A stretch of 64,000 nt of DNA, from positions 186,001 to 250,000 of the forward strand of contig NZ_FNIF01000002.1 in assembly GCF_900103825.1 (NCBI RefSeq), written 5' to 3'. This DNA comes from Paenibacillus sp. yr247 (GTDB lineage: Bacteria; Bacillota; Bacilli; Paenibacillales; NBRC-103111). The notes under the pieces were generated by a model. The model saw nothing but the letters and a program-made list of their open reading frames with translations, searched no databases and was not told the origin of the DNA. The position numbers were made by a program, and so were the translations under genes. Of the stretch, positions 1 through 64,000 are shown piece by piece; position 1 is the first letter of the stretch; every line of letters begins with the position of its first letter.

Positions 1-877
1 TTTTAATTTCCTGCTCTTCATCCGGATCAGCTGTCAGTAAATCAGCAATGTGTACGAAACCGACAATGGTGTCTTTATCCTGATCAGCAACAGGGTAACG
101 TGTATGCTTCGTCTCATGGACTATACGCAAGTTATCAATAAAGCTTAGCTCTAGGAATAGACAATCCATATCCGTCCGAGGCAGCATAACCTCACGGGCA
201 ATGAGTTCTGAGAATTCAAAAATATTATCGAATAGCACCATTTCATCTTGATCGATATGGCCGCTTTTGACACTTTCATCCATAAGGATTCGAATTTCTT
301 CCTCCGTATGAGCTGCTTCATGCTCGCTTGCGGGTTCTACACCAATCCATGATAGAAATTTATTAGCCGCACCATTCAGCAGCCAGATAATCGGGCGAAA
401 CAGCTTGTAGAAAAATAACAGCGGCGCAGAGAGCCATAGCGAGGTTAATTCCGCTTTTTGAATTGCGAACGATTTCGGGGCTAACTCGCCGAGCACAATG
501 TGCAAGAACGTAATAAATCCAAATGAAACGATGAAAGACAATGTAGTCGTATAAACCGAAGTCTCTACACCAAACGTATGTAAGAGGGGTTCCATAATCA
601 ACTCCGAGATGGCAGGCTCACCAACCCAGCCTAGTCCCAGAGAAGCAAGTGTAATCCCCAATTGTGTTGATGATAAATAAGTATCTAACTGCGACGTTAC
701 CTTGATGGCATACTTTGCTTTGCCGTTGCCTTCATTGACAAGCTGTTGAATGCGGGATTGTCGAACCTTCACAAGCGCAAATTCAGCAGCAACGAAGAAA
801 CCATTGAGCAGTACTAATATCATGACTACTATCAGGTTAAGAACAATGGAACCGAAATCAAACGAAGTATGTGGCAA
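1..877 (-). CDS. CNNM/CBS-domain membrane protein (hemolysin-family/CorC-type), 3' end cut by window
   Basis: Reading starts at a TTG (875-877) preceded by GAAGGAGATATACGCA, a strong ribosome binding site; the 292 visible codons run off the window, so the C-terminus is missing. The N-terminal ~150 residues are hydrophobic, with the family motif LNGFFVAAEFALVKVR and the segment STQLGITLASLGLGWVGEPA, typical of the CNNM (DUF21) transmembrane domain. The visible C-terminal part (EIRILMDES, then REVMLPRTDMDCL and TRYPVADQDKDTIVGFVHI) is the start of the CBS-pair domain. B. subtilis relatives are YugS, YrkA and YhdP. A role in divalent cation (Mg2+) transport or homeostasis at the membrane is known for relatives; haemolysin activity is only a legacy name. 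It is first in the window and upstream in transcription of nothing visible. Confidence 0.85.
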   Translation of the reverse strand, partial: MPHTSFDFGSIVLNLIVVMILVLLNGFFVAAEFALVKVRQSRIQQLVNEGNGKAKYAIKVTSQLDTYLSSTQLGITLASLGLGWVGEPAISELIMEPLLHTFGVETSVYTTTLSFIVSFGFITFLHIVLGELAPKSFAIQKAELTSLWLSAPLLFFYKLFRPIIWLLNGAANKFLSWIGVEPASEHEAAHTEEEIRILMDESVKSGHIDQDEMVLFDNIFEFSELIAREVMLPRTDMDCLFLELSFIDNLRIVHETKHTRYPVADQDKDTIVGFVHIADLLTADPDEEQEIK

Positions 878-903
878 TGCGTATATCTCCTTCAGAAATA
901 TGA

Positions 904-2031
904 TTAGATAATAGCTTTACGAGTTTTGAAATCAACAGAACGGTAATATGAGTCGGCTACCAGCAGGTTAGGCCCGCAGCAGGAGGCGCTGCTGCAGAAG
1001 CAGTTCACGCGCTGATTCAGAGGATTATTTTCCCAACGGGCAAAGATTGTATCCAACTGGTCGTCATGGATGCTGCCCAAAGGGGGTTCATTCGCAAAAT
1101 CGGTTACGAACACCTCTCCTGTAAATGTGCTTACGTTCAAGCGATTTCGTCCATCCGGATCATTCCGTACTGTGACATTCGGCTCCTCACGAAGCCTTTT
1201 AACCAAGATTTGATCCTCTTCTAAATCGTTACACGAAAAGAATGGAAGTGTGCCGAACAGCATCCACATCTCACGATTCCGGCTGTCGAGCAGATGATGA
1301 ATGCTCGTTCTTAACTCGTCCAGAGAGACCATTGGCAAATGGGAAGCAAAGGAGCTGGCATACATCGGGTGAACCTCATGACGCTTGCAGCCCATTTCAT
1401 CAATTAGTTTATGAATCTGCGGCAATTTTTGATACGTTCGTGTATTAATCATCGATTCTGCAGAGACATAAAGCCCGCCTTTGCTAAGCGCTATTGTATT
1501 TTCTACCATGCGTTTATACATACGTACCGCGGTTTCTTGACCAACTGGACGTTCGCTATTAACAAAGCCTACTTGGTGGAAGTCGTCTGCATTCAAGTAA
1601 TTGAAAGAAATATGCATGACATCCAGATAAGGAGCGAGAAGCTCATAACGCTCTAAATCAAGCGTTAAATTTGAATTGATTTGTGTACGAATGCCACGCT
1701 CACGCGCATATTTAAGGATTGGCAGCATATAGTCTTTGACGATTTTGATGTGGTAAGAAGGCTCCCCGCCTGTCAGGCTGATCGTCTCTAAATGCTCAAC
1801 CTGATCCAGCTTATTCAGAATGATTGGCAAAGGAATACGTGGACCTTCCGTCATAGTTAACGAATCCCCTACCGCGCAATGCTCACATCGCATATTACAC
1901 AGATTCGTTATCGTCAATTCTACACTCGTTAGTACGTGTTTCCCGTATTTTCGATAAGACCGGATAGGGTCCCAAGGATCATTAGCGGGGGTTAGCTCCG
2001 GTAAGATGGAGCGTGTTCCATTCATATTCAT
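904..2031 (-). CDS. yfkAB: Radical SAM protein, YfkAB type with CxCxxxxC tail
   Basis: 375-residue protein. The radical SAM [4Fe-4S] motif CNMRCEHC lies near residue 45, followed by SLTGGEPSYH (the GGEP-like SAM-binding element). The C-terminus has NCFCSSASCCGP, which matches the CxCxxxxC motif that names the YfkAB family and probably binds a second Fe-S cluster. Length is close to B. subtilis YfkAB (~373 aa). The ATG at 2029-2031 follows AGGTG at a normal distance. Substrate unknown; the extra cysteine cluster resembles SPASM-like auxiliary clusters of peptide- or metabolite-modifying radical SAM enzymes, but that link is inference. It sits alone between the CNNM gene and the MMPL exporter. 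Confidence 0.85.
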   Translation of the reverse strand: MNMNGTRSILPELTPANDPWDPIRSYRKYGKHVLTSVELTITNLCNMRCEHCAVGDSLTMTEGPRIPLPIILNKLDQVEHLETISLTGGEPSYHIKIVKDYMLPILKYARERGIRTQINSNLTLDLERYELLAPYLDVMHISFNYLNADDFHQVGFVNSERPVGQETAVRMYKRMVENTIALSKGGLYVSAESMINTRTYQKLPQIHKLIDEMGCKRHEVHPMYASSFASHLPMVSLDELRTSIHHLLDSRNREMWMLFGTLPFFSCNDLEEDQILVKRLREEPNVTVRNDPDGRNRLNVSTFTGEVFVTDFANEPPLGSIHDDQLDTIFARWENNPLNQRVNCFCSSASCCGPNLLVADSYYRSVDFKTRKAII

Positions 2032-2158
2032 GCTGTTTACACCTGACCTATCATTTCCTATTCACTAGCTAATTCTTCCTATTATGCCTATACCTATGCC
2101 CTTTATTGTAACTTATGATTCGTAAAAAAGGAAACAGCTGCTAGAACGTATTCTTCCA

Positions 2159-4387
2159 CTACGGCTTTTCTGCTTCCGTTTGCGATCTAATCCGTAACCA
2201 CCTAGGCGCCCACCAGTTCGCATCCCCAAGCAGTTTCATAAGTGCTGGAACGAGCATCACGCGAACAATGGTTGCGTCTATCAGAACAGCCAGACCCAGA
2301 CCTAGACCAAGCGCCTTCATAATCTCGATATCTGTAAAAATAAAGGAACCGACGACAACGACTAAAATAAAAGCTGCACTTGTAATTAAGCTCCCAGTTT
2401 TCTTAAGCCCTTCAGCCGTACTCTTATCATTATCGCCACTTAACTCATACTCCTCCATAATGCGAGAAATCAAGAATACCTCATAATCCATCGATATGCC
2501 GAACACTACACAAAAAATGATGACAGGCAGCGTTGCACTTACATAACCAATGGACGTAATGTGCAGTAAATCTGCCATATAGCCATGTTGGAAAACTAAC
2601 ACAACAACACCTAGGCTTGCCCCAAGACTGAGCATGTTCATTAGAACAGCTTTAAGCGGCAGCAAAACAGAGCGGAAAGCAAGCAATAGCACAAAATAGG
2701 TAATCCCCATCACGAAGGTCAACACTTTAGGGATTTCATTTTGAATACGATCAATGATATCAAGACGATAAGCGGGTCCGCCGGTGACTGCAATACCGAG
2801 TCCATCCTTACTCAAGCCGCGAAGCTCTCGCACAAGCCCATCGGTCGCAGGGTCGTCAGTATCTTTCTCAGGTACAACAATCATTAGAGCTGTGTGCCCT
2901 TTCGCTAATTTATTGCCTTCTATTTGTGCTTTGGCACCGGAATCCTTTAACATACCGGCTAATTCGGCATCTGAGCGTTGACCAAGTGAGCTGATGAAAC
3001 TTTGTACTTCTTTTACGCCAGTAACGCCTTTAACCTTTTCACCGTATGCCCGAATCTGACGAATGGATGCCTCTTCCCACACTTCTCCTTCTGTATGGAT
3101 AACAATTTGGATGGGGCCCATCATACGGGAATCATAAGCCGCCTTTAGTAAATCTGAACCATATCGGGATTCATAGTGAGGAGGCAGCACCTCTGCATTT
3201 GGAACACTTAACTTCATATGGAGGGTGGGTGTCATGGTGTAGATAAGCGCACCGCCGACAATAACAACAAGTAGAAATGGCCGTTTCATTACGGCATTAG
3301 CGATCCATTCCCAAAATCGGGACGTTTCTTGTTGGCGAAAACGTTTAGGGACCACCTGTAAAGAGTTAATCCGTTTACCTAGGATGCCCAGTAGGGAAAG
3401 CAGCATCGTATTCGCGACAATCACCGATATCGACACGACAATTACGCCTCCCAAGCATAAGGATCGGAAAAAATTTAGATCAACAAACATCATGCCAAAC
3501 AATCCAATCAGCACCGCAATACCGGAAAAAAATATCGATTTCCCCGCAGTCTGACAGGTCATCGCAACGGCTTCAGCCACATTGTTCTGGGTCTTGAGCT
3601 CCTCCCGAAATCGACTAACGAGAAACAACGCATAATCAATTCCTACAGCAAGTCCAAGCATCGTCACCATATTCGGTAGGAAGTTCGATAAGGATTGGTG
3701 CTGTGCAATAAAATAAGTAATCCCTAACGTCAAGGTTAGGCTCATTAACCCAACTATCAAAGGGAGTAGTGCAGCAACTAATGTGCCGAAAACAATTAAT
3801 AAGACAATGAGCGCAATAGGCAGACCAATAGCTTCCGATTTAGCAATATCGTGTTTACTCGCTTCCTGCATGTCATGCAAAATAGCGGGTCCACCCGTCA
3901 CATATACTTTCATCCCAGTTGGAGGATGCACGCGTTCTTTCAGTTCTGGATATTTCTCCAGTGCCGGGTCCGTATCTAGAGAAAGTGACACTGTTACAGC
4001 CTGCACATCTAGATGTCCTTCTTTTCGAGGTGTCGAGACGAACTTCACACTTTCTACATAGGGAAGCTTTATCAATTCGTTAAGCGAATCCATGATCTCT
4101 TGTTGATGAGTTTTTCCCGTCAAATCGAGACCATTCCCCGTATAAACCAAGTTCAGCTGTGTAAGCGGCACGCCAAGCTCATCTCGCAGCTGGATGAAGC
4201 CTCGATCGGACTCACTTCCTTTGGGCGTGAAGCCGTTGTCCTTGAGCATACCCGGTGTTTTCTGAGCAAATATAGCAAAGCTGAGGAGCAGCAGCAGGCC
4301 AATGATAAGCACAAGCCATCGGAATCGGTACATGGCGTATCCCCATCTCCAAAACTTCCCTTTCACAGCTGTTTCTCTCACATACAT
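2159..4387 (-). CDS. MMPL/RND-family membrane transporter
   Basis: About 742 residues with two repeats of one N-terminal membrane helix, a large extracytoplasmic loop, and a five- to six-helix bundle, i.e. roughly 12 helices. Helix 1 is in FRWLVLIIGLLLLLSFAIFA. The diagnostic GxxxDY motifs are present: VGIDYALFLVSRFREEL in the first half and FGISMDYEVFLISRIMEEY in the second, carrying the proton-relay Asp-Tyr of MMPL proteins. B. subtilis YdfJ is a likely relative. Expected to export lipids or hydrophobic compounds using the proton gradient; substrate not inferable. I prefer the ATG at 4385-4387 after AGGGGG over an upstream ATG at 4402, which lies next to the hairpin. No adjacent TetR-type regulator is visible. 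Confidence 0.85.
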   Translation of the reverse strand: MYVRETAVKGKFWRWGYAMYRFRWLVLIIGLLLLLSFAIFAQKTPGMLKDNGFTPKGSESDRGFIQLRDELGVPLTQLNLVYTGNGLDLTGKTHQQEIMDSLNELIKLPYVESVKFVSTPRKEGHLDVQAVTVSLSLDTDPALEKYPELKERVHPPTGMKVYVTGGPAILHDMQEASKHDIAKSEAIGLPIALIVLLIVFGTLVAALLPLIVGLMSLTLTLGITYFIAQHQSLSNFLPNMVTMLGLAVGIDYALFLVSRFREELKTQNNVAEAVAMTCQTAGKSIFFSGIAVLIGLFGMMFVDLNFFRSLCLGGVIVVSISVIVANTMLLSLLGILGKRINSLQVVPKRFRQQETSRFWEWIANAVMKRPFLLVVIVGGALIYTMTPTLHMKLSVPNAEVLPPHYESRYGSDLLKAAYDSRMMGPIQIVIHTEGEVWEEASIRQIRAYGEKVKGVTGVKEVQSFISSLGQRSDAELAGMLKDSGAKAQIEGNKLAKGHTALMIVVPEKDTDDPATDGLVRELRGLSKDGLGIAVTGGPAYRLDIIDRIQNEIPKVLTFVMGITYFVLLLAFRSVLLPLKAVLMNMLSLGASLGVVVLVFQHGYMADLLHITSIGYVSATLPVIIFCVVFGISMDYEVFLISRIMEEYELSGDNDKSTAEGLKKTGSLITSAAFILVVVVGSFIFTDIEIMKALGLGLGLAVLIDATIVRVMLVPALMKLLGDANWWAPRWLRIRSQTEAEKP

Positions 4388-4400
4388 CCCCCTAATCTGC

Positions 4401-4427
4401 AAAAAGAACCTGGGATCCCAGGTTCTT
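4401..4427 (-). terminator. Terminator of the HD-GYP gene (perfect 24-bp palindrome)
   Basis: Positions 4404-4427 form a perfect inverted repeat with arms AAGAACCTGGGA and TCCCAGGTTCTT and no spacer, followed on the minus strand by TTT. It lies between the stop of the HD-GYP gene and the start of the MMPL gene, so it should end HD-GYP transcription. Confidence 0.7.
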
Positions 4428-4451
4428 CATGTTCGTTATCTATATTCTTTC

Positions 4452-5585
4452 TCAAACTAGTGTCGGCATACTCGAATCCGTGTCCAGATCGTCTATTTTA
4501 ATTTCCCCGATTTCTGAAATTAACGTAGAAAGCTTCTTTGAAAGGTCAATTTCGTACGGTTCCTTTAGCTCTTTGCCCGACTCATCCTGCAGTACACGAA
4601 TGATTGGCCTTTGAGGCACTGTTATATTTAATTTGGATACGATGCCAAATTCCCCAGTATTCAATCGAACCGTAATACCTAAGGGATAAATCGCGATTTT
4701 ATCACGGAATAAAGCGATCTGACTTTGATCATACTGCGTGCCAGACCCTGTGAATAACTGCTCCATGGCTTCATGCGGCAGTAGGGGTCTTCTATATACT
4801 CTTGTAGTCGTCATAGCGTCATAAGAATCAACTAACCCGATCCATTTGGCAAATTCATTAATCTCTGAGCCTTGAATCCCACGCGGATAACCGCTTCCGT
4901 TAATTCGTTCATGGTGCTGAAGCGCACAATGCGCCGAAAGAAGAGGAATATTGGGTTCGTCCTTCAAAATCTGAAAACCATATGTCGTATGATTCTTCAT
5001 CTCCGTAAACTCTTCGGGGGTTAACTGCGAAGGCTTGCGTAAGATGCCAAGCGGCACCTTCGTTTTGCCTATATCGTGCAGCAACGCACCTAACCCGAGT
5101 GTCTCCAGGTTTTCACGACTGTAACCATAACTAATTCCCAGCATAATAGCATAGATACTCACATTCACAGAATGCTGAAATAAATAATTGTCTTTAATAT
5201 TCATATTATTGAGCATAACCATAGCACCCTGATGGGCGCTTAAATCGTCAATAATCATTTTCATCACATCACGGAAATTTCGCCCAATTTCATAATAACT
5301 TACGGCTCCGCGCTTGTTCGAATCTTCCATTACCTTCTTAAACGTGTCACGAATTTCGCTAACAGCTCTGTTTCTGGTTTCATCTTGAATGATATCTTCT
5401 TGAATAATGTCATTGGTTCGGGAATCTTCAATATATATATAATCGATACCATAGGTAAAAAGCCGATCAATAAGTCTCTGAGTAAGCTCAACATTAATGG
5501 CCAATAACACCATACCATCGTCGTTGTATATATTCTTGGCCAGCCTCATTCCAGGATGACACATGTTGATCGGCATTAACAGCAT
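4452..5585 (-). CDS. HD-GYP domain protein (predicted c-di-GMP phosphodiesterase)
   Basis: 377 residues. A weakly conserved N-terminal region (~1-125) precedes an HD-GYP domain: FQHSVNVSIYAIMLG, LLHDIGKTKVP (HD pair) and HHERINGSGYPRG (the GYP signature), spaced as in the family. A C-terminal beta-rich segment of ~90 residues (LGITVRLNTGEFGIV) follows, as in many Bacillales members. HD-GYP proteins hydrolyse c-di-GMP to pGpG/GMP; the metal ligands I can see are intact, so activity is plausible but unproven. No membrane segment, so cytosolic. A second HD-GYP protein of the same layout is at 10.6 kb and a GGDEF-EAL protein at 42.7 kb. Confidence 0.85.
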   Translation of the reverse strand: MLLMPINMCHPGMRLAKNIYNDDGMVLLAINVELTQRLIDRLFTYGIDYIYIEDSRTNDIIQEDIIQDETRNRAVSEIRDTFKKVMEDSNKRGAVSYYEIGRNFRDVMKMIIDDLSAHQGAMVMLNNMNIKDNYLFQHSVNVSIYAIMLGISYGYSRENLETLGLGALLHDIGKTKVPLGILRKPSQLTPEEFTEMKNHTTYGFQILKDEPNIPLLSAHCALQHHERINGSGYPRGIQGSEINEFAKWIGLVDSYDAMTTTRVYRRPLLPHEAMEQLFTGSGTQYDQSQIALFRDKIAIYPLGITVRLNTGEFGIVSKLNITVPQRPIIRVLQDESGKELKEPYEIDLSKKLSTLISEIGEIKIDDLDTDSSMPTLV

Positions 5586-5654
5586 TTCAGGACCCCCGCA
5601 TAGCTGAGCGTTATTTTCTATCTAAATGTAATAGATTTTACAGAAAAGTTCAAT

Positions 5655-5683
5655 ATAAAAAACCGCATCCTTCGACGCGGTTC
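5655..5683 (-). terminator. Rho-independent terminator after uppP
   Basis: On the minus strand a stem AACCGCGTC / GATGCGGTT with loop GAAG is followed by a run of six T (5655-5660). It lies just downstream of the undecaprenyl-diphosphatase stop. Confidence 0.75.
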
Positions 5684-5703
5684 GCTAAATTCATTACTAA
5701 TGT

Positions 5704-6516
5704 TTAGCTTAAGTACATATAAAGAGCGAATATGATCGCTATAGCGAATCGATAGTAAGCAAAATACGTTAATTTCATCTTCTGAACAAGCTTGATGAAA
5801 GAAACAACGGCTAACAGGGCAACGATGAAAGCAACAACAAAACCTACAACGAAGAAGGCTAAGTCATTGGATGACAATGCATGATAGTTTTTAAGAAAAT
5901 ATACACCTGAAGCTCCAAACATAATCGGAATCGCCATAATGAATGTAAAGTCCGCAGAAGCTGCGCGGCTTACCCCAGAGAGCATACCCCCAGCAATGGT
6001 CGATCCAGACCGGGAGAATCCTGGCCAAATGGAAAGCAATTGCCACAATCCGATGAAGAATGCTTGCCGATAAGTCAAATCATCTAAGACCATAGTACTA
6101 GGCTGCTCTTTCTTTTTCTCTGCAATGATCAACAGAATTCCGCCTAGCACAAGACCAATCAACACAGTTGTTGAGTTAAAAAGCTTCTCATCAACGAAAT
6201 GATTGAGTGACAATCCGATAACACCCGCAGGTATGATACCAATGAGAATGTGAAACAAATTCAGCTTCTTTCCCGACTTACTCTCGCTTTTCCTTTTCAC
6301 TAAGCCGAATAAGGATAAAATCCGTTTCCAATAAATAATCACGACGGCCATAATGGCTCCAAGTTGAATGACAAAATCAAAAGTCTTCATCACTGCGTCG
6401 TTTTGAGTGTTCAGTAAGCTTTGCGCTAGAATCATATGTCCCGTAGAAGATACCGGTAAAAACTCGGTCAACCCTTCGACGATCCCAATGATGATTGCTT
6501 CAAAAATAGTATGCAT
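5704..6516 (-). CDS. uppP: Undecaprenyl-diphosphatase (BacA/UppP)
   Basis: 270 residues, the usual family length, with about eight membrane helices. Both signature motifs are present: LTEFLPVSSTGH near residue 17 and PGFSRSGST near residue 170, supplying the catalytic Glu/Ser/His and Arg residues. The enzyme dephosphorylates undecaprenyl diphosphate to recycle the lipid carrier for peptidoglycan and wall polymer synthesis, and confers bacitracin tolerance. The ATG follows GGGGGAAACC. A promoter-like sequence is seen 50-80 bases upstream and a terminator downstream, so it is probably a single-gene unit. Confidence 0.95.
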   Translation of the reverse strand: MHTIFEAIIIGIVEGLTEFLPVSSTGHMILAQSLLNTQNDAVMKTFDFVIQLGAIMAVVIIYWKRILSLFGLVKRKSESKSGKKLNLFHILIGIIPAGVIGLSLNHFVDEKLFNSTTVLIGLVLGGILLIIAEKKKEQPSTMVLDDLTYRQAFFIGLWQLLSIWPGFSRSGSTIAGGMLSGVSRAASADFTFIMAIPIMFGASGVYFLKNYHALSSNDLAFFVVGFVVAFIVALLAVVSFIKLVQKMKLTYFAYYRFAIAIIFALYMYLS

Positions 6517-6565
6517 GGTTTCCCCCTGAATGTAAGTGTTAATGAAATACCCTGTCCAATTAACT

Positions 6566-6595
6566 ATTCTACTTGTATAGAGGTGAATCTGACAA
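6566..6595 (-). promoter_or_regulatory. Candidate sigma-A promoter of uppP
   Basis: On the minus strand a -35 box TTGTCA (6590-6595) and a -10 box TAGAAT (6566-6571) are separated by 18 bases. The -10 box ends 49 bases upstream of the uppP ATG. Called by eye. Confidence 0.5.
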
Positions 6596-6626
6596 CACTT
6601 TCACAAAAGATTATTACTTTATTTTC

Positions 6627-8087
6627 TTACTCTCTTGTAGCAGGAGGCCTTCTATCCGTGAATCTGATAAACTGGCTGCTCGCAATCGCTTGATCATCAC
6701 GAAGTTCCTTAGCGAGTACATCACGAATAAATTCGGGCAGCATATAGGCCACTTCCTTACCCCGACTTAGGGATAAATAGCCAGAGCCGAAAGTAAACAT
6801 ATCAATCGTACCGACGACATAGTCACGTTCAGGGTTTAAAAGCTCATCGCCCACGTACACGGCGATGACACGTTCGTAAGGTGCACGGGAGCTGTCCATC
6901 TCGACGGTTAACCCATCGACGCAGAGCACGCCCAGCACCTCGCCCCGGAAGCCGAGGCCGCGAATCGGCTTCTCCTTAAACTCACTAAGCAGTGACTCTT
7001 CGAGCGCTTGCAGCAGATCGGCCCCGCTGAGCAGCATGCGGCAGGGATTGATCGGTCCCGGGCAGATTTCTAGCAATCTGCCGCGTGTCAGGCGCCCCTC
7101 CTTCAGTCCCTGAAGGAGCTGGCCGCTATTGACCAGCCCGATCTCGGCGCTGGTCCAGCGGCGAATCCCCGCGGCAAGCAAGTTGCCGAGCGGGGATTCG
7201 CCGTACCAGTCGAGGCGCAGCGGCTGCCGCAGCTGCGCCACCTCGGCATCCAGCGCCGCCGCGCTGGCGATGCGGTAGTGCTCCAGCAGCGCAGTAACGT
7301 TGCTGTCTTCTTCGCTATCGTCCGTCATCGGGACGACGCGGCCGTGGAGCTCCACGATCCGGCGTTGCGCCGGGTCGTATGCAAGTTCAATATGGCCGGC
7401 ATATTGCCCAAACTTGCCGGCCGCGCATATATAGGAGCCGCTGATCATGAGCGGCTCCTCAAGCACATGATGTGTATGACCGCCGAGAATCACATCGATG
7501 CCCTCCAGCTCTTCAGCCATGCGTTGATCCATTCGAAGTCCTAAATGGGACATTATAATAATGATATCAACTTGAGGGCGAAGAAGACTAGTATGGGCTT
7601 CTACCGCTTCTATTGGATCCTTCGCATGCCAACCAAGCAGTTCATAATAAGCTGGATAAGCCGCTGTTACCCCAATGAGCCCAATCTTCAGTCCTGATTT
7701 CTCAATCGTAAGTGTATCAAGCATCCAATCCGGAGTCTCATTCGTCGCTATCTCGATAATGTTACTTCCGATAATTGGAAATCTCGCATATTCCTTCACA
7801 ACCCCTCTTAGCAATTCAGGTGTGAACGTCAGCCCTTCATTATTTCCAACAACCATCGCGTCGTAACCTGTTGCGTTCATAATTTCCAAATTCGCAATGG
7901 CATTCGTGCCTTCCGTTTCCGGGCGCATTCGGTCCATATGATCCCCAATATCGAGTGTCAACACCTGATTGGCCGGCCATAGCCGGCGTACGCGGTCAAA
8001 ATAAGCGCTAATTTTGGGCATCTGCTCAAAATGACTATGTAAATCATTCGTATGTAAAATAACGAGTCGTTGCAGTGGCTCAGACAT
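6627..8087 (-). CDS. YunD-like bifunctional metallophosphatase/5'-nucleotidase
   Basis: About 486 residues. Calcineurin-type phosphoesterase motifs in order: LHTNDLHSHFE, DIGDHMDRM, VVGNNEG, MSHLGLRMDQ and GGHTHH supply the dimetal ligands. The C-terminal half is the 5'-nucleotidase C domain (SPLGNLLAAGIRRWTSAEIGLVNSGQL). There is no signal peptide, so it should be cytosolic like B. subtilis YunD. Expected reaction: removal of phosphate from nucleotides or similar small molecules; exact substrate unknown. Start chosen at ATG 8085-8087 because AAAGAGGTG lies 7 bases upstream; an upstream in-frame start at 8129 would add 14 unconserved residues. The stretch 6,850-7,450 is visibly more GC-rich than its flanks. 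Confidence 0.85.
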   Translation of the reverse strand: MSEPLQRLVILHTNDLHSHFEQMPKISAYFDRVRRLWPANQVLTLDIGDHMDRMRPETEGTNAIANLEIMNATGYDAMVVGNNEGLTFTPELLRGVVKEYARFPIIGSNIIEIATNETPDWMLDTLTIEKSGLKIGLIGVTAAYPAYYELLGWHAKDPIEAVEAHTSLLRPQVDIIIIMSHLGLRMDQRMAEELEGIDVILGGHTHHVLEEPLMISGSYICAAGKFGQYAGHIELAYDPAQRRIVELHGRVVPMTDDSEEDSNVTALLEHYRIASAAALDAEVAQLRQPLRLDWYGESPLGNLLAAGIRRWTSAEIGLVNSGQLLQGLKEGRLTRGRLLEICPGPINPCRMLLSGADLLQALEESLLSEFKEKPIRGLGFRGEVLGVLCVDGLTVEMDSSRAPYERVIAVYVGDELLNPERDYVVGTIDMFTFGSGYLSLSRGKEVAYMLPEFIRDVLAKELRDDQAIASSQFIRFTDRRPPATRE

Positions 8088-8157
8088 ACCGTTCACCTCT
8101 TTTCGTAGGCATAAGCCAGATCCAAGCATGTCTTATCTTATGCAGCTGGTGTCCATC

Positions 8158-8628
8158 TCATTTCTGGAATTTCAACTCATCCAGCAGCACTCTGTTTTTG
8201 AAGCCGTAGGTCGCTTCGTCCCCGAGCGCCGTATCATGTAGAAACCACACCTTTACAACACTTTTGACATTGAGACATTCGCTGCTGCCATCAGGCACAT
8301 AGAGACGAATCGGATAGCCCTTCTTAAGCGCCTCTCCACCTTGGTTATATAGAAATAAAGCAGTATCTACCTGAGACCAAGGCATAAGCGCTTGAAACTC
8401 GTCAACTGCCTCTACTTTTACATGAGTAGGCTCTTCTGCATACTCTCCATTACGGCTTCTCTTCCAGCTTCTATACCACGATTTTAAATCAAAAGCTTCT
8501 CCTTGCACATTCGGCACTCGGTCCTGAAGCGCTAACTTCTGCTCAGCAAGAGCAACCATTTCGGATATCGTGAATACTTCATTCGTTATATGTGGGTCTG
8601 ACACTTGTATGCGCATTTCTGTTTGCAT
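8158..8628 (-). CDS. Small protein resembling part of a molybdopterin oxidoreductase domain
   Basis: 156 residues, no signal peptide or membrane segment. The C-terminal ~70 residues (TALFLYNQGGEALKKGYPIR, then LYVPDGSSECLNVKSVVKVW) read like the last part of the sulfite-oxidase-type molybdopterin-binding fold, where a GYPLRLxVP...VKWV motif is typical. The domain's N-terminal part with the Mo-coordinating Cys is not evident, so it may be a degenerate or binding-only relative. It sits divergently next to the fused molybdopterin synthase gene, which supports a link to molybdenum cofactor, though this is inference. It could equally be a lineage-specific protein of unknown function. Confidence 0.5.
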   Translation of the reverse strand: MQTEMRIQVSDPHITNEVFTISEMVALAEQKLALQDRVPNVQGEAFDLKSWYRSWKRSRNGEYAEEPTHVKVEAVDEFQALMPWSQVDTALFLYNQGGEALKKGYPIRLYVPDGSSECLNVKSVVKVWFLHDTALGDEATYGFKNRVLLDELKFQK

Positions 8629-8758
8629 AAATACCTATCCCCTTCCATCCCTTTAGCTCCATTTGTCATCACCAAAGGCTTTACCCATTATACCATTTTC
8701 AGGTCAAAATATGATATGCTGTAAGAGATTCCTACCACTATTCATTAGGAGCAGAGCC

Positions 8759-9460
8759 GTGAACATTCACATCCAACTCTTCGCAGGTCTAGTAGACCTT
8801 TTCGGGACTTCTGTCCTACATATACATGTAGAACAAGAGTCTGTTTCTATCGAACAGCTCAAAAAGCAAATCAATGCTGCCTATCCGGCTGCTTCCGCTC
8901 AATTGATGACCTGTTTTTTTGCAAAAAATCAAGCTTATGCGGGTGATCAGGAAATGGTCACAGCGGCAGACGAAATTGCACTCATTCCCCCTGTGTCAGG
9001 CGGACAACCTTCTAATTACGAAATCACCCACGACACCATTGATGTAGCCGAAGTAACATCTAAAGTAAACAATCCTAATCATGGTGCTTCGCTTGCCTTC
9101 ATAGGAACAACAAGAGAGATGACCAATGGGCAGCGAACTGTCCTATTGGAATATGAAGCCTATATACCGATGGCATTGAAAACCATGGAAACAATCGGTC
9201 ACGAGATTGAAGCTCGGTGGCCGGGCACGTTTTGTGCGATTACACATCGTTTGGGCAAAGTGGCTATTGCTGAGGCTAGCGTTGTCATTGCCGTTTCCTC
9301 CCCGCATCGGGCTGACTGCTATGAAGCGAGCCGGTACGCGATAGAACGTCTGAAACAAATCGTGCCCATTTGGAAAAAAGAAATATGGGATGATGGTTCA
9401 GAGTGGAAGGGCAGCCAAACAGGCCCTTGGAACCCGCTCCAAACGCCACAGTTTGAATAG
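8759..9460 (+). CDS. Fused molybdopterin synthase MoaD-MoaE
   Basis: 233 residues starting at GTG 8759, which follows AGGAGC; an open frame from 8663 has no comparable ribosome binding site. Residues ~1-81 are MoaD (ubiquitin-like), ending in PPVSGG, the Gly-Gly that must carry a thiocarboxylate. Residues ~90-233 are MoaE: FIGTTREMTNGQ, LEYEAYIPMA, HRLGKVAIAEASV, SSPHRADCYEA and the active-site lysines in IWKKEIWDDG. Together they convert precursor Z (cPMP) to molybdopterin. In the fusion the Gly-Gly is internal, so cleavage is needed to free it, as reported for MoaX of Mycobacterium tuberculosis. The gene for its activating enzyme follows 22 bases downstream. Confidence 0.9.
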   Translation: MNIHIQLFAGLVDLFGTSVLHIHVEQESVSIEQLKKQINAAYPAASAQLMTCFFAKNQAYAGDQEMVTAADEIALIPPVSGGQPSNYEITHDTIDVAEVTSKVNNPNHGASLAFIGTTREMTNGQRTVLLEYEAYIPMALKTMETIGHEIEARWPGTFCAITHRLGKVAIAEASVVIAVSSPHRADCYEASRYAIERLKQIVPIWKKEIWDDGSEWKGSQTGPWNPLQTPQFE

Positions 9461-9482
9461 ACCCGATTGGAGATGAGCTTAC

Positions 9483-10547
9483 TTGGACTCACATTTACAT
9501 ACAGGACAAAATGATGTCGTTGATTCGCGCTATTCCCGGCAAGTTCTCTTTTCCCCTATAGGCCTGGAAGGCCAGCGCAAACTTATTGGTAGTCGAGTCG
9601 CAATCGTAGGAATGGGCGCTTTGGGCACAGTTCTTGCCAACCATATGGTTCGTGCCGGGGTCGGATATGTACGATTGATTGACCGCGATTTTGTTGATAC
9701 AAGCAATTTGCAAAGACAAATGCTTTACGATGAAGAAGATGCAGCTACTACTACTCCTAAGGCGATTGCAGCAGCAAGACGCTTACAGTTCGTGAATTCG
9801 CAGATCACGATTGAGCCACATGTGACTGATCTAAATGCCACGAATGCTGAAGAATTGTTAAGTGATGTGGATTTGATCTTGGATGGAACGGATAACTTCT
9901 CGGTCCGCTTCCTCATTAACGATGTGAGTATTAAACTAGGTATTCCCTGGATTTATGGCGGTGCGGTCGCCTCCAGAGGCGTCTCTTTGACGATCATTCC
10001 GGGACAAACTCCTTGCTTGCGCTGCTTATTTACGCAAGCCCCTGCTGCAGGCATGACAGAAACCTGTGATACCGCTGGTGTTATAGGCGGAATCATTCAC
10101 GTTGTCGCTTCATTTCAAGCAACCGAAGCTCTTAAACTGCTTATTGGCGCAAGCGAACATCTCAATCTCCGAATGCAGCAATGGGACTTATGGTTCAATC
10201 AGCATTCGGCCATTAGTGTAGCCGGCGCGCTTAAATCAGATTGTCCCGCCTGTGCAATGAAGCAATATGATTACTTAGAGGCCGGTGTGGAAAGCGACAC
10301 GATTCAATCCTTGTGCGGACGTAATTCCGTCCAGATTCATCCGGTCATTCCTTCTACCAGACCGCTTGAATACTGGGAAGAACGCTTGAAACCACTTGGA
10401 CCGGTAGAGAAAAATCGCTTTCTGTTAAAGTTCCAAGCTGCCCCCGATTTGCATATGGTCATTTTCCCTGACGGGCGTGTACTGATTCAAGGAACCGAAG
10501 ATTTAATTCAGGCCAAGAGTCTTTACAGCCGTTATATTGGGATGTAG
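9483..10547 (+). CDS. moeB: MoeB/ThiF-family adenylyltransferase
   Basis: 354 residues. The start is TTG at 9483, 8 bases after GGAG. The nucleotide-binding loop VGMGALGTVLANHM, the RDFVDTSNLQRQ segment and TDNFSVRFLINDV with IYGGAVASRG are classic E1-like MoeB/ThiF features; two zinc-binding pairs, CLRC and CPAC, are present. The last ~85 residues after CPAC form an extra domain that is not an obvious rhodanese. The enzyme would adenylate the C-terminal Gly of MoaD to allow thiocarboxylate formation. Position directly behind moaD-moaE favours MoeB over ThiF. No other moa or moe gene is in the window. Confidence 0.85.
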   Translation: MDSHLHTGQNDVVDSRYSRQVLFSPIGLEGQRKLIGSRVAIVGMGALGTVLANHMVRAGVGYVRLIDRDFVDTSNLQRQMLYDEEDAATTTPKAIAAARRLQFVNSQITIEPHVTDLNATNAEELLSDVDLILDGTDNFSVRFLINDVSIKLGIPWIYGGAVASRGVSLTIIPGQTPCLRCLFTQAPAAGMTETCDTAGVIGGIIHVVASFQATEALKLLIGASEHLNLRMQQWDLWFNQHSAISVAGALKSDCPACAMKQYDYLEAGVESDTIQSLCGRNSVQIHPVIPSTRPLEYWEERLKPLGPVEKNRFLLKFQAAPDLHMVIFPDGRVLIQGTEDLIQAKSLYSRYIGM

Positions 10548-10593
10548 TATAACAATATACCTGCGTGATTATAGAACTAGGAGAGGAACTTCA

Positions 10594-11643
10594 ATGCGTA
10601 TACATGTACTTCAACTAATCGTTGGTGATAAACTAATTTCCGATTCCTACAATATGGTAGGGCTTCATCTTCTTTCATCAGGTACCGTCGTCGATGCAAG
10701 CGATATTTTGATGCTCAATCGACACAATGTGGAGTATGTCGATATATCCCCAAGAGGCAGCGTAGACGTAATAGAGCTTGATAAAACCGTAGCCTACGAA
10801 GTAAATATCACGCAATTAAACTCTTTTAACGATTCAATTACCGGAATTAAAGATATCTTTCAATCAGCAGGAAATGGGGATTCCATTACTAACGACGTTA
10901 TAGAATCCGCTTTCAATCCATTGATCGAGAGCCTAGAGGAAGAGAAAGACGTTGTTTCCTTATTGCTTTCTTTGAACAGCAAAGATGATTATACGTTCCA
11001 TCACAGTGTACAGGTAGGTATGCTTTCCTACTACATTGCCAAATGGATGAATAAAAGTGAGAAAGAAGCCCTCTTTATTGGAAAAGCAGGCTATTTGCAT
11101 GATATCGGCAAAAGCAAAATCCCCACAGATATCCTGTACAAGCCAGGTAAACTAACCAACGATGAGTTCAATGAAATTCAGAAACATACCATTTATGGCT
11201 ACGAAATCATAAAAAACTCCTTAAAGGACAACACGCTTGCTCTCGTTGCTCTTCAGCATCATGAACGAATGGACGGCACAGGCTATCCTTTACGAAAAAA
11301 GGGTACAGAAATTCATTCATATTCTCTTATTGTTGCGGTTGCAGACGTTTACAGCGCTATGATCAGCAACCGTGTTTACCAGGAAAAACGTGATCTTCTG
11401 TTCGTACTGAAAGAACTTCACAATATGAGTTTTGGACAACTTGATCCGAAAATCACGCAAGTATTTATTCGCAACATGATCCCTAACTTTATCGGCAAAA
11501 AAGTGGCCTTGAGCGATGGACGAGTCGGTACGATCGTTATGACGAATCCTTCCGATTTCTTCCGACCGCTCATTAACATCAATAATCAATTCTTGGATCT
11601 ATCTCAACTTAAGGATGTCGAAATTACGCAAATCGCAATCTAA
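10594..11643 (+). CDS. HD-GYP domain protein (predicted c-di-GMP phosphodiesterase)
   Basis: 349 residues from the ATG at 10594 after AGGAGAGG. Layout matches the HD-GYP protein at 4.5 kb: an N-terminal ~125-residue region (VDASDILMLNRHNVEYVDIS), HHSVQVGMLSYYIAKWM, YLHDIGKSKIP, HHERMDGTGYP and a C-terminal ~70-residue tail (IGKKVALSDGRVGTIVMTN). HD and GYP residues are intact. Expected role is c-di-GMP hydrolysis in the cytosol. It follows moeB by 46 bases, so co-transcription is possible without an obvious functional link. Its end is only 6 bases from the stop of the convergent DUF350 gene, and I see no hairpin between them. Confidence 0.85.
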   Translation: MRIHVLQLIVGDKLISDSYNMVGLHLLSSGTVVDASDILMLNRHNVEYVDISPRGSVDVIELDKTVAYEVNITQLNSFNDSITGIKDIFQSAGNGDSITNDVIESAFNPLIESLEEEKDVVSLLLSLNSKDDYTFHHSVQVGMLSYYIAKWMNKSEKEALFIGKAGYLHDIGKSKIPTDILYKPGKLTNDEFNEIQKHTIYGYEIIKNSLKDNTLALVALQHHERMDGTGYPLRKKGTEIHSYSLIVAVADVYSAMISNRVYQEKRDLLFVLKELHNMSFGQLDPKITQVFIRNMIPNFIGKKVALSDGRVGTIVMTNPSDFFRPLININNQFLDLSQLKDVEITQIAI

Positions 11644-11649
11644 TGCAAA

Positions 11650-12039
11650 CTAAATAATAAGACTGCTGACTGCAATTGCAATCCCAATATAAACGGCAGC
11701 CAGCAGCGTACCAACAGCCAGATTCCCTTGTTTTATTTGATCGGACAGCTTCACTCCTGGAGTTAGCCAATCAAAGATCCAGTAGGTAGCCACCAAACAG
11801 CTGTAACCTACCGCAAACCATAAGCTCATATGCCAAATCGAAGAATTGGTATATGCGGCAATCCCTAATATGATAGCAGTCGCTACAAATTTGCCGCCCA
11901 TGGTGATTCCAACAGCTACATTACCATTGTTAATTTCCTCCATATCGCGGTAGGGAGTCATTAAACTAAACACATACATTCCTGCAAATTGCAGCAAGAC
12001 GATCACAAACAAACTAATGATTAGATCCAAAACGATCAT
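11650..12039 (-). CDS. DUF350 family membrane protein
   Basis: 129 residues, nearly all membrane: about four helices arranged as two similar halves (DLIISLFVIVLLQFAGMYVF..., and NLAVGTLLAAVYIGIAIAVS). The repeated element NGNVAVGITMGGKFVATAI / QGNLAVGTLLAAVYIGIAI is the DUF350 signature, also found in Escherichia coli YjfL. The start ATG (12037-12039) overlaps the stop of the upstream gene as ATGA and follows GGGGGTGGGCAG. Last gene of a five-gene operon with an ATP-grasp ligase; E. coli yjfL likewise lies near such a ligase gene (yjfC). Molecular function unknown. Confidence 0.85.
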   Translation of the reverse strand: MIVLDLIISLFVIVLLQFAGMYVFSLMTPYRDMEEINNGNVAVGITMGGKFVATAIILGIAAYTNSSIWHMSLWFAVGYSCLVATYWIFDWLTPGVKLSDQIKQGNLAVGTLLAAVYIGIAIAVSSLII

Positions 12040-12689
12040 TCTGCCCACCCCCGAAATTTAGCCATTGATTGATCAAAATTGCTGTAATCGTGTACTTCCT
12101 CTAGAATAACCTGTACTTCCTTCTTGTTTTTGAAGCTTTCATAGCGTTCCTCAGGAATAGGCTGCTTCACTTTTTGCCCAGTTGGTAGATCAGCCACGGC
12201 GAAATAGCGAAATTTGCCATCGAGCTCCGTTTTATAAACTCCTACCAATTTCACATCCGTCTTAATTTCTAATTTTAACTCCGCTAAATCTTTTTCAGCT
12301 TCTTCTTTTGTTTTAAACGTCTTAATAGGCTTCCATTGCGACAATGTCACATCGTTCTTCCCTTGACTATCCGTTTTCATCGTCGCCTGCATATAGCTGA
12401 GTACCCATATTTGGTCCCCTGTAGCAAAATTCTGATCATTCGAGATACGTTCATTGTTTGGAAGCAGGACCATATCTCCGTCCAACAAATCCCCGACTTT
12501 TGCTTGCTGTATCTGATAATCCCATGGCACTTCACCATTCATACTACTTGTATTTGCCGCACTTCCTACTGTTGCTGTTGTCTTGCTTAAAACAGATGGC
12601 TTCTTATGAAACGCGCTGCTAATGGCCCAAATGATCACGATGCATACAATGAAGCCCGCAGCCATTAGCCAAAATCGTCTTTGTTTCAA
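12036..12689 (-). CDS. Membrane-anchored protein of unknown function in the ATP-grasp operon
   Basis: 217 residues from a TTG (12687-12689) that overlaps the stop of the ATP-grasp gene and follows GGAG; the longer open frame to 12767 lies inside that gene. Residues ~7-25 form a single hydrophobic segment (FWLMAAGFIVCIVIIWAISS), likely a signal anchor; the rest (~190 residues) is soluble and probably extracytoplasmic. Visible features are an acidic/polar region with QAKVGDLLDGDMVLLPNN near residue 60 and a beta-rich C-terminus ending FRGWAE. I do not recognise a family. Translational overlap on both sides suggests it works with the ligase and the DUF350 protein. Confidence 0.75.
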   Translation of the reverse strand: MKQRRFWLMAAGFIVCIVIIWAISSAFHKKPSVLSKTTATVGSAANTSSMNGEVPWDYQIQQAKVGDLLDGDMVLLPNNERISNDQNFATGDQIWVLSYMQATMKTDSQGKNDVTLSQWKPIKTFKTKEEAEKDLAELKLEIKTDVKLVGVYKTELDGKFRYFAVADLPTGQKVKQPIPEERYESFKNKKEVQVILEEVHDYSNFDQSMAKFRGWAE

Positions 12690-13882
12690 GGTGCTTTCAC
12701 TCCTATCGCTACAAATTGACTGGCATTTCCTGTAATCATCCCGCCTGCTCGCCCTAATAGACCGCACGGTGTTCCATTTAGAACAAAAAGACCCGTTAAT
12801 AAATGCTTATTTCCATGGGCAAAAGGCAGCTCAGGTAAATCGGCTCGCTGCTGGTAAACGCGCTGAAAAAACACACTCGTATCAAAGCCGACTTCATCTT
12901 TGATCTCTAACTTCCCCTGCACGTTATAGAGCTCAACGGAACCGCCTTCTCTACCGAACATGGATTTGGACACATAATCCCTTGGTAGCGCGGGCGTAGT
13001 ATAGGTAGGCAGCATATAGGTCTCTATTGCCTTGTGCTCATCCGACGTGAACATATCATTGTTTTCCTCATGTAAGCCCCAAATAATGGCTTGTAGGCCT
13101 TTCGATTGCAAGATAACAGCGTGTAGAGGATTGAATAATTGAATGAATTGTTCTTCAATCGCATAAGCAAATGCCTCTCCGCCATCGTCAATACCCATCC
13201 ATTCCTTCGGGTATAGAGCAAACATTTTCGTGATGGTTTGATTCTCGCCAACCTTAACCACGCCTTCATCGATCCACAAATCCAAACAGTCAACACACGT
13301 CATGCTTCTTCCACTGTGAGCTACAAGTGCATCAATTGTTCCTGTATCTTCAGCATGCTGTCCATATGCTATGCAGGCAGCAAAGTCTGGAGCTTCTATC
13401 TCCCAAGCCGCGCGGATAAGCTCTTTCATCGCATGATTAGGTGATTCCATCCCCTTTTGTTCACATAACCAAGGTGTAGCGATGGCTGCCTCTACATACC
13501 CTGTTGGTGTATCTGCATTCAGCTCTAATAGCTTGATGTCCCCTTGCAGATTTACGGTAAAATCAAATCTTGCATAACGACTAATGAAGCCCGCGGCATT
13601 CGGCTCCAGTCGATCTAATCCATCCCACAGCACTTCAGGGATAGACAATAACGCATATAACTCCCTATTTCCTTTCAGATAACGAACGGCTTTATCAAAT
13701 ATGTGCCACAAAACTTCGGCCGTATGGATAAGTTCTTCGTAGGCTTTCCTGTCCATAACCACGAGTTGGTCGATCCAGTAAGCTTCATCTCCCAGATTTG
13801 CCCAGGTAAATCCGAGGTCCGCCAGCTGCTGCACCCTATGAGCTCTGTCAGGAAAAGGCGTTCCTATGACTTCATAAACCAC
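12686..13882 (-). CDS. Glutathionylspermidine-synthase-like ATP-grasp ligase
   Basis: 398 residues from GTG 13880-13882 after CAGGGGGT; a longer open frame reaching 14146 overlaps the upstream gene in another phase and is low-complexity, so I rejected it. Motifs of the C-terminal ligase domain of glutathionylspermidine synthase are clear: SRYARFDFTVN with LLELNADTPTG (ATP-grasp, near residues 105-130), YPKEWM, and YVSKSMFGREGG near residue 310 (nucleotide-binding). E. coli homologues YgiC and YjfC have this stand-alone domain. The family forms amide bonds between a carboxylate and an amine using ATP; the real substrate here is unknown. No amidase domain is present. Operon partners are a DUF350 protein and an exported Ser/Gly-rich protein. 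Confidence 0.85.
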   Translation of the reverse strand: MVYEVIGTPFPDRAHRVQQLADLGFTWANLGDEAYWIDQLVVMDRKAYEELIHTAEVLWHIFDKAVRYLKGNRELYALLSIPEVLWDGLDRLEPNAAGFISRYARFDFTVNLQGDIKLLELNADTPTGYVEAAIATPWLCEQKGMESPNHAMKELIRAAWEIEAPDFAACIAYGQHAEDTGTIDALVAHSGRSMTCVDCLDLWIDEGVVKVGENQTITKMFALYPKEWMGIDDGGEAFAYAIEEQFIQLFNPLHAVILQSKGLQAIIWGLHEENNDMFTSDEHKAIETYMLPTYTTPALPRDYVSKSMFGREGGSVELYNVQGKLEIKDEVGFDTSVFFQRVYQQRADLPELPFAHGNKHLLTGLFVLNGTPCGLLGRAGGMITGNASQFVAIGVKAP

Positions 13883-13886
13883 AGAT

Positions 13887-14591
13887 TTAACCCCCTGAGC
13901 TAGAGCTTGAGCTGGATGAGGAGCTGAAACCACTTGATTTACCGCCAATGCTGCCGGAAGAGGTGGAGGTCGACTTGGAGCTGGATGTTGTACCGCTGCT
14001 CGTACCGGAGCTGCTAGCGGAACCCGTATTCCCTGTCGTCCCCGTCTTACTGCCTGATGTTGAATTATTGGTTGTAAACGTGCCTGTTCCACTTGAAGTG
14101 GTTGGTGTTTTTGTTGCGGAACGGTTTGAGAATGAACTCGGTTCATACGTTTTCGTCACATAAGGTGTATTCGAACGATAATAATAAGAGCGATGATTAC
14201 TTCCCCAATTACTCGACGAGTACGGGCTTCCACTATTAAAAATCAGATGGTAAAGCAGTAGATCATCCCATCCAAAGCCGCCGCCACCGCTTACCTGGTT
14301 CACAATGATGGGTGTCGTGCTTCCTCCTGATCCAGTCGAGGCACTTCCTGCTGCAGGTGTAGGTGATGGAGAAGGAAATGTCGTTTTATTTTCCGCTGGG
14401 ATAGGTATACTCCAGTCAACAAAAGGATCGTAATAAGCCTTCACATCTTCTGAAGACCATTCTACCAGCTTAGATGCTCCTGCCCCAGCAGTCGGATTTG
14501 GGGACTCCGCGGCGTGTGCCGGAAACAGCAGCATTTGACCAACGAGCATGATTCCTAAAGAGGTTGAAATTACTTTCAACGGTCGTTTCAC
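13887..14591 (-). CDS. Exported Ser/Gly/Thr-rich low-complexity protein
   Basis: 234 residues from GTG 14589-14591 (GTGA overlap with the upstream gene, GGGGGAGGG before it). Residues ~1-28 are a signal peptide (hydrophobic core LGIMLVGQMLLF, cleavage likely after AHA). Residues ~29-150 include a short ordered patch GGGGFGWDDLLLYHLIF and an aromatic patch HRSYYYRSNTPY. From ~150 the chain is almost pure Ser, Thr and Gly with scattered Lys/Asn, ending in about ten Ser followed by Gly-Gly. The stop is 5 bases before the ligase start. E. coli ygiB-ygiC and yjfM-yjfC also pair a small exported protein (DUF1190) with a ligase of this type; the parallel is by arrangement, not shown homology. Confidence 0.75.
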   Translation of the reverse strand: MKRPLKVISTSLGIMLVGQMLLFPAHAAESPNPTAGAGASKLVEWSSEDVKAYYDPFVDWSIPIPAENKTTFPSPSPTPAAGSASTGSGGSTTPIIVNQVSGGGGFGWDDLLLYHLIFNSGSPYSSSNWGSNHRSYYYRSNTPYVTKTYEPSSFSNRSATKTPTTSSGTGTFTTNNSTSGSKTGTTGNTGSASSSGTSSGTTSSSKSTSTSSGSIGGKSSGFSSSSSSSSSSGG

Positions 14592-14809
14592 TGCTTATTC
14601 CCTCCCCCTTCTGAACTTACCGTAACCAGTAATAGCTCAAAAACATTAAGATCCAAGTTCAATCTTCCTTCAATCATTTCATATTCCTTGCCGCCAATAA
14701 GAACAAAGTTCGCTACATTTAAGGCTTGGATGAGTTTCTCATCCCAGGGCCGTTCACTAATTTTCTGCAGCTGTCCGTCCGCCAATTTTTCGAAAAGAGT
14801 AATATTCAT
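14588..14809 (-). CDS. Small cytosolic protein, first gene of the ATP-grasp operon
   Basis: 73 residues, acidic, no membrane segment, ending in SSEGGGNKQ. It opens the five-gene operon and its stop overlaps the next start. ATG 14807-14809 follows GGGAGGATTAAATCG. The pattern VANFVLIGGKEYEMIEGRLN suggests a small beta-rich fold. I do not recognise a family. No clear -10/-35 pair is visible immediately upstream. Confidence 0.65.
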   Translation of the reverse strand: MNITLFEKLADGQLQKISERPWDEKLIQALNVANFVLIGGKEYEMIEGRLNLDLNVFELLLVTVSSEGGGNKQ

Positions 14810-14882
14810 CGATTTAATCCTCCCTCATCCGTGACTTCATACTAGATAAAACGCACGAACAGACTTTTTGTTTCAACTTGGC

Positions 14883-14918
14883 AAAAATAAAAAAAGCCTA
14901 CCCTTCAGGATAGACTTT
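14883..14918 (-). terminator. Terminator of the NlpC/P60 gene
   Basis: Minus-strand stem AAAGTCTATCC / GGGTAGGCTTT with loop TGAA, followed by a T-rich run (TTTTTATTTTT). It is 7 bases downstream of the NlpC/P60 stop codon. Confidence 0.8.
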
Positions 14919-14924
14919 AATGAA

Positions 14925-16034
14925 TTAATATACAATGCGTTTTGCTCGGAGAAACGTTGATTTCCAGTACGGTTTACTGATATCAGAGATCTGGACGCCA
15001 TTCTTTGCCGCGGGTGAAGAATGCAGCATTTGCATGTTCCCAATATAGATACCAACATGTCCAACTGTTTTATTGGATTTGAATCGGCCTGGCACATAGA
15101 AAAACATTAAATCACCTTTGCGCAAAGCTTTTCTACTAACCAATGTTCCTACCCTTTCTTGTTCGCGAGCAAGTCTTGGAAGCCTTACGCCATATTTCCC
15201 ATAAACATATTGGGTAAACGTCGAGCAGTCAAATCTTCCTGTTTGCGGGTAAGGGCCGGTACCGAATTTATATTTAACACCTAAGTATTGCTTGCCTTTG
15301 TTAATCATTGCATTTATATCAATGTTCTTCAAAACCGGAATTACTTCTTCCTTGCCAGAGGGGGACCATACTTGCAAGTCATTTCCCGCTTGTAGATCCT
15401 TAGAGGCTGGGTTCGTTTCATTCCCCACACCTTTGAAAGGATCCGTTGGATCGTCGCTGAATTCAAGCTCCGCCGCATTCCCGCGAGGATCAGAATCATC
15501 TTCATTCTCAATCGGAGCAACGGGAGAAGGATGAATCTTCAATTGTCCATTACTGACTTCGTAGGACATATCTTCTTGAAACAAATCTGCTAAGGATGAG
15601 ATTGGCAAATAAGCGGAATCCCCCTCCTTGACAAAGGGTTGGTTAACATGAATATCTGAACCATCTTTCTTTGCTTTCGTCGAGTTCATCGTCAATTCAT
15701 AGTTAGCGTCATTGTCGCCAACTAGCAGCTTCTGATTCGTATCATCCCAGTCTGTCTGGAACTTTAGGGTTTGAACGAGTTCACGGGCAGGTATATAATT
15801 TACATTATTAATCACTTTAATCGGCACAATGGCATCATCATTACCTAATGTTGTTAATCCTTTTCCTGCTTGTGACAAGCTATGGGAAAGCGTATTCCCT
15901 GTACCTGATTGTATCGTTGGGTTCGGCGTTGGTGCTGAGTTATTTGGGCTAGCATTATTGCTTCCACAAGCTGTTGTAGTGGCTATCAGGATAACCATAC
16001 TTCCTATTGCTGTTATTTTCAGCCTTTTCAACAT
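14925..16034 (-). CDS. Lipoprotein with copper-amine-oxidase-like domain and NlpC/P60 peptidase
   Basis: 369 residues. An N-terminal lipoprotein signal ends at the lipobox TTAC near residue 23. A Ser/Pro/Asn-rich linker follows, then a copper-amine-oxidase N-terminal-like domain (NYIPARELVQTLKFQTDWD, residues ~75-165), common as a surface adaptor in Paenibacillus. Residues ~235-369 are an NlpC/P60 papain-like peptidase: catalytic Cys in RFDCSTFTQYVYG and His in VGHVGIYIG, with a third polar residue in MLHSSP. Such enzymes cut the stem peptide of peptidoglycan, usually at gamma-D-Glu-diaminopimelate. Expected on the outer face of the membrane. A single-gene unit with its own terminator. Confidence 0.9.
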   Translation of the reverse strand: MLKRLKITAIGSMVILIATTTACGSNNASPNNSAPTPNPTIQSGTGNTLSHSLSQAGKGLTTLGNDDAIVPIKVINNVNYIPARELVQTLKFQTDWDDTNQKLLVGDNDANYELTMNSTKAKKDGSDIHVNQPFVKEGDSAYLPISSLADLFQEDMSYEVSNGQLKIHPSPVAPIENEDDSDPRGNAAELEFSDDPTDPFKGVGNETNPASKDLQAGNDLQVWSPSGKEEVIPVLKNIDINAMINKGKQYLGVKYKFGTGPYPQTGRFDCSTFTQYVYGKYGVRLPRLAREQERVGTLVSRKALRKGDLMFFYVPGRFKSNKTVGHVGIYIGNMQMLHSSPAAKNGVQISDISKPYWKSTFLRAKRIVY

Positions 16035-16169
16035 ACCTTCTCTTCTCCTTTAAAGGACATATTATGATCCTCTATAGAGTGAGATAAGTTGCTTATTAAT
16101 ATGCATGAAAGGCATATTTGACCTGCTTGGAGCAACTTGGAAAGCCTTCATTAAAATAACATGAGTTGC

Positions 16170-16673
16170 TTAGGAAGGTTTAAATAATCCCGTTATCCAC
16201 TTGGCAAAATCGACAGTAATCGGAATCAGGCCAAACCCATGCTGCCCTATTACAACAAAACCGTAAGCAGACTCACCCATCCCAACAGCACCAAGAGCTG
16301 TTTTACCAATTGCTACAGCTCCTAAGGCTAATTTTCCGACTGCAACAGCACCGATGGAAAGCCAATTGGAAATAGCTACGGCCCCTCCAGCCAAATAGCT
16401 AGCGATGGCAACTGCTCCAAACGAAGCCAACCACGAAATAGCTACAGCACCAATGGAAAAAATGCCGACACTGACAACTCCAATAGATACAAGTCCAACA
16501 GCAATATCACCTACAGCGAAAACCCCGATCGCTACCCGATGCCTGCCTTTGCGCATACCGCCAGTTCGAATATTAATAATCGGCAAGGAAGGAGACGGCC
16601 ATTGATAATCAATTTCCCGCTGATTCCAACCTCTGCTCTCCCACATGCCATTGAACCAGTTCTTGCTGCTCAT
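16170..16673 (-). CDS. Protein with tandem Gly-Ala-Val-Ala-Ile-Gly repeats
   Basis: 167 residues. A polar N-terminus of ~45 residues (WFNGMWESRGWNQREIDYQW) leads into ~100 residues built of near-regular six-residue units of the type GAVAIG (VAIGVFAVGDIAVG, SIGVVSVGIFSIG, GAVAVGKLALGAVAIG). The last 25 residues are ordinary (PITVDFAKWITGLFKPS). The repeats contain almost no charge, so the region may pack as a membrane-embedded or solenoid beta structure; neither is shown. I recognise no named domain. Its ATG faces the divergent PH-domain gene about 185 bases away. Confidence 0.65.
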   Translation of the reverse strand: MSSKNWFNGMWESRGWNQREIDYQWPSPSLPIINIRTGGMRKGRHRVAIGVFAVGDIAVGLVSIGVVSVGIFSIGAVAISWLASFGAVAIASYLAGGAVAISNWLSIGAVAVGKLALGAVAIGKTALGAVGMGESAYGFVVIGQHGFGLIPITVDFAKWITGLFKPS

Positions 16674-16858
16674 ACTGTGTTCCCTCGCTTCTAGGCCTGA
16701 CGTCCAGGCTGTCTTTACTCATTATCATATCAGCATCCGTTCTGATTCAGAACGGTCTCCAGAAGGCTTACAACTCGGTCTAAAGACTGAGGTAAGAAGA
16801 AGGTAATCCTATTCTACTTGTCGAATATGGGCATATATTCAATTGAGGAGTGATAGAG

Positions 16859-17287
16859 ATGGCAGGTTTCTTGAATGGTCTGTTAGGTAATTTCTCGGAG
16901 GTTTCCGTGGATGAGCTCACTAGGCAGTATGGGATCTATCTCATGCCTAGCGAAAAGGTGACAACTGGCTTTAAGTTAGTCAGAGATACATTTGTAGTTA
17001 CAGATGAAAGAATCATTCTCATTGATCATCAAGGTGTAACTGGAAAAAAAACTAGGATTGCCTCCATTGACCTCGAATCCATCTATGATGTAACTATGGA
17101 AACGGCCGGTACGGGCTTCGATGATAGTGAATTGACAATTCACTACATCACATCTCCTTATTACAAAGCTAATGATGCCAAGACCGCTGCCTATAAATTT
17201 GAGTTTGGCAAAAAGTTCAACCTCCAGCCCTTCTATGTTGCAATTCTGACTCTTGCTACACAAAATCGTAAACGAATTAATGCTTAG
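16859..17287 (+). CDS. Bacterial PH-domain protein
   Basis: 142 residues from ATG 16859 after GAGGAG (an in-frame GTG at 16850 overlaps that site and is less likely). The pattern YLMPSEKVTTGFKLVRDTFVVTDERIILIDHQGVTGKKTRI followed by alternating beta strands and a final helix is that of the bacterial pleckstrin-homology-like family found in Bacillales. No membrane segment. Function is unknown; such domains usually bind proteins or lipids. A bidirectional terminator separates it from sufB. Confidence 0.75.
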   Translation: MAGFLNGLLGNFSEVSVDELTRQYGIYLMPSEKVTTGFKLVRDTFVVTDERIILIDHQGVTGKKTRIASIDLESIYDVTMETAGTGFDDSELTIHYITSPYYKANDAKTAAYKFEFGKKFNLQPFYVAILTLATQNRKRINA

Positions 17288-17300
17288 CTATTCAAATTAT

Positions 17301-17335
17301 AAAAAGCGTGCCCGAGAAATTCGGGCACGCTTTTC
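17301..17335. terminator. Bidirectional terminator between the PH-domain gene and sufB
   Basis: Perfect 14-base stem AAAAGCGTGCCCGA / TCGGGCACGCTTTT with a 5-base loop (17302-17334). T runs occur on both strands, so it can end both the PH-domain transcript and the suf operon. Confidence 0.85.
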
Positions 17336-17349
17336 GTTGTACATATTGA

Positions 17350-18747
17350 TTAACCGATGGAACCTTCCATCTCAAATTTAATGAGACGGTTCATTTCAAC
17401 GGCATATTCCATTGGAAGTTCTTTCGTGAATGGCTCAATAAAGCCCATAACGATCATTTGCGTTGCTTCAGCCTCAGTAAGACCGCGGCTCATGAGGTAG
17501 AACAATTGATCCTCAGAAACTTTGGATACTGTTGCTTCATGCTCCAACGTAATGTTGTCGTTCATGATTTCGTTATAAGGAATCGTGTCTGACGTTGACT
17601 CATTATCGAGAATCAAGGTATCGCACTTGATGTTCGCTTTGGAGCCCTGGGAATTACGTCCAAAGGAAGCCAGACCACGGTACGTTACTTTACCGCCGTG
17701 TTTGGAGATTGACTTGGACACGATTGTTGAAGTTGTATCAGGAGCCAGATGCGTCATTTTAGCGCCTGCATCTTGATGCTGCCCTTTACCAGCTACAGCG
17801 ATGGAAAGAACCATCCCTTTAGCGCCGCGGCCTTTTAGCACAACTGCTGGGTACTTCATCGTCAGTTTGGAACCGATGTTGCCATCGACCCATTCCATTG
17901 TAGCGCCTTCTTCTGCAACTGCACGTTTTGTAACGAGGTTGTAGATGTTCGGTGCCCAGTTTTGAATTGTTGTATAACGAGCACGGGAATTTTTGAGACA
18001 CACAATCTCAACTACCGCACTGTGAAGGGAGTTTGTGCTATAGATAGGAGCTGTACAGCCCTCAACGTAATGAACAAAGCTTTCTTCATCGGTAATGATT
18101 AATGTACGCTCGAACTGTCCCATGTTCTCGGAGTTAATACGGAAGTAAGCTTGCAATGGAACTTCACATTTAACACCTTTAGGAACATAGATGAAGGATC
18201 CACCGGACCATACAGCACTATTCAAAGCAGCGAATTTATTGTCGCTTGGCGGAATAATGGTACCGAAGTATTTTCTGAACAGCTCCGGGTGCTCACGAAG
18301 TGCCGTATCCGTATCTGTGAAGATAACACCTTGGTCTTCGAGTTCCTTTTGCATGCTATGATAAACGACTTCCGATTCGTACTGGGCAGATACACCCGCT
18401 AGAAATTTTTGTTCCGCCTCAGGAATACCGAGTTTATCGAATGTTTCTTTAATTTCTGTCGGAACTTCTTCCCAAGTCTTACCTTGCTTCTCAGACGGTC
18501 TTACATAGTACTGAATATCTTCGAAATCCAGATCATCCATGTTTCCGCCCCAACGTGGCATTGGCATTTTAAAGAATTGCTCCAGGGATTTCAGACGAAA
18601 CTCCAACATCCATTCGGGTTCGCCTTTAATTCTGGAGATTTCTTCAACGATTTCACGAGTTAAGCCTTTACCTGATTGAAAAATTGATTTGTGCTCATCT
18701 CTAAAACCATATTTATAATCCTCAAGATCTGGCATTTGTTTTGCCAT
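17350..18747 (-). CDS. sufB: Fe-S cluster assembly scaffold SufB
   Basis: 465 residues, the standard SufB length, from ATG 18745-18747 after AAGGAGGAATTC; the open frame to 18873 has no role. Diagnostic segments: [10 protein letters not shown] at the N-terminus, [34 protein letters not shown], and [21 protein letters not shown] near the end. It forms the SufBC2D scaffold on which Fe-S clusters are built in the cytosol. Last gene of sufC-sufD-sufS-sufU-sufB, the usual Firmicutes order. Confidence 0.97.
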
Positions 18748-18808
18748 GATGAATTCCTCCTTAGCATTTTTGTTCAGCAAAAAATTATTATATGCGAACG
18801 CTTGTGCG

Positions 18809-21748
<2,940 letters not shown>

Positions 21749-21802
21749 GGTAATCCTCCTAATATAGGGACCTTTGATTGAAGATCAAAGTCTCTCCTCT
21801 CT

Positions 21803-22633
21803 TTAGTACTTCGGCGCAGTCGTGTTCATTGGAACTTTGAATTCTTCCGTGTCTTGACCAACGGTTTCATCCACGATGCCGAGTTCTTCTTTGATCCAGT
21901 CGTAACCTTCCGCTTCTAGACGCTCAGCAAGCTCAGGACCACCGGATTTTACGATACGACCTTGCATCATAACATGTACAAAATCAGGTTTAACGTAATT
22001 TAGCAGACGTTGGTAATGCGTTATAATCAAGAATCCGCGTTCTTCGCTGCGCATAGCATTAACACCTTCAGCTACGATACGCAATGCGTCGATATCCAGA
22101 CCGGAGTCAATCTCATCCAGAATGACAAACTTAGGCTCAAGCAAAAGCATTTGAAGAATTTCGTTGCGCTTCTTCTCACCACCGGAGAAGCCTTCGTTCA
22201 GGTAACGGTGCATGAACTCTGGGTTCATTTCCAACTGCTTCATTTTGGCTTCCATTTGACGAATGAACTTGATCAAGGAGATTTCGTTACCTTCACCGCG
22301 ACGTACGTTCATTGCACTCCGCAAGAAGTCAGCGTTCGTTACGCCCGTAATTTCGCTTGGATATTGCATAGCTAAGAACAAACCAGCGCGTGCTCTCTCG
22401 TCAACAGCCATTTCGAGAACATCTTCGCCGTCCAAAGTTACTGAACCCTCGGTTACTTCATATTTCGGGTGACCCATCAGCGCGGACGCCAATGTGCTTT
22501 TACCTGTTCCGTTTGGTCCCATGATGGCATGAATTTCGCCGCCTTTGATCTCCAGGCTAAGACCTTTCAAAATTTCCTTTCCCTCGACGTTCGCTTTTAG
22601 ACCGTCTATTGTAAATGTTGATGAATTTGCCAT
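21803..22633 (-). CDS. sufC: Fe-S assembly ATPase SufC
   Basis: 276 residues, slightly longer than the usual ~255-260 because of a C-terminal tail (EFKVPMNTTAPKY). Walker A GPNGTGKST, signature FSGGEKKRNEILQ and Walker B FVILDEIDSGLDIDAL identify a SufC-type ABC ATPase that binds SufB and SufD. It is first in the suf operon; the upstream region carries a TATAAT box and a Fur-box-like palindrome. Confidence 0.97.
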   Translation of the reverse strand: MANSSTFTIDGLKANVEGKEILKGLSLEIKGGEIHAIMGPNGTGKSTLASALMGHPKYEVTEGSVTLDGEDVLEMAVDERARAGLFLAMQYPSEITGVTNADFLRSAMNVRRGEGNEISLIKFIRQMEAKMKQLEMNPEFMHRYLNEGFSGGEKKRNEILQMLLLEPKFVILDEIDSGLDIDALRIVAEGVNAMRSEERGFLIITHYQRLLNYVKPDFVHVMMQGRIVKSGGPELAERLEAEGYDWIKEELGIVDETVGQDTEEFKVPMNTTAPKY

Positions 22634-22687
22634 TTTCTTTAAGCCTCCATAATGTTTAAATGTACTAGATAAATGACAACCATTTTA

Positions 22688-22727
22688 AATGATTATCATT
22701 GATTCTCATTAGAATAATTCTATTATA
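22688..22727 (-). promoter_or_regulatory. suf operon promoter region with Fur-box-like palindrome
   Basis: On the minus strand a TATAAT box (22722-22727) lies ~90 bases upstream of sufC, but no good -35 is spaced 17 bases before it (TTGATT is only 13 away). Downstream, 22688-22700 reads AATGATAATCATT, a perfect 6-1-6 inverted repeat identical to the 13-base core of the classical Fur box; a second half-site TGAGAAT precedes it. Binding there would overlap the early transcribed region. Iron control is inferred. Confidence 0.6.
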
Positions 22728-22796
22728 ACTTACTAACTGAAATCAAGAAAGGGCAATTACATGAAAAAGGAGAGCATTTTGTGAAATGTCATCTTT

Positions 22797-23369
22797 TTAT
22801 TTCGCCAAGGTACGCTTAATTTCAGCAACTTGCGCAGCAAACTCTTCCTCGCCCAAGACGGGAACCAAGGATGAATCATCTGGTATAATAGCTTCCAACT
22901 GAATCCATGATTTGCAGCCTATATAGGCCTGCTCAATCGGAATATGTAAGGGTTGTACCCATTTATACACTCTTAATAACATAATATGCAGCGGATTTTT
23001 ACGCTTCCACTTCAATCTTTCTTCCGTGAAATTTTCTGTCCAAATGTGAAAAGGGATTAGTTTATTCAACTGCTCTTGATCGCTAATTTCAATATCTTCA
23101 ATCATTCGAGCATAAGAGCTAATCGTTACATGCGTATCCTCAGCACTCCAGCCTACTAGGGATTCATCGATAACCCCCCTGTAACCCTCTTTCAGCAGCT
23201 CCTTTCTTTGATGCTCATAAGTCGGATAGAGAAAGAAATCATTGGATTCCACTTGAAAATCTTTTGTTTCCTCAACAATGCCACCCTTACGCATAATGAA
23301 AATTTGTGTTCCATCTTCCAGTGCTTTCACAACCGATGCCCATTCTTTCAAGGCCTTTGGTTTCCCCAT
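22797..23369 (-). CDS. DUF1802 family protein
   Basis: 190 residues, soluble. The N-terminal pattern KEWASVVKALEDGTQIFIMRKGGI, then FFLYPTYEHQRKELLK, matches the DUF1802 family as I know it. No catalytic function has been assigned. It lies upstream of the suf promoter in the same direction; no terminator is obvious between its stop and the suf promoter region. Confidence 0.75.
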   Translation of the reverse strand: MGKPKALKEWASVVKALEDGTQIFIMRKGGIVEETKDFQVESNDFFLYPTYEHQRKELLKEGYRGVIDESLVGWSAEDTHVTISSYARMIEDIEISDQEQLNKLIPFHIWTENFTEERLKWKRKNPLHIMLLRVYKWVQPLHIPIEQAYIGCKSWIQLEAIIPDDSSLVPVLGEEEFAAQVAEIKRTLAK

Positions 23370-23471
23370 GACGCCAACTCCTTGTTCTCCTCATTAATTA
23401 ATCTATCTATTATAAGGAATCTAAGGCGCCAAGACAATGTGATATATGAGATATGAAACTCTACATAAGAA

Positions 23472-23498
23472 AGGGATGGCGCAAGCGCAGCCATCCCT
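23472..23498 (-). terminator. Terminator after the 56-residue protein gene
   Basis: Minus-strand stem AGGGATGGC / GCCATCCCT around a 9-base GC-rich loop, followed by TTTCTTATG. It ends the transcript of the small gene just upstream in transcription. Confidence 0.6.
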
Positions 23499-23508
23499 AA
23501 GCTTTCTC

Positions 23509-23679
23509 TTATTTCGAAGTATTAGCGTAATACGTTGGTTGTATACGGGCAAACTGTTCTTGATTCTGTTTCATAGGATTCGGATCAGCAGCCGTGCTAG
23601 GTGATTCCGCATCGAAAGCAATCAGAAACAGAACACAACAAGCGGCTACAATTAGCAGCAGATTCAGGATTTTTATCAC
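23509..23679 (-). CDS. 56-residue membrane-anchored peptide
   Basis: Too short for routine ORF lists. GTG at 23677-23679 follows GGAGG by 8 bases; the frame runs 56 codons to TAA. The first ~22 residues are strongly hydrophobic (ILNLLLIVAACCVLFLIAF), and the rest is polar and extracytoplasmic (MKQNQEQFARIQPTYYA). A good ribosome binding site and a terminator right after the stop argue that it is real. Function unknown. Confidence 0.6.
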   Translation of the reverse strand: MIKILNLLLIVAACCVLFLIAFDAESPSTAADPNPMKQNQEQFARIQPTYYANTSK

Positions 23680-23769
23680 TTTGGCATCCTCCAGAACTGT
23701 TTTGCCTCAAGTATAGCCAAGTTTCATCATGCTCATGTTTGTTCAAGTTGAAGATTTTGTAAATTTGGA

Positions 23770-24222
23770 CTAACCTAGGAACGATTGCAGCATCCAGCGA
23801 TGCTTTTCCAAGGATGTTTGAATGGCTAGAAGCATGTCAGCCGTGGTATCATCTTGGACTTCTTCACAAGCTTGCCTCCCGGCTTTCAATTCTTGTGTTA
23901 GTATTGTGAAATCTTCAATGACAGCTTCAACCATTTTCGTAGCGGTTTCCGTTCCCAAGGCCTCTTTTAAGGAAGATACTTCGATATAAGCTCTCATTGT
24001 AGCTGCAGGTTGACCACCGATAGCAAGTAAGCGTTCAGCTAGCTCGTCCACGTGAAGAGCAGCCTCATTATACAGTTCTTCAAATTTAACGTGCAGTGTA
24101 AAAAATTGATTACCTTTCACATACCAGTGGAAATTGTGAAGCTTGACATAAAGTAAACCCCAATTTGCAATTTGCTTATTCAGAACTATCTGAATGGATT
24201 GTGTTAAAGATGCTGTCACCAT
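23770..24222 (-). CDS. Dps/ferritin-like DNA-protecting protein
   Basis: 150 residues. The Dps ferroxidase ligands are present: HNFHWYVKG (His), then FEELYNEAALHVDELAERL (Asp/Glu). Such proteins form 12-subunit shells that oxidise and store iron with H2O2, protecting DNA. B. subtilis relatives are MrgA and Dps. Start ATG 24220-24222 after GGAGG. I looked for a PerR or Fur box in the ~200 bases upstream and saw no convincing one. Confidence 0.92.
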   Translation of the reverse strand: MVTASLTQSIQIVLNKQIANWGLLYVKLHNFHWYVKGNQFFTLHVKFEELYNEAALHVDELAERLLAIGGQPAATMRAYIEVSSLKEALGTETATKMVEAVIEDFTILTQELKAGRQACEEVQDDTTADMLLAIQTSLEKHRWMLQSFLG

Positions 24223-24428
24223 TATAAAGCCTCCTAATTGTTATTTACGAATCGTTTATGTTCATTCACACGCTAATTTACGTTAGAATCACTTATTTTA
24301 TGTAAATTGTGCAACATTTCCGAAGTTAGTATTTCATGCAACAACATTTTATCTTATACTAGGTAAAGATGAATAATACACAGTAAATTAGTTGGAATTA
24401 AATCCAATGAACCATAGGAGGCAACAAC
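24223..24428. other. Divergent promoter region between dps and mtnK
   Basis: 206 AT-rich bases hold the control signals for both divergent genes. I could not assign a confident -10/-35 pair and see no S-box (SAM) riboswitch ahead of mtnK. Confidence 0.4.
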
Positions 24429-25655
24429 ATGTCCACATATCATTCTTTAAGTGAAGCCGAAGCCATTGAATACGCGCGCCATATTCCGAATTTGTTTCAA
24501 TCAGGCGCAGAGCTGACTAGCCACGAAATCGGGGACGGCAACTTAAATCTGGTTTTTCGCATATCAGAAACAGCTACAGGGAAAAGTATTATTTTGAAAC
24601 AAGCACTTCCTTATGCCAAAGTCGTCGGCGATTCTTGGCCGTTAACACTAGATCGTGCACGAATTGAAAGCGAAGCGCTCTTAATTGAAAAAGCCTTGAA
24701 TCCAGACCTTGTGCCTCACGTTTATGCCTATGACGCAGATCTTGCACTTACCGTGATGGAGGATTTGAGTGATCATATCATTATGCGCAAAGGATTAATT
24801 GAACTTAACCAGTACCCACTCTTTGCTGAACATATCGGTCGTTTTCTAGCAAATACGTTATTCTTCACTTCGGATCTAGGCAAAAACCAACAGGAAAAGA
24901 AAATCCAACAGGGTCGATTCATCAACCCCGAGCTTTGCAAAATTACAGAGGATTTAATCTTCGATGATCCGTATCGTGATGCAGAAACAAACAATATCGA
25001 AGATCAGATCCGTGATGCGGCTGAGCAGCTTTGGGCGGACAGCGAGCTTCATTTTGAAGTAGCCATCCTTCGCAATAAATTCCTTACTCATGCACAAGCG
25101 CTCCTTCATGGCGATCTGCATACGGGAAGTATCTTTATCAAGCCGGATTCAACAAAAGTGATTGATCCTGAGTTCGCCTTTTATGGACCAATGGGTTTTG
25201 ATATTGGCGCTGTGCTCGCTAACCTCATCCTCAACTTCGCGGGTCAAGAGGGCTGGAGTAAGGATCATGCAAGCCGCGAAGCCTATCGTTCTTATTTATT
25301 ACAAACTGTGAAGGATGTATGGAAGCATTTCGAAACGAATTTCCGTGCCTTGTGGAATGAACACGGTGTCGATCGTATATTTCAAACGCCCGGCTATCAG
25401 GATTACTTCCTAGCCAATCTGCTCCAAGATACAGTTGGATTCGCAGGAACTAAAATGGTGCGCCGTGTGGTCGGACTTGCCCATGTCGCAGATATTGATA
25501 AAATCGAAGATGCAGCTGCAAGAGAACGTGCACAGCGCTTGGCGTTAGCTATTGGCACTTCATTCATTCGTTTCAATCGTCAAGTGAAATCAATCGATGA
25601 GCTTATTGCCATCGCCACCAAAGAATCAACAGTAGAAAGAGGATTTGTGCTATGA
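24429..25655 (+). CDS. mtnK: S-methyl-5-thioribose kinase MtnK
   Basis: 408 residues. Kinase-like motifs [11 protein letters not shown] (glycine-rich loop), [11 protein letters not shown] (catalytic loop, Asp) and [16 protein letters not shown] (metal-binding Asp with FYGPMGFD) are those of MtnK. It phosphorylates methylthioribose at O1 in methionine salvage. ATG follows AGGAGGCAACAAC. The next gene overlaps by four bases (ATGA). Confidence 0.95.
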
Positions 25656-26749
25656 CCAACACGAACCAACATGTAGATGGCTTGGTAGGGCAAAACCTTG
25701 ACGGTCAAGGTGCTTTGCAATCCTTGCGTTGGAATGGCAAGCAGCTTGATCTGCTAGATCAACGATTGCTGCCCGAAGAGATTTTGTATTTGCCGCTGGA
25801 GACACCGATAGAGGTGTGGGAAGCGATTCGGCACTTAAAGGTTCGCGGCGCGCCAGCGATAGGAATCGCCGCCGCGTATGGAGTTTACCTTGGCATCCGT
25901 GAAGTGGATGCTCAGGCGGATGAGCTTCTGGCGGAAGTCCAGAAGCAAGCGGACTATCTGGCGACGTCACGTCCGACAGCAGTGAATTTGTTCTGGGCGC
26001 TAGATCGCATGCGAGCGCGGGCCGTGACCTTGGCAGCAGCGGGCGTAAGCCCGGCTGCCTTCAAGGAAGCTCTCCTGGACGAGGCGCAGAAGATTCAAGC
26101 AGAGGACGAGGAGACGAACCGGCTAATCGGCGAACATGCGTTAACGCTGTTCAAGGATGGGTTCGGCGTGCTGACGCATTGCAACGCCGGTGGGTTAGCG
26201 ACAGCCAAGTACGGCACGGCGCTAGCGCCGTTCTACTTGGCCAAGGAAAAAGGCGTGAACATCAAGGTGTTCGCGGATGAGACCCGCCCCGTACTGCAAG
26301 GCGCGCGGCTGACAGCCTTTGAACTCCAGCAAGCTGGCGTCGACGTAACGCTGATCTGTGATAACATGGCCGGCGCGGTCATGTCGAAGGGCTGGATCCA
26401 AGCAGTCATCGTAGGAACGGATCGCGTGGCGGCTAACGGTGACGTTGCCAACAAGATCGGTACCTACAGTGTCGCAGTGTTGGCGAAGGCCCACGGGATT
26501 CCATTTTACGTAGCGAGCCCGCTTTCCACAATTGATTTGAATACACCTACCGGCGGGGACATCCCCATTGAAGAACGTCATGAGGATGAAATTACCCAAG
26601 GCTTCGGTAAACGCACAGCCCCATTAGGCGTGAAAGTGTTCAACCCAGCCTTCGACGTTACACCTAATGAATATGTGACAGCTATTATTACCGAAAAGGG
26701 AATTGTCCAAGCACCTTATACGGAAAACTTACGGAAGCTGTTTGAATAG
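25652..26749 (+). CDS. mtnA: S-methyl-5-thioribose-1-phosphate isomerase MtnA
   Basis: 365 residues. Motifs [30 protein letters not shown] (catalytic Cys) and [18 protein letters not shown] (catalytic Asp) define MtnA. It converts methylthioribose-1-phosphate to the ribulose form. Translationally coupled to mtnK. Later enzymes of the pathway are not in the window. The middle of the gene is more GC-rich than neighbouring DNA. Confidence 0.96.
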
Positions 26750-26764
26750 ACTTCTATACACAGA

Positions 26765-26812
26765 AAAAGGCTGTTCCCTAAGTAGATCATTCTACGAGGG
26801 GAACAGCCTTTT
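26765..26812. terminator. Bidirectional terminator between mtnA and the AraC gene
   Basis: Stem AAAAGGCTGTTCCC (26765-26778) with GGGAACAGCCTTTT (26799-26812); the loop contains a further short stem GTAGA/TCTAC. T-rich sequence flanks both sides. Confidence 0.85.
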
Positions 26813-26815
26813 CTT

Positions 26816-27772
26816 TTATACATAACTCATTACATTTTCGCGGTAATGATTTGGAGTGACACCATGTGCTTTTTTGAAAACATAGTGCAAATAGTTACTG
26901 GAAGCAAATCCATTGCTTTCTGCAATTTTCTCAAGGGTCATCGAGGTTTGCAATAACTCCGTGCATACATGCTTAAGTCGAACTTGTTCTAAGTATTCGC
27001 TGAACGAAATGTTCGCCTGCTCCTTAAAGATGCGCTGAAGCTGCCTTGAGCTGATCTGTAGGCGTTCAGCTACCCCTTCAAGCGTTAGCGGACGACGGAA
27101 GTTATCCTCGATGAATTGAACGGCAAGCTGATAACGATAGCTCTTCATATCGCGTGCAGGCAAATTCAACCCGTGATGATCCGCTTTATAAGCACCTATC
27201 GTCCTTAGCAGCATCTGCACAATGGACTGTTTAATAATGGTATATTGACCTAGCTGATTGCTGCGCCAAGCTTCATAGGCGACTAGAAAGCACTTCATTG
27301 CTTCCTGTCGGTCTAATGCAGGGATGTGAGGAAGTTCGCTCAACTGCCTTAAGCAGGCATCTGCTTCTGCGATCTCCCAAGCTTGTCCCCACGCCCCAGA
27401 CTCCGGTTTAGAGCCTTGCTCATCCTCATCCAGATCCAGCTTTACAATATCAATATGCAGACAAAGTTCACCCATGGCTTCCCGATCATCGGCCTCTTGA
27501 CGATGACTGACGCCGGGTGCCGTTACATAAAGCATGCCTTCTTGAAGAGGATGTGTAACACCGTCCAAGACTACTTTGCCTTTTCCACAGGGGATATAAT
27601 GAAATTCATACTCAGAATGTTGATGAAAATCTATAATGGTTCCGGCAGGAAAGGAAGTCAGATGACAGCGCAGTACACGTAGTCCATAAGAACCCCATCG
27701 GAAGCTTAGTTCCAAGCGATCCAATGCCCTTGGATTCTCAAGCATCGGTTCGAAGTAAAATGGCTGACTCAT
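26816..27772 (-). CDS. AraC-family transcriptional regulator with cupin domain
   Basis: 318 residues from ATG 27770-27772 after AAAGGTG. Residues ~20-115 are a cupin-like effector domain (FHQHSEYEFHYIPCGKGKV, GVSHRQEADD). The C-terminal ~100 residues carry two helix-turn-helix motifs (LEGVAERLQISSRQLQRIFK and LEKIAESNGFASSNYLHYVF). Probably senses a carbohydrate-related ligand and controls the adjacent oxidoreductase gene, 32 bases upstream in the same direction; this is inference. Confidence 0.9.
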   Translation of the reverse strand: MSQPFYFEPMLENPRALDRLELSFRWGSYGLRVLRCHLTSFPAGTIIDFHQHSEYEFHYIPCGKGKVVLDGVTHPLQEGMLYVTAPGVSHRQEADDREAMGELCLHIDIVKLDLDEDEQGSKPESGAWGQAWEIAEADACLRQLSELPHIPALDRQEAMKCFLVAYEAWRSNQLGQYTIIKQSIVQMLLRTIGAYKADHHGLNLPARDMKSYRYQLAVQFIEDNFRRPLTLEGVAERLQISSRQLQRIFKEQANISFSEYLEQVRLKHVCTELLQTSMTLEKIAESNGFASSNYLHYVFKKAHGVTPNHYRENVMSYV

Positions 27773-27804
27773 CCGTAACACCTTTCCTTTCAAGCTTGAG
27801 ATAG

Positions 27805-28824
27805 TTACTGGGCTAATGAATCAAGTCGAACTTGCTGCTTCGTCGCAACAGAACGATTCGAAGCCTCCATCAGCTTCGTTAAGTCCACTGCTAGCCCAAT
27901 ATTTTCAACTGCTTTAGTCCCGTTTTGAATATGGGTAACCCATTGATCAAAAGCAGATGGCTTCGCTTCTGGACCGTTCTCATACGCAACCCATTGGGCG
28001 CTCGCATCAGCAAGCTTTTTTGTACGAAGTAAGACTCTACCATCATGGTCGGAATAAAGCACACTGCCATCGGTACCGTGAACTTCGATCACAAACGGTG
28101 AAAAGGCGTTCACAAAACCAGCTTCTACAATGCCTAGTGCTCCGTTCTCATACTGAAGGGTTGCTACGGCATTATCTTCCACTTCTCTACCCGTTACATA
28201 ACCATAAGAAGCGCTTACAGCTTCTGGCAGCCCCAACAATAAACGAGTTAAATACATAGGATGACAACCGAGATCAATTAAGGCGCCTCCGCCACATTGC
28301 TCTGCATTATAGAAATGCTCCGGTAACCAACCCTTCGGATTGGCATCTGTAGATATGCCGCCATTGTGTGATAAGCGTGTACGAACGAGTGTAACCTGTC
28401 CGAGCAATTCCTTTTCAACAATTTCTTGAATCGCTAACGTATATGATGGATTCAAACGAGGCAATGAAACAGTCAATGTCACACCCGCTTCATTAACTGC
28501 ATCCAGAATCTCATTGACTTCGTGTAACGTTGGCGCAATAACTTTTTCTGTAAAAATATGTTTGCCTGCTTTCGCTGCAGCAATCATTACGTCGCGATGT
28601 AGGTTAGTCGGCGTATCCACAACGACACCATCAATGTCCTTATTTGCCAATAGCTCAGCCAGATCCGAGTAAAAGGTAACTCCGCGCTGCTCAGCTTCCG
28701 CTTGTCCGCGTTCTGGAATCTCATCCCAAACCGCAACGATCTCTGTATCCGCATGCTCTGTAACTTGTTTAGCATAGTCCTTTGCATGCACGTGCCAAAA
28801 ACTTAACATTGCTACTTTAATCAT
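27805..28824 (-). CDS. Gfo/Idh/MocA family oxidoreductase
   Basis: 339 residues from ATG 28822-28824 after GGAGGTTAAT. The N-terminal Rossmann fold has AMLSFWHVHAKDY in place of the usual GxGxxG, then DGVVVDTPTNLHRDV and GKHIFTEKVIAPT, the family's EKP-like motif with Val for Pro's neighbour. GGGALIDLGCHPMYL supplies the typical active-site GxxxDxGxH motif. These enzymes oxidise or reduce sugars or cyclitols with NAD(P). Likely co-transcribed with the AraC regulator. Confidence 0.9.
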   Translation of the reverse strand: MIKVAMLSFWHVHAKDYAKQVTEHADTEIVAVWDEIPERGQAEAEQRGVTFYSDLAELLANKDIDGVVVDTPTNLHRDVMIAAAKAGKHIFTEKVIAPTLHEVNEILDAVNEAGVTLTVSLPRLNPSYTLAIQEIVEKELLGQVTLVRTRLSHNGGISTDANPKGWLPEHFYNAEQCGGGALIDLGCHPMYLTRLLLGLPEAVSASYGYVTGREVEDNAVATLQYENGALGIVEAGFVNAFSPFVIEVHGTDGSVLYSDHDGRVLLRTKKLADASAQWVAYENGPEAKPSAFDQWVTHIQNGTKAVENIGLAVDLTKLMEASNRSVATKQQVRLDSLAQ

Positions 28825-28924
28825 ATTAACCTCCAAATAAGTGACTTGGACTCATTGTAACATGCTATAGCAGCCTGATAAATTTCGAATAAGCGACAGT
28901 TTGAGGTGCAAAATAACGACATTA

Positions 28925-29764
28925 CTATTTGGTTACAGGTACTGCATTATAATACTCTTCCATCGTCAACTTTTTTGTTTCCAGATCTTTAGATACATCT
29001 ACCCCTACATAGCGAATGTGCCATGGCTCGTATTGATAACCGGTGATCGCTGATTTGCCTTTGGGATAACGGATAATAAAACCATACTCAGCTGCATGTT
29101 TATCAAGCCAATTCGCTTCCTTTGTCCCGCCAAAGCAATCTTCCGCCGCACACTTCCCATCGCTGCTGGTTACATCGATTGCAAGTCCCGTTTCATGCTC
29201 ACTTGTTCCAGGAACAGCACTGTACATCTTGGCTTTCTCTTCGCCGTCTTTAAGCACATAGCGCTGAAAAATAGATTTTTGCGTCGCGTAAGAACGATAA
29301 GCCGAAACACCGGCAAGATGAATACCATCCTTCTCCGCTCCTGCAAAAAGCTTTTCGATCGCACTCGCGGCGATGCTGCGCATTTTACGCTTTTCAATTT
29401 TCTCGGCAAATACAAATGCAATTTCTGGATAGACCAAGTCAGTCGGCTCGTAGCTTGCAGGCAGCGAATATTGCTTATTCACAAGAGCTGTCACACTTTC
29501 CGGCTTCGCAATGACTTGAATAGCTCCATTTTTTGGCGGAACTGCAGAGACCGCTGGGGAAGCCGTTGGTACCGGTGATGGTTGTTGGGTTATTGTAGAA
29601 GATGGAGGAGGAGAGGCCGATGCTGCTGGACTTACTGCGCTAACTGAAGAAGTGGGCGTCGCAGTGGGGCTGACACTAGGAGCTACTTCCCCCTTGCTGC
29701 TGCAACCTGTTACTATCGATAACGCCATGAGTATGGCGAGCGAGTATTTCGTCTTGTTATTCAT
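28925..29764 (-). CDS. VanY-type D-alanyl-D-alanine carboxypeptidase lipoprotein
   Basis: 279 residues. Lipobox VTGC near residue 21, then a ~60-residue Ser/Pro/Thr/Val-rich linker. The M15B peptidase domain has SAYRSYATQKSIFQRYV, TSEHETGLAIDV (zinc His and Asp) and EPWHIRYVG (third zinc ligand and catalytic Glu). It trims the terminal D-Ala of peptidoglycan stem peptides outside the cell. No van regulatory genes are nearby, so a housekeeping wall role is more likely than glycopeptide resistance. Confidence 0.92.
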   Translation of the reverse strand: MNNKTKYSLAILMALSIVTGCSSKGEVAPSVSPTATPTSSVSAVSPAASASPPPSSTITQQPSPVPTASPAVSAVPPKNGAIQVIAKPESVTALVNKQYSLPASYEPTDLVYPEIAFVFAEKIEKRKMRSIAASAIEKLFAGAEKDGIHLAGVSAYRSYATQKSIFQRYVLKDGEEKAKMYSAVPGTSEHETGLAIDVTSSDGKCAAEDCFGGTKEANWLDKHAAEYGFIIRYPKGKSAITGYQYEPWHIRYVGVDVSKDLETKKLTMEEYYNAVPVTK

Positions 29765-29863
29765 GATCCTAATTATGCCTCCTCAAGTTGAAAAACGTAC
29801 ATATCAAATAGACTACTAATCTGATGTAAAAGTTGCATGGCTAAAAGCATAGATTTTTCAATT

Positions 29864-29904
29864 AAAAAAGACTGCAATTTAGGTTTTGCGCCTAGATCGC
29901 AGCC
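29864..29904 (-). terminator. Terminator of the MacAB-like ABC operon
   Basis: Minus-strand imperfect stem GGCTGCGATCTAGG / CCTAAATTGCAGTC with a 7-base loop, followed by TTTTTT. It lies ~135 bases past the last ABC gene; I see no gene between. Confidence 0.7.
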
Positions 29905-30038
29905 TTCTCATATTTTATGCGTAAAGGTGTGAGGTTACAAGTTTTGAATTTTTGTAAAATACCCACAGACAAAAGAACAAGTCCGGAGTCACACTTTCAG
30001 AAGAGTAAATCCATGATTTGGGTTTGTAATCAAGTTAT

Positions 30039-30923
30039 TTATCCCTTGTCTTGCGGAAGAAGAACAATTCGTCCATCCTCCATCGCAACGCGAACTTTAT
30101 GCGTACTCGAAGCACCAATCGATTCGAGGAAGTTAGCAGGAATTTGCAGTCTGCCCGCCTTGTCAACGACAGCGTATTCGACATGAGAATCCTCCTCCTC
30201 AGCAACGATCCCTTGCTCAAGCTCCAGCAATTCCTCCTGGTAGGATTTGCGCCGCAATATCTCCGAGGAGGTTTTGCCATCTCGGATGGCAACAACTCGA
30301 TCTACTTTCTTAGCTAGAAGCGGATCGTGCGTCACGATAACAACGGTTAAACCGAAGGTGCGGTTCAGCTCACGAAACAGATCGAGAATTTGAATCGCCA
30401 TCTTCGTATCGACAGACCCTGTCGGCTCATCAGCGAGCAAGAGCTTAGGCTGATTAGCGAGCGCAATAGCAATGGCCACACGCTGCTGTTCTCCGCCAGA
30501 AAGCTCATTTAGCTTGTTATTTTTTCGATGACTCAAACCTACAGCATCCAATAAATCTAAAGCGCGGTAGCGCTTGCGTCGTCCCTGCAGCAGGATAGGC
30601 AATTCCACATTTTCCAAAGCTGTCAAATAGGGAATTAGATTGCGTGCATTATTTTGCCAGACGAAGCCAACGGTTTCCCTTTTATACTTCACCAGATCTG
30701 ATTCCTTAAATTTCAACAAGTCCTTCCCATCCACGTGGAGATTACCTGCCGAAGGTCGATCGAGCCCTCCCAGCATATTCAACAGCGTCGATTTCCCACT
30801 GCCACTGTTGCCGATAATCGCCATTAGCTCTCCCTCCTCAATGTGGAGATCAAGCCCTTGCAATGCTACGACTTCTATATCAGCCATTTTATAAATTTTA
30901 ACTAGATTTTCACAGTGAATCAT
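30039..30923 (-). CDS. ABC transporter ATPase with C-terminal AbrB-like domain
   Basis: 294 residues. Residues ~1-225 are a LolD/MacB-type ATPase: Walker A GNSGSGKST, signature LSGGEQQRVAIA, Walker B LLLADEPTGSVDT. The last ~50 residues (AVVDKAGRLQIPANFLESIG, then HKVRVAMEDGRIVLLPQ) read as an AbrB/SpoVT-type swapped-hairpin fold, normally a DNA-binding or dimerisation module. Between them is a Glu-rich linker (LLELEQGIVAEEEDSHVEY). It starts 2 bases after the permease gene and should power it. The added domain is unusual for an ABC ATPase. Confidence 0.9.
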   Translation of the reverse strand: MIHCENLVKIYKMADIEVVALQGLDLHIEEGELMAIIGNSGSGKSTLLNMLGGLDRPSAGNLHVDGKDLLKFKESDLVKYKRETVGFVWQNNARNLIPYLTALENVELPILLQGRRKRYRALDLLDAVGLSHRKNNKLNELSGGEQQRVAIAIALANQPKLLLADEPTGSVDTKMAIQILDLFRELNRTFGLTVVIVTHDPLLAKKVDRVVAIRDGKTSSEILRRKSYQEELLELEQGIVAEEEDSHVEYAVVDKAGRLQIPANFLESIGASSTHKVRVAMEDGRIVLLPQDKG

Positions 30924-30925
30924 CC

Positions 30926-33832
30926 TTAATCCTCCCCAAGCTTAACGGCTTGATGAATCTTAATTCTGGAGAGCATCGTACCTAGCAGTATAAGACCCGT
31001 TCCTATCATCAAAGCGACAATGACGTACAAATGCAACTGATCATTCGGATCAAAGCTCACTTGAAAAGGAGGCACTTGACTCGATGCATCGAAAGTTAAC
31101 TGGAACAAGGGAACATACAATCGGCTCGCTGTATTCCCCGTGAGGATGCCAATCAGCACAGCTGCTCCCGAAGTTAGTAATTGTTCGGCGATTAGCATTC
31201 CGATCAGCTGTAAAAAAGAAACTCCCATCGCGCGAAGGACACCAAATTGCAAAATCCGTCCAGACAGCGAGAGCACCCAATACAGTAAAAATCCAATAAA
31301 GCTTATTCCTATAGCAATTAGGAAGCCTAGTGTCATAACACCATTCACGGCCAGTTGAAACGGATCATTCTTGGAGCGAACCAACATCTGCTTCGTATCG
31401 ATTAAATTTAAAACGGACATATGTTTAAGCTCTAACTCCTCATACAAAGCTTGACTGGTCATATTCGGTTTTAGCTTTAGCCAAACATCATAAGGCTCTA
31501 CAGCCATATTATTTTGAATGTAAGAGAGATGTCCAATGACCAACTTCGGTGCATCCACTTTACTTTGCTTCGTCTTGCCTGTACTGCTCCCTGTTTGGGT
31601 GGCAGGCGATAATATCGGATTGGGATTCCAGCTTGGCCAGTAATCAATAATCCCATACACAACACAAGTGGCTCCCTCCACATCACTCCATCCTAAATGT
31701 ACCACATCGCCCACTTTGGCTCTTGTTTCCTCAGCAACAGACTTGGAAATAAGCACGGCTTTGGAATCGGCAGCCAATAAGTTTAAATAATCATAAAAAT
31801 GATGATCAAGCAAATGGTCGCGGAGCCAAGCCGTTTGTCCGAATTCATCGGTATCAATGCCCATGAACGCTGTTTTTTTCGATTCTTTGCCCAACGTGAA
31901 ATAAGCATCATTTTTATAAAACACCCGAGCGGCTGATTCCACACCAGCCAGCTGTGTGAAGGGCAGGAACGGAGGCTCCGTATATTGGACTCGTTTCTTA
32001 GTAAGTGGTTGACCATCACTGGAACTCGCTTCTGCCGAAGAGCCTGACGGCCCTGACTGTGGAGTCGGAGCATCATTTTCCCATTTGGTTTGCAGAACAA
32101 TATCCGCCCCATTCTTATAGCGAATCTTCTCTTCAATATTTTTGTTCATCGTCCTTGCTGCGCTGGCACTAAACAACCCTGTTGCAAGTGTCATGATGAT
32201 AAATAGCATAATGAATTGATACTGTGTAGTTGAGCGGCCAACTTGGAGCAAGGTTGAATACAAATAAGGAGGCCACCACTTTCGGCCGATGCCGTAGATC
32301 AGTTGAATGACCCATGGATATATCCGCAGTAGAAACAGGCCCATAGCGAATATGAATATAGCCGGCACAAGGAAAAGAAGCGGATCCACTTTCATGTCCA
32401 TGGAGTCTAGTCCTAGGGAAACCAGATCATTCATACGTCGGTTAAAGCTCTGTAATAAGTAGATGGATACAACCAATAAGAGAACATCGAGAAACATTTT
32501 ATGAACAAAAGAGAGCTTGTTCTTCCTCCCCATCGTTTGTTTAAGACCAACAATTGTAGCGCGAGTGGCGAGTACAGCTGGAATGAGTGTCATACAGACC
32601 GACGCGACTACGGCGACTACGGCGTATTGATAGGCCTCCTGATTCAACTTGACTTCCATCGATGCGCGCTGGACAAACTCCAGAAAACCATTCGAAGCAC
32701 CCAATATTTTTGTTAATTGAAGGCCGATTAAAGGACCAATTAAAAGAGCAACTCCCCCTAATAAAATACCTTCCAACACATAACCAAGAAGAATCTGAGT
32801 GCGGCTAGCTCCTCTGCTGCGCAGCACGGCAATCTCTGTTTTCTGTCGTTCTGTAATCAAATTGGCAACCATGAATAAATAGAAGGCTAGTAAAATACTA
32901 ACGGGCACATTAAGCGACCACAGCATAATTCTGAGCTTTTTCTCTTTCTCACCATATAATTTCAAAGTGTTAATAGCTGGATTTTTGACCGTATATGTGT
33001 TGAAATGATTGCTTAAATAGCTGTCTATCCTTACATGTGTGTTAATATAGGCTTCAAGCCCTTCCAGCTTTAATTGATGATAATCTAGTATGTAATTCCA
33101 ATAGGAAAAGGTGTTATTAAAACTTTTGTTTTTTGTAAAATCTTTCTCAAATAACTCATAGGGAATGAAAAATTTTGTTCGCAAGTCGTTCATATTATTA
33201 GTCCAATACAGATCGGCATAATCTTTACGATCGATGACGGCAACCGGCTTTATTCGAATGGTTTGCTTCAATTCCTTGTTTACGATGGTTAGTTCATTGC
33301 CAAGTACGATTTTCAACTGTGTCAGCAGTTCAGGAAATACCCACACTTCATATACACCATTCACGCGTTCTGTGGAAGGCATTACACCATCAACAAGACG
33401 AATATGTTTTTCGAAATCGGACATGGCTGTCAATTCGGCTGAACGGTTCACTTTAGGGTCTACTTTACTTGGATCACTCGGTGTAAGTTCAAAATTTATT
33501 GTGCTGCGCATTATGGTGGAAAGGAGAATCGGCAAGTCAAACCGCTTGCTTTGTTCTGTCATAAAAGCATCCGTTTCCGCTAAAAGTTTATCTCCGCCTT
33601 CTTCCTTTTCAGATCCCATTACGTAGGCAAAGTTATATGCTTGCCCGGGATATTGCTGCGTGTCGGTTTGCAGAACTTCCAAGTCTTTGATCAGCATGCG
33701 CTGTAAAATGGCGTGTGTATAAATGGGCATCGAGCTTGCAAGTGCTACCGAAATAATTAGCCCTATTAATAAACTAAGCTCTAGCCAACGATTTTTGACC
33801 ATTTTACGGAGAATCATCAGAAATAAAGCCAT
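30926..33832 (-). CDS. FtsX/MacB-type ABC transporter permease, large
   Basis: 968 residues. The N-terminal helix (LSLLIGLIISVALASSMPIY) is followed by a large extracytoplasmic domain, an FtsX-like block of helices (LSILLAFYLFMVANLITERQ, residues ~310-430), a second large extracytoplasmic region and a C-terminal FtsX block with three helices. The motif RQKTEIAVLRSRGASRTQILL is the FtsX-like coupling region; FGVLRAMGVSFLQL repeats it in the second half. Expected to work mechanically with the two ATPases and the adaptor lipoprotein, either exporting a compound or extracting envelope material. Substrate unknown. Confidence 0.88.
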   Translation of the reverse strand: MALFLMILRKMVKNRWLELSLLIGLIISVALASSMPIYTHAILQRMLIKDLEVLQTDTQQYPGQAYNFAYVMGSEKEEGGDKLLAETDAFMTEQSKRFDLPILLSTIMRSTINFELTPSDPSKVDPKVNRSAELTAMSDFEKHIRLVDGVMPSTERVNGVYEVWVFPELLTQLKIVLGNELTIVNKELKQTIRIKPVAVIDRKDYADLYWTNNMNDLRTKFFIPYELFEKDFTKNKSFNNTFSYWNYILDYHQLKLEGLEAYINTHVRIDSYLSNHFNTYTVKNPAINTLKLYGEKEKKLRIMLWSLNVPVSILLAFYLFMVANLITERQKTEIAVLRSRGASRTQILLGYVLEGILLGGVALLIGPLIGLQLTKILGASNGFLEFVQRASMEVKLNQEAYQYAVVAVVASVCMTLIPAVLATRATIVGLKQTMGRKNKLSFVHKMFLDVLLLVVSIYLLQSFNRRMNDLVSLGLDSMDMKVDPLLFLVPAIFIFAMGLFLLRIYPWVIQLIYGIGRKWWPPYLYSTLLQVGRSTTQYQFIMLFIIMTLATGLFSASAARTMNKNIEEKIRYKNGADIVLQTKWENDAPTPQSGPSGSSAEASSSDGQPLTKKRVQYTEPPFLPFTQLAGVESAARVFYKNDAYFTLGKESKKTAFMGIDTDEFGQTAWLRDHLLDHHFYDYLNLLAADSKAVLISKSVAEETRAKVGDVVHLGWSDVEGATCVVYGIIDYWPSWNPNPILSPATQTGSSTGKTKQSKVDAPKLVIGHLSYIQNNMAVEPYDVWLKLKPNMTSQALYEELELKHMSVLNLIDTKQMLVRSKNDPFQLAVNGVMTLGFLIAIGISFIGFLLYWVLSLSGRILQFGVLRAMGVSFLQLIGMLIAEQLLTSGAAVLIGILTGNTASRLYVPLFQLTFDASSQVPPFQVSFDPNDQLHLYVIVALMIGTGLILLGTMLSRIKIHQAVKLGED

Positions 33833-33852
33833 TGCAATCCTCCTAAAGAGTG

Positions 33853-34884
33853 CTAATTATTTAAAATCACATTCTGACCTTCCGATAATCCGGTTCGAAT
33901 TTCCACTTCCGTAGGTGTGACAAGCCCTTTTTCGACATCGACTTCCTTCCGGCTTTCACCATTCAACACTTGAACGTAATCCCTACCTAGATAAGACCGA
34001 AGACCTGTTCTAGGGATTACGATGACATTCTCTCTTTTCTCAACGATAATAGTCATGTCTGCGGATGCACCGATCTCTGCTCCTTCGGTTCCACTCGGTA
34101 CCCCAACGATAATCGTTTTGGCATTTCTATCGGCTTGCGCTTTATTGTCTGTCGGGGGAGCGCTTGAGGGCGTTCGCAGCACTTTGCCTTGTATATTCCC
34201 TGAGGAACCGATCTTCACTTCAACATTCATGCCAACTTCAATACCGGACAGTGTTCCGCTATCTGTAGATTCGTAAGATAGCTGCAGCTGATTAGGATCA
34301 GAAAGGACTACAAGCGTACTGAAGGCATCCACAACAGTTCCCTGCTGAAGATCGGTTAAGTAAGTTATGACTCCAGCAGAATCGGCCGTTAACTTCGTCT
34401 TTTCCAGCTCAGCTTGGAGGGATGATAATTGAAGCTGCGCAGCTTCAACATCTATGGCCTTCAAGCGATTCACCAGCGTTTGATCAGGATCAACCTGTCG
34501 TGTTTGCACACTAGCGATCTGAGCTTTCTCCAGATTCAGTTTTTGAAGGGCAATTCGTGTTTCTAAGTCGCCCTTTTCCAGTTCAGCCAGTACATCACCC
34601 GGTTTAACGGTATCGCCTACTTTGACGCGCATTGCAGCTAACCGATGGCCTGACTCTTTAAAATAATAATTGGACGTTTTACTCGACTTGAACGTCCCAA
34701 CAACACTGACCTTCTTCGTTATGCTGCCTTTCTTCACTTCGTAAAGCTCGAAATTTTCTTTCACTGGTTTGACTAAAGGCGGTTTCAGCGCTTCCTCTTC
34801 TTTGGGCAGCAGTGAGCACCCTGCTAGTAAAACCACAGCACCGGTAATAAGAACGAGCCTAGAAGCTAATTTATTAACCTTCAT
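33853..34884 (-). CDS. MacA/HlyD-like periplasmic-adaptor-type lipoprotein
   Basis: About 343 residues from ATG 34882-34884, which overlaps the end of the upstream ATPase gene by 11 bases. Lipoprotein signal with lipobox LAGC. A biotinyl-lipoyl-like domain (MRVKVGDTVKPGDVLAELEKG), a short coiled coil (KLNLEKAQIASVQTRQVDP onward), and beta-barrel (VGMNVEVKIGSSG) follow in the membrane-fusion-protein order. In Gram-positives such adaptors pair with MacB-like permeases and are anchored to the outer face of the membrane. Confidence 0.88.
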   Translation of the reverse strand: MKVNKLASRLVLITGAVVLLAGCSLLPKEEEALKPPLVKPVKENFELYEVKKGSITKKVSVVGTFKSSKTSNYYFKESGHRLAAMRVKVGDTVKPGDVLAELEKGDLETRIALQKLNLEKAQIASVQTRQVDPDQTLVNRLKAIDVEAAQLQLSSLQAELEKTKLTADSAGVITYLTDLQQGTVVDAFSTLVVLSDPNQLQLSYESTDSGTLSGIEVGMNVEVKIGSSGNIQGKVLRTPSSAPPTDNKAQADRNAKTIIVGVPSGTEGAEIGASADMTIIVEKRENVIVIPRTGLRSYLGRDYVQVLNGESRKEVDVEKGLVTPTEVEIRTGLSEGQNVILNN

Positions 34885-35569
34885 CGACAATGGTACCATC
34901 CTCCAATGCATACACTTCATCTACGATTTCCATAATCGCCAGATCATGCGTTGTCAAAATAATCGTCATTCCTTCTTGCACTAAATCCTTGAATAATTTA
35001 AGCACTTGGAGACCCATTCGGCTATCTAACTCAGCTGTTGGCTCGTCTGCCAAAATCAACTTGGGTTTGTGCGCAATGGCCCTGGCTATCGCAACCCTCT
35101 GCTGTTCCCCGCCGGAAAGTTCGTATGGACGATGCTTCATTCTCGGCTTCAATCCAACGAAATCTAACGCCTCTTCTGCCAAATCCTTATATTGATTGGG
35201 GTGAATCCCCGATATGCGCAACCCAAACTCAACATTCTCGTAGGCCGACATATACGGTACTAAGGCAAAAGATTGAAAAATAAGACCGATCTGCTTCCGT
35301 CTAACTTCATTGCGCTTTGTCTCAGATAGACTGCTGATCTCCATTCCTTCTAAATAGACGGCACCTTCCGAAGGATGGTCCAATGCGCCTAATATATTAA
35401 GCAGCGTTGTTTTACCGGACCCGGATCTCCCGCGCAAAGCCACAAGTCTGCCTCTGGGAATAGATAAATTAGCTCCCCTCAATGCATGAACGGCTCCGGG
35501 GCCTTTTCCAAAAACACGTGTAACCCCTATTGCTTGCACCATCGGTAGTTGATCTTCAAGCATATTCAA
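34874..35569 (-). CDS. ABC transporter ATPase (MacB/LolD type)
   Basis: About 231 residues. Walker A GRSGSGKTT, signature [15 protein letters not shown], Walker B LILADEPTAELDS and the switch His in ILTTHDLAIME are intact. Start unclear: TTG 35567-35569 is six bases after GAGGTG; ATG 35561-35563 and a GTG at 35578 are alternatives. First gene of the four-gene ABC operon, which thus has two different ATPases for a single permease. Confidence 0.88.
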   Translation of the reverse strand: MNMLEDQLPMVQAIGVTRVFGKGPGAVHALRGANLSIPRGRLVALRGRSGSGKTTLLNILGALDHPSEGAVYLEGMEISSLSETKRNEVRRKQIGLIFQSFALVPYMSAYENVEFGLRISGIHPNQYKDLAEEALDFVGLKPRMKHRPYELSGGEQQRVAIARAIAHKPKLILADEPTAELDSRMGLQVLKLFKDLVQEGMTIILTTHDLAIMEIVDEVYALEDGTIVDEG

Positions 35570-35613
35570 AGTTAGCACCTCTTTTTTATCCTAATCATGG
35601 GACTACCCTCTAA

Positions 35614-35629
35614 ATGTAAACCTTTACAT
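35614..35629. promoter_or_regulatory. Perfect 7-2-7 inverted repeat upstream of the ABC operon
   Basis: ATGTAAA-CC-TTTACAT lies 45 bases before the first ABC gene and between it and the terminator of the response regulator gene. Size and position suit an operator for a dimeric regulator. No binding protein is known. Confidence 0.45.
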
Positions 35630-35631
35630 AA

Positions 35632-35671
35632 CAAAAAAATAGACAACCTTTGTTGGAAAAGGTGTCTATTT
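35632..35671 (-). terminator. Terminator of the two-component system operon
   Basis: Minus-strand stem AAATAGACACCTTT / AAAGGTTGTCTATTT with loop TCCAAC, followed by TTTT. It starts 10 bases past the response regulator stop. Confidence 0.8.
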
Positions 35672-35680
35672 GTTCGATCT

Positions 35681-37273
35681 CTACATCGGCTTTACGAACT
35701 CTTTCGGCGAGCAACCAACCACGCGTTTGAACGTCTTGGCGAATGTTTTCGCATCTGGAAACCCTACCGCATCCGCGACTTCGTATACCTTCATTTCTCC
35801 TGTTCGCAGTCTACGCTTCGCTTCTTCCATTCGGATTCTCGTCAGTGTTTCACTCAACGACTCTCCCATTTCTTTGCTGTATAAATCACTCAAGTAGCTG
35901 CGGCTCAACCTGACATGATCAGCCATATCCGAGGTGCTAATCGGTGATGCATAATTCTCCATCATATAAGCAAGAACCTTACGGATAAACGTATTGTGCG
36001 AGCGGTGAATATGCTCGTTCCCTAAGGCCAGCTGGTTCTCCATGAGCATACTCATGGCTTGGAGAAGCCGTTCCTTAACCTGTTCGAACTTGCTGCAGGC
36101 GTGCAGAGCTTTGCTATAGACGAACAGCTCTTCATAGCGTTCAATCCCTGCGTAGCCGCGTTCACGTGCGTAGCCTGCAGCCAGCGCGAGCAGCTCCTGG
36201 ATAAAGGACAACACCTTATCCTTCTCGGGGCGCTGCTCCCTCAATTTGCGGCAAAGAGCCTCGGCATGATACAAATACCCCTCGCTGTTGTCGTGCGCGA
36301 CGCAGCGCAGCAGATCGCTGCGGATGTCGTACGGCACTTCCATGCTCGCTGCCTCCGGAGCATGCACAATCAGGCGATTCCAGCTGGAGCTGTAGAATCG
36401 CTCATGAAGCTGCCGCGCGTGCAGCTCCGCGGCATGCTTCACTTGCAAGAGCCGGCGCACGACGACGCCGGCTCCGATGAACCAGTCCGGCGCGTTCGCC
36501 AGCCGGACCTCCGCGGCGCGCTCAAGCGCCGCGGCAGCGGCATAGACGCCGCCATCTCCGGCGGCGTCAAGCTCTCCAGCTGCTGCCGGAACGAGCAGCA
36601 TCACGCTGTCGGCGGCTAGCGGCAGCGCCGCCAGGCAGCCGGTCCAGCGCCAGTCTGCGACAGCTGCGGTTGGCCCGGTGTGCAGCAGCAGACTGACTAG
36701 GCTGCTGGATGCACTTGCCCCTGCTCCGTTATGATCGTTCTCCGTCATTCCCTCTCCGAACAACTCCGCCTGCAGCTCAGTTTCGCCAATACTTGTCTGC
36801 AAATAAGCCTGCAGCCTATTCGAAAGCTGCATTTGCTTCGTGGATGCCAGCTCAAGCTGCCGATTCTGCTGCTCCTTTCGCTCATGCCACTTCATTTCCA
36901 GTTCAAGCTTCACAACCTGCAGTATTTCAAGCAATGACTCTGGTTCCATCGTTGGCTTAAGAATATAGTCCTTGGCACCAAGCTTCATTGCTTCTTTCAC
37001 GTAAGTGAAATCATCCATACAGCTCAGTACAATGGTACTTATAGGTCTTGCACTTTCTCTCAGCATACGAATGAGAGCTAGGCCGTCCATTCGCGGCATG
37101 ATAAGGTCGGTTATCACGATATCGATATTCAATGGCTCCAGAAGCCCGCAAGCTTCTAAGCCATCTTCAGCATCCCCTGCATAGGTAAAGCCATGCTTTT
37201 CCCAATCCACCAACGTACGTAAACCTAGACGAATGATGGGTTCATCATCCACTACAAGCACATTCATCTGCAT
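35681..37273 (-). CDS. YesN-type response regulator with AraC DNA-binding domain
   Basis: 530 residues. Receiver domain residues 1-120 with DDEP, phospho-acceptor Asp in IVITDLIMPRMDG and Lys in LGAKDYILKP. The C-terminal ~100 residues are an AraC HTH pair (STSDMADHVRLSRSYLSDLY, VYEVADAVGFPDAKTFAKTF). The middle (~190-310) is Ala/Leu-rich and encoded by DNA of very high GC (36,300-36,680). The ATG at 37271-37273 abuts the kinase stop; a second ATG at 37267 has better spacing from GAGGAG. Partner of the following kinase; target genes unknown, with the adjacent ABC operon an obvious candidate. Confidence 0.92.
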   Translation of the reverse strand: MQMNVLVVDDEPIIRLGLRTLVDWEKHGFTYAGDAEDGLEACGLLEPLNIDIVITDLIMPRMDGLALIRMLRESARPISTIVLSCMDDFTYVKEAMKLGAKDYILKPTMEPESLLEILQVVKLELEMKWHERKEQQNRQLELASTKQMQLSNRLQAYLQTSIGETELQAELFGEGMTENDHNGAGASASSSLVSLLLHTGPTAAVADWRWTGCLAALPLAADSVMLLVPAAAGELDAAGDGGVYAAAAALERAAEVRLANAPDWFIGAGVVVRRLLQVKHAAELHARQLHERFYSSSWNRLIVHAPEAASMEVPYDIRSDLLRCVAHDNSEGYLYHAEALCRKLREQRPEKDKVLSFIQELLALAAGYARERGYAGIERYEELFVYSKALHACSKFEQVKERLLQAMSMLMENQLALGNEHIHRSHNTFIRKVLAYMMENYASPISTSDMADHVRLSRSYLSDLYSKEMGESLSETLTRIRMEEAKRRLRTGEMKVYEVADAVGFPDAKTFAKTFKRVVGCSPKEFVKPM

Positions 37274-39019
37274 TCACTCCTCAAATTGATGGATGGGGAG
37301 AGACATCCGGATTGTGGTTCCTTCCCCTGGTTTGCTTCCAATATGCATTTTGAATTGGGGCCCATAGTACAGCTTAATTTTCTCGCGAATATGGGAAATT
37401 CCCACCCCACTCATTCGTTCCCTGAGCTTGCCAGATTGCGCTCCTCCTACTGCATGCATAGCATTCCAACCTGAGCTTCCCTCTTCCACCTGCATCCCGA
37501 CACCATTGTCTTCAACTTGGCACAATAAGAGGTCTCTATCTAACCATGAACGAATCGTAATAATCCCTTCCCGCTTCGATGGTTCGATACCGTGAATAAT
37601 CGCATTCTCCACAAGCGGCTGCAAGAGCATCCTCGGTACCAAGCAGCCTAAAGTCAACTCATCTACTTCGGTTACAACCTGAATGCGATCACCGTAACGA
37701 AACCTTTGAATTTCCATATAATCACGGGTTAGGCCTATTTCTTCACGAAGTGTAATAAACTCGCCTTTTTTACCTAAACTTGCTTGCAGAAGTCGAACTA
37801 AAGCACTGACAACCTCTGAAATTTGCGGTGTCTTATGTATTTTAGCAACCCATTTAATCGTATTCAGTGTATTGTAAAGAAAGTGCGGGTTTAGTTGATA
37901 ATGGAGTGCTTCCATTTCAGCTTCTTTCTTCAGAGATTCTTCCCTTTTCACTTGTTTAATAAGGTCTTCTAAACGATTCAACATTTGATTGTAACTTTGA
38001 CCTAATTGCGTCCACTCATTGGAGCTCTTGGATGTCCAATACGCTCTCAAATCGCCGCTTTCCGCACGATTCATTAACGTTTTTAGCACATATAAAGGCT
38101 TCGTCACAAAATTGATGAAAAGAAGAGAGCTGCTTATGCAAAGTGCCACAACCAAAGAAAGTAATAGTATAAGCCATGTGCGATAATGCGGAAAGGCCGC
38201 ACTAGATAAGGTAATTGGGGCTTCATAGTAAGACATCCACTGTCCGCCTCCGATCATATCTATATGCTTCATAGAATGAACTACAGTACCATCAACATGC
38301 ACATAATCGGCCTCACGTTCAGCTCCACGGAAATCGTCGCCCGTGTATATTCCATTTCGGTAAACTACCCTTTTATGTTGATCCATCAATACATAGGCAT
38401 GAGAAGGACTCTTGAAAGATAGTTCTTTCCACAACTTGTTCATATTGAACCAAATAGTGACCCTTCCAAGCTCCTGCTTACTCGGTTTATCCATAACCGA
38501 CTCCGAATAGGTCAGTATATATCCGTTAAATTTACTGCTCTCTGCTTCTATGGGCTCAAAACTTTTATAAGGACCTTTTATACGTGTCGCCATCGCTTCA
38601 GACCCCTCGCTTTGGGAGCATAGCGTCCTGTTCGATGCAGTTAAAGTCAAGCATACCTGCTCGACATAACGATTCTGAAGCAACTGCTCAGACAGCAAGC
38701 TGTTCGAATAGTCGCTCAGCTCTTTTACTTCATTTGAATTCGCAGAATCATCTTTGATTTTGGCATAATTTATAATCCCATAGTCTACCGCACTGCGGTG
38801 TGTTATTTCCGATGCATAACGGAATTCCTGATTCATTCTCATAAGCATTTGATCATGTCTTTGTTCCACTGCGGACATGAACTCTTTCTCACTGTAGGCG
38901 GAGAACTGTTGATCAAATAAATAAAGCGCACAGAGAATTGGAATCGAAGTGACCATGAAGAGATACAAAAACACGCGAAATTGAAAGCGGTTAAATAAAT
39001 GAGAAAATAACGATGGCAT
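37274..39019 (-). CDS. YesM-type sensor histidine kinase
   Basis: 581 residues. Helix 1 (residues ~14-32) and helix 2 (~275-300, TWLILLLSLVVALCISSSLL) flank an extracytoplasmic sensor domain. A HAMP-like linker (KPLYVLKTLMNRAESGDLRAY) and the His_kinase motif YQLNPHFLYNTLNTIKW with the phospho-acceptor His follow, then the ATPase with QPLVENAIIHGIEP and EDNGVGM. Such kinases with YesN-type partners often sense carbohydrates or cell-wall compounds and control neighbouring transporters. Stop abuts the response regulator gene. Confidence 0.93.
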   Translation of the reverse strand: MPSLFSHLFNRFQFRVFLYLFMVTSIPILCALYLFDQQFSAYSEKEFMSAVEQRHDQMLMRMNQEFRYASEITHRSAVDYGIINYAKIKDDSANSNEVKELSDYSNSLLSEQLLQNRYVEQVCLTLTASNRTLCSQSEGSEAMATRIKGPYKSFEPIEAESSKFNGYILTYSESVMDKPSKQELGRVTIWFNMNKLWKELSFKSPSHAYVLMDQHKRVVYRNGIYTGDDFRGAEREADYVHVDGTVVHSMKHIDMIGGGQWMSYYEAPITLSSAAFPHYRTWLILLLSLVVALCISSSLLFINFVTKPLYVLKTLMNRAESGDLRAYWTSKSSNEWTQLGQSYNQMLNRLEDLIKQVKREESLKKEAEMEALHYQLNPHFLYNTLNTIKWVAKIHKTPQISEVVSALVRLLQASLGKKGEFITLREEIGLTRDYMEIQRFRYGDRIQVVTEVDELTLGCLVPRMLLQPLVENAIIHGIEPSKREGIITIRSWLDRDLLLCQVEDNGVGMQVEEGSSGWNAMHAVGGAQSGKLRERMSGVGISHIREKIKLYYGPQFKMHIGSKPGEGTTIRMSLPIHQFEE

Positions 39020-39095
39020 AAATCACCTTTAGTTTCATATATGATGGTTATCCTCATTATAAAGCTATCTTTTGCCAAAAAGATATAAATAATAA

Positions 39096-39120
39096 GAGAG
39101 GATCGACATGCGATCCTCTC
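39096..39120 (-). terminator. Terminator of the amino acid ABC operon
   Basis: Perfect 10-base stem GAGAGGATCG / CGATCCTCTC with 5-base loop, then TTATTATTT on the minus strand. A second small hairpin, AAAGTGCTCTAGCACTTT, overlaps the stop codon of the ATPase gene. Confidence 0.75.
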
Positions 39121-39148
39121 CCTACATACATCTACCTTATAAAAAGTG

Positions 39149-39880
39149 CTAGAGCACTTTAGACAAAAATGATTTTGTCCGCTCCTGTTCGGCATTCTCG
39201 AAAATTTGCTCCGGTTTGCCTACTTCGACAATAACGCCCTGTTCCATAAACATAACGCGGTCGCCGACTTCGCGAGCAAAGCCCATCTCATGCGTAACAA
39301 CGACCATCGTCATGCCTTCTTTGGCCAGTTGTTTCATAACAGCCAGCACTTCCCCGACCATTTCAGGATCCAGGGCCGATGTCGGCTCATCGAACAGCAT
39401 AATTTTCGGCTCCATCGCAAGTGCGCGCGCAATTGCAACACGCTGTGCCTGACCGCCTGAAAGCGAGTCTGGAAGGGCATTGGCTTTATCCGCCAAACCT
39501 ACCTTTTCTAGAAGCTCTAGCGCTTTCTTACGTGCCTTATCCTCAGTCCAATTTCTCACTTGAATCGGCGCCAACGTAATATTATCAATGACTTTCATAT
39601 GCGGGAACAAATGAAACCGTTGAAAAACCATCCCAAGCTCCATGCGAATCTCATTAATCTTATTTAAAGGATCCAGAATCGATTTACCGTCAATCAAGAT
39701 ACTGCCGCTGTCCGGCTGCTCTAACAGGTTTAGACACCGCAGAAACGTCGATTTCCCCGATCCGGAAGGCCCGATCACAACAAGAACCTCTTGATTCTGA
39801 ATATCTGCACTTATATCTCGCAGGACAACATTATCCCCGAACGATTTTTTAAGATTTCTAACTTCAATCATAGCCGTCAT
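39149..39880 (-). CDS. Polar amino acid ABC transporter ATPase (GlnQ/TcyC type)
   Basis: About 243 residues. Walker [10 protein letters not shown], signature [15 protein letters not shown], Walker [15 protein letters not shown] and [19 protein letters not shown], the last typical of the polar amino acid subfamily. ATG 39878-39880 chosen after GGAAAG; an internal ATG nine bases on is possible. The gene begins 4 bases after the permease stop region. Confidence 0.93.
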
Positions 39881-39884
39881 ATCT

Positions 39885-40532
39885 CTACACTTTCCTTTCC
39901 AGATAAGCAAGCAGCTTGCTTAGAGAGTAAGTGAGAATGAAATAAATAAGAGCTGCTGTCAAATAAGGCTCCCACACTTTAAAATATTGGCTGCGCATCG
40001 CATTAGACCAATACATCAATTCTGGAGCAGCAATGACAGCGAACAAGGACGAGTCCTTAATGAGCACAATAAACTCATTCCCAAATGGAGGTATCATACG
40101 TTTAATCGCTTGTGGCAAAATAACTGTCTTCATCGTTTGGAAATGAGTCATACCTAACGAATGAGCTGCCTCGGTTTGTCCCTTATCAATGGATTGAATA
40201 CCCGCTCTGAAAATTTCAGCCATATAGCCTGCTGAATTCAAAGATAAGGCCAAGATAGAAGCAATAATGGCGTTAGTTGTACCAATGAATAAAGGAACGA
40301 TCCCAAAGTGGACGAGTAATATTTGAACAAGCAGCGGCGTACCGCGGAAAAAGTTTACGTATATACTAGTTGGCCATCGCAGGTAGCCACGGTGTGACAT
40401 TTTGCCTAATCCAACAGCTAGCCCTAATACAGAGCCGAACAGGATGGAAAGAATAGATATGCCGATAGTCCAGAGCGTACCCTTCAGCAATAAAGGTAAA
40501 TATTCAACAATGATGTCAAAACGAAAATCCAT
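39885..40532 (-). CDS. Polar amino acid ABC transporter permease
   Basis: 215 residues with about five helices. The HisM/GlnP-type motif [19 protein letters not shown] and the EAA loop [20 protein letters not shown] are clear. It forms the membrane channel of the importer, probably as a homodimer since only one permease gene is present. Confidence 0.95.
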
Positions 40533-40573
40533 TCCACACTTCCTTTCCTAACTTATTATGCTAATAACAGAAC

Positions 40574-40609
40574 AACAGCATGCGTAAGGTTGAAGTCACG
40601 CATGCTGTT
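40574..40609 (-). terminator. Intercistronic hairpin after the binding-protein gene
   Basis: Perfect 12-base stem AACAGCATGCGT / ACGCATGCTGTT with a 12-base loop, between the binding protein and permease genes. There is no strong T run, so partial termination or protection of the upstream mRNA is likely; either would give more binding protein than permease. Confidence 0.55.
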
Positions 40610-40616
40610 GACCTTA

Positions 40617-41405
40617 TTATTTTTGTTCAAGCAATTTCTTCGTATCTGGATCTTGACCAAACCATTTTTTGTATATTTTTGCGTAAGCACCGTTCTCAAT
40701 AACTTTCTTGATAGCGGGGTCTAACTTAGCTTTAAGCTCGCTGCCTTTAGGAAGCAAAATCCCGTAGTATTCGGCCTCAAAGTTTTTTGCGTCAGAAATC
40801 GTGGTGAATTTCTTGTTCGGATTATTTTTCACATATTCACGAACAATCGCAATGTCTGCGACAACTGCGTCAACACCGTTATTTTCAAGCTCCAATAGAG
40901 CAAGTGTGTTATTATCCAAACGCTTCAAGGATTTGTTCGTCTCACCCATAATTTTGCTCATGAGTGTATCCGCCGTTGTAGAAAGTTGAACTGCGACTTT
41001 CTTGTCTTTCAGGTCAGTCGCGCTTTTGATCGGGCTGCCCTCTTTAACAAGAATCATATTCGTAGATTCGAAATAAGGAATGGAGTAATCGTACGTTTGT
41101 TTACGCTCATCTGTAATCGAAACGCTGGAAATTCCAGCTTGATACTCTTTACCTTGCTTAACGCTTGTCAGCATCGTATCCCAACCTGTATTTGTTACAT
41201 CGTAGGAAAGACCTGCTTCCTTCATTACTTCAGCAAGAAAATCGATATCAAAACCGGTCATCTTGTCTTTGTCCATATATTCCATTGGCGCATAGGAAGC
41301 GTCCGTAGCAAATTTGTACTTCGTGCCACCACTTCCTTTGGATCCACAACCTGCTAATGCCACAACTAAAACTACAGCTAGTACAAAAACCGTTAATTTT
41401 TTCAA
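40617..41405 (-). CDS. Amino acid ABC transporter substrate-binding lipoprotein
   Basis: 262 residues from TTG 41403-41405 after GGGGGG. Lipobox ALAGC near residue 20. The solute-binding family 3 pattern is clear: YAPMEYMDKDKMTGFDIDFL, TGWDTMLTSVKQGKEYQAGI, SITDERKQTYDYSIPYF, and a domain hinge DAVVADIAIV. It delivers a polar amino acid (glutamine, cystine or similar) to the permease. First gene of the importer operon. Confidence 0.93.
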   Translation of the reverse strand: MKKLTVFVLAVVLVVALAGCGSKGSGGTKYKFATDASYAPMEYMDKDKMTGFDIDFLAEVMKEAGLSYDVTNTGWDTMLTSVKQGKEYQAGISSVSITDERKQTYDYSIPYFESTNMILVKEGSPIKSATDLKDKKVAVQLSTTADTLMSKIMGETNKSLKRLDNNTLALLELENNGVDAVVADIAIVREYVKNNPNKKFTTISDAKNFEAEYYGILLPKGSELKAKLDPAIKKVIENGAYAKIYKKWFGQDPDTKKLLEQK

Positions 41406-41573
41406 AATAATTCCCCCCGTGCTATGTAATGGACGAATCATATTTTAACACTTGGTTAATAAAATAACAACGCCTTCGTTTAGAATTTCGTTAGGAAATT
41501 ACAGGAAATGGATAATTCTGCACATTTTTATATTTTCGCACTAAATAAAGCGGTCCTTTTGTTCGTCATCCCT

Positions 41574-41614
41574 AAAAAAATAAAAAACGCCGAGATCCTA
41601 AGACCTCAGACGTT
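41574..41614 (-). terminator. Terminator of yunC
   Basis: Minus-strand interrupted stem (AACG/CGTT and GAGGTC/GATCTC, loop TTAG) followed by TTTTTTATTTTTTT. It lies 26 bases past the yunC stop. Confidence 0.7.
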
Positions 41615-41639
41615 CTATTTCCGAAACTAAACAACACCC

Positions 41640-41942
41640 TTACATCATTCTTAAAATGGCTTCCTTTCCCGTCATTCCAGCTACGATGCCTAAGTCTTCC
41701 GCCGTATACGTCACCGATTCAAGCGGTGCTTCCAGAAGTTCCTCAATCGTTCGAACTCCCGTTGCCCGAGCCGCCACAATATTCCTATCTTTCAAGCGCT
41801 CATTGAGCAGCGCAACATCGAGAGCGCCGCACATAATGTAACCTTTATCCGTTGTCACTACCAGCAGCGTCGTTTTGGGCAGTTTAACCTCAATAGCAAT
41901 AGCTGTATGTCCTTCAAGGAGAATGGGTTCAACGCGCATCAT
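41640..41942 (-). CDS. yunC: DUF1805 protein YunC
   Basis: 100 residues, matching B. subtilis YunC (~101). Pattern HTAIAIEVKLPKTTLLVVTT, KGYIMCGALDVALLNERL and GVRTIEELLEAPLESVT is that of the DUF1805 family. No function established. Start at ATG 41940-41942 after AGGAG; the open frame extends upstream to 42044 without a site. Confidence 0.85.
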   Translation of the reverse strand: MMRVEPILLEGHTAIAIEVKLPKTTLLVVTTDKGYIMCGALDVALLNERLKDRNIVAARATGVRTIEELLEAPLESVTYTAEDLGIVAGMTGKEAILRMM

Positions 41943-42123
41943 GCTCTGCACAGCTCCTCTTCGCAGTCTTACGGTAGTATATGCGCTCCCTGCTAGTACG
42001 GTGTGAGAAAGTATTGAAAAGATGCATGTGATTTTCCCGATCATGTGAAAAGCAAGCTATAAATGAGTATGATATCATGATATAGTTAGCATAAGAGCAA
42101 TTTCTGGGCAGCAAGGAGGCTAT

Positions 42124-42624
42124 ATGAGTCAAGGTAAAGCAAGCACAAGTCCGAATGGACATTTATTCACCGTAGAAATTCTGATTGAAGATGCCACGAA
42201 TGGCCTTGCCATGGAGAAGCTTCTTCATCTTTTGAATGTTGATACAGTCAAAGATTATCAAATCATTAAGGGAATTGGGCTTGGCAAATTAATTGAACTG
42301 AACACGAAAAAAGAGAGTGCGCCTCCGTTACATACAAGCAAAAAGGCAGTGGCTGCAGCACCGCCTTTAACTCCTCCGCCCGCGGCGAAAACCTCAGCCA
42401 ACAGTGGGGCAGCAGAACATATCATAGACCAGTTGGAGGGCTTCAAAACGAATAATACCCTGATTCGTTTGACGGTCATTAAAGGCAAAGGAATCAAGCT
42501 AAATCTCCCATGCCGGATTTTGAATTATGATAGCAGCAATCAGAATGTGACGGTGTATCATGTAGATGAGAAGAAAGTCTACTTGTTCAATTTGAACGAA
42601 ATTGACGATTACGTTGCTTTCTAA
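42124..42624 (+). CDS. Two-domain protein of unknown function with Pro/Ala linker
   Basis: 166 residues, ATG 42124 after AAGGAGG. Residues ~12-58 form an alpha/beta unit (FTVEILIEDATNGLAMEKLL); residues ~65-95 are a Pro/Ala/Lys-rich linker (TPPPAAKTSANS); residues ~100-166 form a beta-rich unit (NTLIRLTVIKGKGIKLNLP, VTVYHVDEKKVYLFNLNEID). The C-terminal pattern could be a small SH3-like or Sm-like barrel, a guess from strand spacing. No signal peptide. I do not recognise a named family. Own terminator downstream. Confidence 0.65.
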   Translation: MSQGKASTSPNGHLFTVEILIEDATNGLAMEKLLHLLNVDTVKDYQIIKGIGLGKLIELNTKKESAPPLHTSKKAVAAAPPLTPPPAAKTSANSGAAEHIIDQLEGFKTNNTLIRLTVIKGKGIKLNLPCRILNYDSSNQNVTVYHVDEKKVYLFNLNEIDDYVAF

Positions 42625-42629
42625 TAAAT

Positions 42630-42667
42630 AAGAGGTTGTCCCTGCATTAGGGGACAACCTCTTATTT
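42630..42667. terminator. Bidirectional terminator between the unknown gene and the GGDEF-EAL gene
   Basis: Perfect 13-base stem AAGAGGTTGTCCC / GGGACAACCTCTT with an 8-base loop; T-rich on the plus strand (ATTTTTATTTG). It also reaches the stop of the convergent GGDEF-EAL gene. Confidence 0.85.
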
Positions 42668-44521
42668 TTATTTGATAGACACAGCAGTTGGGACGCCCGT
42701 ACTGAGCATACTTTCTAGGTCATTCGCACATACAGGAGGACTAAACCAATAGCCCTGCACCTCATTGCAGCGGTTCTGATGCAAGAAATTCAATTGCTCT
42801 TCGGTTTCTACGCCTTCAGCAATGACTTTCAAGTTCAGATGATGGGTCATTGCTATAATCGTGGCAACGATAGCCGCGTCATTCGGATCCACCATAATAT
42901 CTCGGACAAAGGAACGGTCAATCTTTAGCTTATCAATCGGGAATTTCTTCAAATAGTATAAGGAGCTGTAGCCTGTCCCAAAATCATCAATGCTTACATG
43001 CACACCTAATTCTTTAAGCTCCAGTAATGACTGAATCGCGTGATCAACATCCATCGTCATGCTTTCAGTGATTTCCAGTTCTAAATATTGCGGATCAAGT
43101 CCTGTTTGCTCTAGCACGTGACTGATCTTGCCCTTGAGATTATGCTGGAAAAACTGCCGCATCGACAGGTTCACAGAAATCGGCATTTTCGGGTACCCTT
43201 GATTTTGCCATGCTTTATTTTGCTTGCATGCAGCTCGCAGCACCCATTCCCCAATCGGTACGATCAATCCCGATTCCTCTGCAAAAGGAATGAAATGGTT
43301 TGGCGAAATGATACCCTTCTCCGGATGATCCCACCGAATTAAGGCCTCTACTCCGACAATGCGGCCCGTTTCAATATCTACTTGAGGTTGGTAGTACAAG
43401 ATGAACTCATCCCCTACAATAGCCCTACGAAGTTCATTCTCCAGCTTGAGTCGATTTATTGAAACGGATTTCATATCTGTATTGAAGATTTGAAAGTCGT
43501 TTCGTCCTTTTTCTTTGGCTCTGGCTAATGCAATATCCGCATATTTCATCAGCATATCCGCATCTTCTATATCATCCGAGGATATCGCAATGCCGATACT
43601 TGCTGTGATATGCAGTTCATATTGCTCCAGAAGAAACGGCTTTTCGAGGACACGATTAATCTCTGCAATAACGGCAATTGCGTCATTAGAATCAGCAACA
43701 TTCGTATAGAAAAAGGCAAATTCATCGCCTTCTGTACGAGCCAGATAATCATTGACCGTCACGCACCTTGTGAATCGTTCTGCTAGTTGCAGGAGCAGCA
43801 TGTTTCCGTAGTCATGGCCGAAACTATCGTTGACGAGCTTGAAGCGATCGATATCCAAATAAAAGACCGCTACCCTTTGTCCTATCGATCTCGAAAGACT
43901 TAATCGTTCATTCAAATTATCTCTAAACATGCGCCTGTTCGGCAGACCCGTCATATCATCGTAATAAGCCATATACCTTACTTGCTCATCACCGCGCTTA
44001 CGCTCTGTTATGTCCTGGCAAATGAGGATATGGCCTTTGGAATTAGGCTGTAAGTCAACAGGAACAGCAGTTACGTGCAAATCTACTCGGTAGCCGCTTT
44101 TATGTAGTACAGCGGTTTCAAAGGTAATAGGTGTCCCGCCCTTCACTTGTTCAAGCTGACTTCTCGTCGACTCAAACTGCTCTTGTGTAACAAAGCCGAT
44201 AAATGGTTGACTGAGCAGTTCCGAACTCGAGTACCCGAGAATCGTTTCCCCAGCTAAGTTAATCCGGATAAATTTCCCATTTTTATCAAAAATCCCAATA
44301 GCATTCGGATTGTGCTCGAATAAGGAATCAAGCACATTTAGATAAGCATGATCCTGCGAAATATCTTTTATGGATGTTTGCGTACTTCCACTCTTTCTAA
44401 GCAGCAAAATAAGCAGCATTAGTGAGGCAAGTAAACAAATCCACGCAGCATACGGCTTTACGTAAAGGCTTACGAATATGGCGATTAACATATATCCGCC
44501 AATATATAGCCGGTTTTTCAC
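42668..44521 (-). CDS. Membrane PAS-GGDEF-EAL protein (c-di-GMP turnover)
   Basis: 617 residues. Two N-terminal helices (~3-45), a PAS domain (~60-175: NAIGIFDKNGKFIRINLAGE), a GGDEF domain (~185-345) and an EAL domain (~360-610). The GGDEF signature reads TEGDEF, with Glu for the first Gly, so cyclase activity is doubtful. The EAL domain looks complete: GVEALIRW, NLSMRQF, LELEITES, SIDDFGTGYSS, KIDRSFVRDI and VIAEGVETEEQ. Most likely a c-di-GMP phosphodiesterase with a regulatory GGDEF. Confidence 0.92.
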   Translation of the reverse strand: MKNRLYIGGYMLIAIFVSLYVKPYAAWICLLASLMLLILLLRKSGSTQTSIKDISQDHAYLNVLDSLFEHNPNAIGIFDKNGKFIRINLAGETILGYSSSELLSQPFIGFVTQEQFESTRSQLEQVKGGTPITFETAVLHKSGYRVDLHVTAVPVDLQPNSKGHILICQDITERKRGDEQVRYMAYYDDMTGLPNRRMFRDNLNERLSLSRSIGQRVAVFYLDIDRFKLVNDSFGHDYGNMLLLQLAERFTRCVTVNDYLARTEGDEFAFFYTNVADSNDAIAVIAEINRVLEKPFLLEQYELHITASIGIAISSDDIEDADMLMKYADIALARAKEKGRNDFQIFNTDMKSVSINRLKLENELRRAIVGDEFILYYQPQVDIETGRIVGVEALIRWDHPEKGIISPNHFIPFAEESGLIVPIGEWVLRAACKQNKAWQNQGYPKMPISVNLSMRQFFQHNLKGKISHVLEQTGLDPQYLELEITESMTMDVDHAIQSLLELKELGVHVSIDDFGTGYSSLYYLKKFPIDKLKIDRSFVRDIMVDPNDAAIVATIIAMTHHLNLKVIAEGVETEEQLNFLHQNRCNEVQGYWFSPPVCANDLESMLSTGVPTAVSIK

Positions 44522-44547
44522 AAATAAGCCTCCTCTTACTGCTCTAT

Positions 44548-44700
44548 CTAGGTAATAGGAAGCGTCACACTGACAACCGTTCCTTCTCCCACTTTTCTCT
44601 CAACCACTAGGCACCGCTTATTCTTCAGCCAAAAACAGATGAATTCAATCTGTCTGCCATCTGGCATCGCTTCATTGCATCTTTGATCAAAAGACAGATT
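44548..44700 (-). pseudogene. Possible remnant of a histidine-kinase-type ATPase C-terminus
   Basis: A 50-codon open stretch without a start or ribosome binding site. Its end, VVERKVGEGTVVSVTLPIT then stop, resembles the last strand of HATPase_c domains (G-x-GT-x-x-x-V-x-LP). Nothing upstream on the minus strand continues it. It lies in the ~300-base gap upstream of the GGDEF-EAL gene. Low certainty: it may be chance. Confidence 0.3.
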
Positions 44701-44782
44701 TTAAGGAAGAATGATCGAATCTGTCGTTGACTACTTTCTACATGAGACGTGCTATTTCCTGCTAATAAGGCGCAAAATAAAG

Positions 44783-44811
44783 AAAAAAGAGTCGGATTCC
44801 CCCGACTCTTC
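44783..44811 (-). terminator. Terminator of the DUF423 gene
   Basis: Minus-strand stem AAGAGTCGG / CCGACTCTT with loop GGGAAT, followed by TTTTCTTTATTTT. Confidence 0.8.
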
Positions 44812-44819
44812 CAGTAAAC

Positions 44820-45188
44820 TTATTTTAAAGCGGCAATGGCCAGAAGTATCCATCCAATCAAAAAGCTCAATCCGCCCAGCGGTGTTATCGGTCCAAAAAC
44901 TTTGAGTCCTGTCAAGCTCAGGGCATATAAACTACCCGAGAACAGGATAATACCGATGAAAATGGCCCATCCAGAAGCGTTCACCATAGAGCTATTCGCC
45001 AGCTTTTCCGACAAAAGAGCAATAAGGATGAGTGCAATCGCATGAATCATGTGATAGTGTACGCCCGTTTGAAACACATCCAGTTTGTCAGGAGTCAGCT
45101 TTTGTTTCAAGTAATGCGCCCCAAATGCGCCTAAAGCAACAGAAAGAAACGCATTCACGCTGCCGAGCAGCAAGAAAAGTTTGATCAT
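44820..45188 (-). CDS. DUF423 family small membrane protein
   Basis: 122 residues, four helices. The conserved motif SVALGAFGAHYLKQKLTPDK followed by FQTGVHYHMIHAIALI and GWIFIG-like FSGSLYALSLTG is diagnostic of DUF423 (B. subtilis YwdK). No function assigned. Confidence 0.88.
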   Translation of the reverse strand: MIKLFLLLGSVNAFLSVALGAFGAHYLKQKLTPDKLDVFQTGVHYHMIHAIALILIALLSEKLANSSMVNASGWAIFIGIILFSGSLYALSLTGLKVFGPITPLGGLSFLIGWILLAIAALK

Positions 45189-45222
45189 TTTTGTCTTCTT
45201 TCCCTTCCGTTATGGTTTCGAT

Positions 45223-45525
45223 TTATTCCACTTCGCCAATATCATGCTGTCCGACGATTAATCGAACGGGTTCCATAAAGACGCGAGTAATTGTTGGCTG
45301 CTTGATAAGATCAATCTCAATATCTACAACCTTATTGCGAACGGTTTTGCCTTCTCTTTTGTCGTAAACAACCTCGAATTGTTTAAGACCAAGCTGATAA
45401 ATCACAACAGATGAACCAATTGATAACGAATTTGATTCGAATTCTCCATGCTCAAATAATACCTCTGACAATATCTCTTCATTCATGTCGACAATCGTAA
45501 CGTATTGACAAAATTGGTAGCGCAT
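45223..45525 (-). CDS. 100-residue soluble protein of unknown function
   Basis: 100 residues from ATG 45523-45525 after AAAGGGG; a TTG three bases upstream is an alternative. No signal peptide or helix; predicted mainly beta (VVIYQLGLKQFEVVYDKREG, KQPTITRVFMEPVRLIVGQ). Acidic end DIGEVE. No family recognised. It is 35 bases upstream of the DUF423 gene in the same direction and may share its transcript. Confidence 0.65.
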   Translation of the reverse strand: MRYQFCQYVTIVDMNEEILSEVLFEHGEFESNSLSIGSSVVIYQLGLKQFEVVYDKREGKTVRNKVVDIEIDLIKQPTITRVFMEPVRLIVGQHDIGEVE

Positions 45526-45616
45526 CAAAAAATGCCCCTTTCATTAAGTAAAGTATCGTTACCAATTCGCTGAAAAATGTCGAAATTCCTGCTAATTTCA
45601 TGATTCCCCTCAAAGT

Positions 45617-46537
45617 TCACATAAATCCCAAAAAATAAATGACAACAGGGATTGTAAACATGCTAAATAACGTGGAGGTAAAGACAGTCTGAGATGAAAA
45701 CTCCGGCTCATTCTCATACTCGATGGCAAGAAGCACGCTGCTAAGGGATGTGGGCACAGCACACGAGAGAATCAACGCCTTGGCTGTCAGTCCTTCAATC
45801 CCAAGAAGCCAGACAACGAAAAATCCGAGAAGTGGTCCTGCAGCCAATCTTAAAATATTCGATACAAGCACATTGGAAAAGTGAAACTCCCACTTCATAC
45901 TGCCTAGCTGTACACCTAGCGTCAGCAATGCTGTCGCCATAAAGGCATTTGAGATATACTGAAGCGGCAAATGAATCGATTGGGGAACTGGCAGATGGAA
46001 ATAACGCAGCACCAATGCAACTGGAATGGCGTAAATGACCGGCAAGGATAGGATCGTTTTCATCGTTGCTTTCCAGGTTGATTTATGCGAATTTAACGTG
46101 TAAATACCGTATGTGTTGGGTAACAGCGTCTGCATAATCATGATCACGATTTGGATCGATAAGGTGTAAGCATTCCCACCAAATACGGTCTGATTAAGCG
46201 GCAATGCGTAATTAGCACTATTGTAGAAAATAACACTGTTGCGCATCGCGATACGCACACCACGCTGCATTTTTTTCACCCGAATAATAGCTTCAATAAT
46301 GGCAAAGAGAAGACTAAAGAAAAGAACAAAAAATAAGAGAACCTGTAACAAAATATGCAAGTTCATTTCGGATTCATAAAGCTTTACAAAAACAAGAGCA
46401 GGTGAAAACACATAGAAATTGAGTTTCGATAAAGTCTTAATATCAAGGTGAAAAGCACGATACATGACCACGCCGATTGCAATCATAATACTAATAGGTA
46501 CAATATTATTCACTAGAATATATACGAAATAGCTCAT
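45617..46537 (-). CDS. AEC (auxin efflux carrier)-type transporter
   Basis: 306 residues with about ten helices in two halves. Motifs NNIVPISIMIAIGVVMYRA, SANYALPLNQTVFGGNA and CAVPTSLSSVLLAIEYENEP fit the AEC/MdcF family, which exports or imports organic acids such as malate or malonate. Substrate unknown. It follows ohrR on the same strand after a hairpin. Confidence 0.9.
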   Translation of the reverse strand: MSYFVYILVNNIVPISIMIAIGVVMYRAFHLDIKTLSKLNFYVFSPALVFVKLYESEMNLHILLQVLLFFVLFFSLLFAIIEAIIRVKKMQRGVRIAMRNSVIFYNSANYALPLNQTVFGGNAYTLSIQIVIMIMQTLLPNTYGIYTLNSHKSTWKATMKTILSLPVIYAIPVALVLRYFHLPVPQSIHLPLQYISNAFMATALLTLGVQLGSMKWEFHFSNVLVSNILRLAAGPLLGFFVVWLLGIEGLTAKALILSCAVPTSLSSVLLAIEYENEPEFSSQTVFTSTLFSMFTIPVVIYFLGFM

Positions 46538-46572
46538 TTCTGATCCTCGCTTAAATGAATTTCCAATACCTC

Positions 46573-46597
46573 AAAAGAGGGGTACGCTTGTACCCCT
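46573..46597 (-). terminator. Hairpin at the end of ohrR
   Basis: Minus-strand stem AGGGGTAC / GTACCCCT with loop AAGC starting at the ohrR stop, followed by CTTTTGAGG. Probably a weak terminator. Confidence 0.5.
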
Positions 46598-47037
46598 TAA
46601 TTGAATTTATTTACGCTGCTTATTATTTGTTTCAGCTGTTCATTGAAATTGTAAATTTCTTCAAGAGATAATCCGCTTGATTCAAGCAGCGACTGTGGAA
46701 TGCATAACGCTTTCTCGTAAAGTGCAAGGCCAGCTTCAGTAATTTGAATGTTAACGACACGCTCGTCTTCTACAGACCGTTTCCTTTGAACCAAATTCTG
46801 ACCTTCCATCCGTTTAAGCATGGGTGTCAAAGTACCCGAATCCAGGTCGAGCTTCTCGCTAAGTTCTTTCACTGTACTTTCCTTTTGATCCCAGAGAACC
46901 AACAACACCAAATATTGTGGATAAGTAATCCCTAAATCTTCAAGAAACGGGCGGTACATCCGTGTAATGGCTCTCGAACTAGCATATAAACTAAAGCATA
47001 GCTGATTTTCAAGTTTTAAAAATTCACTGCTGCTCAT
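46597..47037 (-). CDS. ohrR: OhrR-like MarR-family peroxide-responsive regulator
   Basis: 146 residues. The N-terminal LENQLCFSLYASSRAITRMY contains the reactive Cys (residue 14) at the position used by OhrR to sense organic hydroperoxides, and the winged helix STVKELSEKLDLDSGTLTPM, MEGQNLVQRKRSVEDERVV is typical. Single-Cys type. No ohrA gene is next to it, so the targets may lie elsewhere or include the AEC gene. A good promoter is visible upstream. Confidence 0.85.
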   Translation of the reverse strand: MSSSEFLKLENQLCFSLYASSRAITRMYRPFLEDLGITYPQYLVLLVLWDQKESTVKELSEKLDLDSGTLTPMLKRMEGQNLVQRKRSVEDERVVNIQITEAGLALYEKALCIPQSLLESSGLSLEEIYNFNEQLKQIISSVNKFN

Positions 47038-47089
47038 AGGGCTGTCTTCCTTTCCGTTCAGTCATATTGTGAACAATCGATTTGCTTCA

Positions 47090-47118
47090 AATGTATATAA
47101 AAATATCCCCTCTGTCAA
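47090..47118 (-). promoter_or_regulatory. Sigma-A promoter of ohrR with inverted repeat
   Basis: TTGACA (47113-47118) and TACATT (47090-47095) are 17 bases apart, 53 bases before the ATG. The inverted repeat ATTTG-CTT-CAAAT (47080-47092) overlaps the -10 box and could be an operator; it does not closely match the known OhrR site. Confidence 0.65.
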
Positions 47119-47123
47119 TGTAA

Positions 47124-47309
47124 TTAGTTTGATCCCGAACGAATCGTAAGATGAGCGGCGCTTTCTAGGAAGATAGAGTGAGCGTCATCCATTTCATCAC
47201 AAAAAATATGAACGAAACAGCCATACTTTTCGGCTAGGCTGAAGCAAATGTCGAGCGAGGTCAAACCTTCCTCACGCGTAGGCTCGAGATGCGGAATTGC
47301 GTTGCGGTG
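47124..47309 (-). pseudogene. Fragment of a cytosine-deaminase-like amidohydrolase
   Basis: 61 codons bounded by in-frame stops at both ends and with no start codon at the beginning. The protein reads IPHLEPTREEGLTSLDICFS, then VHIFCDEMDDAHSIFLESAA, very like the metal-site region of cytosine deaminase (IPHxExTREYGxESL and HCDExDDEQSRF). In the usual motif VHCDE the His before Cys is changed to Phe here, removing a likely metal ligand. A full enzyme has ~400 residues, so this is an orphaned piece of a decayed gene. It fills most of the ~350-base gap upstream of ohrR. Confidence 0.7.
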
Positions 47310-47332
47310 TCATAACAACGACACTTGTGGAT

Positions 47333-47367
47333 AAAAAAACTGCGCGAGCATTTGTGCTCACGCAGTT
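47333..47367 (-). terminator. Terminator of yhaM
   Basis: Minus-strand stem AACTGCGTGAGC / GCTCGCGCAGTT with one mismatch and loop ACAAAT, followed by TTTTT. Confidence 0.85.
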
Positions 47368-47385
47368 CTTGTTATTTTGATACCG

Positions 47386-48342
47386 TTATAAGTTCAATCG
47401 ATACATGGCCTTATTCTCTAGTCCGCGAATCATCGGCGTCCATGGTTCTGTCTCCGGTGTTGTCAGCAAGGTATCCTCAACCATCTGCAGCTTCGCATCC
47501 ATCGAATCAATATAATGTAAAGCAACAGCTTCAGGGATTTGAGGCAGTACCGGACTTCCCCATTCGGGCAAGTTGTGATGGGACAGCACAATATGCTGTA
47601 GACCAATCACAACATCCGATTGGAGATCAATTCCATGATGCAAAGCCGCTTCCGTAATCCAATTCGACGCCATCGAGATGTGTCCGAGCAGTTTCCCCTG
47701 TACACTGTAATCAGAAACGATACCTAGCTGCGCAATCATCTCTTCGGGTTTAGCGATGTCATGCAATATGATACCCGCTTTAATTAAATCATGGTTGAGA
47801 AATGGGCGCTGTTTACAAATAAATTCACCTATCTCGAGCATCCGCACAATGTGATACGCAAGGCCAGCGAAATAGGCGTGATGATGGGTTTTGGCAGCAG
47901 GATAATGGTTAAGTTTATCCGCCACTTTTGTTACACAGAACGAAACGAGCGATTTAATCGTCGGATTCGTAATACTTTCCATAACGTGATTTATCGTATG
48001 TATAAGATCGATTGGACTAATGGGTGCTGAACGGATGAAATCTGTCATTTCTATGCCATCCTCTGGCAGCGCCTTGCGTAATCTGCCGATTTTCACCTGC
48101 AGTTTATCGCGATAGGTTTGGACCAGGCCTTGAACCTTCACCAGTGTCATGGGGAAAAAGGTTTCCTTATCCGTTGCGCTGACATCCCACATTTTGGCGG
48201 AAATTTGCCCGCTGGCATCGCAAAGAACGATGTCCATGAAATCTTTGGCAGGTGTCGTATTCGTTTGTTTGACTTCCAATTCTTTGATAAGGTAAAAGCC
48301 AACAAACTCGTCTGGTGCTTGTAATTGCTTGATTAACGTCAT
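47386..48342 (-). CDS. yhaM: 3'-5' exoribonuclease YhaM
   Basis: 318 residues from ATG 48340-48342 after GGAGGAACTAAA; B. subtilis YhaM is ~314. An N-terminal OB-fold (GFYLIKELEVKQTNTTPAKD, residues ~10-100) precedes an HD domain with HHHAYFAGLAYHIVRM, GIILHDIAKPEEM and LSHHNLPEWGSPV. It degrades RNA, and also single-stranded DNA in vitro, from the 3' end with Mn2+. Flanked upstream by a decayed DUF429 gene. Confidence 0.92.
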   Translation of the reverse strand: MTLIKQLQAPDEFVGFYLIKELEVKQTNTTPAKDFMDIVLCDASGQISAKMWDVSATDKETFFPMTLVKVQGLVQTYRDKLQVKIGRLRKALPEDGIEMTDFIRSAPISPIDLIHTINHVMESITNPTIKSLVSFCVTKVADKLNHYPAAKTHHHAYFAGLAYHIVRMLEIGEFICKQRPFLNHDLIKAGIILHDIAKPEEMIAQLGIVSDYSVQGKLLGHISMASNWITEAALHHGIDLQSDVVIGLQHIVLSHHNLPEWGSPVLPQIPEAVALHYIDSMDAKLQMVEDTLLTTPETEPWTPMIRGLENKAMYRLNL

Positions 48343-48432
48343 TTTAGTTCCTCCACATGTCATTAGTAACATTATACTATGAAAATGATAAAATGGATTC
48401 ATAGAAGATTATAGAAATTCGAGGAGACGAAA

Positions 48433-48794
48433 ATGCAGGCAAAAACAATCTTTGGTTGTGATTTTAGCGGGGCCATCAACCCTTCCGAGAAAATCTTTAT
48501 TGCGCGTGGTGAGCTTGTGGAAGGAAATCCTTTGCTTATCCAGCGTTAGTTTATCAGTACGTGGAGGAATTGGAGAATTGGTCATCTCGCGCCAAAAGCC
48601 CCCTGACATATATTGATTCGCTCAAACCACGTATGCAAATGGACGCGAATGATGCTGTGGTTGCTTGTATCACGATGGCTTATGCCATGGAAAAGAATCG
48701 TTTGTATTGTTCATGGAGAGCGAAGCCCGCTTTTGCTTCCGATGTGGAGTGGCGGGCTTCGGGACTTGAAGGTTTAATTGTGCGGTTGAGTTGA
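48433..48794 (+). pseudogene. Decayed DUF429-like (RNase H-fold) gene
   Basis: An ATG at 48433 after GAGGAG opens 38 codons (FGCDFSGAINPSEKIFIARG) that look like the N-terminus of the DUF429 family, then meets TAG at 48547. In another frame, from about 48550 to 48794, a second piece (EELENWSSRAKSPLTYIDS, DANDAVVACITMAYA, WRASGLEGLIVRLS) matches the C-terminal part, where the acidic DAxDAVVxA motif lies. Around 100 or more residues of the middle are missing. Deletion plus frame change is the simplest reading. Confidence 0.7.
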
Positions 48795-48812
48795 ACATAA
48801 CTATATCCCTCT

Positions 48813-49595
48813 CTATGAGCCCCAAACCTCCCTTAGTGCCTCACGGAATAAGGCATCTAAAGCTGCTTCTTGCTTTTCTTCAGAGTCAGCGATATGTTTG
48901 GCGATTTCTTCGAAATAAGCAATTTGTCGATCTAAGAAATCGTTAATCACCGTGATTTTCGGCTCTAAGTCGAATTCGATACCAGCCTTCTTCCGCGTTA
49001 ACAACGTATACACTGCTTGTTTTAAGTTCGATTCTGGCAGCATTTTCTCCACCAGAACTTCAAAATCCATCGGCGGCATGCTGTCTCGCTCTTCAATCCA
49101 TTGACAAGCCAGCACCGGGCATAACACATAAAAATACTTCTTGATTTTCACATACTCGCCTTGCAAATATTCCCGAAAGTTCCTTTTGGCCATATGCAAA
49201 TAATGATACATACTGGACCGCGGTGAGAAGGTTAACGGCGAAAGTTTGCGAATTTGCTCCGTTACGCTATATTGCTCCAAATACTGAATCGGCGACTGCA
49301 GCCATTCGAGCAAAGGCGGGTTCGATTTGCGAAACAAGTTCAGCGCCTTTTTCAAATCCCAACCGTTGATGTCCAGTTGATCGCTGATTGGACGCTCAAT
49401 GACATCTCTTTTCTCAAATATGGATAAGTACCAATCCACTGGTCTTACATAGATAAACCTCACATCATAATCACTGTCCTTCGATGGAAATCCCCACGCT
49501 CTACTACCCGATTCGCAGGCATATAGGATCTGCACACCTTCCTCTTGCTCAATTCTTTTTAGCTCACTAGCTATTTTTCTCGTATCAAATGTCAT
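48813..49595 (-). CDS. ycgL: YcgL-like nucleotidyltransferase
   Basis: 260 residues from ATG 49593-49595 after AAAGGGTGAG, the same length as B. subtilis YcgL. The DNA polymerase beta-type motif ESGSRAWGFPSKDSDYDVRF has the GSxxWGxxSxxSDxD signature with both metal-binding Asp. The rest is helical. Predicted to transfer a nucleotide to an unknown target; the family is sometimes linked to RNA repair. No toxin-antitoxin partner is adjacent. Confidence 0.85.
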   Translation of the reverse strand: MTFDTRKIASELKRIEQEEGVQILYACESGSRAWGFPSKDSDYDVRFIYVRPVDWYLSIFEKRDVIERPISDQLDINGWDLKKALNLFRKSNPPLLEWLQSPIQYLEQYSVTEQIRKLSPLTFSPRSSMYHYLHMAKRNFREYLQGEYVKIKKYFYVLCPVLACQWIEERDSMPPMDFEVLVEKMLPESNLKQAVYTLLTRKKAGIEFDLEPKITVINDFLDRQIAYFEEIAKHIADSEEKQEAALDALFREALREVWGS

Positions 49596-49628
49596 GGGAC
49601 TCACCCTTTCTTCGTATATTGAGTATGC

Positions 49629-49663
49629 AAAAAAGCCATAGACCGACATCGTCTACGGCTTTT
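49629..49663. terminator. Hairpin upstream of ycgL
   Basis: Stem AAAAGCC-AT-AGAC / GTCTACGGCTTTT around a 7-base loop (49631-49663), with T runs on both sides. It would end any minus-strand transcript coming from the small ORF at 49.7 kb before ycgL. Confidence 0.6.
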
Positions 49664-49704
49664 ACATGTCAAATTTCAATACTCAAAGAGCACCTACGTA
49701 TTCG

Positions 49705-49782
49705 TCATAAGTCCGTTGGAGACCGATGGTATGATGTGCTTTCAATTGTCAGGTTATTCATAGAAATTTGAATACGAATCAT
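49705..49782 (-). CDS. 25-codon ORF with a strong ribosome binding site
   Basis: ATG 49780-49782 follows AAAGGAGG by 8 bases; the frame (MIRIQISMNNLTIESTSYHR) stops after 25 codons, 42 bases before a terminator-like hairpin. Shifting the frame by one base at the end would add TYDEYVGAL before the next stop, so it may be a slightly damaged peptide gene. No family recognised. Confidence 0.35.
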   Translation of the reverse strand: MIRIQISMNNLTIESTSYHRSPTDL

Positions 49783-49880
49783 ATCGTCGGCCTCCTTTCC
49801 AATCATTTACAAACATCATACGGTTCAAACCCAGGAACTGTCAATCCTACTGAGAAGGAAATATAAATTATAGTTTATAC

Positions 49881-50353
49881 GCCAATCGAAAGTCGGGGTT
49901 ACCGAACGGATCGGTTTGGCCGCCACAGTTTCAACTACCTATCATGAGCCGTACAATTTAGCACGCGAATTCTCTTGCTTGGATCATTTGAGCGGAGGAC
50001 GCGCAGCATAGAATGTTGTGACTTCTGGCAGAGATGAAGAGGCACACAATTTTAGTAAAGATAAACATCCTGTTCATGATAAACGTTATGAAAGAGCCCG
50101 CGAATTCGTTGATATCGCTACTTCCCTCTGGGATAGTTGGGAAGATGACGCTATAGTAGCTGACAAAAAAAGTGGCATTTTCGCAGATCCCAGGAAGGTA
50201 CATGAATTGGATCACCGTGGTGACTCTTTCGCTGTTCGCGGTCCCTTAAACCTGCCACGTTCACCGCAAGGAAGACCTGTTATTATTCCCGAGAACTTAG
50301 GCTTGAAGAGACCGCAAAGCCGCTTTCAAACAGCTGCATCTGCCATCAAATAA
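49881..50353 (+). pseudogene. Remnant of an NtaA/SnaA-type flavin-dependent monooxygenase, central part
   Basis: The frame reads TERIGLAATVSTTYHEPYNL, AREFSCLDHLSGGRAA, a TAG stop at 50009-50011, then NVVTSGRDEEAHNF, RYERAREFVDIATSLWDSWE, DLDH-type HELDHRGDSFAVRGPLNL and PQGRPVII. Without the stop this is continuous with the luciferase-like LLM monooxygenases for nitrilotriacetate, sulfones or related compounds, where the motif is SGGRAGWNVVTS; the stop sits exactly at the conserved Trp codon. Both ends of the ~440-residue enzyme are missing. The tail after PVII is unrelated. Confidence 0.8.
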
Positions 50354-50374
50354 TGGAGATTGGGGGAATCAAAC

Positions 50375-50590
50375 ATGGGAAAAGACAATAAACAGAGGCA
50401 ACTTCATTTAGGCGCATTTATATTTGGCGTTGGCCATCACGTAGCTACATGGCGCTATCCGGAAACAAAAACGAGCGGACTTTTAAAGCTTAATTTCTAC
50501 CGTCAATTCGCTGTAGGAGCAATTAACAAAAAGCTGGATACATCACAAGTGCTTGAAAGTAAATTTGTTGATCAGGCGCTCAAAAAATAA
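50375..50590 (+). pseudogene. Deletion chimera: monooxygenase N-terminus joined to a binding-protein C-terminus
   Basis: 71 codons with a good ribosome binding site (GGGGG before ATG 50375) and its own terminator. Residues ~5-45 (RQLHLGAFIFGVGHHVATWR, then PETKTSGLLKLNFYRQFA) are the N-terminus of an NtaA-type monooxygenase. From there the sequence becomes LDTSQVLESKFVDQALKK, which looks like the C-terminus of a sulfonate/nitrate-type solute-binding protein. A deletion fusing two genes of a former sulfur- or nitrogen-scavenging operon explains this best. It may still be translated. Confidence 0.65.
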
Positions 50591-50593
50591 ACT

Positions 50594-50644
50594 AAAAGTC
50601 TGCCTAATCTCCAATGTAGCTGCGGGAGGTTGGGCAGACTTTTT
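50594..50644 (+). terminator. Terminator after the chimeric ORF
   Basis: Stem AAAAGTCTGCC / GGCAGACTTTT with a further inner pairing (ATCTCC/GGGAGGT), followed by TTTT on the plus strand. Confidence 0.75.
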
Positions 50645-50690
50645 ACGCACCTGCGGGCTTTTTAAGTTGAAATTATCATGTCCGTGCGTA

Positions 50691-51632
50691 CTACAAGATC
50701 CGCTTACCGAGCAAAGAAGCAATTAATCCCACAGCAAGCCTCGCCGTTCTTCGATCGACATCCAACAATGCATTGATTTCCACAACGTCCATGGATGTAA
50801 TGCGCCCGGACTCTGCTAACAACTCTAAAGCAAAATGTGCCTCACGGTACGACAAACCACCAAGAACCGGGGATCCTACGCCGGGCGCTTCCAGTGGATC
50901 GAGACAATCGGCATCAAAGCTAAGATGAATCCCGTCCGTCCCGTTTCCAGCAATTTGAAGCGCTTTTTCTATCACATTTTGAATGCCCATCCGGTCAATA
51001 TCATGCATAGAATAACAGGTGATTCCTTTGGATCGAATCAACTCTCTTTCACAAGAGTCCAACTCACGCGTTCCGATGATGACGAGATGCTCCTTCTTTA
51101 TAGGAGCGTCTATGCCGGACATATCCGCCAGTTGAGACCCGCCTTCCCCAAGAATTGCAGCAAGAGACATCTCATTCATTTTCCCGGTTGAAGTCGTTTC
51201 TTCCGTATGAAGACCGCCGTGGGCGTCAAACCAAATCAACCCGAGATTCGAAAAATGAGACGTTAAGCCAGCCACAACACCTACAGAAACACTATGATCA
51301 CCGCCTAAAACCAGCGGAAACGTTTGCCCGGCAGCAGCCTGCGAAACCTGTTCTGCCACAAGTCCGCTCATCTCTTTCACTTCAGAGATGTACTTTACTT
51401 TAGCCTTTCCGCTAGACGGCACCTTATGATCCGGACAATCTACCTGGTGGTCTGCGGCCAGCTCCAAACCAAGGTTTCTGATTTGTCGAATGAGACCTGA
51501 CTGCAGCATACTTTCCGGACCTAATTCCGAACCTGGGCGTCCGGCGCCTAACCCAAACGGGACTTGAATGAGACTTAGTTTTTTAGGCTTGTCTGTAAAT
51601 GGGGTTAACTGATTATATCCGGTCATTGTCAT
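50691..51632 (-). CDS. Arginase-family protein with altered metal site (second paralogue)
   Basis: 311-313 residues. Arginase motifs: [12 protein letters not shown] (first His ligand), [19 protein letters not shown] (two Asp ligands) and [10 protein letters not shown]. The central motif, normally DAHxDxN, reads DAHGGLHT: the third metal-binding Asp is Gly and the Asn is His. Activity may therefore be reduced or changed. The ATG at 51630-51632 overlaps the rocD stop; a second ATG six bases on has better spacing from GGAGG. Last gene of an arginase-rocD-arginase operon. Its complete paralogue is at 52.9 kb. Confidence 0.85.
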
Positions 51633-52840
51633 TCTCCTCCTATCATAGATTCATTCAAAACAAGCTTGATTCTTTCCAATGCCCAGTCTATCTGTTCCAA
51701 AGTTATCGTTAAAGGAGGAGCAAATCGGATGGTCGTATCGTGTGTTTCTTTACATAACAGTCCAAGCTCTTTGAGTTGCTCACAATAAGGGCGTGCGGGT
51801 TCCGTTAACTCTAAGCCAATAAATAGTCCGCGTCCGCGAATGTCCTTAATCTTCGGATTGATTAGCTCCCGAAGCTTCTGAGTAAAATAAGCGCCTAACT
51901 CAGCCGAGCGGTCCACCAGCTTCTCGCTTTCCAACACCTCTAATGCAGCTATGGCAACAGCGCAGCCGAGCGGATTCCCCCCAAAGGTGGAGCCGTGAGA
52001 GCCCGGATCCAACACGCTCAAGATAGAATCATCCGCTGCGACAGCTGAGATCGGGAACACTCCGCCCCCAAGCGCTTTGCCCATTATGTAAATGTCCGGT
52101 TGAACCCCTTCCCAATCGCAAGCAAACAGCTTCCCCGTTCTTCCAAACCCGGTTTGAATTTCATCTGCAGCAAAGAGCACATTGCTCTTCTTACAAAGCT
52201 GATAAGCCGCTTGCAAAAAACCGTTTTGCGGAATGAGAATTCCTGCTTCCCCTTGTATCGGTTCAACCAAAAATGCCGCTGTATGAGGGGTAATTGCATC
52301 CCGCAATGCATCCAGATCCCCGTAAGGAATGATCTTAAACCCAGGGGTAAACGGCCCGAAACCCCTTTTGTATTCATCCGAGGAAGATAACGAGGTCACT
52401 GTAACGGTTCTCCCATGGAAATTTCCATCGCATACAATAATTTCGGCTTGATTGGCGGGTACCTTTTTCACCTGATAAGCCCAGCGCCTTGCGACCTTCA
52501 ATGCGGTCTCAACGGCCTCAGCACCCGTGTTCATCGGTAAAATCATTGATTTTCCTGTAACTGCGGACAGCTTCTCGTAAAAGAGACCTAATTGATCGTT
52601 ATGAAATGCGCGGGAGGTCAGCGTCACTTTATCCGCTTGGTCCTTCAGCGCCTTAATAATCCGTGGGTGTCTATGTCCATGATTTAGAGCAGAATAGGCG
52701 CTAAGCATATCCATATATCTGTTGCCTTCCGGGTCCTCCACCCAAACGCCTTCCGCTTGAGAAATAACGATCGGCAGCGGATGATAGTTATGGGCACCGT
52801 ATGTTTCCGTTTGTTTGATGATGGTTTGAGTTTTATTCAT
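51629..52840 (-). CDS. rocD: Ornithine aminotransferase RocD
   Basis: 403 residues from ATG 52838-52840 after AGGAGGGGG. Motifs: [44 protein letters not shown] and the PLP Lys in [16 protein letters not shown]. It transfers the delta-amino group of ornithine to 2-oxoglutarate, giving glutamate-semialdehyde. Between two arginase genes, it completes arginine breakdown to glutamate semialdehyde. Confidence 0.95.
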
Positions 52841-52856
52841 GTTCTGGGTCCCCCTC

Positions 52857-53759
52857 CTACAAAATACGTTCTCCAAATACGGACCCGGCAAGGGCTACAG
52901 CTGTTTCTGCGGTTTTATTATTCAAATCCAGCATCGGATTAACTTCAACGAATTCAGCAGAGACCAGTGTATGACTTTCATACAGCATCTCCATGGCAAA
53001 GTGGCTTTCCCTATAAGAGAGACCTCCAAAAACAGGAGTTCCTACGCCTGGCGCTTCATGTGGATCCATTCCATCCAAATCTAAGCTGAGGTGAACACCG
53101 TCTGTACCATTTGTTACTGTTTTTAACGCTTCCTCCATCACGACCTTCATGCCGTAATAGTCAATATCATGCATGGTGAACACCCGGATGCCTTTTTCCT
53201 TCAGAAAGATCCTTTCACCAGGGTCGATAGAACGCGCTCCTATTATCACAACGTTCTCAGGGTTAACTTTGGAATGTACGCCACCGATAGATAGCAAATC
53301 CGGATGCCCATATCCCAGAGATACCGCTAAGGACATGCCATGAATATTCCCTGAGAACGTTGTTTCCTCCGTATTTACATCGCTGTGTGCATCAAACCAT
53401 ATGACACCCAGACGGTTTACCTTCTGCAGGACACCTTTAATGGTACCGATCGCTATACTGTGGTCACCGCCGATTACCAATGGGAAGTGGCCTTTATCCA
53501 TTTCTCTTGCTACCGTGCAGCAAAGTTCCGCGTTCACCCGGGTAATTTCATCTAAATACTTCAATTTTTCACCGGCTTTGCAGGATTCCATCGGACGATT
53601 CACATTCAAATCGCCTAAATCTTGAACCCGGTATCCAAGTGATTCCAATCTAGGTTGAATATTGGAGCCTCTTATTGCGTTTGGCCCCATCTCGACCCCT
53701 CTTCTATCTGCACCGTGATGCAGCGGAACGCCAATTAGCGAAATGTTGTTTGTTTTCAT
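52857..53759 (-). CDS. rocF: Arginase RocF
   Basis: 300 residues. Full set of metal ligands: [24 protein letters not shown] (Asp, His, Asp) and [19 protein letters not shown] (two Asp); Glu in [11 protein letters not shown]. It hydrolyses arginine to ornithine and urea in the cytosol. First gene of the three-gene operon. The stop is 16 bases before rocD. Confidence 0.95.
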
Positions 53760-53875
53760 GTCGTTCAGCCTCCACTTCCTTGCTTCTTCGTCATTTTATC
53801 ACAGCTGTTTCAAGTGAAAAAATTGAATTATCTAATCGTAACAATTAAAAAAGGCTATACATTCAATAACGACAA

Positions 53876-53913
53876 ATCCCCCTCTGGAAAGGCGGTACCT
53901 TCCAAAGGGGGAT
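53876..53913 (-). terminator. Hairpin terminator after the LysR gene
   Basis: Long interrupted stem ATCCCCCT-TTGGAAGG / CCTTTCC-AGAGGGGGAT, followed by TTTGTCGTTATT on the minus strand; it separates the LysR gene from the arginase operon. Confidence 0.65.
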
Positions 53914-53939
53914 CTGACACACAGCAGATAGGGTTAGTG

Positions 53940-54818
53940 CTATATGCAAGTTTTCCAAATGCCCTTGACATTATCGGCAAACGATTTTATGTTCTTCTCA
54001 TCCATTCGCTGCTTTAATACAACCATAGACGTTTCGATTTTCCCTGGAAATCTGTGCAGCTCTACTAGAACGCCTTTTTTCAAATCATTTTCTATTAAAG
54101 CCGAACCGAGCAGAGCCGTACCCGTATGATATAACACGGTGCGCTTAATCGTCTCATCACTTACACATTCTATGTAATTCGTTGGACTGATGCCATACTC
54201 ATCCAAACATTCATTGACCAACTTCTGCAGATTGGATCCTGATTTGTACGTTATAAACGGATGCTTCTCCAGTAAATCGCGCGTCTTATGTGCCTCGTAC
54301 ATTTCTTTTGTTGTAACTAGAATTAAATCTTCTTTTCCAAGCAATAAAGACTCCATCGTGGGAGAATGACACGGTCCCGCAATAATGGCCAAATCCGCTT
54401 CGCTCGAGGCGACTTTCTTCATGGCCTCATTGCTATCACAGGAAAATAACTGCAGCTTAACTTGCGGATTTTGAGAAATATAAGAGTGAATGATCATAGA
54501 TAAATAATGCGTACAGTAAAATTCGGGAGCCGCAATGGTTAACAGTCCGTGCGGGTTTTCCATTTTTCTCAGTTCCCGCTCCATTTGGTCGAGCACATCG
54601 AAGGCTTGGTCAATATATTGTTTGACCACCTTACCGGAGGGCGTCAAGAAGTTCTTATTCCCTATACGATTGAATAAGGTCACACCTAATTCGCTTTCTA
54701 GAGATTGCAATTGAACCGTAATGGTCGGCTGTGTATAACCTAGTTGATCGGCAGCTTTGGTTAAATTCAAACAATCTGCGACAGCCTGGAATGTTTTAAG
54801 TTTTCTGAAATCCATCAT
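53940..54818 (-). CDS. LysR-family transcriptional regulator
   Basis: 292 residues. N-terminal winged helix MDFRKLKTFQAVADCLNLTK AADQLGYTQPTITVQLQSLE is of LysR type; residues ~90-290 form the effector-binding domain (GLLTIAAPEFYCTHYLSMII, FITYKSGSNLQKLVNE). Start at ATG 54818 or the next ATG 54815. It lies between the peptide-uptake genes and the arginase operon and may control either in response to a peptide or amino acid. Confidence 0.92.
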   Translation of the reverse strand: MMDFRKLKTFQAVADCLNLTKAADQLGYTQPTITVQLQSLESELGVTLFNRIGNKNFLTPSGKVVKQYIDQAFDVLDQMERELRKMENPHGLLTIAAPEFYCTHYLSMIIHSYISQNPQVKLQLFSCDSNEAMKKVASSEADLAIIAGPCHSPTMESLLLGKEDLILVTTKEMYEAHKTRDLLEKHPFITYKSGSNLQKLVNECLDEYGISPTNYIECVSDETIKRTVLYHTGTALLGSALIENDLKKGVLVELHRFPGKIETSMVVLKQRMDEKNIKSFADNVKGIWKTCI

Positions 54819-54875
54819 TTTCCACGCCTCTCGTCCTTCATGTGGTTACTAAAGACGCTCGCTACATCGACGATG

Positions 54876-56600
54876 TTAATCAAGCAAACGAATAGCCTGC
54901 TTGAATGCAAAAAGAATTTCATTGCATTTACGCCGGAGCGACATATGAATAAAACGGTATTGATCGCTTTCAGGGTCAGTTGCAACCAATTGGTCAATCT
55001 CAGCCAACTTCGGAATGCCCGGTAAATCGATTGCGGGGTCATGATCAAATCGGCTTCCCCTCACATAGTTGATGGGAACCAATATTCTGGAAATATCCAT
55101 TATCGTTCGATTGATCTGGCTGATCCGTAGGGGGTCTTGGACATTGTGCTGATCAATGAGATTCTGGAATCTTTGCAGCTTCTCTTTTAACTCCCTTATC
55201 CGTAGGATAACCGGTGAAAGATCAAAATGATCGCCCGCTTTTTGCTGCCAATCAAACAAAGCTTGCTCAATATCATCCGCTGCCTTGTACTGGTTAATCG
55301 GAACAATGTCAGAGGTCAGTAAGCGGTTCATTAATAACACATAGACCTTGGCATCGCGCACTAAACATTCCGGGTCGATTTTATCCATCGTATCTTCCGT
55401 CGTATGCCACCACCAGCATAAGCCCGTCGCGTTTTCCCCGCCCAACATCTCAAAATAAGCTTTCACCGTTAGATCATCCGTATGCGATTGAATGGAAATC
55501 GAATAAAGGGCTGATGGCGTCCCCGTTCCCCAGAACGATTGATCCGCACATTTAAACATCCGCCGCCGCTTCAACCGCTCTCCTGTAACGGCCTCAATCG
55601 CATCCAAACCCAAGTCTTCGGTTTCAGCCATACAGTTTGCCTTTTGAATAATCGACCCTTTACCGCCCGAGGAATCGATGTTGATATGGACAATACATTT
55701 CTCTTCAAGCTCCTCCCAGTGAGTATCGCAATACCAGGTTGATCCTGCATACCTGCCGTGCGAGTGTCCTGACCAGAAAGCAAGCCGCAAGCCTCGCTTG
55801 AGCTCGTTCTTCTTTCCGGAAAAAAGCCGTGCAACCTCCATCATAATCGAATTCGCACTTCCATTATCCATTGCACCATAATGCCACGAATCAATATGTC
55901 CGCTAAATAATGCGAAAGGCCCTGAAACGTCATCCGGTTGAATTTCCGCTGTAAGTGCAGGAATCGACACAAATTTGGTATCTACAACCGTGGAGAGGAC
56001 ACAGCAGTTCTCCTCTTTCATAACTACCGCTTTGATACGTTCACCATCATCCTTGGTCACCGAAACTGCCGGAATTTTAGGCAGCAGATGCGCGGTTTCA
56101 GGTACCGGATGCCCCCAAACAAAGGACACAGCCATTTCATGTGTGTATTCCCCGTTAATAAAAATGATACCCACGGCTCCATGATCCTCGGCGTTTTTGA
56201 CCACATCCGCTTCAGCGAGCCCATCTACCAGCAATACCTTTCCTTCAACTTCCCCTTTTCGCAAGGAACCCTGATGCCCTCGTCCCACATATACAATCTC
56301 CGTTTCCAGTCCTTGGACGGACGTCAACATCGAATGCGTGATGCAGTTGTAACTTGTCCCGCTTACTGTAAGCCTTGCTTCCCCAGGTAAGCTGATATAG
56401 GCGTCATAGAACAGAAGTTCCGTCTGAAAGCCCATTTTGTCCAATTCATTTTGAACATATTTAAACGCTCGCAACTCTTCCTCCGAACCTGACAAACGGA
56501 CCTCTTTAGCAATATTTGTATTAAATTCAAGCAGATGTTGTTTAGAAACCAAGCCAAGCATCTCCTGATCGCCGGCGGTTAAAGTTCTGACAGTAGACAT
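54876..56600 (-). CDS. M28-family peptidase homologue lacking the usual Glu-Glu pair
   Basis: 574 residues, no signal peptide. A PA-like insert (~110-200: KGEVEGKVLLVDGLAEADVV, GAVGIIFING) precedes the M28 core: FSGHIDSWHYGAMDNGSAN (His and Asp ligands), INIDSSGGKGS (Asp) and WWWHTTEDTMDKID (His). At the catalytic Glu-Glu site the sequence is FWSGHSHGRYAGSTW. The C-terminal ~130 residues form a helical extension. Probably an intracellular aminopeptidase for peptides brought in by the adjacent transporter, possibly with changed chemistry. Terminator and RBS at its start overlap. Confidence 0.85.
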   Translation of the reverse strand: MSTVRTLTAGDQEMLGLVSKQHLLEFNTNIAKEVRLSGSEEELRAFKYVQNELDKMGFQTELLFYDAYISLPGEARLTVSGTSYNCITHSMLTSVQGLETEIVYVGRGHQGSLRKGEVEGKVLLVDGLAEADVVKNAEDHGAVGIIFINGEYTHEMAVSFVWGHPVPETAHLLPKIPAVSVTKDDGERIKAVVMKEENCCVLSTVVDTKFVSIPALTAEIQPDDVSGPFALFSGHIDSWHYGAMDNGSANSIMMEVARLFSGKKNELKRGLRLAFWSGHSHGRYAGSTWYCDTHWEELEEKCIVHINIDSSGGKGSIIQKANCMAETEDLGLDAIEAVTGERLKRRRMFKCADQSFWGTGTPSALYSISIQSHTDDLTVKAYFEMLGGENATGLCWWWHTTEDTMDKIDPECLVRDAKVYVLLMNRLLTSDIVPINQYKAADDIEQALFDWQQKAGDHFDLSPVILRIRELKEKLQRFQNLIDQHNVQDPLRISQINRTIMDISRILVPINYVRGSRFDHDPAIDLPGIPKLAEIDQLVATDPESDQYRFIHMSLRRKCNEILFAFKQAIRLLD

Positions 56601-56613
56601 GTATTGTTCCTCC

Positions 56614-56678
56614 TAAAAAAGGTATTCCAGGGTATGCCGTTAGCCAGCAAGCCGCCAATAGCATCCCTGAAATACCTT
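56614..56678 (-). terminator. Terminator after the first binding-protein gene
   Basis: Long minus-strand stem starting AAGGTATTTCAGGGATGC and closing with GCATACCCTGGAATACCTT, then TTTTTT, which runs into the ribosome binding site of the M28 gene. It should reduce transcription of the peptidase relative to the binding protein. Confidence 0.75.
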
Positions 56679-56700
56679 ATCTTTGTTATTCCCAGCAAAA

Positions 56701-58248
56701 TTATTTTTTCGTTATCCCTCTTAGGTTCAGCGTATTATTAAATTTCCCATAAACGCCTTCCACCTTGCTTTGATTAGCGGACACCGTATCCATTTGTACA
56801 AGAAAAATCCAAGGAGCTTGATCCTTTAGGACCTCCTGCAGTTTTTTGTAATAGGCTTTCCGCTCATCTTCTTTGATGGATTTCATTCCTTTTTCGATTA
56901 AATCATCGACTTCGGCATTTGAAAATTCACCGTTGTTATCTTTGCTCATTCCTGATTTAAAGATCGGTCTTACCGCCCAATCCGCATCGTTGGTGTTTGT
57001 GATCCATCCGATGAGGAATAAATCGAAATCTTTCTTCTTGCTTGGATCCGACAGAGCAGAAAGATAGGAGGCCCACTCCCATTTTTGGAAAGTAACATTG
57101 AAGCCTACGGCCGCCAAATTGGCCTGAATAAACTCGGCAATTTGCTTATCTTTAAAATAACGTCCATCCGGTGTCCATATTCGAATAGTCGATCCTTCTT
57201 TTACCCCTGCCTCAGCCAGTAGCTGCTTTGCTTTTGCAGGATCAAACGGATATTGCCCAACTTTGGAATGTCCCCAAACGGTATCGGCGATCGCACTTTC
57301 CACAGGTCTGGAGGCGCCGGACGTCACTTTTTTCGCAATAGTTTCTTTATCCACAGCATAGTTCAGAGCTTGGCGAACCTTTGGATTGTTAAAGGGCGCA
57401 TTGGTCGTGTTGATCCCCATATACAAAATGAGATTGCTTGGACTCACATTGAGTTTAATCTTGTCGCTTGTTTTCAGACGTTCGATATCAGCCACAGGTA
57501 CTGGTGTGATGATATCCGCTTCCCCATTTTCAAGCTTAATGGATCGCGCCGAATCCTCCGGCACGTTGATAAAAGTGAAAGATTTTGTTTTTTGTTTATC
57601 CCCCCAATAGTTTGGGTTCTGTTCCAATACGACTTTATCTCCCGGTGTCCAGCTTACAAATTTATAAGGACCCGTACCGATCGGGTTTTTACCCAGACCT
57701 TTGCTGTCTTCTTGAATGGCCTTCGGGCTAATAATGTAGGCGGCCTGATGGGCGAAGCTTGCAAGGGCGGCTCCGAACGGAAATTTAAAGTGGAAAGTCA
57801 ACTGATTCGCACTGTCCGCAGTAACGTGATCGATAAACTCTCCAAAAGTGCTGTAATTGCTCAATTTATTATCTTTGTTAAGCACCCGTTCAAAACTCAT
57901 TTTTACCGCTTCCGCATTAAATGGAGATCCATCCTGGAACACAACTCCTTCTTTTAATGTAAAAGTCAGCTTCATGCCATCGTCAGAAGTCTTCCACTCT
58001 TTGGCTAATTGAGGGACAATCTTCATGTCTTTATCAAAGTTAACCAACTTGTCATAAATTAAATCTAAAATGTTGAGGGCGTTGGAATCGGCACCATTTT
58101 GTGGATCGAGAGTTCTAGGCTCGTTATTTAACGCAACGATCAAATCTTTTGGGACCTCCATCCCTCCCTGTGCCTTCGTATCCGGCTTGCTGCATGCGGT
58201 AATGACTAATAATAAAGACAATAAAATGAGAACTAATGCTCTCTTCAT
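56701..58248 (-). CDS. Oligopeptide/dipeptide-binding lipoprotein (OppA/DppE type), first
   Basis: 515 residues from ATG 58246-58248 after GAGGAGG. Lipobox VITAC near residue 20. SBP family 5 pattern: NNEPRTLDPQNGADSNALNI, TFTLKEGVVFQDGSPFNAEA, NPIGTGPYKFVSWTPGDKVV and RQALNYAVDKETIAKKV. It captures peptides outside the membrane for OppBCDF. Closely similar in pattern to the second binding protein at 62.1 kb. Confidence 0.93.
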   Translation of the reverse strand: MKRALVLILLSLLLVITACSKPDTKAQGGMEVPKDLIVALNNEPRTLDPQNGADSNALNILDLIYDKLVNFDKDMKIVPQLAKEWKTSDDGMKLTFTLKEGVVFQDGSPFNAEAVKMSFERVLNKDNKLSNYSTFGEFIDHVTADSANQLTFHFKFPFGAALASFAHQAAYIISPKAIQEDSKGLGKNPIGTGPYKFVSWTPGDKVVLEQNPNYWGDKQKTKSFTFINVPEDSARSIKLENGEADIITPVPVADIERLKTSDKIKLNVSPSNLILYMGINTTNAPFNNPKVRQALNYAVDKETIAKKVTSGASRPVESAIADTVWGHSKVGQYPFDPAKAKQLLAEAGVKEGSTIRIWTPDGRYFKDKQIAEFIQANLAAVGFNVTFQKWEWASYLSALSDPSKKKDFDLFLIGWITNTNDADWAVRPIFKSGMSKDNNGEFSNAEVDDLIEKGMKSIKEDERKAYYKKLQEVLKDQAPWIFLVQMDTVSANQSKVEGVYGKFNNTLNLRGITKK

Positions 58249-58270
58249 ATGCTTTCCTCCTCGAGTGTAA

Positions 58271-59236
58271 TCAATTATATAAATGGCATGCAACAAACTG
58301 CCCGTTAACTTCCTTCAATTCAGGCTTTTCCGTTCGGCAAATCGCCATACACTCGCCGCATCGCGGATGGAATGTGCAGCCTGAAGGCGGATTGGCTGGA
58401 CTTGGTACATCTCCCTGTAATACAATCCGTTCCTTCTTGACTAAAGGATTCGGTATGGGTACAGCAGATAATAAAGCTTTCGTATATGGATGCTTCGGTG
58501 AATGAAACAATTCGTTCTTATCCGCAAGCTCCACAATTCTCCCCAAATACATCACGCCGATACGGTCGCTGATATGCCTTACAACGCTTAAATCATGTGC
58601 AATGAACAAATACGTCAACTGAAATTGCTCCTGCAATTCCTGAAGCAAATTGATCACTTGCGACTGGATCGACACATCCAAAGCGGATACCGGCTCATCG
58701 GCTACAATCAACTTAGGGTTTAATGCTAACGCACGAGCAATCCCGATCCGCTGGCGCTGTCCACCGCTGAATTCGTGCGCGTACCGTTTGGCATGGTAGC
58801 TGCTCAATCCAACGACATTCAGAAGTTCCTCAACGCGTCGATCTCTTTCTTTTCCGTGGGCAACACCATGGATTGTTAACGGTTCTGCAATAATTTCACC
58901 TACGGTCATGCGCGGATCTAGGGAGGTATAAGGGTCCTGGAACACCATTTGCATATCTCTGCGGATCTTCCTTAATTCCCCCGGATTCATGCTGACGAGA
59001 TTTCTCCCCTCGTACAACACCTCTCCTTCCGTAGGTTGAAGCAGTTGCAGAATCGTCCTTCCTGTCGTCGACTTCCCACATCCGCTTTCGCCTACCAACC
59101 CAAGCGTTTCCCCTTTATAAATTGTGAAATCCAGTCCGTCAACAGCCTTCACATGGTTCACGGTGCGACTGAAGATCCCTTTTTTGATCGGAAAATATTT
59201 TTTTAAATTTTTAACCTCAATAAGTGGCTGCTTCAT
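58271..59236 (-). CDS. oppF: Oligopeptide ABC transporter ATPase OppF/DppF type
   Basis: 321 residues. Walker [14 protein letters not shown], signature [15 protein letters not shown], Walker [17 protein letters not shown] and the C-terminal cysteine-containing Opp tail ([20 protein letters not shown]), which may bind a Fe-S cluster. Starts inside the end of the oppD gene (20-base overlap). Confidence 0.94.
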
Positions 59237-60212
59237 TTTGAGTCTCCCCTATCGATGAATGGAGCCAGCATCGGCTGAAGTGACCGGATTCAACCTCTTC
59301 CAGCTGCGGCGCTTTTTTCCGGCATACATCCATAGCGAACTCGCAGCGCGGGGCAAAGGTACACCCTTCGCGCAAGCTTCCTGGAATCGGCACGTTACCT
59401 TGAATGGAATACAATCTCTTTTCATCCGAGTCCAATTTAGGGATCGATTTCATCAAACCTTGCGTATACGGATGCTTCGGGTTTGTGAACAGCGTTACGA
59501 CATCGGTTTCCTCTACGACTTTTCCGCTGTACATGACAATGACGCGATCACACATTTCGGCCACTACACCCAGATCATGGGTAATCATCATGATGGCCGT
59601 ATTATTCTTCGCCTTAAGTTCCCTCATCAGGTCCAGAATCTGCGCCTGTATCGTTACATCGAGCGCCGTAGTTGGTTCGTCGGCAATCAATAGCTTCGGA
59701 TTGCAGCTCATCGCCATAGCGATCATCACCCGCTGCCTCATTCCTCCCGACAGTTGGTGAGGGTATTCATCAACAATTTGCTCCGGTCTAGGGATGCCTA
59801 CGAGCTTCAGCATCTTGATTGCATGTTCCTTAGCCTTTTTCTTGCTATGCCTCATATGGATTTCGACCGCTTCACCGATTTGCTGGCCGATAGTAAATAC
59901 GGGGTTCAGCGACGTCATTGGTTCCTGGAAAATCATCGCCATTTCATTTCCGCGAATGGCTCTGATTTCGTTGTCTGAAAGCGACAATAGATCTTTCCCA
60001 TTAAACGTGATTGAACCATCCACCACTTTCCCAGGGGTCAGTCTCATCGTTGTTAAAGAAGTCACGCTTTTGCCGCAGCCAGACTCCCCCACGATGCCGA
60101 CTGTCTCCCCCTCATGAACCGTGATGTCGACACCGTCTACGGCCGGCACTACACCATCATCGGAATAAAAATAGGTCTTGAGGCCTTTGATTTCGAGTAG
60201 TTTGTTTTTCAA
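59217..60212 (-). CDS. oppD: Oligopeptide ABC transporter ATPase OppD/DppD type
   Basis: 331 residues. Walker [13 protein letters not shown], signature [14 protein letters not shown], Walker [17 protein letters not shown] and the tail [20 protein letters not shown]. Pairs with OppF to drive import. Confidence 0.94.
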
Positions 60213-60226
60213 TGTAGGACCTCCTG

Positions 60227-61135
60227 TTACAGCTTCATCTTCGGATCAAGGGCGTCGCGCAAGCCGTCACCCAACATATTGAAAGCAAGTACCATAAACA
60301 TAATGGCAAGTCCCGGTATGGTACTGACGTGAGGGGCCGTTCTCAAATATTCCCTTCCCGTGCTAAGCATAGCCCCCCATTCCGGTGTAGGCGGCTGAGC
60401 GCCCATGCCCAGAAAGCTGAGTCCAGAGGCGGTCAAAATGGCAGTCGCGATACGCAAGGATGATAACACAATAATTGGTGCAATACTGTTCGGAATCACA
60501 TGCTTAAAGATGATGAACGTATGAGTGCCTCCCATTGCTTTGGCTGCCTCGATAAATTCTTTGTTCTTTACAGAAATGACGGCGCTGCGGGAAATACGCG
60601 AAAACGTCGGAACCGAGAAAATGCCGATCGCAATCATAACGTTGCTCATACCAGGACCCAGAACGCTTACGATAGCCAAAGCCAATAGGAAGCTCGGGAA
60701 TGCCATGAAAATATCCATGATTCGCATGATTAACATATCGGCCTTCCCGCCAAAATAACCGGAGACCGTTCCTAAAGCGACGCCGAAAATTACGGAAATC
60801 AACACCCCAACGATGCCGATCATCAAAGAAATTTGAGCACCGTAAATAATTCTTGAAAAAATATCCCGCCCGAATTCATCTGTACCGAACAGATGACTCC
60901 AACTAGGCGATTCAAGCATCACTTGCATGTTTTGCACAGTAGGATTATAGGGAGCAATCCAGCGTGCTAAGATCGCGACGATGATAAAGATCACTGATAT
61001 CCACAATCCAACCATAGCCCGTCTATTTTTTTTGAATCGTCTCACCATCATGTTCCACGGCGTAGGGGGTGCGTAAGCCTGTTGGTCCAGATGGTTTTGC
61101 ACTGTTTGTTGCTCTGCTGCTTCTAGCTGACTCAT
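60227..61135 (-). CDS. oppC: Oligopeptide ABC transporter permease OppC/DppC type
   Basis: 302 residues with six helices. N-terminal extension of ~35 polar residues, then the OppC_N helix; HLFGTDEFGRDIFSRIIYGA and EAAKAMGGTHTFIIFKHVIPN (EAA loop) are typical. Confidence 0.95.
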   Translation of the reverse strand: MSQLEAAEQQTVQNHLDQQAYAPPTPWNMMVRRFKKNRRAMVGLWISVIFIIVAILARWIAPYNPTVQNMQVMLESPSWSHLFGTDEFGRDIFSRIIYGAQISLMIGIVGVLISVIFGVALGTVSGYFGGKADMLIMRIMDIFMAFPSFLLALAIVSVLGPGMSNVMIAIGIFSVPTFSRISRSAVISVKNKEFIEAAKAMGGTHTFIIFKHVIPNSIAPIIVLSSLRIATAILTASGLSFLGMGAQPPTPEWGAMLSTGREYLRTAPHVSTIPGLAIMFMVLAFNMLGDGLRDALDPKMKL

Positions 61136-61150
61136 GAATGTGCTCCTTCC

Positions 61151-62071
61151 TTAGTCGTATCTCACCCGAGGGTCTACTAAACTGTAACAAAGGTCGACGA
61201 CCAAGTTCACCACGACAAAGATCGTGGCAATAAACAGAACAGTACCCTGAATCGCCGGATAGTCCCTAAACTGAATGGATTGAATCACATAGCGTCCTAG
61301 CCCGTTCATAGAAAATACAGTCTCTGCAAGCACCGCTCCCCCCAATAAATGACCGAATTCCAAGCCGATGATTGTAATAATCGGGATTAACGCATTCTTC
61401 AAGGTATGCTTATAAATCACTATTTTTTCTTTAGCACCTTTCGCGCGTGCCGTACGAACAAAATCTTGGTGAATCACTTCCAGTATGCTTGAACGTGTCA
61501 GACGGGCCAGTATAGCAGAAGAGGAAAGTCCTATAGCTAGCGCGGGAAGAATAAAATATTTGAACCCGTCATTCCCCCCGGATGGAAGTATTCGCAGGTA
61601 ATATGAAAAAATAAGGATCAACATGAGTCCCAACCAGAAGATAGGCATGGATATTCCGAACAAGGAAAACATCATCGTAGCGTTATCCCTGATACTGTTT
61701 GGCTTCGTGGCGGAAAAGATACCGGCAAAAAGCCCGATCACTACCATAATGATAATGGCCATGACGGTAAGTGTGATTGTGGTCGGAAGGCGCGTGAGGA
61801 TCTCTTGTAGAACAGGCCTATCGGAGCGTAGTGAGGTTCCGAGGTCACCACTCAACAAATGAAACACATAACTTCCATATTGCACATACAAAGGTTTATT
61901 TAATCCCAACCGCTCCCGAACGAGCTCCACATCTTGGTTACTGGCTTCATTTCCGGCTATCAACCGGGCCGGATCACCTGGAACCGCATGAATCAGGATA
62001 AAAACAATAATGGATACACCTATCAAAGTCGGGATCATCTGCAGCATACGCTTTATGATATAGCTAAACAA
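61151..62071 (-). CDS. oppB: Oligopeptide ABC transporter permease OppB/DppB type
   Basis: 306 residues from TTG 62069-62071, seven bases after AAGGAGG; the open frame to 62110 lies in the upstream hairpin. Six helices, VRERLGLNKPLYVQYGSYV, and EAA-type TARAKGAKEKIVIYKHTLKN. Forms a heterodimer with OppC. Confidence 0.95.
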   Translation of the reverse strand: MFSYIIKRMLQMIPTLIGVSIIVFILIHAVPGDPARLIAGNEASNQDVELVRERLGLNKPLYVQYGSYVFHLLSGDLGTSLRSDRPVLQEILTRLPTTITLTVMAIIIMVVIGLFAGIFSATKPNSIRDNATMMFSLFGISMPIFWLGLMLILIFSYYLRILPSGGNDGFKYFILPALAIGLSSSAILARLTRSSILEVIHQDFVRTARAKGAKEKIVIYKHTLKNALIPIITIIGLEFGHLLGGAVLAETVFSMNGLGRYVIQSIQFRDYPAIQGTVLFIATIFVVVNLVVDLCYSLVDPRVRYD

Positions 62072-62087
62072 CCTGGTGCCTCCTTGT

Positions 62088-62118
62088 AAAAAAATTGGGG
62101 ATGTAAACACATCCCCCG
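62088..62118 (-). terminator. Terminator between the second binding-protein gene and oppB
   Basis: Minus-strand stem GGGGATGT / ACATCCCC with loop GTTT, then AATTTTTTT, just ahead of the oppB ribosome binding site. Partial termination here would favour the binding protein. Confidence 0.8.
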
Positions 62119-62129
62119 AATGACCATGT

Positions 62130-63683
62130 TTATTTTTTCAAAGCATCGCGTAAAATAAGTCTTTCATTCGTCCAAGTATAAACGCCTTCTACATTTTTGC
62201 GAACCCCAGTAATCTGTTTATTATCCAACACAAAAATCCAAGGGGCTTGTTCCTTTATGATTTTTAATGCATCGTTGTACGTTTTCTTCCGTTCATCCGG
62301 ATTTGCCGTTTTCATACCTTTGTCAAGCAGCGCATCCAAGTCGGCGTTCGTGATTCCGGAGAGGTTGCTGCTTCCGGTTGTAGCAAAATTCGGACGCGCG
62401 GCCCAATCAGCATCTCCAGTAGAAGCGCCCCAGCTATCCAAAATGATATCGTAGCCGTCTTTTTTCGGATTGGTCGTTATTCCTTTATACGTTCCCCACT
62501 CGAATTTCTTGAACTCCACGTTTAATCCGACTGCCTGCAAATTACCTTGAACGAATTCAGCGATTTGACGATCCATCAAATAACGGCCTTCCGGCGTCCA
62601 CAGCATAATTTTTGTTCCCGGAGCCACGCCTGCTTCGGCAAGCAGTTTCTTTGCTTTTTCCGGATCATATGGGTAAGCGCCAACGGAGGAGTAACCCCAG
62701 ACCGGCTCCGCAAAAGCCGCCTCTGCTACCTTACCATAACCATTTAAAATTTTTTTCACAATTGTTTCTTTATCGACTGCATAGTTTAAGGCTTGACGGA
62801 CTCTTACGTCATTGAATGGAGCCTTCGTCATATTCATAGGGAATTCAAGGCTTCTGGAGCTTGGAGATACAAGTACATTCACTTTGTCGTTCCCTTTAAG
62901 CCGCTCAACATCGGTCGGAACTACAGGAGAAATGACATCAGCTTCACCGGTTTCCAACATGATAGCACGCGCCGAATTTTCGGGTACCGGTTTAAATGTA
63001 ATCGTCTTCACCTTCGGCTTGCCGCCCCAATAATTAGGATTGGCCTCGAACACAATTTTTGTACCCGGAACCCACTCTTTCAGTTTAAAAGGTCCGGCGC
63101 CAACTGGCGCTTTACCAAGGTTTTTCCCCTGTTCCTTTACATTTTTCGGGCTATGAATAGCGCCTGCCGCTTGAGCAAAATAAGTTAAAGCAGGACCGAA
63201 TGGAAACTTGAGATCGAAGCTGATTTGATACTCACTGTCCACGTTCACTTTATCGATAAACTCGGAATAAAACGAATAGCGATTCAGCTTATTGTCTTTA
63301 TTCAGAACCCGGTCAAAGGTGAATTTAACAGCTTCCGCATTCAATGGCGTATCGTCTTGGAATTTGACCCCTTCGCGAAGCTTGAATGTTATTTTTTTTC
63401 CGTCCGCAGATGTGCTCCACTCTTTTGCCAACTGAGCTACGATTTTACCGTCTTTATCCAAGGTGACCAGTTTGTCAAAGAGAAGTTCGGTCGCATTATT
63501 AGATAACGAGTCATTACTATCCTGCGGGTCTAGAATAGTAGGCTCCGCTCCCAATGCGACAACAAGGTCCTTCGGTTCTACTATACCTTGATTGTCTGCT
63601 CCTGAAGAAGATTTTGACGAACTGCTGCATGCGGAAAGAACTAACATCGTGCATAAAAACACAATAGATAAAATCTTCTTCAA
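62130..63683 (-). CDS. Oligopeptide/dipeptide-binding lipoprotein, second
   Basis: 517 residues from TTG 63681-63683 after AGGGGGAA. Lipobox VLSAC near residue 18 followed by a Ser-rich stretch. SBP family 5 motifs: GAEPTILDPQDSNDSLSNN, TFKLREGVKFQDDTPLNAEA, GAGPFKLKEWVPGTKIVFE and RQALNYAVDKETIVKKI. With the other binding protein it gives the system two ligand receptors for one transporter. Confidence 0.93.
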   Translation of the reverse strand: MKKILSIVFLCTMLVLSACSSSSKSSSGADNQGIVEPKDLVVALGAEPTILDPQDSNDSLSNNATELLFDKLVTLDKDGKIVAQLAKEWSTSADGKKITFKLREGVKFQDDTPLNAEAVKFTFDRVLNKDNKLNRYSFYSEFIDKVNVDSEYQISFDLKFPFGPALTYFAQAAGAIHSPKNVKEQGKNLGKAPVGAGPFKLKEWVPGTKIVFEANPNYWGGKPKVKTITFKPVPENSARAIMLETGEADVISPVVPTDVERLKGNDKVNVLVSPSSRSLEFPMNMTKAPFNDVRVRQALNYAVDKETIVKKILNGYGKVAEAAFAEPVWGYSSVGAYPYDPEKAKKLLAEAGVAPGTKIMLWTPEGRYLMDRQIAEFVQGNLQAVGLNVEFKKFEWGTYKGITTNPKKDGYDIILDSWGASTGDADWAARPNFATTGSSNLSGITNADLDALLDKGMKTANPDERKKTYNDALKIIKEQAPWIFVLDNKQITGVRKNVEGVYTWTNERLILRDALKK

Positions 63684-63695
63684 AATAACTTCCCC

Positions 63696-64000
63696 CTAAA
63701 ATTGAGTTACTGCTTCAATAGCTTCATGACTGGACTTCCATTTCTCAAACTCATCGCGAACTTGGCGAAGCGAGTCCGGATCATAACATAAATCATAAGC
63801 GGTCATAGCCAATGCTTTAGCAGCCTGGTTCAAACCCGTCATGCCTCCTTCGGACCCTGCCGCATCCCGAAACTCAGGAGTATGCGGTGTTACGTCTCCA
63901 ATCCTTATGTACGGATGTATGGTGGCAGTGACTTGTCCTACATTGCCTATATCTGAAGAGCCAATTCCTCCCCTTTCTGGAGGGTTGGTTACCTCAAGCC
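63696..64000 (-). CDS. M20-family peptidase/amidohydrolase, N-terminus cut by window
   Basis: Only the last ~101 residues are visible: RGGIGSSDIGNVGQVTATIH, PYIRIGDVTPHTPEFRDAAG, then a C-terminal helix. The motif GSSDIGNVS-like followed by HPYI is that of the AbgB/M20 aminoacylase-like branch. Probably hydrolyses amide bonds of small peptides or N-acyl amino acids. It precedes the peptide transporter and likely starts the operon. Confidence 0.8.
   Translation of the reverse strand, partial: LEVTNPPERGGIGSSDIGNVGQVTATIHPYIRIGDVTPHTPEFRDAAGSEGGMTGLNQAAKALAMTAYDLCYDPDSLRQVRDEFEKWKSSHEAIEAVTQF

Follow-up and report, generated by a model that had tools for sequence, protein, structure and literature searches.

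The window, a 64,000-nucleotide stretch of the genome of Paenibacillus sp. yr247, carries on its minus strand five genes that occupy positions 14809 to 11650 and are joined, as read from the sequence, by three 4-base overlaps and one 4-base gap (Table 1). The tight packing described in an earlier, sequence-only reading of this DNA is confirmed by the coordinates. The further suggestion that the five genes form one unit, which that reading had exposed to refutation by an unconserved gene order in relatives, is borne out and not refuted by the neighbourhood survey: the same set, in identical order and strand, is found in 70 of the 71 loci with a window-type (type-A) ligase, the window being one of the 71, and 30 of these 71 loci, which also underlie the promoter counts, come from species of one genus. 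The single exception (L006) has no DUF350 match in its 4.2 kb of sequence.

Table 1. Features of the five-gene locus, in positions of the window
Feature	Positions	Strand	Description
Gene 1	14588..14809	-	73 aa, ATG start; no signal peptide by eye
Gene 2	13887..14591	-	234 aa, GTG start; overlaps gene 1 by 4 bases; exported Ser/Gly-rich protein
Gene 2 signal peptide	14511..14591	-	MKRPLKVISTSLGIMLVGQMLLFPAHA; cleavage between AHA and AES, read by eye
Gene 2 C-terminal tail	13890..13955	-	GSIGGKSSGFSSSSSSSSSSGG; bare Gly-Gly end; predicted amine ligation site
Gene 3	12686..13882	-	398 aa, GTG start; 4-base gap after gene 2; GSP_synth (ATP-grasp) ligase
Gene 4	12036..12689	-	217 aa, TTG start; overlaps ligase gene by 4 bases; signal-anchor protein
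Gene 5	11650..12039	-	129 aa, ATG start; overlaps gene 4 by 4 bases; DUF350 multi-pass membrane protein
Probable promoter motif, ECF-sigma type	14851..14875	-	TGAAAC-N16-CGT; upstream of gene 1; conserved in 58/71 loci
Terminator-like hairpin	14893..14918	-	11 pairs then T run; 3' of upstream NlpC/P60-type gene

The wider comparison started from 227 loci. Fifteen gave no hit when searched by tblastn with the ligase queries (E threshold 1e-5) and were set aside; a further 17 were duplicates and two, L075 and L052, lacked a ligase ORF, so that 193 remained. From the Proteobacteria the set takes the best 80 of 591 loci and so leans to Enterobacterales; the genomes of the other relatives presumably belong to the Firmicutes (Bacillota). 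As exported partner of each ligase we took, among ORFs of 60 aa or more with a stop between -250 and +10 relative to the ligase start, the longest. This yielded a partner in 191 of the 193 loci, all but L138 and L139; the window locus is included in the 71, the 191 and the 193. This rule selects a wrong ORF in some loci (e.g. L095, L100, L145), and in L032 it selects an ORF with a partner-like start and a different end, perhaps a frameshift; all of these were kept in the counts.

Upstream of gene 1, a motif of the ECF-sigma type (N15-17 spacer) occurs in 58 of the 71 type-A loci, window included, against 30 of 14200 mononucleotide shuffles, and is absent from 13. The form seen in the window is one that we liken to a SigW/SigM-like consensus, and the motif at 14875-14851 is the probable promoter of the operon. 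Its distance to the start (as taken) is 58-92 nt in 57 of the 58 loci and 164 nt in L034; such a motif at a conserved distance in 58/71 loci places the operon in a putative ECF-sigma (SigW-like) regulon. The PspA-DUF350 pair found elsewhere in the window genome is likewise preceded by the motif, as a pspA-DUF350 operon (L282). The sequence-only reading had recognized the operon and overlooked both this ECF-type promoter and the connection with pspA-DUF350. At loci with other ligase types the motif was found in 2/40 and 0/82 cases, and it went undetected at nine of the 12 DUF4247 operon starts and in another three DUF350 loci from relatives (L252, L254, L256). A scan for sigma-70 promoters was discarded, as it returned 7 sites where 7.0 were expected. 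Since the terminator-like hairpin at 14918-14893 lies between the NlpC/P60-type gene and the operon, the unit probably begins at 14809, although chance matches are common in the terminator-like scan (2 sites in the region against a shuffle mean of 3.2). The five-gene operon is probably under stress control. An E. coli envelope-stress study lists tolC-ygiABC under BaeR, with a fold change given for tolC alone in the accessible part of the paper (PMC2731931).

Two of the five genes belong to recognized families, as had been called from the sequence: gene 3 matches PF03738 (GSP_synth) with 173.1 bits against a curated cut-off of 29.3 (E 1.3e-50), and gene 5 matches PF03994 (the DUF350/YjfL family) with 109.1 bits against a cut-off of 26 (E 2.3e-31). 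Genes 1, 2 and 4 have no Pfam or NCBIfam match over the curated cut-off, in agreement with the earlier count of three genes without a recognized family. Homologues of gene 1 are present in all 71 distinct type-A loci and share the invariant residues K8, G12, W22, N34, E42, E44, E47, G48, R49 and E58; neither gene 1 nor its homologues gave a credible Pfam or PDB match. The gene 4 family alignment has the core VPWDY...VGDL...DM..LPDN..LPND.NYATGD and the end KFRGW. The window protein has a signal anchor and several relatives have a lipobox-like LSAC; gene 4, with its topology read by eye, is membrane-anchored and probably outward-facing. Matches of the gene 4 family to Arm-DNA-bind_4 (4/29 members) and SPC22 (2/29) fall below the cut-off, PDB matches for genes 1 and 4 have E values of 0.3 or worse, and all were taken as chance. 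By sequence comparison, genes 1 and 4 are two new, uncharacterised protein families.

The closest solved relatives of gene 3 are YjfC (1.6e-21) and YgiC (1.5e-12), and a profile search also recovers trypanothione synthetase (1e-37) and GspSA (7.4e-36). R105, D107, E120, N122, K306, R311 and E312 are invariant in a 13-row alignment that includes YgiC and YjfC; these are the RxD, ExN, K and R-E-G residues of the ATP-grasp core, which we take to be the catalytic and metal-binding ones, and gene 3 thus carries the core residues of the YgiC/YjfC family. GspSA and trypanothione synthetase, which share this synthetase family, link a terminal Gly carboxylate to spermidine through an amide bond. Gene 3 is nevertheless not a glutathionylspermidine synthase proper or a bifunctional GspSA, as it scores 42.3 bits against an NCBIfam cut-off of 882 and has, with only 398 aa, no amidase part. 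YgiC and YjfC bear the RefSeq name of peptide--spermidine ligases and are termed peptidylpolyamine synthetases in the accessible part of one paper (PMC12568646); no native substrate for either was found in the literature searched.

Gene 2 has no Pfam family. It gives no match up to E=1 to DUF1190 (PF06693), though YgiB and YjfM match, and profile comparison of its body with DUF1190 bodies gives a probability of 0.2%; neither gene 2 nor gene 4 matches DUF4247 (PF14042) up to E=1. The sequence-only reading described the Ser/Gly/Thr-richness of gene 2 correctly and overlooked its conserved carboxyl end. Of the 191 exported partners beside a ligase, 144 end in Gly-Gly and 181 in Gly or Ser; among control ORFs of at least 150 aa, only 4 of 936 have a Gly-Gly end. 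The E. coli partners end in SRSMGG (YgiB) and HWGG (YjfM). A Ser end is found in 35 of the 191 partners, 19 of them in other loci of the same phylum with ends such as GGIGSSSSSS, and a Lys or Arg end in none. With the ligases clustered at 50% identity and each cluster represented once, the Gly-Gly end was present in 10 of 17, whereas shuffling the last 40 residues at constant composition gave a mean of 0.5 and reached 10 in 0 of 2000, which disfavours low complexity as the sole source of this end. An internal G-[FILYM]-[GS] motif is also present in the tails of 16 of the 17 representatives, against a mean of 5.4 in shuffles. The body of window-type partners is not alignable with that of the remaining groups, which themselves match DUF1190 over 18-20 columns only; the tail is common to all. 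The conserved small-residue carboxyl end of the ligase-adjacent exported protein is a new observation, with no earlier mention of the ligase/GG-tail pairing in the literature searched, and Pederick 2023, Sui 2012, Li 2019 and Iyer 2009 may discuss it.

Single loci add detail to this picture. In L177 and L215, where the adjacent ORF is not a tail protein, a GG-tailed protein lies beside DUF350 elsewhere in the locus, and in L145 a single gene stands between ligase and GG-tailed protein. The ligase-DUF350 loci L124 and L128 have no tail protein within the 10 kb examined, and the ligase of L144 is an orphan. Among the control ORFs with a Gly-Gly end, those of L177, L213 and L215 are themselves tail proteins.

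A related arrangement is present in loci of DUF4247 proteins, which are exported and have a Gly-rich tail similar to that of the ligase partners, with no ligase nearby. DUF4178, PspA, DUF350 and a 7TM-type aminopropyltransferase-like gene occur in most of the 12 loci, where gene identities were read by eye except for 10 scanned proteins and a tblastn search for the aminopropyltransferase. Here the aminopropyltransferase-like gene replaces the ligase, and all 12 proteins end in Lys or Arg instead of GG: the nine that end in GK are those whose loci carry this membrane enzyme, while the three that end in RR come from loci without it. Conversely, no aminopropyltransferase-like (SpeE-like) gene was found near the ligase in 133 loci. 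The end residue thus varies with the enzyme encoded next door. The one DUF4247 match of the window genome lies on another contig (L229). The accessible text of Ravi et al. (PMC11237479) can be read as placing DUF4247 in ligase-type operons too; none of our 12 loci, a small sample of one family, shows this.

On these grounds we lean towards an envelope-stress unit in which the ligase would, ahead of export, couple the C-terminal carboxylate of the gene 2 protein to an amine that is probably a polyamine. An ECF-type sigma factor would turn on both this operon and the separate pspA-DUF350 operon, as their common promoter motif suggests. The gene 2 product would begin with a Sec-type signal peptide and finish in a Ser/Gly tail, which is probably disordered and has the Gly-Gly end. 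Before or during export, the cytosolic ligase would activate the terminal Gly carboxylate and add a primary amine of a polyamine, probably spermidine, much as its relatives do on glutathione or peptides; as the ligase is ATP-dependent and hence cytosolic, and gene 2 is exported, ligation would have to come before translocation. The amine-capped, cationic tail might then act at the membrane's outer face with gene 4 and the DUF350 protein, and could plausibly bind anionic lipids or wall polymers. The sequence-only reading had proposed a system that attaches an amine or a peptide to a carboxylate, either of a protein or of an envelope molecule. This class of reaction fits the ligase family; the target can be narrowed to the C-terminal carboxylate of the exported partner, and the most likely amine is a polyamine. 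Against the capping model stand the variable terminal residue (Ser in 35/191), the loci without a tail protein (L124, L128), the orphan ligase of L144 and the patchy distribution of the promoter motif; the conserved tail could also serve another role in export, protease resistance or binding.

Rather unlikely, in our judgement, is that the ligase makes a free peptide-polyamine or glutathionylspermidine-like metabolite, which the exported protein, gene 4 and DUF350 would bind, sense or export, the Ser/Gly tail being just a flexible spacer. The best characterised relatives, GspSA and trypanothione synthetase, do use small peptides, and the naming of YgiC and YjfC agrees with this. Such a product would leave unexplained, however, why the GG/GS extreme C-terminus stands far above tail composition, why the tail is common to partners with unalignable or barely alignable bodies and why ligase-less DUF4247 loci have basic ends; moreover, YgiC is reported to make no glutathionylspermidine (PMC12506659, citing Sui et al. 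2012, in its accessible part).

The tail data would be identical if the tail were modified with something other than a polyamine, such as an amino acid, a wall amine (diaminopimelate, Lipid II stem or cross-bridge) or a lipid amine, the protein becoming amide-linked to wall or membrane. ATP-grasp ligases accept varied amines, the five genes include no match to a polyamine-synthesis family besides the ligase's own, and the absence of a SpeE-like gene near the 133 ligases points the same way. We nonetheless give this reading little credence, as the closest solved and named relatives use spermidine, 9 of 12 DUF4247 loci carry an aminopropyltransferase-like gene and related published operons carry AdoMet decarboxylase and polyamine oxidase (PMC11237479, accessible part). 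Polyamine synthesis does not single out the amine, since it is near-universal among relatives whether or not they have the ligase (SpeD in 57/60, SpeE family in 59/60). An obligate SpeD/SpeE route to spermidine was rejected on the 36 of 55 ligase-bearing genomes without SpeD and on nspC: 20 operon-bearing genomes were tested, among them 19 of the 36, and these 19 have nspC while the window genome (G000) has SpeD only. As evidence on amine supply, this pattern speaks for the capping model. Highly improbable is that the tail serves to be recognized or processed by another factor, such as a protease, an export chaperone or DUF350, while the ligase targets a different carboxylate: conservation of the internal motif besides the end residue, and the similar tails of DUF4247 proteins without a nearby ligase, would suit it, but the end residue tracks the neighbouring enzyme, pointing to the end as the reacting group.

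The preferred reading, ligation of an amine to the exported protein's C-terminus, is proposed equally for the YgiC-YgiB and YjfC-YjfM pairs of E. coli. The parallel with ygiB-ygiC and the yjf cluster drawn in the sequence-only reading is supported by the ygiB-ygiC and yjfL-yjfM-yjfC loci, which share with the window the ligase family, an exported partner directly upstream of the ligase with a GG end and, in the yjf cluster, DUF350 beside them. They differ in the body of their partners, which is DUF1190, a family that gene 2 does not match, and in order (DUF350-partner-ligase in yjf, partner-ligase-gene 4-DUF350 in the window); genes 1 and 4 were not found there, and yjf has PspA/DUF2170/DUF2491 as neighbours instead. 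The PSP group-3 operons of Ravi et al. 2024 similarly combine a GSPS-like ATP-grasp enzyme, DUF350 and an exported lipoprotein with a PspA/envelope-stress link; their partner is termed a metal-chelating lipoprotein, and the accessible text mentions neither its C-terminal tail nor a five-gene form that includes genes 1 and 4 (PMC11237479). The window operon is not of this group, as its five genes contain no PspA-CesT/Tir dyad, DUF2491 or DUF1190 match. In eukaryotes, spermidine is conjugated to the terminal carboxylate of SUMO with its LGG end, and SUMO/ubiquitin-spermidine conjugation joins a protein's C-terminal GG carboxylate to spermidine as proposed here; the accessible account describes E1/E2 enzymes and a cytosolic UBL, whereas the window pairs one ATP-grasp enzyme with a protein that is exported (PMC12270671).

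A broader possibility, which we hold as doubtful, is that C-terminal polyamination of exported envelope-stress proteins is widespread and dedicated in bacteria: the ligase would cap GG, GS or Ser ends, a membrane aminopropyltransferase would extend the lysine side chain of GK ends, and where neither enzyme is linked a cationic end (RRR, KRR or GRR) would be encoded directly. The neighbouring Gly-Gly-ended protein is a concrete candidate substrate for YgiC and YjfC, and genes 1 and 4 would add two uncharacterised families to the polyamine enzyme/PspA/DUF350 system. If true, the proposed ligation would define a bacterial protein modification and would explain chemically why polyamine enzymes recur with PspA and DUF350 in the envelope-stress setting.

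The five tightly packed minus-strand genes described by the sequence-only reading are borne out, with three 4-base overlaps and one 4-base gap. The third gene matches PF03738 (1.3e-50), its closest solved chains are YjfC and YgiC, and the ligase profile also matches trypanothione synthetase and GspSA, the ATP-grasp core residues being invariant in a 13-row alignment that includes YgiC and YjfC. Both E. coli proteins are named peptide--spermidine ligases in RefSeq, a naming that reportedly stems from the work of Pederick et al. 2023.

Coordinates of the operon and its upstream elements in the window
Feature	Coordinates	Strand	Remark
Gene 1, 73 aa	14809-14588	-	4-base overlap with gene 2
Gene 2, exported, 234 aa	14591-13887	-	4-base gap to ligase
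Gene 3, ligase, 398 aa	13882-12686	-	4-base overlap with gene 4
Gene 4, signal-anchor protein, 217 aa	12689-12036	-	4-base overlap with gene 5
Gene 5, DUF350, 129 aa	12039-11650	-	
Promoter motif	14875-14851		16-base spacer
Terminator-like hairpin	14918-14893		between operon and upstream NlpC/P60-type gene

Of 60 genomes drawn from the window's species and species related to it, 52 carry a relative of the window ligase, and a PF03738 ligase is present in 212/246 genomes sampled from the order. Profiles of genes 1, 4 and 5, made from the loci themselves, place all five genes in the same order and on the same strand at 70 of the 71 distinct loci whose ligase is of the window type (window included; 30 from one genus); conservation of this order in relatives had been proposed as a check on the original interpretation. 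Genes 1 and 4 turned up exclusively alongside this ligase type in the loci examined, and neither has a credible match in Pfam or the PDB; since several relatives of gene 4 carry a lipobox-like LSAC, its product is probably a membrane-anchored, outward-facing protein. The trio of exported protein, ligase and DUF350 persists beyond the window type, DUF350 lying within 37/40 other same-phylum loci and 31/82 proteobacterial loci (80 of these being the best 80 of 591); none occurs in the 4 kb examined of the E. coli ygiBC locus. The window operon is best described as a variant of the YjfL-YjfM-YjfC kind, plus two new families. L138 (4390-7026) and L139 (3704-6172) each have one ORF, of 878 and 822 aa respectively, that resembles a tandem pair of GSP_synth-type domains and still adjoins DUF350 and an exported tail protein; neither gene 1 nor gene 4 of the window type was found at either locus.

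The feature common to all groups of exported partners, despite their differing bodies, is their carboxyl tail. A Gly-Gly end is found in the ORF immediately preceding the ligase at 144/191 loci, and a Gly or Ser end at 181/191; among the remaining ORFs of these loci, Gly-Gly ends occur in 4/936 with 150 aa or more and in 5/1301 with 100 aa or more, three of these five being themselves tail proteins. When each 50% ligase cluster is represented once, 10/17 end in Gly-Gly, against a mean of 0.5 when each protein's own last 40 residues are shuffled (0 of 2000 rounds reach 10), and an internal G-[FILYM]-[GS] motif occurs in 16/17 (shuffle mean 5.4). The ends are GG in 60/71 and GS in 9/71 window-type partners; GG in 11/38, GS in 2/38 and another Ser end in 17/38 of the other same-phylum partners; and GG in 73/82 and GS in 4/82 proteobacterial ones (including the best 80 of 591), with YgiB ending SSRSMGG and YjfM ARGHWGG. 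When bodies were compared by profile after removal of the last 40 residues, that of the window type aligned with no other group (probability 0.2-3.1%); two other groups, of lipoprotein-like partners, are related to each other (96%), and match the DUF1190 group over 18-20 columns only (32 and 58%), taken to be the signal-peptide region.

The tandem double ligases are preceded by the tails GGYGAIRGGSAIS (L138) and GGYSIFRGTSTS (L139). A GG-tailed protein adjoins a relocated DUF350 at L177 and L215 and is present with one gene in between at L145; L144 is an orphan ligase, and no tail protein occurs in the 10 kb examined at L124 and L128. At these last two, which are ligase-DUF350 loci, the ORF upstream, of 172 and 159 aa respectively, is not a tail protein and has the end KTSAEIDED..VYVIYA.PAE. 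At L213 a second exported-type ORF (4214, +), ending SRGGFGSFAHAFGFGGG, adjoins the ligase, which suggests two tail proteins in one locus. Elsewhere in the window, a 167-aa ORF of short AVAIG/GAVA-type repeats (16170-16673, -) resembles a beta-helix or membrane-surface protein. By eye, an ORF at 8663-10547 (+) looks like a MoaD-MoaE fusion whose junction contains an internal SGGQ, and a ThiF/MoeB-like ORF follows it; without cleavage of the fusion, the Gly-Gly end of the MoaD-type part would lie buried.

A contrast is offered by DUF4247, exported partners in operons that, mostly by eye, also tend to hold DUF4178, PspA and DUF350 (in the window genome and at L274, DUF350 was not found next to DUF4247). 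DUF4247 is matched in 12/299 phylum genomes (L270-L281), and no ligase was found in the flanks covered, which span about 6 kb on each side and less where a contig ends (L281). The last residue is Lys or Arg in all 12 proteins. Nine end in GK (e.g. RGGGPGEGK, RGGGIFGGK), and a 7TM-type spermidine-synthase-like gene lies at 9/9 of their loci by tblastn, with PF01564 confirmed by Pfam for the six tested; the three others, including the window genome's, end RRR, KRR or GRR, and no such gene was found at their loci. Conversely, a SpeE-like gene occurs at 0/133 ligase loci, and K, R or H is the final residue in 0/191 ligase partners. Thus, the final residue of these exported proteins tracks the enzyme encoded nearby: it is small and bare alongside the ligase, Lys alongside the aminopropyltransferase-like gene, and Arg where neither is present, in a contrast that comprises few independent events since the 12 proteins are one family. 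On one reading, Ravi et al. (PMC11237479) assign DUF4247 to ligase-type operons as well; none was found among the 12 loci examined.

As for amine supply, the window genome has SpeD and SpeE matches and no nspC (carboxynorspermidine decarboxylase). SpeD is absent from 36/55 ligase-bearing genomes picked from the order sample, and nspC is present in 19/19 of the SpeD-less ones tested, all with a locus holding genes 1 and 4. A triamine route is thus kept one way or the other in these 20 genomes, a pattern suggesting that spermidine pathways have been exchanged within the order. Since polyamine genes are nearly universal in relatives (SpeE family 59/60, SpeD 57/60), these data are consistent with a polyamine and not decisive, and PF01276 arginine/lysine/ornithine decarboxylase genes in 10/10 genomes tested make diamines possible donors as well.

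Upstream of gene 1, TGAAAC-N15-17-CGT, which resembles the consensus of SigW-type ECF factors, is found in 58/71 window-type loci (30/30 in the window's genus, window included; 28/41 elsewhere), 57 of the 58 lying 58-92 nt before the start taken, against 30/14200 mononucleotide shuffles. In 64 kb, 0.44 matches are expected, so one alone carries no significance; it is conservation across loci that makes the window's motif significant. In the window genome, the same motif also precedes the pspA-DUF350 pair (L282). Of the DUF4247 loci, L270, L272 and L273 have it close to where the pspA or DUF4178 gene begins, and at L270 and L272 it falls within the longest ORF and, by eye, ahead of the likely start; no copy was found at the nine remaining DUF4247 operons or at loci L252, L254 and L256. 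Other same-phylum ligase types have it in 2/40 loci, both ending CGA, and proteobacterial loci in 0/82 (80 of them the best 80 of 591). PspA operons were already linked with such a ligase and DUF350 in section 19 of Ravi et al. 2024 (PMC11237479), and in a table of E. coli BaeR targets (PMC2731931), the entry for tolC-ygiABC gives a fold change only for tolC.

From these data we infer that the exported protein would be activated by the ligase at its C-terminal carboxylate and joined there to a primary amine, most likely a polyamine, ahead of export; under envelope stress, the amine-capped tail may then act at the membrane surface. A eukaryotic precedent is spermidine on the C-terminal Gly-Gly of SUMO (PMC12270671). 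The main difficulties for C-terminal amine ligation are the order of export and the Ser-ending loci. No prior statement that the neighbour's C-terminus is the substrate was found in the literature searched, some key papers lying beyond that search. The proposal that such a ligase acts on the C-terminus of its neighbour is a testable idea, and it applies equally to YgiC-YgiB and YjfC-YjfM.
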